From assembly GCA_002407645.1 (NCBI GenBank), contig DHNU01000046.1, positions 1-14,696 of the forward strand: a stretch of 14,696 nucleotides of DNA, in the 5' to 3' direction. Shown here one piece after another: positions 1-14,696 of the stretch (positions are counted from its first letter, which is position 1; each line of letters opens with the position of its first letter). The translations under genes were made by a program, and so were the position numbers. The notes under the pieces were generated by a model, which worked only from the letters and a program-made list of their open reading frames with translations, ran no database searches and had not been told where the DNA came from. Source of the DNA: Ruminococcaceae bacterium UBA5408 (GTDB taxonomy: Bacteria; Bacillota; Clostridia; Oscillospirales; Acutalibacteraceae).

Positions 1-116
1 GTAAGCTCTACGGAAAATAAAATATGGTTGTAAAAATAGCTAACACCGGCCATTATTAACATCACTACAGAAATAACAAAGAACACCGGTGAAGATACCC
101 ATACTTTCCTTTTCAA
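1..116 (-). CDS. GdpP-like DHH-family phosphoesterase, N-terminal fragment
   Basis: Only the first 38 codons lie in the window; the gene runs off the left edge. It starts with TTG at 116, preceded by AAGGGG at 125-130 with 8 nt spacing. The peptide opens with a short basic stretch (KRKVW) and then a hydrophobic segment (about residues 8-28) followed by SYFYNHILFSVE. This resembles the membrane N-terminus of GdpP/YybT-type cyclic-di-AMP phosphodiesterases, which in many Clostridia follow RNase J directly. It begins 20 nt after the RNase J stop codon, so the two are probably co-transcribed. Identity rests on synteny and the membrane-start pattern; no catalytic domain is visible, so another membrane protein is possible. 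Confidence 0.55.
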   Translation of the reverse strand, partial: MKRKVWVSSPVFFVISVVMLIMAGVSYFYNHILFSVEL

Positions 117-136
117 AATTATTACCCCTTCAGCAC

Positions 137-2155
137 TTAGACTTCCATAATAATAGGCAAAATCATAGGACTTCGCTTTGTACGGTCATAAAGCATACGT
201 GAAAGTTCGTCTTTAATTTTGCTTTTTAGTGTACTCCAGTCATGAATATTGTTTTCTGCACAATTTTCAAGAACCGAGTTTACAAGTCTCTTTGCTTCAT
301 CCATGAGCGGCTCCGATTCACGAACATAAACAAAACCGCGTGAAACAACATCAGGTCCGGATACAATATGTCCGTTGCCCGCCGCAATAGTACATACAAC
401 AACTATAAGTCCGTCTTCAGCGAGATGTTTTCTGTCGCGAAGAACTATACTTCCCACGTCACCTACACCGAGGCCGTCCACCAATACTCTGCCGGCAGAT
501 ACAGGCGGAAGCTTTTTCATATAGTCTTGATTTAATTCTAAAACATCGCCAATATCGCCGATAAACACATTGGACGCATTTTTTCCCATAGAATATGCAA
601 GCCCTGCATGTTTACGAAGATGTTTCTGCTCACCATGTACAGGGATAAAGTATTTCGGTTTAGTAATTCCCTGCATCAACTTAAGCTCTTCTTGGCACGC
701 ATGACCCGAAACGTGAACTTCATACATGGATTCATAAACGACCTCACAGCCGCGTTTCATAAGTTCATCTATAACTGTACCAACTGTCTTTTCATTTCCG
801 GGAATAGGTCTTGCAGAAATTATTATAAAGTCCCCGGGACCGACTTCAACTTTTCTGTGATCCGCAAAAGCCATTCTGGTTAAAGCACTCATTGGTTCTC
901 CCTGACTTCCGGTTGTAACCAAAACGATTTTTTCTTTCGGATATCTATTTATTAAGTCAAGGTCAATTAAAACACCGTCAGGAACATCAAGGTAACCCAT
1001 TTCCACACCTATGCCCATTACATTGAGCATACTTCTGCCGGAAAGAGCAACCTTTCGTCCATATTTGACAGCACAATTAATAATCTGCTGCACACGGCTG
1101 ATGTTTGATGCAAAAGTGGCAATAATAATTCTGCTGTTTTCTGCACGTTTAAATAAACGGTCAAAAGAATCGTTTACTTTGCTTTCTGTCATTGTATAAC
1201 CGGGACGTTCAGCATTCGTTGAATCTGCAAATAAAGCTAAAACCCCTTTACTGCCCAATTCAGCAAATTTCCCAAGGTCTATCATTTCGCCCTGAGCCGG
1301 TGTGCAGTCAATTTTGAAATCTCCTGTATGAACAATTATACCGGCCGGTGAATATATAGCCAATCCGACTGCATCAGGAATTGAGTGGTTAACATGTATA
1401 AATTCTATTTTCATACAGCCGAGTTTTACACTTTCACCCGGGTGAACTACATTAAGTTTTACTTTTCCGAAAAGACCGTGTTCCTTTAATTTTCCTTCAA
1501 CAAGGCCGAGCGTAAGTGGTGTACCATAGACAGGAAGGTTAACTCTCTTCAATAGGTACGGAATTGCTCCGATATGATCTTCGTGTCCGTGAGTCAGCAG
1601 TATCCCGCGAATTTTATCTATGTTTTTTTCAACAAAAGTAAAATCAGGTATAACCAAATCCACACCGAGCATATCATCCGTAGGAAATGCCATACCACAG
1701 TCTACAATAATCATATCATCTCCACATTCAAATAATGTGAAGTTCTTGCCGATTTCGTTTAAACCACCGAGGAAATAAGCTTTAATGGAAGGTTTTTTCT
1801 TATTATTTGTCCGTTTGCTTTTTGGGCGCTGATTAAGCTTTTTTGATTTTACTGTACCGCTTGTACCGCTCTGTTTCTGTTTCGCTGGATCCGGTTGTTT
1901 TTGTGTCTTACGTTTAGTGTGAAAAGCCTGTTTGGATTTTTCTGACTGTATAGACTTGTTTACTTTACTTTCATCATTTTCCGAACTTACTGCAGGCTTT
2001 TTAATTCTGCTTTTCGAGGGTGTTTGTTTATTAACCTCTTTTTTAGGTACGACTACTTTTTGGTAAAGGGAAGAATGCACTTGATTTACCGATTCCGAGT
2101 GCATATTTTCCGAGTCTTTTTTCTCTGCAGAATTTTTTTGATCATTTTTTGTCAC
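137..2155 (-). CDS. rnj: Ribonuclease J (metallo-beta-lactamase/beta-CASP family)
   Basis: RNase J is a 5'-to-3' exonuclease and endonuclease of mRNA decay and rRNA maturation. The zinc-binding HGHEDH motif is at residues 189-194, followed by HTGDFK and downstream His motifs (VSGH, PVHGE) typical of the beta-CASP and C-terminal parts. The core starts near residue 124 (KAYFLGGLNEIG) and is about 549 residues, the usual RNase J size. It is preceded by about 123 Lys/Ser/Gln-rich residues, probably disordered and RNA-binding. An in-frame ATG exists at 2236 but has no ribosome binding site. I chose GTG at 2153-2155 because GGAGG sits 7 nt upstream; this gives 672 residues. Transcription probably starts from the promoter at 2378-2406, and a GdpP-like gene follows after 20 nt. 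Confidence 0.93.
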   Translation of the reverse strand: MTKNDQKNSAEKKDSENMHSESVNQVHSSLYQKVVVPKKEVNKQTPSKSRIKKPAVSSENDESKVNKSIQSEKSKQAFHTKRKTQKQPDPAKQKQSGTSGTVKSKKLNQRPKSKRTNNKKKPSIKAYFLGGLNEIGKNFTLFECGDDMIIVDCGMAFPTDDMLGVDLVIPDFTFVEKNIDKIRGILLTHGHEDHIGAIPYLLKRVNLPVYGTPLTLGLVEGKLKEHGLFGKVKLNVVHPGESVKLGCMKIEFIHVNHSIPDAVGLAIYSPAGIIVHTGDFKIDCTPAQGEMIDLGKFAELGSKGVLALFADSTNAERPGYTMTESKVNDSFDRLFKRAENSRIIIATFASNISRVQQIINCAVKYGRKVALSGRSMLNVMGIGVEMGYLDVPDGVLIDLDLINRYPKEKIVLVTTGSQGEPMSALTRMAFADHRKVEVGPGDFIIISARPIPGNEKTVGTVIDELMKRGCEVVYESMYEVHVSGHACQEELKLMQGITKPKYFIPVHGEQKHLRKHAGLAYSMGKNASNVFIGDIGDVLELNQDYMKKLPPVSAGRVLVDGLGVGDVGSIVLRDRKHLAEDGLIVVVCTIAAGNGHIVSGPDVVSRGFVYVRESEPLMDEAKRLVNSVLENCAENNIHDWSTLKSKIKDELSRMLYDRTKRSPMILPIIMEV

Positions 2156-2194
2156 AACATAACCTCCATTGTTAATTAGGGTAAAACCAACAAA

Positions 2195-2223
2195 GTCCGC
2201 CGGCAAACGGTGCCAACGCGGAC
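2195..2223 (-). promoter_or_regulatory. Stem-loop in the RNase J 5' leader
   Basis: On the minus-strand transcript a 6-bp perfect stem (GTCCGC with GCGGAC) encloses a second 4-bp stem (GGCA with TGCC), with a 3/1 internal loop and a CCGTT loop. It is GC-rich in an otherwise AT-rich leader and lies about 30 nt upstream of the Shine-Dalgarno site. A weaker hairpin (CCGCA/TGCGG) sits at 2276-2290. Role unknown; translational control or leader stabilisation is an inference. The stem also falls in the reading frame that would be used if translation began at 2236. Confidence 0.5.
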
Positions 2224-2377
2224 GTGGTATATCCATTACGATTTACTGTTATTAATATTTTTGTTCAATCTTTCACCGCAAATACTGCGGATATTTTATA
2301 TTTAATGTCTAAATATAATGCTGATAATACTTTTTAAATTTTAAAAAATAAAAAATCCGGACACAAATATCTTTATA

Positions 2378-2406
2378 ATTGTACATTGATTAGCAATTAC
2401 TGTCAA
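2378..2406 (-). promoter_or_regulatory. Sigma-A promoter for RNase J
   Basis: On the minus strand TTGACA (2406-2401) is followed after exactly 17 nt by TACAAT (2383-2378). Transcription would start near 2371, giving a leader of roughly 215 nt before the chosen GTG start of RNase J. Confidence 0.75.
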
Positions 2407-2473
2407 GCCATTACAAAGACGGACTGTAAATTATATTATAGCCAAAATTGCTCATGCTAAACGATACATAACA

Positions 2474-2502
2474 TTGTTTGTAATAACTTAGTATGATATA
2501 AT
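2474..2502 (+). promoter_or_regulatory. Sigma-A promoter with extended -10 for rnhA
   Basis: TTGTTT (2474-2479), a 17-nt spacer, then TATAAT (2497-2502) with an extended -10 TG at 2494-2495. Transcription would begin near 2509, about 35 nt before the RNase HI start, diverging from the RNase J promoter. Confidence 0.75.
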
Positions 2503-2544
2503 CAAGAAAAATAAAAATATCAGTAAATACTAAGGATGATATAA

Positions 2545-2982
2545 TTGAAAAAAGTAGAAATTTTTACAGACGGTGCCTGCAGTGGAAATCCCGGTCCCGG
2601 CGGTTGGGGCGCTGTACTGCGCTATCAAACAGTGGAACGGGAAATAAGCGGCGGAGAATTAGATACGACCAATAACCGAATGGAACTAACAGCTGTAATT
2701 AAGGCGCTAAAACTTTTAAAAGAGCCATGTGAGGTAATACTTTGCAGCGATTCAAAATATGTATGTGACGCAATAACCAAAGGCTGGGCTAAAAATTGGC
2801 AAAAAAACAATTGGCGTAAAGCGGACAAAAAACCTGCGCTTAACTCGGATTTGTGGGAAACACTTCTTGCTCTTTTAGAAAAACATGAGGTTTCCGTAAA
2901 ATGGGTAAAAGGACACGCAGGACACCCTGAAAATGAACGCTGTGATACACTCGCTGTAAGCACAATAGAAAAATTAAAATAA
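2545..2982 (+). CDS. rnhA: Ribonuclease HI
   Basis: RNase HI cleaves the RNA strand of RNA-DNA hybrids, removing R-loops and primer remnants. The 145-residue protein is close to the usual 150-155. The catalytic acids are in place: D9 ([14 protein letters not shown]), E47 (NNRMEL), D69 (CSDSKYV) and D134 (NERCDTLA), with the conserved His at H124 (VKGHAGH). The basic handle region is visible ([17 protein letters not shown]). Start is TTG at 2545 with AAGGA 8 nt upstream. No terminator is seen between it and the downstream desulfurase gene 95 nt away, so read-through into the Fe-S genes is possible. Confidence 0.95.
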
Positions 2983-2995
2983 TTTATTCAAACTA

Positions 2996-3024
2996 TTGCA
3001 TTCTATACCAAATTGGTGTATATT
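2996..3024 (+). promoter_or_regulatory. Possible promoter for the Fe-S gene pair
   Basis: TTGCAT (2996-3001), 17-nt spacer, TATATT (3019-3024). The spacer contains a short inverted repeat, ACCAA-A-TTGGT (3007-3017), which could be an operator; no regulator gene is present in the window to match it. The element is a reasonable but not strong consensus match. Confidence 0.4.
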
Positions 3025-3077
3025 AATTACCGTAGTAATCCTACAAAATTGATAATATATAAAGTAAAGGTGATTTA

Positions 3078-4265
3078 ATGGCACGTTTTGTTTATGCTGA
3101 TAATGCTGCTACAACTGCTATGTCAAAATCTGTTTTAGAAGCTATGCAGCCATATTTTACACAATATTACGGTAATCCATCCAGCTTATATTCAGTCGGA
3201 AGAGATGCAAAAAAAGCACTTGAGACTGCCCGTGAAACTGTTGCTGAGTGCCTTGGTGCAAAGCCGAACGAAATATTCTTCACATCAGGCGGAAGCGAAA
3301 GCGACAACTGGGCACTTAAAGGCATAGCACACGAACAGGCTAAAAAAGGCAAAAAACATATTATTACTACCAAATTTGAGCACCATGCTATTCTTCACAC
3401 CTGCAAAGTCCTTGAAAAAGAAGGTTTTGAAGTAACGTACCTTGATGTTCACAGCAATGGTATTGTAAGACCGGAAGAACTTGAAGCCGCTATCCGTGAA
3501 GATACCGCGATAGTATCTATCATGTATGCAAACAATGAAATCGGTACAATACAGCCAATCCCTGAAATAGGTGCTATTTGTAAAAAACACGGCGTAATTT
3601 TTCATACTGATGCCGTTCAGGCAGTCGGTAATGTTCATATTAATGTCAAAGAACAAAATATTGATTTACTTTCACTTTCGGGTCATAAGTTCCATGGTCC
3701 AAAGGGAATTGGCGTTCTTTATATTCGTAACGGTCTTAGGATGTCTAATTTGATTGAAGGCGGTGCCCAAGAACGCGGCCGCCGCGCAGGAACTGAAAAT
3801 ATCGCTTCCATTATCGGACTAAGTGTAGCGTTAAAAAACGCTTGTTCAACAATAGATGAACGTGCAGAACGTTTGACAAATATGAGAGACAGGCTGATAA
3901 ACGGTGCCTTAAAAATTGAGCGTTCACGCTTAAACGGAGATCCTGTAAAGCGTTTACCCGGAAATATAAATATGTGTTTTGAAGGTATTGAAGGGGAATC
4001 ACTTCTTCTTACATTGGACTTAAACGGTGTCTGCGCTTCTTCCGGTTCAGCCTGCACATCCGGTTCACTCGACCCAAGCCATGTTCTTCTTGCAATCGGA
4101 CTTCCTCATGAAGTCGCCCACGGTTCACTGAGAATTACTTTCAGCGACGAGAACACAGAAGAAGACGTTGACTATATTCTTGAAATTCTTCCTAAAATTG
4201 TTGCTCGTCTGCGTTCAATGTCCCCGCTTTGGGAAGAAATCATTTCAGGTCAAAAGAAATATTAA
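3078..4265 (+). CDS. Cysteine desulfurase (NifS/IscS family)
   Basis: A PLP enzyme that converts cysteine to alanine and passes the sulfur as a persulfide to scaffold proteins for Fe-S assembly. At 395 residues it has the usual family length. The PLP lysine is K204 in [12 protein letters not shown]; cofactor contacts include H102 (KFEHHAIL) and D178/Q181 (HTDAVQAVG). The catalytic cysteine is C326 in [10 protein letters not shown], the long flexible loop version typical of IscS/NifS rather than the SufS type. Start ATG at 3078 follows AAAGGTGA. The gene lies 37 nt upstream of its likely partner, the IscU/NifU scaffold. It could be called nifS or iscS; no nitrogenase gene is visible, so general Fe-S supply is more likely. 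Confidence 0.93.
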
Positions 4266-4302
4266 GTTTTAATTATATAACAGTTTAAGAGAGGTAATTA
4301 AT

Positions 4303-4734
4303 ATGGCATACAGTGAAAAAGTTATGGACCACTTTGCCAATCCACGCAATGTAGGTGAAATTCCTGATGCAAGCGGCGTAGGCGAAGTAGGAAATCCAAA
4401 ATGCGGCGATATCATGAGAATGTATATTAAAGTTGAAAATGACATCATAACTGATGTTAAATTCAAAACCTTCGGCTGCGGTGCCGCAATTGCAACAAGT
4501 TCTATGGCAACCGAAATGGTAAAAGGCAAAAAAATTGAGGATGCTTTAAAGCTTACCAACAAAGCGGTTATGGAAGCGCTCGACGGACTTCCGCCGGTAA
4601 AAGTTCACTGCTCTGTTTTAGCTGAACAGGCAATTAAAGCCGCCGTTTCAGATTATTATAAGAAACAGGGCATCGACCCCACTCCTCTTGTCGGGGATAT
4701 TCCGCAATGTGAATCTTGTGCATGTGACATTTAA
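4303..4734 (+). CDS. Fe-S cluster assembly scaffold (IscU/NifU N-terminal type)
   Basis: A scaffold on which Fe-S clusters are assembled with sulfur from the adjacent desulfurase. The three ligand cysteines are present: C34 with D36 (GNPKCGD), C59 (FGCGAAIATSS) and C103 (VHCSVLAEQA). The protein is 143 residues, a single IscU-like domain without the C-terminal Nfu domain of full NifU. It ends with three further cysteines (C136, C139, C141 in PQCESCACDI), which are not part of the canonical cluster site. Start ATG at 4303 follows AAGAGAGG. The gene is followed by a strong intrinsic terminator. Confidence 0.92.
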   Translation: MAYSEKVMDHFANPRNVGEIPDASGVGEVGNPKCGDIMRMYIKVENDIITDVKFKTFGCGAAIATSSMATEMVKGKKIEDALKLTNKAVMEALDGLPPVKVHCSVLAEQAIKAAVSDYYKKQGIDPTPLVGDIPQCESCACDI

Positions 4735-4755
4735 AGTATTTAATAAAAAATTATA

Positions 4756-4785
4756 AAGACTGTCCGTTATGGGCAGTCTTTTTTA
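4756..4785 (+). terminator. Intrinsic terminator of the Fe-S operon
   Basis: A 10-bp stem (AAGACTGTCC with GGGCAGTCTT, one G-U pair), GTTAT loop and a run of T residues, 21 nt after the scaffold stop codon. Confidence 0.9.
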
Positions 4786-4854
4786 TACATGAAAATATAT
4801 AGTAACCGATGTTTTTATCAAATAAAATATGATGATTAATATATCCAACATATA

Positions 4855-4889
4855 AAAAGGTGTTTTACGTAAAGAGTAAAACACCTTTT
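4855..4889 (-). terminator. Intrinsic terminator of the lysozyme gene
   Basis: A perfect 14-bp inverted repeat (AAAAGGTGTTTTAC with GTAAAACACCTTTT) around a 7-nt loop. Read on the minus strand it follows the lysozyme stop codon by 7 nt and ends in five T residues. It may also stop plus-strand read-through, though the tail on that side is shorter. Confidence 0.85.
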
Positions 4890-4896
4890 AAACTAT

Positions 4897-7389
4897 TTAA
4901 TTTAGTCCTGAAGCTGCATTCGGATAATCGTAATTATACTTGTTATATCTTACAGGTTCATAGTCACCGTAATTATATACATTTACTTCACAAAGTCTGC
5001 GGTAAAACAGTCCTGAATAAAATCTGCCGCCCGCCTGATTCCAACGTATTAGTTCTGACCCCATTGCATGGGCATTAGTATAATTTAAATCATGTACAAG
5101 CGAATCCGAGTTCGACAGATTTACATATCCTGAATTAACCCAGCCTTCCAAACCGTTTGACAAACGTACTTTATACCAGCCTTTTTGTGGTTCGGAAAAA
5201 CTGCATTCTGTAACATTCACCTGAGTTCCGTTAGAAACCTGCCCCACCTCTGCACAAGTAAGTCCCGGGGCACTTCTCATTACCGTATTCATTGTAACCG
5301 TTGCAGATATACTGCTGCCCGGGCTGATTGTTGGCGGCACAACCGCATTTTTCATAATTCTGCGGAAATCCATTTCAGCACTGCTGTTAAAGTATCCTGC
5401 GCCTACATTATACGCAAAGCTTATTAAGCAGTCAGCTTGATATTGGTTCATTAAGAACTTATTATTACGAATCATTCGATTTAATTCGGTCGTATAGTAA
5501 GAATTGTTTATCTTATTTACAAGCATTGACCACGCTTCGGTTTTAGTCATATTATTGTAGAATTGTGCATTTTGTCCAAAAGTACAGCCATAACCTATAG
5601 TTGGAACTTGATTTGCTGTTAACATATCGGCATAAACAGTTGAACGATAGCCTTCCCATTGTGCTATTAGGTCAATCATCTTGTCGCTTACCCGCCGTTC
5701 TTCATTTGAAGTGGATTTAAAATCACTATTGGAAGATACAAATGCATTGGATTTAAATCCTGCGTTTGACATTTTCAAATTCTTTGATGAGTACGCTGTA
5801 AATGAATAATCTCCCTGTTTATCAAAAGTAGTAGTAACAGTCCATTTCTTTGTTACTGTATTACCGACTGTTTCCTGAACGCATGAGTCAGCTGTCATAG
5901 TTCTTGTTGTTCCGTCCACCAAATTAATTACAAAATTAACCCCGTCACGCGAATTGTCGGTAACTGCTGTTAATGTTACAGTCGTTCCTATTCCGGCAAT
6001 ATTCGGCGATGCATAGGCTGTTTTAACCGGTTCAGCTTCTGTTACCGTAACATTACATGTGGCAGAAGCTGCTCCGGAACTTGCTGTAATTACAGCAGTT
6101 CCGGGAGACACCGCATAGACATAGCCATTGGATACCGTTGCAACCGATGTATTGCTGCTTGTCCAATTAAGATATGTACCACTTGGGGTTACATCAGCTT
6201 TTATGTACAATGTTTTTCCTGCGGGAACTGTCTGCAAATTAGTTGAAAGCGAAAGTCCGGTAGCATTTGTTCCGCTGTCCGTGCTTACATCATTTGAGTA
6301 GAGTATTTTAATATATTGCGTACTAACATAACCGGTTTGACCGTTTGACGTTTGAACTTTGGTCCATTCCGGATTTGAAGTATCAAGAACCTTAAGTCCT
6401 GTATTCTTAGGAAGATTTGTTATTATTCTTGCAGTTAAGCTTGGGCTTTCCCTAAATCTTAACAAATCCGCTGTAACGGTTGCTCCTACAATGGTATTGG
6501 TTTCTGTATCTTCATTAGGTGGCTTAGCTGCAGGCGGAGTATTATTTTCAACGGATTTCGTATCAGGATTAGAAACAGTGATATCCAAATATTCTTTACT
6601 GCAATAGCCCTGTTTTCCGCTTTCCGACTGAACTTTTGCCCATTGCGAATTTGAATTATCTAAAACTTTAAGCGAAGCACCCTTTGTTACAGTTACTATC
6701 ACTTTATAGTTTAATCCCGGCCCTTCTCTCATGTTTAAATAGTCCTTGGTTTTTGCGGTTATAATCGGATTCTGCGTATCGGGTTTATTCCCTGTCTTTG
6801 GTTTTGTATCGGGGATTTTCGGTTTTATTTGATTTGAAGGCTTATTGGGTTTTGAAGGTGAAGATGTAATATCCAAATATTCACTGTTGCAATAGCCCTG
6901 TTTTCCGTCGGGAGAAACTACTTTCACCCATGCTGAATTATCTGACAAAAGTACTTTTAATGTAGTTCCTTTGCTGAATGTAGTTATAATTTTATTTTGC
7001 GTTCCTGCTCCCTGCCTCATATTAAGGTTTGAGGTAGTAATCGCAGAAATTTCTTTACTTTCCGCAGTCTGAGCGGATGCTGTATTCTTTTTTAAGTCAT
7101 TAGTAATAATTAAGTAATCTTTGTGACAATAGCCTTCTTTGCCGCTTGTGGTTTTAACCTTCGCCCAAGACGAATCAGAATTATCAAGAATTGTCACTTC
7201 GGCGCCTTTGGTAAGAGTTAAAATAACCCTTTTATCAAGTCCGACTCCTTCTCTTAAATTTAAATAGTCAGTAGTCCTTGCTGTTGCTGCAGCAAAAACA
7301 TTTGACCTTGGTAAAGGCACAATTATAACCGCAGCACAAAGTACGAGTGAAACTGCAGTTAATATAATTTTCTTCCAGAAGCTTTTCAA
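4897..7389 (-). CDS. Secreted GH24 lysozyme with five SH3b and Ig-like domains
   Basis: A probable peptidoglycan muramidase acting outside the cell. Residue numbers here count from the upstream GTG at 7398, three codons before my start. After a signal peptide (about 1-37, cleavage near VFAAA) come four SH3b repeats (38-100, 118-178, 212-274, 304-366), with Pro/Lys/Thr-rich linkers after the second and third, a Big_2-like Ig domain (380-452) and a further Ig-like region (455-555). The GH24 domain (about 565-685) shows the catalytic triad E582 (WEGYR), D591 (YAD) and T600 (PTIGYG). A fifth SH3b (697-762) follows, then a segment like the GH24 C-terminal end (W-x-x-AGGRFYSGL-x-x-RR, 786-801). I chose TTG at 7389 because GGAG is 8 nt upstream; the GTG at 7398 abuts the GGAG. 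Likely roles are autolysis, wall remodelling or attack on other bacteria. Confidence 0.88.
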   Translation of the reverse strand: MKSFWKKIILTAVSLVLCAAVIIVPLPRSNVFAAATARTTDYLNLREGVGLDKRVILTLTKGAEVTILDNSDSSWAKVKTTSGKEGYCHKDYLIITNDLKKNTASAQTAESKEISAITTSNLNMRQGAGTQNKIITTFSKGTTLKVLLSDNSAWVKVVSPDGKQGYCNSEYLDITSSPSKPNKPSNQIKPKIPDTKPKTGNKPDTQNPIITAKTKDYLNMREGPGLNYKVIVTVTKGASLKVLDNSNSQWAKVQSESGKQGYCSKEYLDITVSNPDTKSVENNTPPAAKPPNEDTETNTIVGATVTADLLRFRESPSLTARIITNLPKNTGLKVLDTSNPEWTKVQTSNGQTGYVSTQYIKILYSNDVSTDSGTNATGLSLSTNLQTVPAGKTLYIKADVTPSGTYLNWTSSNTSVATVSNGYVYAVSPGTAVITASSGAASATCNVTVTEAEPVKTAYASPNIAGIGTTVTLTAVTDNSRDGVNFVINLVDGTTRTMTADSCVQETVGNTVTKKWTVTTTFDKQGDYSFTAYSSKNLKMSNAGFKSNAFVSSNSDFKSTSNEERRVSDKMIDLIAQWEGYRSTVYADMLTANQVPTIGYGCTFGQNAQFYNNMTKTEAWSMLVNKINNSYYTTELNRMIRNNKFLMNQYQADCLISFAYNVGAGYFNSSAEMDFRRIMKNAVVPPTISPGSSISATVTMNTVMRSAPGLTCAEVGQVSNGTQVNVTECSFSEPQKGWYKVRLSNGLEGWVNSGYVNLSNSDSLVHDLNYTNAHAMGSELIRWNQAGGRFYSGLFYRRLCEVNVYNYGDYEPVRYNKYNYDYPNAASGLN

Positions 7390-7466
7390 TTTCTTCACTC
7401 CAGTACGTAATTTTGAATCCTACAAAGAATAAACAATATATTCATTTTTTTATATAAACTGGATTA

Positions 7467-7495
7467 ATTATAACCTAAATAGCGGTACTATTCAA
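7467..7495 (-). promoter_or_regulatory. Sigma-A promoter for the lysozyme gene
   Basis: Minus-strand TTGAAT (7495-7490), a 17-nt spacer and TATAAT (7472-7467). Transcription would start near 7460, about 70 nt before the lysozyme start, divergent from the micro-operon promoter at 7618. Confidence 0.75.
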
Positions 7496-7617
7496 GTTTA
7501 TATCAGGATTGTTTACAAATTAAACTATGATTAGTGTAAAAAATATTTACTATTCAACAAAAAGGATATATAACTTTTCATACGACGAATTATAATAAAA
7601 AATTCTATAGGCTAATA

Positions 7618-7647
7618 TTGACAAGCTGTCCTAAGCATACATAGTAT
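7618..7647 (+). promoter_or_regulatory. Promoter of the small-peptide operon
   Basis: Perfect TTGACA (7618-7623), an 18-nt spacer and TAGTAT (7642-7647). It lies about 30 nt before the start codon of the Cys-rich peptide. The -10 assignment is uncertain because the region is rich in TA steps. Confidence 0.6.
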
Positions 7648-7678
7648 ATAGTAATCATATTGAAAGGAGGAATTATAA

Positions 7679-7798
7679 ATGTGTCGTAGGTGTAATTGTT
7701 GCAGATGCTGGCGTAACAACTGCTGCTGGGATTCCCGCCTTTGCTGCTGGCGTCCTTTAAGCTGGGATAACTGCAGATGCATATGGAGAGTTTGTTAG
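7679..7798 (+). CDS. Cys/Trp/Arg-rich 39-residue peptide, function unknown
   Basis: A short frame with an excellent Shine-Dalgarno site (AAAGGAGG at 7663-7670, 8 nt before ATG) and its own promoter. The 39 residues contain 12 cysteines (2, 5, 7, 8, 10, 15, 16, 22, 23, 32, 34, 39), 5 tryptophans and 8 arginines, with only 2 acidic residues, so it is strongly cationic. The CRCW and CCW motifs recur and aromatic residues follow Cys pairs, suggesting a repeated metal-binding or disulfide pattern. There is no signal peptide or evident leader/core boundary. Possible identities are a metal-binding micropeptide, a spore-coat or cross-linked structural peptide, or a modified or antimicrobial peptide; the sequence does not decide. 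It is followed after 57 nt by a second small gene and a terminator. I do not recognise the family. Confidence 0.72.
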   Translation: MCRRCNCCRCWRNNCCWDSRLCCWRPLSWDNCRCIWRVC

Positions 7799-7820
7799 TT
7801 AAGTTAGAAGTTTAATTAGT

Positions 7821-7849
7821 TTCTCCCGCCGATAACTGAAGCGGGAGGA
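7821..7849 (+). promoter_or_regulatory. Hairpin sequestering the second gene's ribosome binding site
   Basis: CTCCCGC (7823-7829) pairs perfectly with GCGGGAG (7841-7847); one U-G and one U-A pair extend the stem to 9 bp around an 11-nt loop. The 3' arm contains GGGAGGA, the Shine-Dalgarno site of the ATG at 7856. The stem would block translation of the 30-residue peptide unless opened. Confidence 0.6.
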
Positions 7850-7855
7850 ATAATT

Positions 7856-7948
7856 ATGCAGCTTGTGGATGATTTTGCTCTTAATTATCTTATGTACTGC
7901 ATCAATAACAGGTTAAAATCGTACAAAAGTACAACTAAAGATAAATAA
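7856..7948 (+). CDS. Small 30-residue protein, function unknown
   Basis: ATG at 7856 follows GGGAGGA with about 7 nt spacing, which is near ideal. The peptide has an acidic and hydrophobic first half (MQLVDDFALNYLMYC) and a basic, polar second half (NNRLKSYKSTTKDK); the first half could form a short amphipathic helix. It is the second gene of the micro-operon, ends 6 nt before a terminator, and its ribosome binding site is held in a hairpin. One cysteine (C15) is present. I do not recognise it. The position suggests a partner, regulator or immunity-like role for the Cys-rich peptide, which is only a guess. Confidence 0.55.
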   Translation: MQLVDDFALNYLMYCINNRLKSYKSTTKDK

Positions 7949-7954
7949 ATTTAC

Positions 7955-7990
7955 GGCTGATGGATTTAATCTCCATCAGCCTTTATGTTT
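7955..7990 (+). terminator. Intrinsic terminator of the micro-operon
   Basis: A perfect 10-bp stem (GGCTGATGGA with TCCATCAGCC), 7-nt loop and T-rich tail (TTTATGTTT). It closes the transcript that begins near 7655. Beyond it, 7991-8198 contains no gene I can support. Confidence 0.85.
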
Positions 7991-8198
7991 ATCATAAATT
8001 TTCTTTAAATGCTTTGCGATATAAGTTCTCTCCAAAATTTGTCTGTAAAAGCTCACTCTCCACTATTGTAAATTACCTTTCACCTATTGCATGAGCATAC
8101 AGGCAGCAAGCGGAAATTACAGCTCGACAGACTAAGCGTTTCGAAAAATATCTTAATACATAATAACCCAGTTTTGAAACATGATTATATTAGAAAGG

Positions 8199-8807
8199 TT
8201 ATTCTTCTGTATTAGATTGAACTGAAAAATATGAAATCCGTTTTTGATATTTTAACATTGGTATAGAACATAACAAGCTTAATATGATTAATGTAATTAC
8301 CTCTTTAGAAATAGAATTTGTGTCAATATAAAACCAAACAGCGAAGGCTAAAGATATAGCAGCAATTGTCAGCCAAGCATTTCTTAATGGCTTATAATAA
8401 TTAGCTTTATCGCAATTCATAGTATGGAGATTGAATGGCTTACCATCATTCTTCTTTTCAACTATAAATAACTCTTTGTTATAGCTTCCGGGACTGGTGG
8501 AAATTTGACCCATACCTCTTCCATATGGTCTCCATTTGATTTTTCCTATTGAAAAGTTGAGATTTATATTTTTATAGAACACTTTATAGCCAAGAGCTTC
8601 TAAAAATGTGCGGTACTCCTTTTCACTCTTAAAGCTCTGTTGTGCAACAAACTCAATAGCATATTGATATTCACCGGGCTTGCATTTCTCAAAATCATAA
8701 GTCATCTTGCCAGTTCTTATTAGCCGATATCCTTTTTGAGCCATTTTATTTAACCAGTTTTCCTGGGCATCCAAAAAACATCCAAAGAAGCGGCAATATT
8801 TTTTCAT
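8199..8807 (-). CDS. DUF2812 domain membrane protein
   Basis: A 202-residue protein whose first 110 residues match the pattern of DUF2812 (FFGCFLDAQENWLNKMAQKG followed by Y-rich beta-like segments). Two hydrophobic helices follow (about 142-161 and 167-185) with a short polar tail, so the DUF2812 part is probably cytoplasmic and membrane-tethered. Its ATG overlaps the stop of the PadR gene by one base (TAATG), and a G-rich run (GGGGGG) lies about 9 nt upstream, so translation is likely coupled. DUF2812 proteins are commonly paired with PadR regulators in Firmicutes; their biochemical function is not known. No terminator is evident after the stop. Confidence 0.82.
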   Translation of the reverse strand: MKKYCRFFGCFLDAQENWLNKMAQKGYRLIRTGKMTYDFEKCKPGEYQYAIEFVAQQSFKSEKEYRTFLEALGYKVFYKNINLNFSIGKIKWRPYGRGMGQISTSPGSYNKELFIVEKKNDGKPFNLHTMNCDKANYYKPLRNAWLTIAAISLAFAVWFYIDTNSISKEVITLIILSLLCSIPMLKYQKRISYFSVQSNTEE

Positions 8808-9130
8808 TATACCTGACCCCCCATAATCTCCTCAGCTATGCTAATTAGATTTTTTAATCTCTTTATCTCTATATCTGCCATTTCCTTACCTGTCTTTGTA
8901 ATTACATATTCTTTTTTCCTACCCTTTCCGTCATCAAGAGGTGTAATCCAACTGCGTTCCTGTAAAGTGTTAATTGCACCATAGAGAGAGCCGGCTCCTA
9001 AAACTAATCGACCTTGTGTTTTCTCCTCTATAAATTTCATAATTCCATATCCGTGATTTGGAGTATATAAAGATAATAGTATGAAGAAAGTTACTTCTGT
9101 TAAGGCTCCACCTTTTACGCTGTCTCTCAA
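8807..9130 (-). CDS. PadR-family transcriptional repressor
   Basis: A winged-helix DNA-binding regulator of 107 residues. The family pattern GGALTEVTFFILLSLYTPNHGYGIMKFIEEKTQGR and LGAGSLYGAINTLQERSWI is clear in residues 7-65 (parts quoted here are separated by only one or two residues in the protein), with the wing near DDGKGRKKEYVIT and a C-terminal dimerisation helix. The longest frame begins with ATG at 9151, but that ATG lies inside the inverted repeat and lacks a ribosome binding site. TTG at 9130 is preceded by GGAGG with 8 nt spacing and gives the usual PadR start (MRDSVKGGALTE). The gene is behind a promoter overlapped by a perfect palindrome, so autorepression together with the DUF2812 gene is likely. 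Confidence 0.88.
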   Translation of the reverse strand: MRDSVKGGALTEVTFFILLSLYTPNHGYGIMKFIEEKTQGRLVLGAGSLYGAINTLQERSWITPLDDGKGRKKEYVITKTGKEMADIEIKRLKNLISIAEEIMGGQV

Positions 9131-9147
9131 TCTGCTTTCCTCCAAAA

Positions 9148-9199
9148 ACATAGTATTACGGTTAGTGTAATAATTATATCACTAACCGTAATACTATGT
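9148..9199. promoter_or_regulatory. Perfect 20+20 bp inverted repeat, likely PadR operator
   Basis: Arms at 9148-9167 and 9180-9199 are exact reverse complements, separated by a 12-nt AT-only spacer. Each arm carries TAGTATTACGGTTAGTG or its complement, and the outer ends read ACAT and ATGT, the half-sites often seen in PadR operators. It surrounds the -10 box of the PadR promoter. The length suggests two repressor dimers could bind. Operator function is inferred from position. Confidence 0.7.
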
Positions 9200-9202
9200 C
9201 AA
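9173..9202 (-). promoter_or_regulatory. Promoter of the PadR-DUF2812 operon
   Basis: Minus-strand TTGACA (9202-9197), 18-nt spacer, TATAAT (9178-9173). The -10 lies in the spacer of the inverted repeat and the -35 overlaps its outer end, so a bound repressor would block RNA polymerase. Confidence 0.75.
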
Positions 9203-9279
9203 CAAAAAATATTATTTTTATATTATTAGAAAATGTAGTGATTTTTGTGTCGTATCCTTACATATTCGTAATAAAACCA

Positions 9280-9599
9280 AACAATTCAATCTTGTTCCAT
9301 TCCGATAGAGGATCTCAGTATACTTCTATCAGCTTCTGTAGATTCTGTGATGACAATAATATTATCCAATCTTTTTCTAAAAAAGCTATCCTTGGGACAA
9401 TTTTGTAATGGAATCCTTTTTTAAGTATGCAAAACAGGAAGAGTTTTTTCGTAGGTCTTTTATTAACATTTCTGAAGTTAAAATGGCTGCTTTTGAATAC
9501 ATTGAAGGTTTCTATAATTCCAAAAAACCTCATTTTGCTAACCTCATGCTTGCTCCAAACGAAAAGGAAATACAGTTCAGCAAATATATTTTAATCTAA
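9280..9599 (+). pseudogene. IS3-family transposase remnant, 5'-truncated and frameshifted
   Basis: The translated frame shows the C-terminal part of an IS3-type OrfB integrase domain: FHSDRGSQYTS, then IIQSFSKK, and after a one-base frameshift near 9384 DNFVMESFFKYAKQEEFFRR and a final YIEGFYNSKKPH followed by a P-containing tail. The expected KKGYPWDN is recovered by adding one G, so a single-base deletion is likely. The first Asp of the DDE triad and everything upstream are missing. The gene is dead. It lies directly between the PadR operator and the glycosyltransferase. Confidence 0.82.
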
Positions 9600-9610
9600 T
9601 CTTACTTTTT

Positions 9611-9642
9611 TCTGTCTACTATATTGACATTATTACAGTTCA
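9611..9642 (+). repeat. Probable terminal end of the IS3-like remnant
   Basis: Just downstream of the transposase remnant, the sequence read inward on the minus strand begins TGAACTGTAATAATGTC and continues with TAGTAGACAG. IS3-family ends typically begin TG and carry a similar AGTAGACA segment. The partner left end was not found. The boundary at 9642 is inferred; its first three bases are the stop codon of the glycosyltransferase. Confidence 0.45.
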
Positions 9643-11046
9643 CTCCGTCTTGACCTGCACTCGTTTCGGGGAGACCCAATTTTTCGATATCTTCTTGTAT
9701 TTGAAGAAGGCAAAGAACTCGATAATAAACAGGAAGGGACGGAAGAAGAACGCATCAATAATGGCAATGCCAAGCCCTTTAATAACATCTACGGCAGAAA
9801 AGTAATCGCTTTTCATATATAGTTTATCAATAAATGATGTGATCGTGAGCAGTATTCCCAGAAGCACGTATACAAGAGAAATGATAACAACATAAGGTAC
9901 GTTGATTATTTTCAAAATCGTCGAGGCTATAATCGTAAGCCAGCCAAGCAGTATAAAGAATGGGCAGTACAGTTCGTATAACATCATAAAGGGTATAGTT
10001 AACATACCGATTATTCCGTATTTGGGATTGAGTAGCATCCTTCTGTATTTCCAGAAGTTCTGCATCAGTCCACAGTGCCATCTTTCTCGCTGCTTTTTCA
10101 GGTCCTTCAGCGATTCCGGCGCCTGAGTCCAGCAGACGCTGTCCGGTACATATTTCATGGAGTAGGGAAGTTTGTTTTTCCTGTAATATTCGTGCAGTTT
10201 CATGGTGAGTTCCATGTCCTCGCCAATGCTTTTCTGATCATATCCGCCAACGGCAACCACGGCAGATTTTTTGAACACACCGTATCCTCCCGATATAATT
10301 AGGTTGGAGTTCATCAGGTTCTGGAAAATTCTTGAGCCAACAAACGCTCTGCCATATTCCAGAATCTGCATATCAGATATAAAGTTTTTCCCCAGGGAAG
10401 CCGAAACCGGCATGGCATCTCCGAAACTTACATTGTTCGATATTTTGATATTGCCGCCGATACCGATCACATTGTTCTCTTCAAGTATGGCTCTGCTTGC
10501 ATATTTCAATGCATCGCGCTGAAGGACTTCGTCTGCGTCCATACAGACAAAATACGGATACGACATCACGTTGATTGCAGCGTTGTTAGCATCAGCCTTG
10601 CATCTTCCGTTTTCCTTTGAAATCAAAAGAATCGGAATATTTCCGCTTTTGCCTTTATACACTTCTTTTATCGGACGGCATGGTACCTGATATCTAATCG
10701 GCATATCAGTGTCGCGCTTAAGGCCGAAAGTATCGATTAAAAGCTGTTTTGTATTGTCGGTGGAGCCGTCGTCGACAACAATGATCTCAAAAAGTCTGTA
10801 ATCGAGCTTTAAAAGATTGTTTATCGTCTGTATGGCCGTTACATTCTCGTTGTATGCCGGTACGATTATCGAGATTGGGAAATAGAACTCGTGGTCAAGC
10901 TCGTTATGAAGCCTTTCCAGTTTTCTGTATCTGTACATTTTTATCGAACCGTACATATTGCTGACCAGCAAAGATGAAGCGTAGACTACAAGATAAAAAA
11001 GAAAAAAGACATTACAGAAAATAATAATGTTGGTAATAATGTTCAT
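9640..11046 (-). CDS. Processive family 2 glycosyltransferase, membrane-bound
   Basis: Likely polymerises an exopolysaccharide from a nucleotide sugar and threads it through the membrane, as BcsA, PgaC or hyaluronan synthases do. A transmembrane helix (about 5-27) precedes the GT-A domain (56-325). Motifs are in order: PAYNE, VDDGS (D92, D93), KADANN (D152), DAD (D170, D172), GED (E276, D277) and QRERW (319-323), the Q/R-x-x-RW signature of processive enzymes. Hydrophobic helices follow at roughly 343-375, 384-405 and 424-450. No PilZ domain is fused. The ATG overlaps the stop of the upstream HEAT gene (TAATG); GGAGG lies 13 nt upstream. The stop TGA falls at the presumed IS end, so the last residues may have been replaced. 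Product sugar is unknown. Confidence 0.88.
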   Translation of the reverse strand: MNIITNIIIFCNVFFLFYLVVYASSLLVSNMYGSIKMYRYRKLERLHNELDHEFYFPISIIVPAYNENVTAIQTINNLLKLDYRLFEIIVVDDGSTDNTKQLLIDTFGLKRDTDMPIRYQVPCRPIKEVYKGKSGNIPILLISKENGRCKADANNAAINVMSYPYFVCMDADEVLQRDALKYASRAILEENNVIGIGGNIKISNNVSFGDAMPVSASLGKNFISDMQILEYGRAFVGSRIFQNLMNSNLIISGGYGVFKKSAVVAVGGYDQKSIGEDMELTMKLHEYYRKNKLPYSMKYVPDSVCWTQAPESLKDLKKQRERWHCGLMQNFWKYRRMLLNPKYGIIGMLTIPFMMLYELYCPFFILLGWLTIIASTILKIINVPYVVIISLVYVLLGILLTITSFIDKLYMKSDYFSAVDVIKGLGIAIIDAFFFRPFLFIIEFFAFFKYKKISKNWVSPKRVQVKTE

Positions 11047-12170
11047 TATACCGCATCAACCTCCATCTTTGAGAGCTCATAGGTGAGTTTCTCCATAGCA
11101 TATCTGTCGTTTCCGCAGATGACCTTGAATATATACGCGTCAGATATTCTCATGGCAGCAAGAGATTTGGCGGAATTTGCTCTTACATACCAAGTCTTCG
11201 AATTCAGCGCTCCGATAAGTGCTTGTACGACGTTGTCAAAGTCATAAGGTACAAGCGACGAAGCGGCGACTGCGGCGGGTTCCCAGTTCTCACTGTTATA
11301 GTTATTCTCAAGCACTTTTAGAATTGCTTCGCCATTTTGGAGACTGTAAAACTTTGCGAGAAGCCTGATGATACAGCACATAATGTCTATGGAAATATCG
11401 CTGCTATCAAGCATATTTCTGAAATCAATGTCGTAATTATGGTTCCCTGTGTATCGCAGGAAGTTTATCACAGCAACTTTAAAACAATTGTTGAGCTTGC
11501 TGAAAACATCCATGAGTTCCTCTGCCAATTTTGCTTGGTCTCCGGTAAATTTGAGCAGATCATCCCCCAGAAGCTTTTCGCTATGATAAATGTTGTTTTC
11601 GGACAGACTGATAAAAGCTTCAGCGATTTTTTTCTCATTTCCGAAACTGAGCAATGCCAAAAGTGCGTTTTCGCGTACATAAACAGAACCGTATGACAGA
11701 TACCTCAGCATTATATCATCAAAATGCTGATGATCTATGGGTTTTCGCAAGTCAAAACCGGTAAGCATATATGCAAAAAAGGCACGCATCGTATTGCTGC
11801 GTAATTTTGAGCCTAGCTCTGCTATTTGAGCCCGGTTGTCATACAGAATCCTTTTTATATCCGAATTATCTTCACGAGCCTCATTGTAGGCATCACTGAA
11901 AGCCTCAAGCATAGTTGCATCTTTCAGCTTTTTTATGAGACCTTTTTTCAGTAGATATGTTCCACTGTTTTTGCATTCACTGAATACATTTAACCAAAAT
12001 TTTTTCTTTCTTGTGAGATTATTTTCATAGTTCTTAATGGAATAACCGATGAAAATGTGCGAAATAATAATCGACATCGCAATTGCTATGTACACCAACA
12101 ACATTGATAAGATGTTTAAATTTGACATATATTTACCAATATCAGCTCTTTTATCGAAAAGCTTTGGCAT
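11046..12170 (-). CDS. Membrane-anchored HEAT-repeat protein
   Basis: A 374-residue protein with one N-terminal transmembrane helix (about 19-43) and a large helical, presumably cytoplasmic part. The second half shows HEAT-like repeats, for example YVRENALLALLSFG, AAVAASSLVPYDFDNVV and YVRANSAKSLAAMRISDA, which usually act as protein-binding scaffolds. It precedes and overlaps the glycosyltransferase gene by one base, so the two are probably made together and may form a membrane complex; a scaffold or regulatory subunit is the likely role. Start ATG at 12170 follows AAGGGGG closely (4 nt after the G run). A structured leader of about 210 nt lies upstream. No enzymatic motif is visible. Confidence 0.8.
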   Translation of the reverse strand: MPKLFDKRADIGKYMSNLNILSMLLVYIAIAMSIIISHIFIGYSIKNYENNLTRKKKFWLNVFSECKNSGTYLLKKGLIKKLKDATMLEAFSDAYNEAREDNSDIKRILYDNRAQIAELGSKLRSNTMRAFFAYMLTGFDLRKPIDHQHFDDIMLRYLSYGSVYVRENALLALLSFGNEKKIAEAFISLSENNIYHSEKLLGDDLLKFTGDQAKLAEELMDVFSKLNNCFKVAVINFLRYTGNHNYDIDFRNMLDSSDISIDIMCCIIRLLAKFYSLQNGEAILKVLENNYNSENWEPAAVAASSLVPYDFDNVVQALIGALNSKTWYVRANSAKSLAAMRISDAYIFKVICGNDRYAMEKLTYELSKMEVDAV

Positions 12171-12391
12171 CTATCCCCCTTTTCAAATAACTTTGAAGTT
12201 AAACATCCACTCTTTTTCCGCGATAGGCTGAAAGATAACACAGATTTACAGTTAAAATATAGGTTAGAAGCTGTATTTTTTTCAGAATTGTTTCTACAGT
12301 GCGGGAGTGGATTGGCTGTGGGAAATTCATTTTCCCTGAGAGTTTTCCATAGCCGAGAGGGGGACATGCCCCTGCCGAATACTTTACTTGT
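12171..12391 (-). other. Structured 5' leader of the HEAT/glycosyltransferase operon
   Basis: This gene-free stretch, read on the minus strand, contains several pairings: GGGG with CCCC around CATGT (12362-12374 region), GGCTAT with ACAGCC (one mismatch) enclosing GGGAAA with TTTCCC, CTGTA with TACAG enclosing AGAA/TTCT, a possible long-range ATCCACTC (12311-12304) with GAGTGGAT (12211-12204), and TAACTT/AAGTTA just before the start codon. The segment AAACTCTCAGG resembles the glycine riboswitch core, but the matching 5' GGAGAG strand is missing. I do not recognise a known riboswitch; it could also be a dispersed repeat. Confidence 0.4.
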
Positions 12392-12400
12392 ATAATAGCA
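12392..12400 (-). promoter_or_regulatory. Extended -10 promoter element of the polysaccharide operon
   Basis: Minus-strand TGCTATTAT forms an extended -10 (TG, one base, TATTAT). No good -35 is present at 16-18 nt upstream, so the promoter may need an activator or rely on the extended -10. Placed about 225 nt upstream of the HEAT gene. Confidence 0.4.
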
Positions 12401-12470
12401 CGCCAAAACGATTATTGTATTCCAAAGTCAAATAAATAGCAATAAAAATGCGGAAAGATGTCAATTCTTG

Positions 12471-12574
12471 TTTCCCTTTCTCTGCACTTGTGTTCGCCTG
12501 CGGCCATACTCTTGATAAAAAGAAAAGGACGCCAATAGGCGTCCTTTTATTTTTGGTGGAGATGACGAGAGTCG
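12471..12574. repeat. Direct repeat copy 1: tmRNA 3' end plus terminator
   Basis: About 104 nt that match 12646-12748 with few differences, in the same orientation. It carries the terminator hairpin and then, at 12554-12574, a copy of the last 21 or so nt of tmRNA (encoded CCA, acceptor 3' strand and T-arm 3' strand). The match stops inside the T-arm, a usual crossover place for integrases that use tmRNA genes. Confidence 0.8.
12523..12548. terminator. Terminator hairpin within repeat copy 1
   Basis: Perfect 11-bp stem AAAAGGACGCC with GGCGTCCTTTT around AATA. Symmetric, so it could act in both directions, though it now follows only a tmRNA fragment. Confidence 0.75.
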
Positions 12575-12645
12575 GTTATCCCATTTTTTGCCCGCGTTCC
12601 GCGTCTGATTCATTTTTTCTTTACTATATATCCTTCTTTTTATTA

Positions 12646-12748
12646 TTTCCCTTTCTCTGCACTTGTGTTCGCCTGCGGACATACTCTTAATAAAGAAAAA
12701 AGACGCCTATTGGCGTCCTTTTCTTTATGGTGGAGATGACGAGAGTCG
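12646..12748. repeat. Direct repeat copy 2: overlaps the genuine tmRNA 3' end
   Basis: Partner of the repeat at 12471-12574. It begins with the same TTTCCCTTTCTCTGC, contains the terminator and runs 21 nt into the functional tmRNA. A 71-nt non-repeated segment (12575-12645) separates the copies; I see no gene in it. Confidence 0.8.
12696..12725 (-). terminator. Intrinsic terminator of tmRNA
   Basis: On the minus strand GACGCC pairs with GGCGTC around AATA, extended by A-U and G-U pairs and followed by a run of T residues, directly after the tmRNA CCA end. Confidence 0.85.
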
Positions 12749-13077
12749 AACTCGTGTCCGAAAATCACTTACCAAAGCTTTCTACGAGTGTAGCCGTTGT
12801 TTTAACATTCCCTCTGCGTAACGCCCAAAGGCAGGCTTTACGTTTCAGTAGCCTTTAAGTCATGACCAAGGTAAAGACATTCCTCAGTTCACGTTCACCG
12901 CTAATCGACGCCTTTATCCGAGCCGCGGTGCTCTCGGTAAAGACGGCAGCTTAATTAAGCTGCGTAAGCAACTTTATTGTTGTTGTTTAATTTTAAAAAT
13001 TTACGGATTTTATAGCGGTTCCGCACCGCTACTCGCTTACTAAGGCTCACAATCCCCGTCGAAACCTTTACATCCCC
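12728..13077 (-). ncRNA. ssrA: tmRNA (transfer-messenger RNA)
   Basis: Rescues stalled ribosomes and tags their products for proteolysis, with SmpB encoded just upstream. The 5' end GGGGATG pairs with CATCTCC before an encoded ACCA; the third pair is G-U, the alanine identity element. The T-arm (GAGTTCGACTC) and the start GGGGATGTAAAGGTTTCGAC are characteristic. The tag frame ends AAC AAC AAC AAT AAA GTT GCT TAC GCA GCT TAA (12987-12955), giving NNNNKVAYAA; the stop codon lies in the loop of a helix, as in other tmRNAs. The resume codon is not obvious: the codon before the first Asn is TTA, not Ala. About 350 nt long, normal for the family. Confidence 0.95.
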
Positions 13078-13108
13078 ATATAATAAAAATCTAAAATATA
13101 TTAATTAT

Positions 13109-13138
13109 ATTATATCAGATATCATGGCTAAAATACAA
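13109..13138 (-). promoter_or_regulatory. Promoter of tmRNA
   Basis: Minus-strand TTGTAT (13138-13133), 18-nt spacer, TATAAT (13114-13109) with an extended TG (TGATATAAT). Transcription would begin about 25 nt before the mature 5' end, consistent with RNase P trimming. A second TATAAT lies at 13109-13104. Confidence 0.7.
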
Positions 13139-13147
13139 GAGAACCGA

Positions 13148-13612
13148 TTACCTATTTTTTTCTTTCATTGCACGCTCCACGTCACGTTTAGCTGCTCTTT
13201 TTGCCATATCTGCACGTTTATCATATAGCTTTTTACCTTTGCAGAGTCCGACCTGAACTTTAACCAAAGAGCCTTTTAGATATACTGAAAGCGGTATCAA
13301 TGAATATCCATCCTGCTTAACCAGACCAAAAAGACGCATAATCTGTTTTTTATGCATTAAAAGGCGTCGCACTCTCATTGGGTCTTGATTAAAAATATTT
13401 CCGTGCTTATACGGACTTATATGCATACCGTTAATCAAAAGTTCCCCTTCATCTATGGAACACCATGCATCTTTTAAGTTAACCTGTGAATTGCGGATAG
13501 ATTTTACTTCTGTTCCGCAAAGCTCTATTCCGGCTTCCATACTTTCCTCTACAAAATAGTCATGAAAGGCTTTTTTATTTTTTGATATTGTTTTAAAACT
13601 TTCTTTTACCAC
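13148..13612 (-). CDS. smpB: SsrA-binding protein SmpB
   Basis: Binds tmRNA and delivers it to stalled ribosomes. The family signature is clear: [45 protein letters not shown] and [10 protein letters not shown], then [20 protein letters not shown] with a basic C-terminal tail that enters the mRNA channel. I chose GTG at 13612, 7 nt after AGGAGG, which gives 154 residues; the longest frame starts at 13657, inside the promoter -10 region, and cannot be translated from that transcript. The gene ends 71 nt before the tmRNA 5' end, so both partners are adjacent but tmRNA has its own promoter. Confidence 0.95.
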
Positions 13613-13647
13613 AAAAAAGCCTCCTGTCAATTTTATTTTGGTATTTG

Positions 13648-13676
13648 AGCATAACACAATAAAAACGGAATGTCAA
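13648..13676 (-). promoter_or_regulatory. Sigma-A promoter of smpB
   Basis: Minus-strand TTGACA (13676-13671), 17-nt spacer, TATGCT (13653-13648). A second TTGACA begins immediately after the recR stop codon, 11 nt further upstream. Confidence 0.75.
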
Positions 13677-13688
13677 GTATTATGTCAA

Positions 13689-14291
13689 CTATATTTCGCT
13701 TCGCCCTTCCATTGCTCTGGAAAGAGTAACTTCGTCAGCGTATTCCAAATCTCCGCCAACGGGTATTCCATAAGCAAGCCTTGTAACTTTTACACCAAGT
13801 GGTTTTAACAAGCGTGAAATATACATAGCGGTTGCTTCGCCCTCTACTGTGGGATTAGTTGCCATGATTACTTCTTTGACGGAGTCATTATTAACACGCA
13901 CCAAAAGTTCTTTAATACAAAGCTGATCCGGTCCAATACCATTAAGAGGTGATATAGCGCCGTGTAGGACATGATATACTGCCTTATATTCATTTGTACG
14001 CTCCAATGCAATAACGTCGCGGGGGTCTTCTACAACACAAATAGTTGACTTGTCCCTTGCTTCGTTACTGCATATAGGACATAACTCCTTATCGGTTAAA
14101 TTACAGCATATTTTACAATAGTGTATCTTGTCGTGTGCTTCAATAATTGCATTTGCAAAATTTTGCGACTCCTCTTTTGAAAGTCCAAGCACATGATACG
14201 CCAAACGTTGTGCTGTTTTATGCCCGATACCGGGTAACCGTTCAAATTGTTCAATTAAGCTTGATAAAGGTGCAACGTTATAAGACGACAT
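13689..14291 (-). CDS. recR: Recombination mediator RecR
   Basis: Works with RecO (and RecF) to load RecA at gaps during recombinational repair. All parts are in order in 200 residues: helix-hairpin-helix [13 protein letters not shown] (19-31), the zinc site C59, C62, C71, C74 (YCKIC and LCPIC), the Toprim domain (about 82-175, with VVEDPRDV and [12 protein letters not shown]) and a C-terminal [19 protein letters not shown] segment. ATG at 14291 starts 2 nt after the YbaB stop codon, a normal arrangement for the dnaX-ybaB-recR operon. The last codons run up to the smpB promoter. Confidence 0.97.
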
Positions 14292-14293
14292 AA

Positions 14294-14644
14294 TTATAAC
14301 ATCCCCGGAATATTCAATCCGCCGGAAATTTTCTCCATTCTCTCGCTTTTGTCTGCCGCAGCTGAACGGAGTGCTTCGTTAACCGCAGCCATTACCAAAT
14401 CTGAAAGCATTTCAACATCTTCAGGGTCAACTACTTCAGGTTTAATATCTATAGATTTAACTTCCATTTTTCCTGTTACGATAGCTTTAACAGCGTCCCC
14501 GCCTGATGTTGCGGAATACTCCTTAGCTTCAAGTTCAGCGGTTGTTTTATCCATATCTTCTTGAATTTTCTGTGCCTGTTTTGCAAGCTGCTGTAAATTT
14601 GAAGCTCCGCCTCCGCCGTAACCTTGTGGTAATCTTGCTTTCAT
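14294..14644 (-). CDS. YbaB/EbfC nucleoid-associated protein
   Basis: A small dimeric DNA-binding protein of 116 residues found between dnaX and recR. The pattern [16 protein letters not shown], the central [20 protein letters not shown] and the helical end with [11 protein letters not shown] are typical, and a Gly-rich N-terminus ([10 protein letters not shown]) precedes the first helix as in other Firmicutes. I chose ATG at 14644, 8 nt after GGAGG; the longer frame from 14668 overlaps the upstream gene and lacks a ribosome binding site. Exact cellular role of the family is unsettled. Confidence 0.93.
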
Positions 14645-14660
14645 ATAAAACTCCTCCTGA

Positions 14661-14696
14661 TTAATCACTGTTTTTAATTACTTCAATACCCGCATC
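14661..14696 (-). CDS. C-terminal end of probable dnaX (DNA polymerase III gamma/tau)
   Basis: The last 11 codons of a gene entering from the right edge: DAGIEVIKNSD then TAA. It ends 16 nt before the YbaB start, its stop close to the YbaB ribosome binding site. The assignment is by synteny, since dnaX normally precedes ybaB and recR; the 11 residues alone cannot prove it. Confidence 0.6.
   Translation of the reverse strand, partial: DAGIEVIKNSD

Follow-up and report, generated by a model that had tools for sequence, protein, structure and literature searches.

A promoter-defined family of Cys-, Trp- and Arg-rich micropeptides in Acutalibacteraceae with a proposed role in the outer shell of the spore

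Does a frame of 39 codons, nearly a third of them for cysteine, encode a protein, and what might such a peptide do for the cell that makes it? The frame lies on the forward strand (7679 to 7798, stop included) of a 14,696-nt stretch of Ruminococcaceae bacterium UBA5408 DNA, here called the window, and its predicted product, MCRRCNCCRCWRNNCCWDSRLCCWRPLSWDNCRCIWRVC, contains 12 Cys (31%), 5 Trp (13%) and 8 Arg (20.5%), a recount that agrees with the 31, 13 and 20% of the initial annotation. The cysteines form CxxC, CC and CxC motifs. An in-frame TAA (7676 to 7678) directly precedes the ATG, and the ribosome-binding site AAAGGAGG (7663 to 7670, forward strand), which has equivalents before the relatives described below, stands 8 nt upstream of it. 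All the elements on which the initial annotation had built a self-contained micro-operon are present: a promoter, the 39-codon frame and its ribosome-binding site, a hairpin, a 30-codon frame with its own ribosome-binding site and a terminator. Its claim that such an arrangement is unlikely by chance was borne out, for the Cys content of the frame, with 200,000 first-order Markov sequences carrying the dinucleotides of the region or of the ORF itself: none of the 8,348 region-type sequences with 38 open codons had at least 12 Cys, and 9 of the 22,360 open ORF-type sequences did. The window's assembly is incomplete (64%, 1.33 Mb), and its exact peptide is known from that one assembly only; judged by its position and by the coding tests on the family below, the frame looks like a real, unannotated gene, the leaderless micro-gene with promoter, ribosome-binding site and terminator that had been proposed.

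Searches with the peptide did not lead to its relatives. At E <= 10 it matched 107 of 398 family genomes (best non-self E, 2.8e-4); that best match proved to be another frame of a 331-aa ORF, and 28 other fetched loci (15 + 13), read on the match strand, held nothing homolog-like. tblastn gave four weak partial matches in phages and one in plasmids, and neither the window peptide against Pfam (E <= 10), NCBIfam, PHROGs and PDB nor five other family members searched by profile, two of them twice, returned a match. Degenerate Cys-spacing patterns picked out 41 stretches in named genomes, all of which were read and none of which, on that reading, has a ribosome-binding site; L082 and L105 carry long Cys-rich frames, likewise without one. 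The window is absent from these 41, so that the scan had no positive control. In viral contigs the same kind of pattern gave at least 120 stretches; among the 92 frames translated by script from the 80 listed, the 25 richest in Cys included none that convinced, and no exact 33-mer occurred there. A profile of 18 genes of the family recovered a single relative from 5.8 billion proteins (E = 0.39), labelled a phage protein and entered in nr (P0001) as hypothetical, from a Caudoviricetes assembly, and a search limited to shared 5-residue words retrieved nothing for the 50-aa member from G234, itself included. The initial annotation had tied the case for the gene to homologs with conserved Cys positions. 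Taken literally this went against it, as no relative keeping those positions was found, and the tBLASTn survey it had suggested brought up no homolog of the 39-aa peptide among the loci read; the family came to light through its promoter instead, homology search having missed the relatives because residue positions are not conserved.

A DNA search with positions 7400 to 8198 against 11 genomes of the window's genus returned as best non-self matches the promoter (about 7612 to 7684) rather than the gene, weakly (E 0.0025 to 1.4) and at seven places in three other genomes. Behind three of the seven lie a ribosome-binding site and another Cys/Trp/Arg-rich micro-ORF; the other four precede one 64-aa gene of a second family (MSL, discussed below), one slipped-frame copy and, twice, no ORF. 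Across the 398 family genomes, the pattern TTGACAAGC-N13-CATANTATR with at most one mismatch was found in 26, of which 13 have a peptide or MSL gene (one G154 site unread). The 34-base pattern with at most three mismatches gave 37 sites in the 11 genus genomes, two of the weakest (G398, G387) being left unread, versus 2 for the reversed pattern. Close promoter copies thus precede 20 peptide genes of 23-50 aa in 15 genomes: 13 genes in 9 of the 11 genomes of the window's genus (inferred to be Caproiciproducens, Acutalibacteraceae) and the other 7 in three further genera of the family, represented by six genomes. Nineteen were collected by script and the G399 gene was added by hand; an atypical G152 ORF, MLWCWDPHIRRWRFFYMGHWIPL, and the slipped-frame G025 copy were left out. 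The two genus genomes that yielded no peptide gene are G296, with MSL only, and G400, which is fragmented.

We call these genes CWR and define them by ATATTGACAAGC-N13-CATANNATR, a ribosome-binding site and a 23-50-aa frame rich in NGN codons, all of which the window has. The 19 scripted genes average 27.5% Cys, 24.8% Arg, 11.6% Trp and 9.8% Gly and fall into the subtypes WNR...RWWF, CNSCW...GCF and WLIP...GCGC..RGCCCRRC, with singletons that include the window's. By these sequence features CWR is an undescribed micropeptide family written mostly with G-middle codons (Cys, Trp, Arg, Gly), its members linked by their promoter, their composition and their codon pattern, and one relative also by where its gene lies. 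The literature surveyed, as titles, abstract openings and passages with few subscription papers, contained no such peptides. In other families of the order, none of 183 genomes had the motif followed by a peptide gene or an MSL gene. Without its -35, the pattern hit 11 of 138 genomes at 13 sites, versus one site for the reversed control. Six of the 13 are known members; the 7 others were read and include two micro-ORFs outside CWR. These two, in G035 and G073 (L395, MCCNGCGNGNSCILILLIIVLVCCCC; L401, MCCGNSNNNSICWIILIVIVLLAIGNGFDD), are Cys-containing and hydrophobic, stand behind CATANTATR and a ribosome-binding site, have no significant profile match and presumably resemble YjcZ. The promoter pattern is also exact at L309 (1728) and L311 (1501) with no ORF behind it, the latter at a place occupied by an MSL gene in a related genome; such ORF-less exact promoters suggest fast gain and loss.

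The promoter of the window, ATATTGACAAGC-N13-CATAGTATA (7615 to 7648, forward strand), is of sigma-K type, with close copies before the 20 peptide genes. Scanning for the consensus alone would not single it out (4 found versus 3.7 expected); we take it as real because relatives share it. In Clostridioides difficile, passages of one study give the sigma-K promoter a -35 of AC and a -10 resembling that of sigma-E, and place dpaA within the sigma-K regulon (PMC3789822). The window has this layout, a -35 AC and a CATA-type -10 at the proper spacing: ACA at 7621 to 7623, N16 and CATAGTATA at 7640 to 7648. So do the dpaA promoters, which read ACA-N16-CATANTATR in 11 of 11 genus genomes, the window's own included, with ACA starting 19 bases upstream. 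Among 19 peptide promoters, ACA lies at -19 in 18, CATA is present in all 19 even though four mismatches were allowed, and CATANTATR is exact in 13 and deviates in 6. The peptide genes were collected by promoter pattern, which makes the likeness of their promoters partly a product of selection and leaves the dpaA set as the independent part of the evidence. A set of eleven 20-kb loci selected for the family (438 kb over both strands) contains 11 ACA-N16-CATANTATR sites, namely those of six peptide genes, two MSL genes, the atypical G152 ORF and two promoters without an ORF.

Other sporulation sigma factors were considered. SASP genes are controlled by sigma-G and spoIVA by sigma-E, and ACA-N15-17-CATANNAT was found in 0 of 9 SASP and 0 of 6 spoIVA upstream regions. 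Further upstream, ATTC (7602 to 7605, forward strand), seen in the logo of 19 peptide-family promoters (A in 17, T in 17, T in 14, C in 15), belongs to a conserved box resembling G[GC]ATTCC that lies some 13 nt 5' of the promoter block, and a similar box precedes MSL genes. The dpaA promoters lack the TTG before ACA and the AGC after it; these flanks and the G[GC]ATTCC box may together be an activator site. A SpoIIID-like box over the -35, the consensus of which is WWRRACARNY, was considered and is not claimed, that string being absent from the paper searched for it. The promoter of the initial annotation stands as a promoter, and its TTGACA is reassigned to the sigma-K-type element.

Codon usage across the family marks out the predicted frames. 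Of the 563 codons in the 20 genes, 436 (77%) carry G as their middle base; in the same frame just outside, over 20 codons on each side, the count is 81 of 400 upstream of the start and 104 of 400 downstream of the stop (20-26%). None of the 229 TGN codons is TGA, which follows partly from how an open frame is defined, and third-base A is found in 5 of 118 CGN, 16 of 55 GGN and 20 of 34 AGN codons. The initial annotation had suggested a substitution analysis, and it bears the gene out: in nucleotide alignments of eight chosen related pairs, which are not independent and from which a ninth pair repeating one of them was left out, all aligned bases are in frame, and differences number 43, 12 and 62 at codon positions 1, 2 and 3, the third-over-first excess (62 versus 43) being modest with G fixed mid-codon. 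On this evidence the CWR micro-ORFs look coding. Cys, Arg, Trp and Gly seem to be exchanged by first-base changes, along with changes of length by whole codons, and what selection seems to preserve is composition, not positions. The frame is not kept everywhere: outside the eight pairs, the G025 copy (L261, G025:C1:503506) has its promoter and start intact, is a net two bases short near the start and encodes the hydrophobic MCHNFFPGPAALMMQTPLVWLFLIA, its downstream DNA still aligning well with the orthologs. Other members of the subtype have retained a hydrophobic overlapping frame that is open, VLQLLLALASAQMALAPLPWLFLIP for example.

The second half of the proposed micro-operon fares differently. 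A 30-aa frame, MQLVDDFALNYLMYCINNRLKSYKSTTKDK (7856 to 7948, forward strand), has a good ribosome-binding site and nothing else in its favour, so that on sequence grounds its status as a gene finds no support. At E <= 1 it finds matches in 60 of the 398 family genomes, its own among them; the best non-self match (E = 0.007), the sole one read, is antisense inside a long ORF. The frame belongs to no Pfam, NCBIfam or PHROGs family, is dissimilar to MSL (hhalign probability 0.1) and has no counterpart after the other 18 scripted peptide genes, and the two-gene operon is not supported. Between the two frames lies a hairpin, TTCTCCCGC-loop-GCGGGAGGA (7821 to 7849, forward strand; 9 pairs, -14.4 kcal/mol), followed by no T run and enclosing in its 3' arm the GGGAGG (7843 to 7848) that is the ribosome-binding site of the 30-aa frame; it could act in processing, be an old terminator or mask that site. 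An intrinsic terminator of 10 pairs followed by TTTATGTTT (7955 to 7981, forward strand) closes the region (1 found by the scan versus 0.3 expected in shuffles), and terminator-like hairpins lie within 200 nt of 11 of 19 peptide genes versus 71 of 300 random pieces.

Gene order in the window is RNase J on the minus strand, rnhA, nifS and nifU on the plus strand, an SH3-lysozyme gene on the minus strand, and the peptide gene on the plus strand. In G346, RNase J-rnhA-nifS-nifU, at 78-90% protein identity to the window, is followed by about 1.6 kb with other possible ORFs, then by a peptide gene in the same direction and an MSL gene. Of the 11 20-kb loci searched, 10 lack both nifS and nifU. The product of the gene between nifU and the peptide gene (4897 to 7398) is an 833-aa SH3/lysozyme/Big2 protein, relatives of which, at nine of nine genus-mate loci (16-19 kb), have other surroundings and no other window protein beside them. 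Elsewhere in the window, two short frames at 9196 to 9599 with an HSDRGSQYTS motif, which we take to be IS3-transposase-like, are apparently remnants, and a tmRNA gene on the minus strand (12728 to 13077; Rfam RF00023, not reported by ARAGORN) adjoins an ORF resembling smpB. Spore formation is predicted from the genes present: the 64%-complete genome has SpoIVA and DpaA genes and no SASP was found in it, SASP being present in 9 of 11 genus genomes. That all 13 carriers in the family sample have SpoIVA carries little weight, since 344 of the 398 family genomes do.

MSL genes share the CWR promoter and, mostly, the ATTCC box upstream, but their products differ in being 43-162 aa long, acidic, Asn-rich and conserved in sequence, with the consensus MSLNRY...DLNNxDLRILDDVIERLVCSRK (the Leu-rich tail also ending in LCSRK) and 113 relatives at E <= 0.001. 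Fifteen MSL promoters were found, one of them on a viral contig. Members include L318, L320, L298, L312, L330, L331 and L375, the last (IMGVR_UViG_3300011772_000035) filed as viral with an MSL gene at 1787 behind the exact promoter pattern. For the three members scanned, NCBIfam returned nothing and Pfam nothing significant, and as far as we have searched the family is undescribed. MSL genes stand downstream of the peptide gene in G234, G346 and G398; in G234 a SASP gene lies about 2 kb from the CWR-MSL pair (L340, G234:C1:453497).

Its composition and a promoter typical of the last stage of sporulation are the reasons for proposing a role in the outer shell of the spore, of which the 39-aa peptide is probably a building block or glue. 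We propose, with a probability of roughly 0.6, that CWR peptides are late mother-cell micropeptides that cross-link the spore coat or exosporium through disulfides; of the functions that the initial annotation had listed, spore coat is thus the one now favoured, metal binding or redox and membrane activity being kept as less probable rivals. Starting from the computed gene family, coding pattern, promoter class and one shared position, we infer how expression, location and cross-linking would proceed. Sigma-K RNA polymerase would transcribe the gene late in the mother cell, and the peptide, made in quantity, would adsorb to the developing spore and join the coat or exosporium. Mother-cell lysis and oxidants would then turn its cysteines into intermolecular disulfides, while Arg-Trp contacts and positive charge would hold it to other layers. 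Composition kept in place of positions is what would be expected of a cross-linking filler. More tentatively, and with somewhat less than even confidence, we suggest that CWR is an interchangeable disulfide and Arg-Trp glue of the spore surface, selected for composition, present in multiple copies and gained and lost fast.

The closest known parallels differ from CWR in several respects. YjcZ of Bacillus subtilis, one of the small sigma-K-controlled spore proteins, likewise comes from a micro-ORF with a sigma-K promoter, but it is a Gly-rich hydrophobic peptide rather than one rich in Cys, Arg and Trp, and CWR has no profile match. SCIFF and other Clostridial Cys-rich RiPP precursors are also short, Cys-rich and found in Clostridia; unlike them, the CWR peptide has no leader and no NCBIfam match, and a Pfam scan of seven window proteins, the two small frames among them, showed no radical-SAM domain or maturase, in keeping with the distinction drawn by the initial annotation. 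CdeC, CdeM, CotY, CotZ, ExsY and CsxA are Cys-rich as CWR is, with a known outer-layer role where that of CWR is proposed; profile and PDB searches, as distinct from one-by-one comparison, brought up no homology of CWR to known coat and exosporium proteins. According to passages of one report, the C. difficile exosporium requires CdeC (9% Cys, 405 aa) and CdeM (8.7%, 161 aa, with CNCCNCCRK repeats) (PMC6101409). It is by analogy with these two larger proteins that the role of CWR is proposed; CWR peptides are shorter, at 23-50 aa, and richer in Cys (27.5% versus about 9%), with 25% Arg and 12% Trp.

Two other functions would use the same composition. A metallothionein-like metal-binding or redox thiol buffer, made by the mother cell and protecting the spore or storing metal and sulfur, would suit CxxC, CC and CxC motifs at 31% Cys and a gene that follows a nifS-nifU pair in both the window and G346. 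We consider it unlikely: Cys spacing is not conserved between relatives (alignment A1), no metallothionein or Pfam match appears at E <= 10, nifS and nifU are absent from most of the loci, as noted above, and 12% Trp with 25% Arg is atypical of metallothioneins. Slightly less probable again is a cationic, membrane-active peptide that aids mother-cell lysis or defends the released spore, for which strong positive charge, Trp/Arg content, the sigma-K timing implied by the promoter and, in one subtype, a hydrophobic WLIPxLxxAG-like head all speak, and against which stand the missing leader, the fact that no export or immunity gene was noticed among the ORFs beside the 20 loci (judged by ORF starts only) and, in our opinion, a Cys content that such a role does not need.

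The remaining rivals question the promoter class or the protein itself. TTGACA is perfect, conserved and fits a sigma-A -35, and TAGTAT at 18-nt spacing is usable as a poor -10, so an ordinary sigma-A promoter driving a vegetative peptide has some appeal; we hold it improbable, as the CATA shared by all 19 peptide promoters is not a sigma-A feature and dpaA has the same spacing and -10 without TTG. Least probable of all, and by our estimate very improbable, is that no protein is made and that the region is a chance frame, a small RNA or a Cys-codon leader sensing charged tRNA through the hairpin at the second ribosome-binding site. In its favour, that hairpin masks the next frame's GGGAGG, the RNA is more stably folded than most shuffled versions, 1 in 100 of which does as well (z -2.46), one copy has a slipped frame, and the 41 chance stretches show that out-of-frame GCTGGC-type DNA gives Cys-rich frames. 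Yet the codon pattern ends at the ATG and the stop codon, the frame is kept in the eight chosen pairs, the other peptide genes have no similar second frame, and Rfam finds nothing above its gathering score in the region (four weak matches, best E 0.066). A spore-surface cross-linker stays the reading we prefer.

CWR genes are easily missed, falling below the usual cut-offs of both length and homology. Promoter similarity can find genes whose proteins keep composition only, and here it serves as a handle: in each Caproiciproducens genome it points to between one and three CWR genes and, frequently, to MSL genes too. If CWR is the interchangeable glue suggested above, gut and soil Clostridia would have a layer of spore biochemistry that has stayed hidden, and the peptides would add an extreme solution, peptides made mostly of Cys, Arg and Trp, to the ways in which spore surfaces are sealed across lineages.
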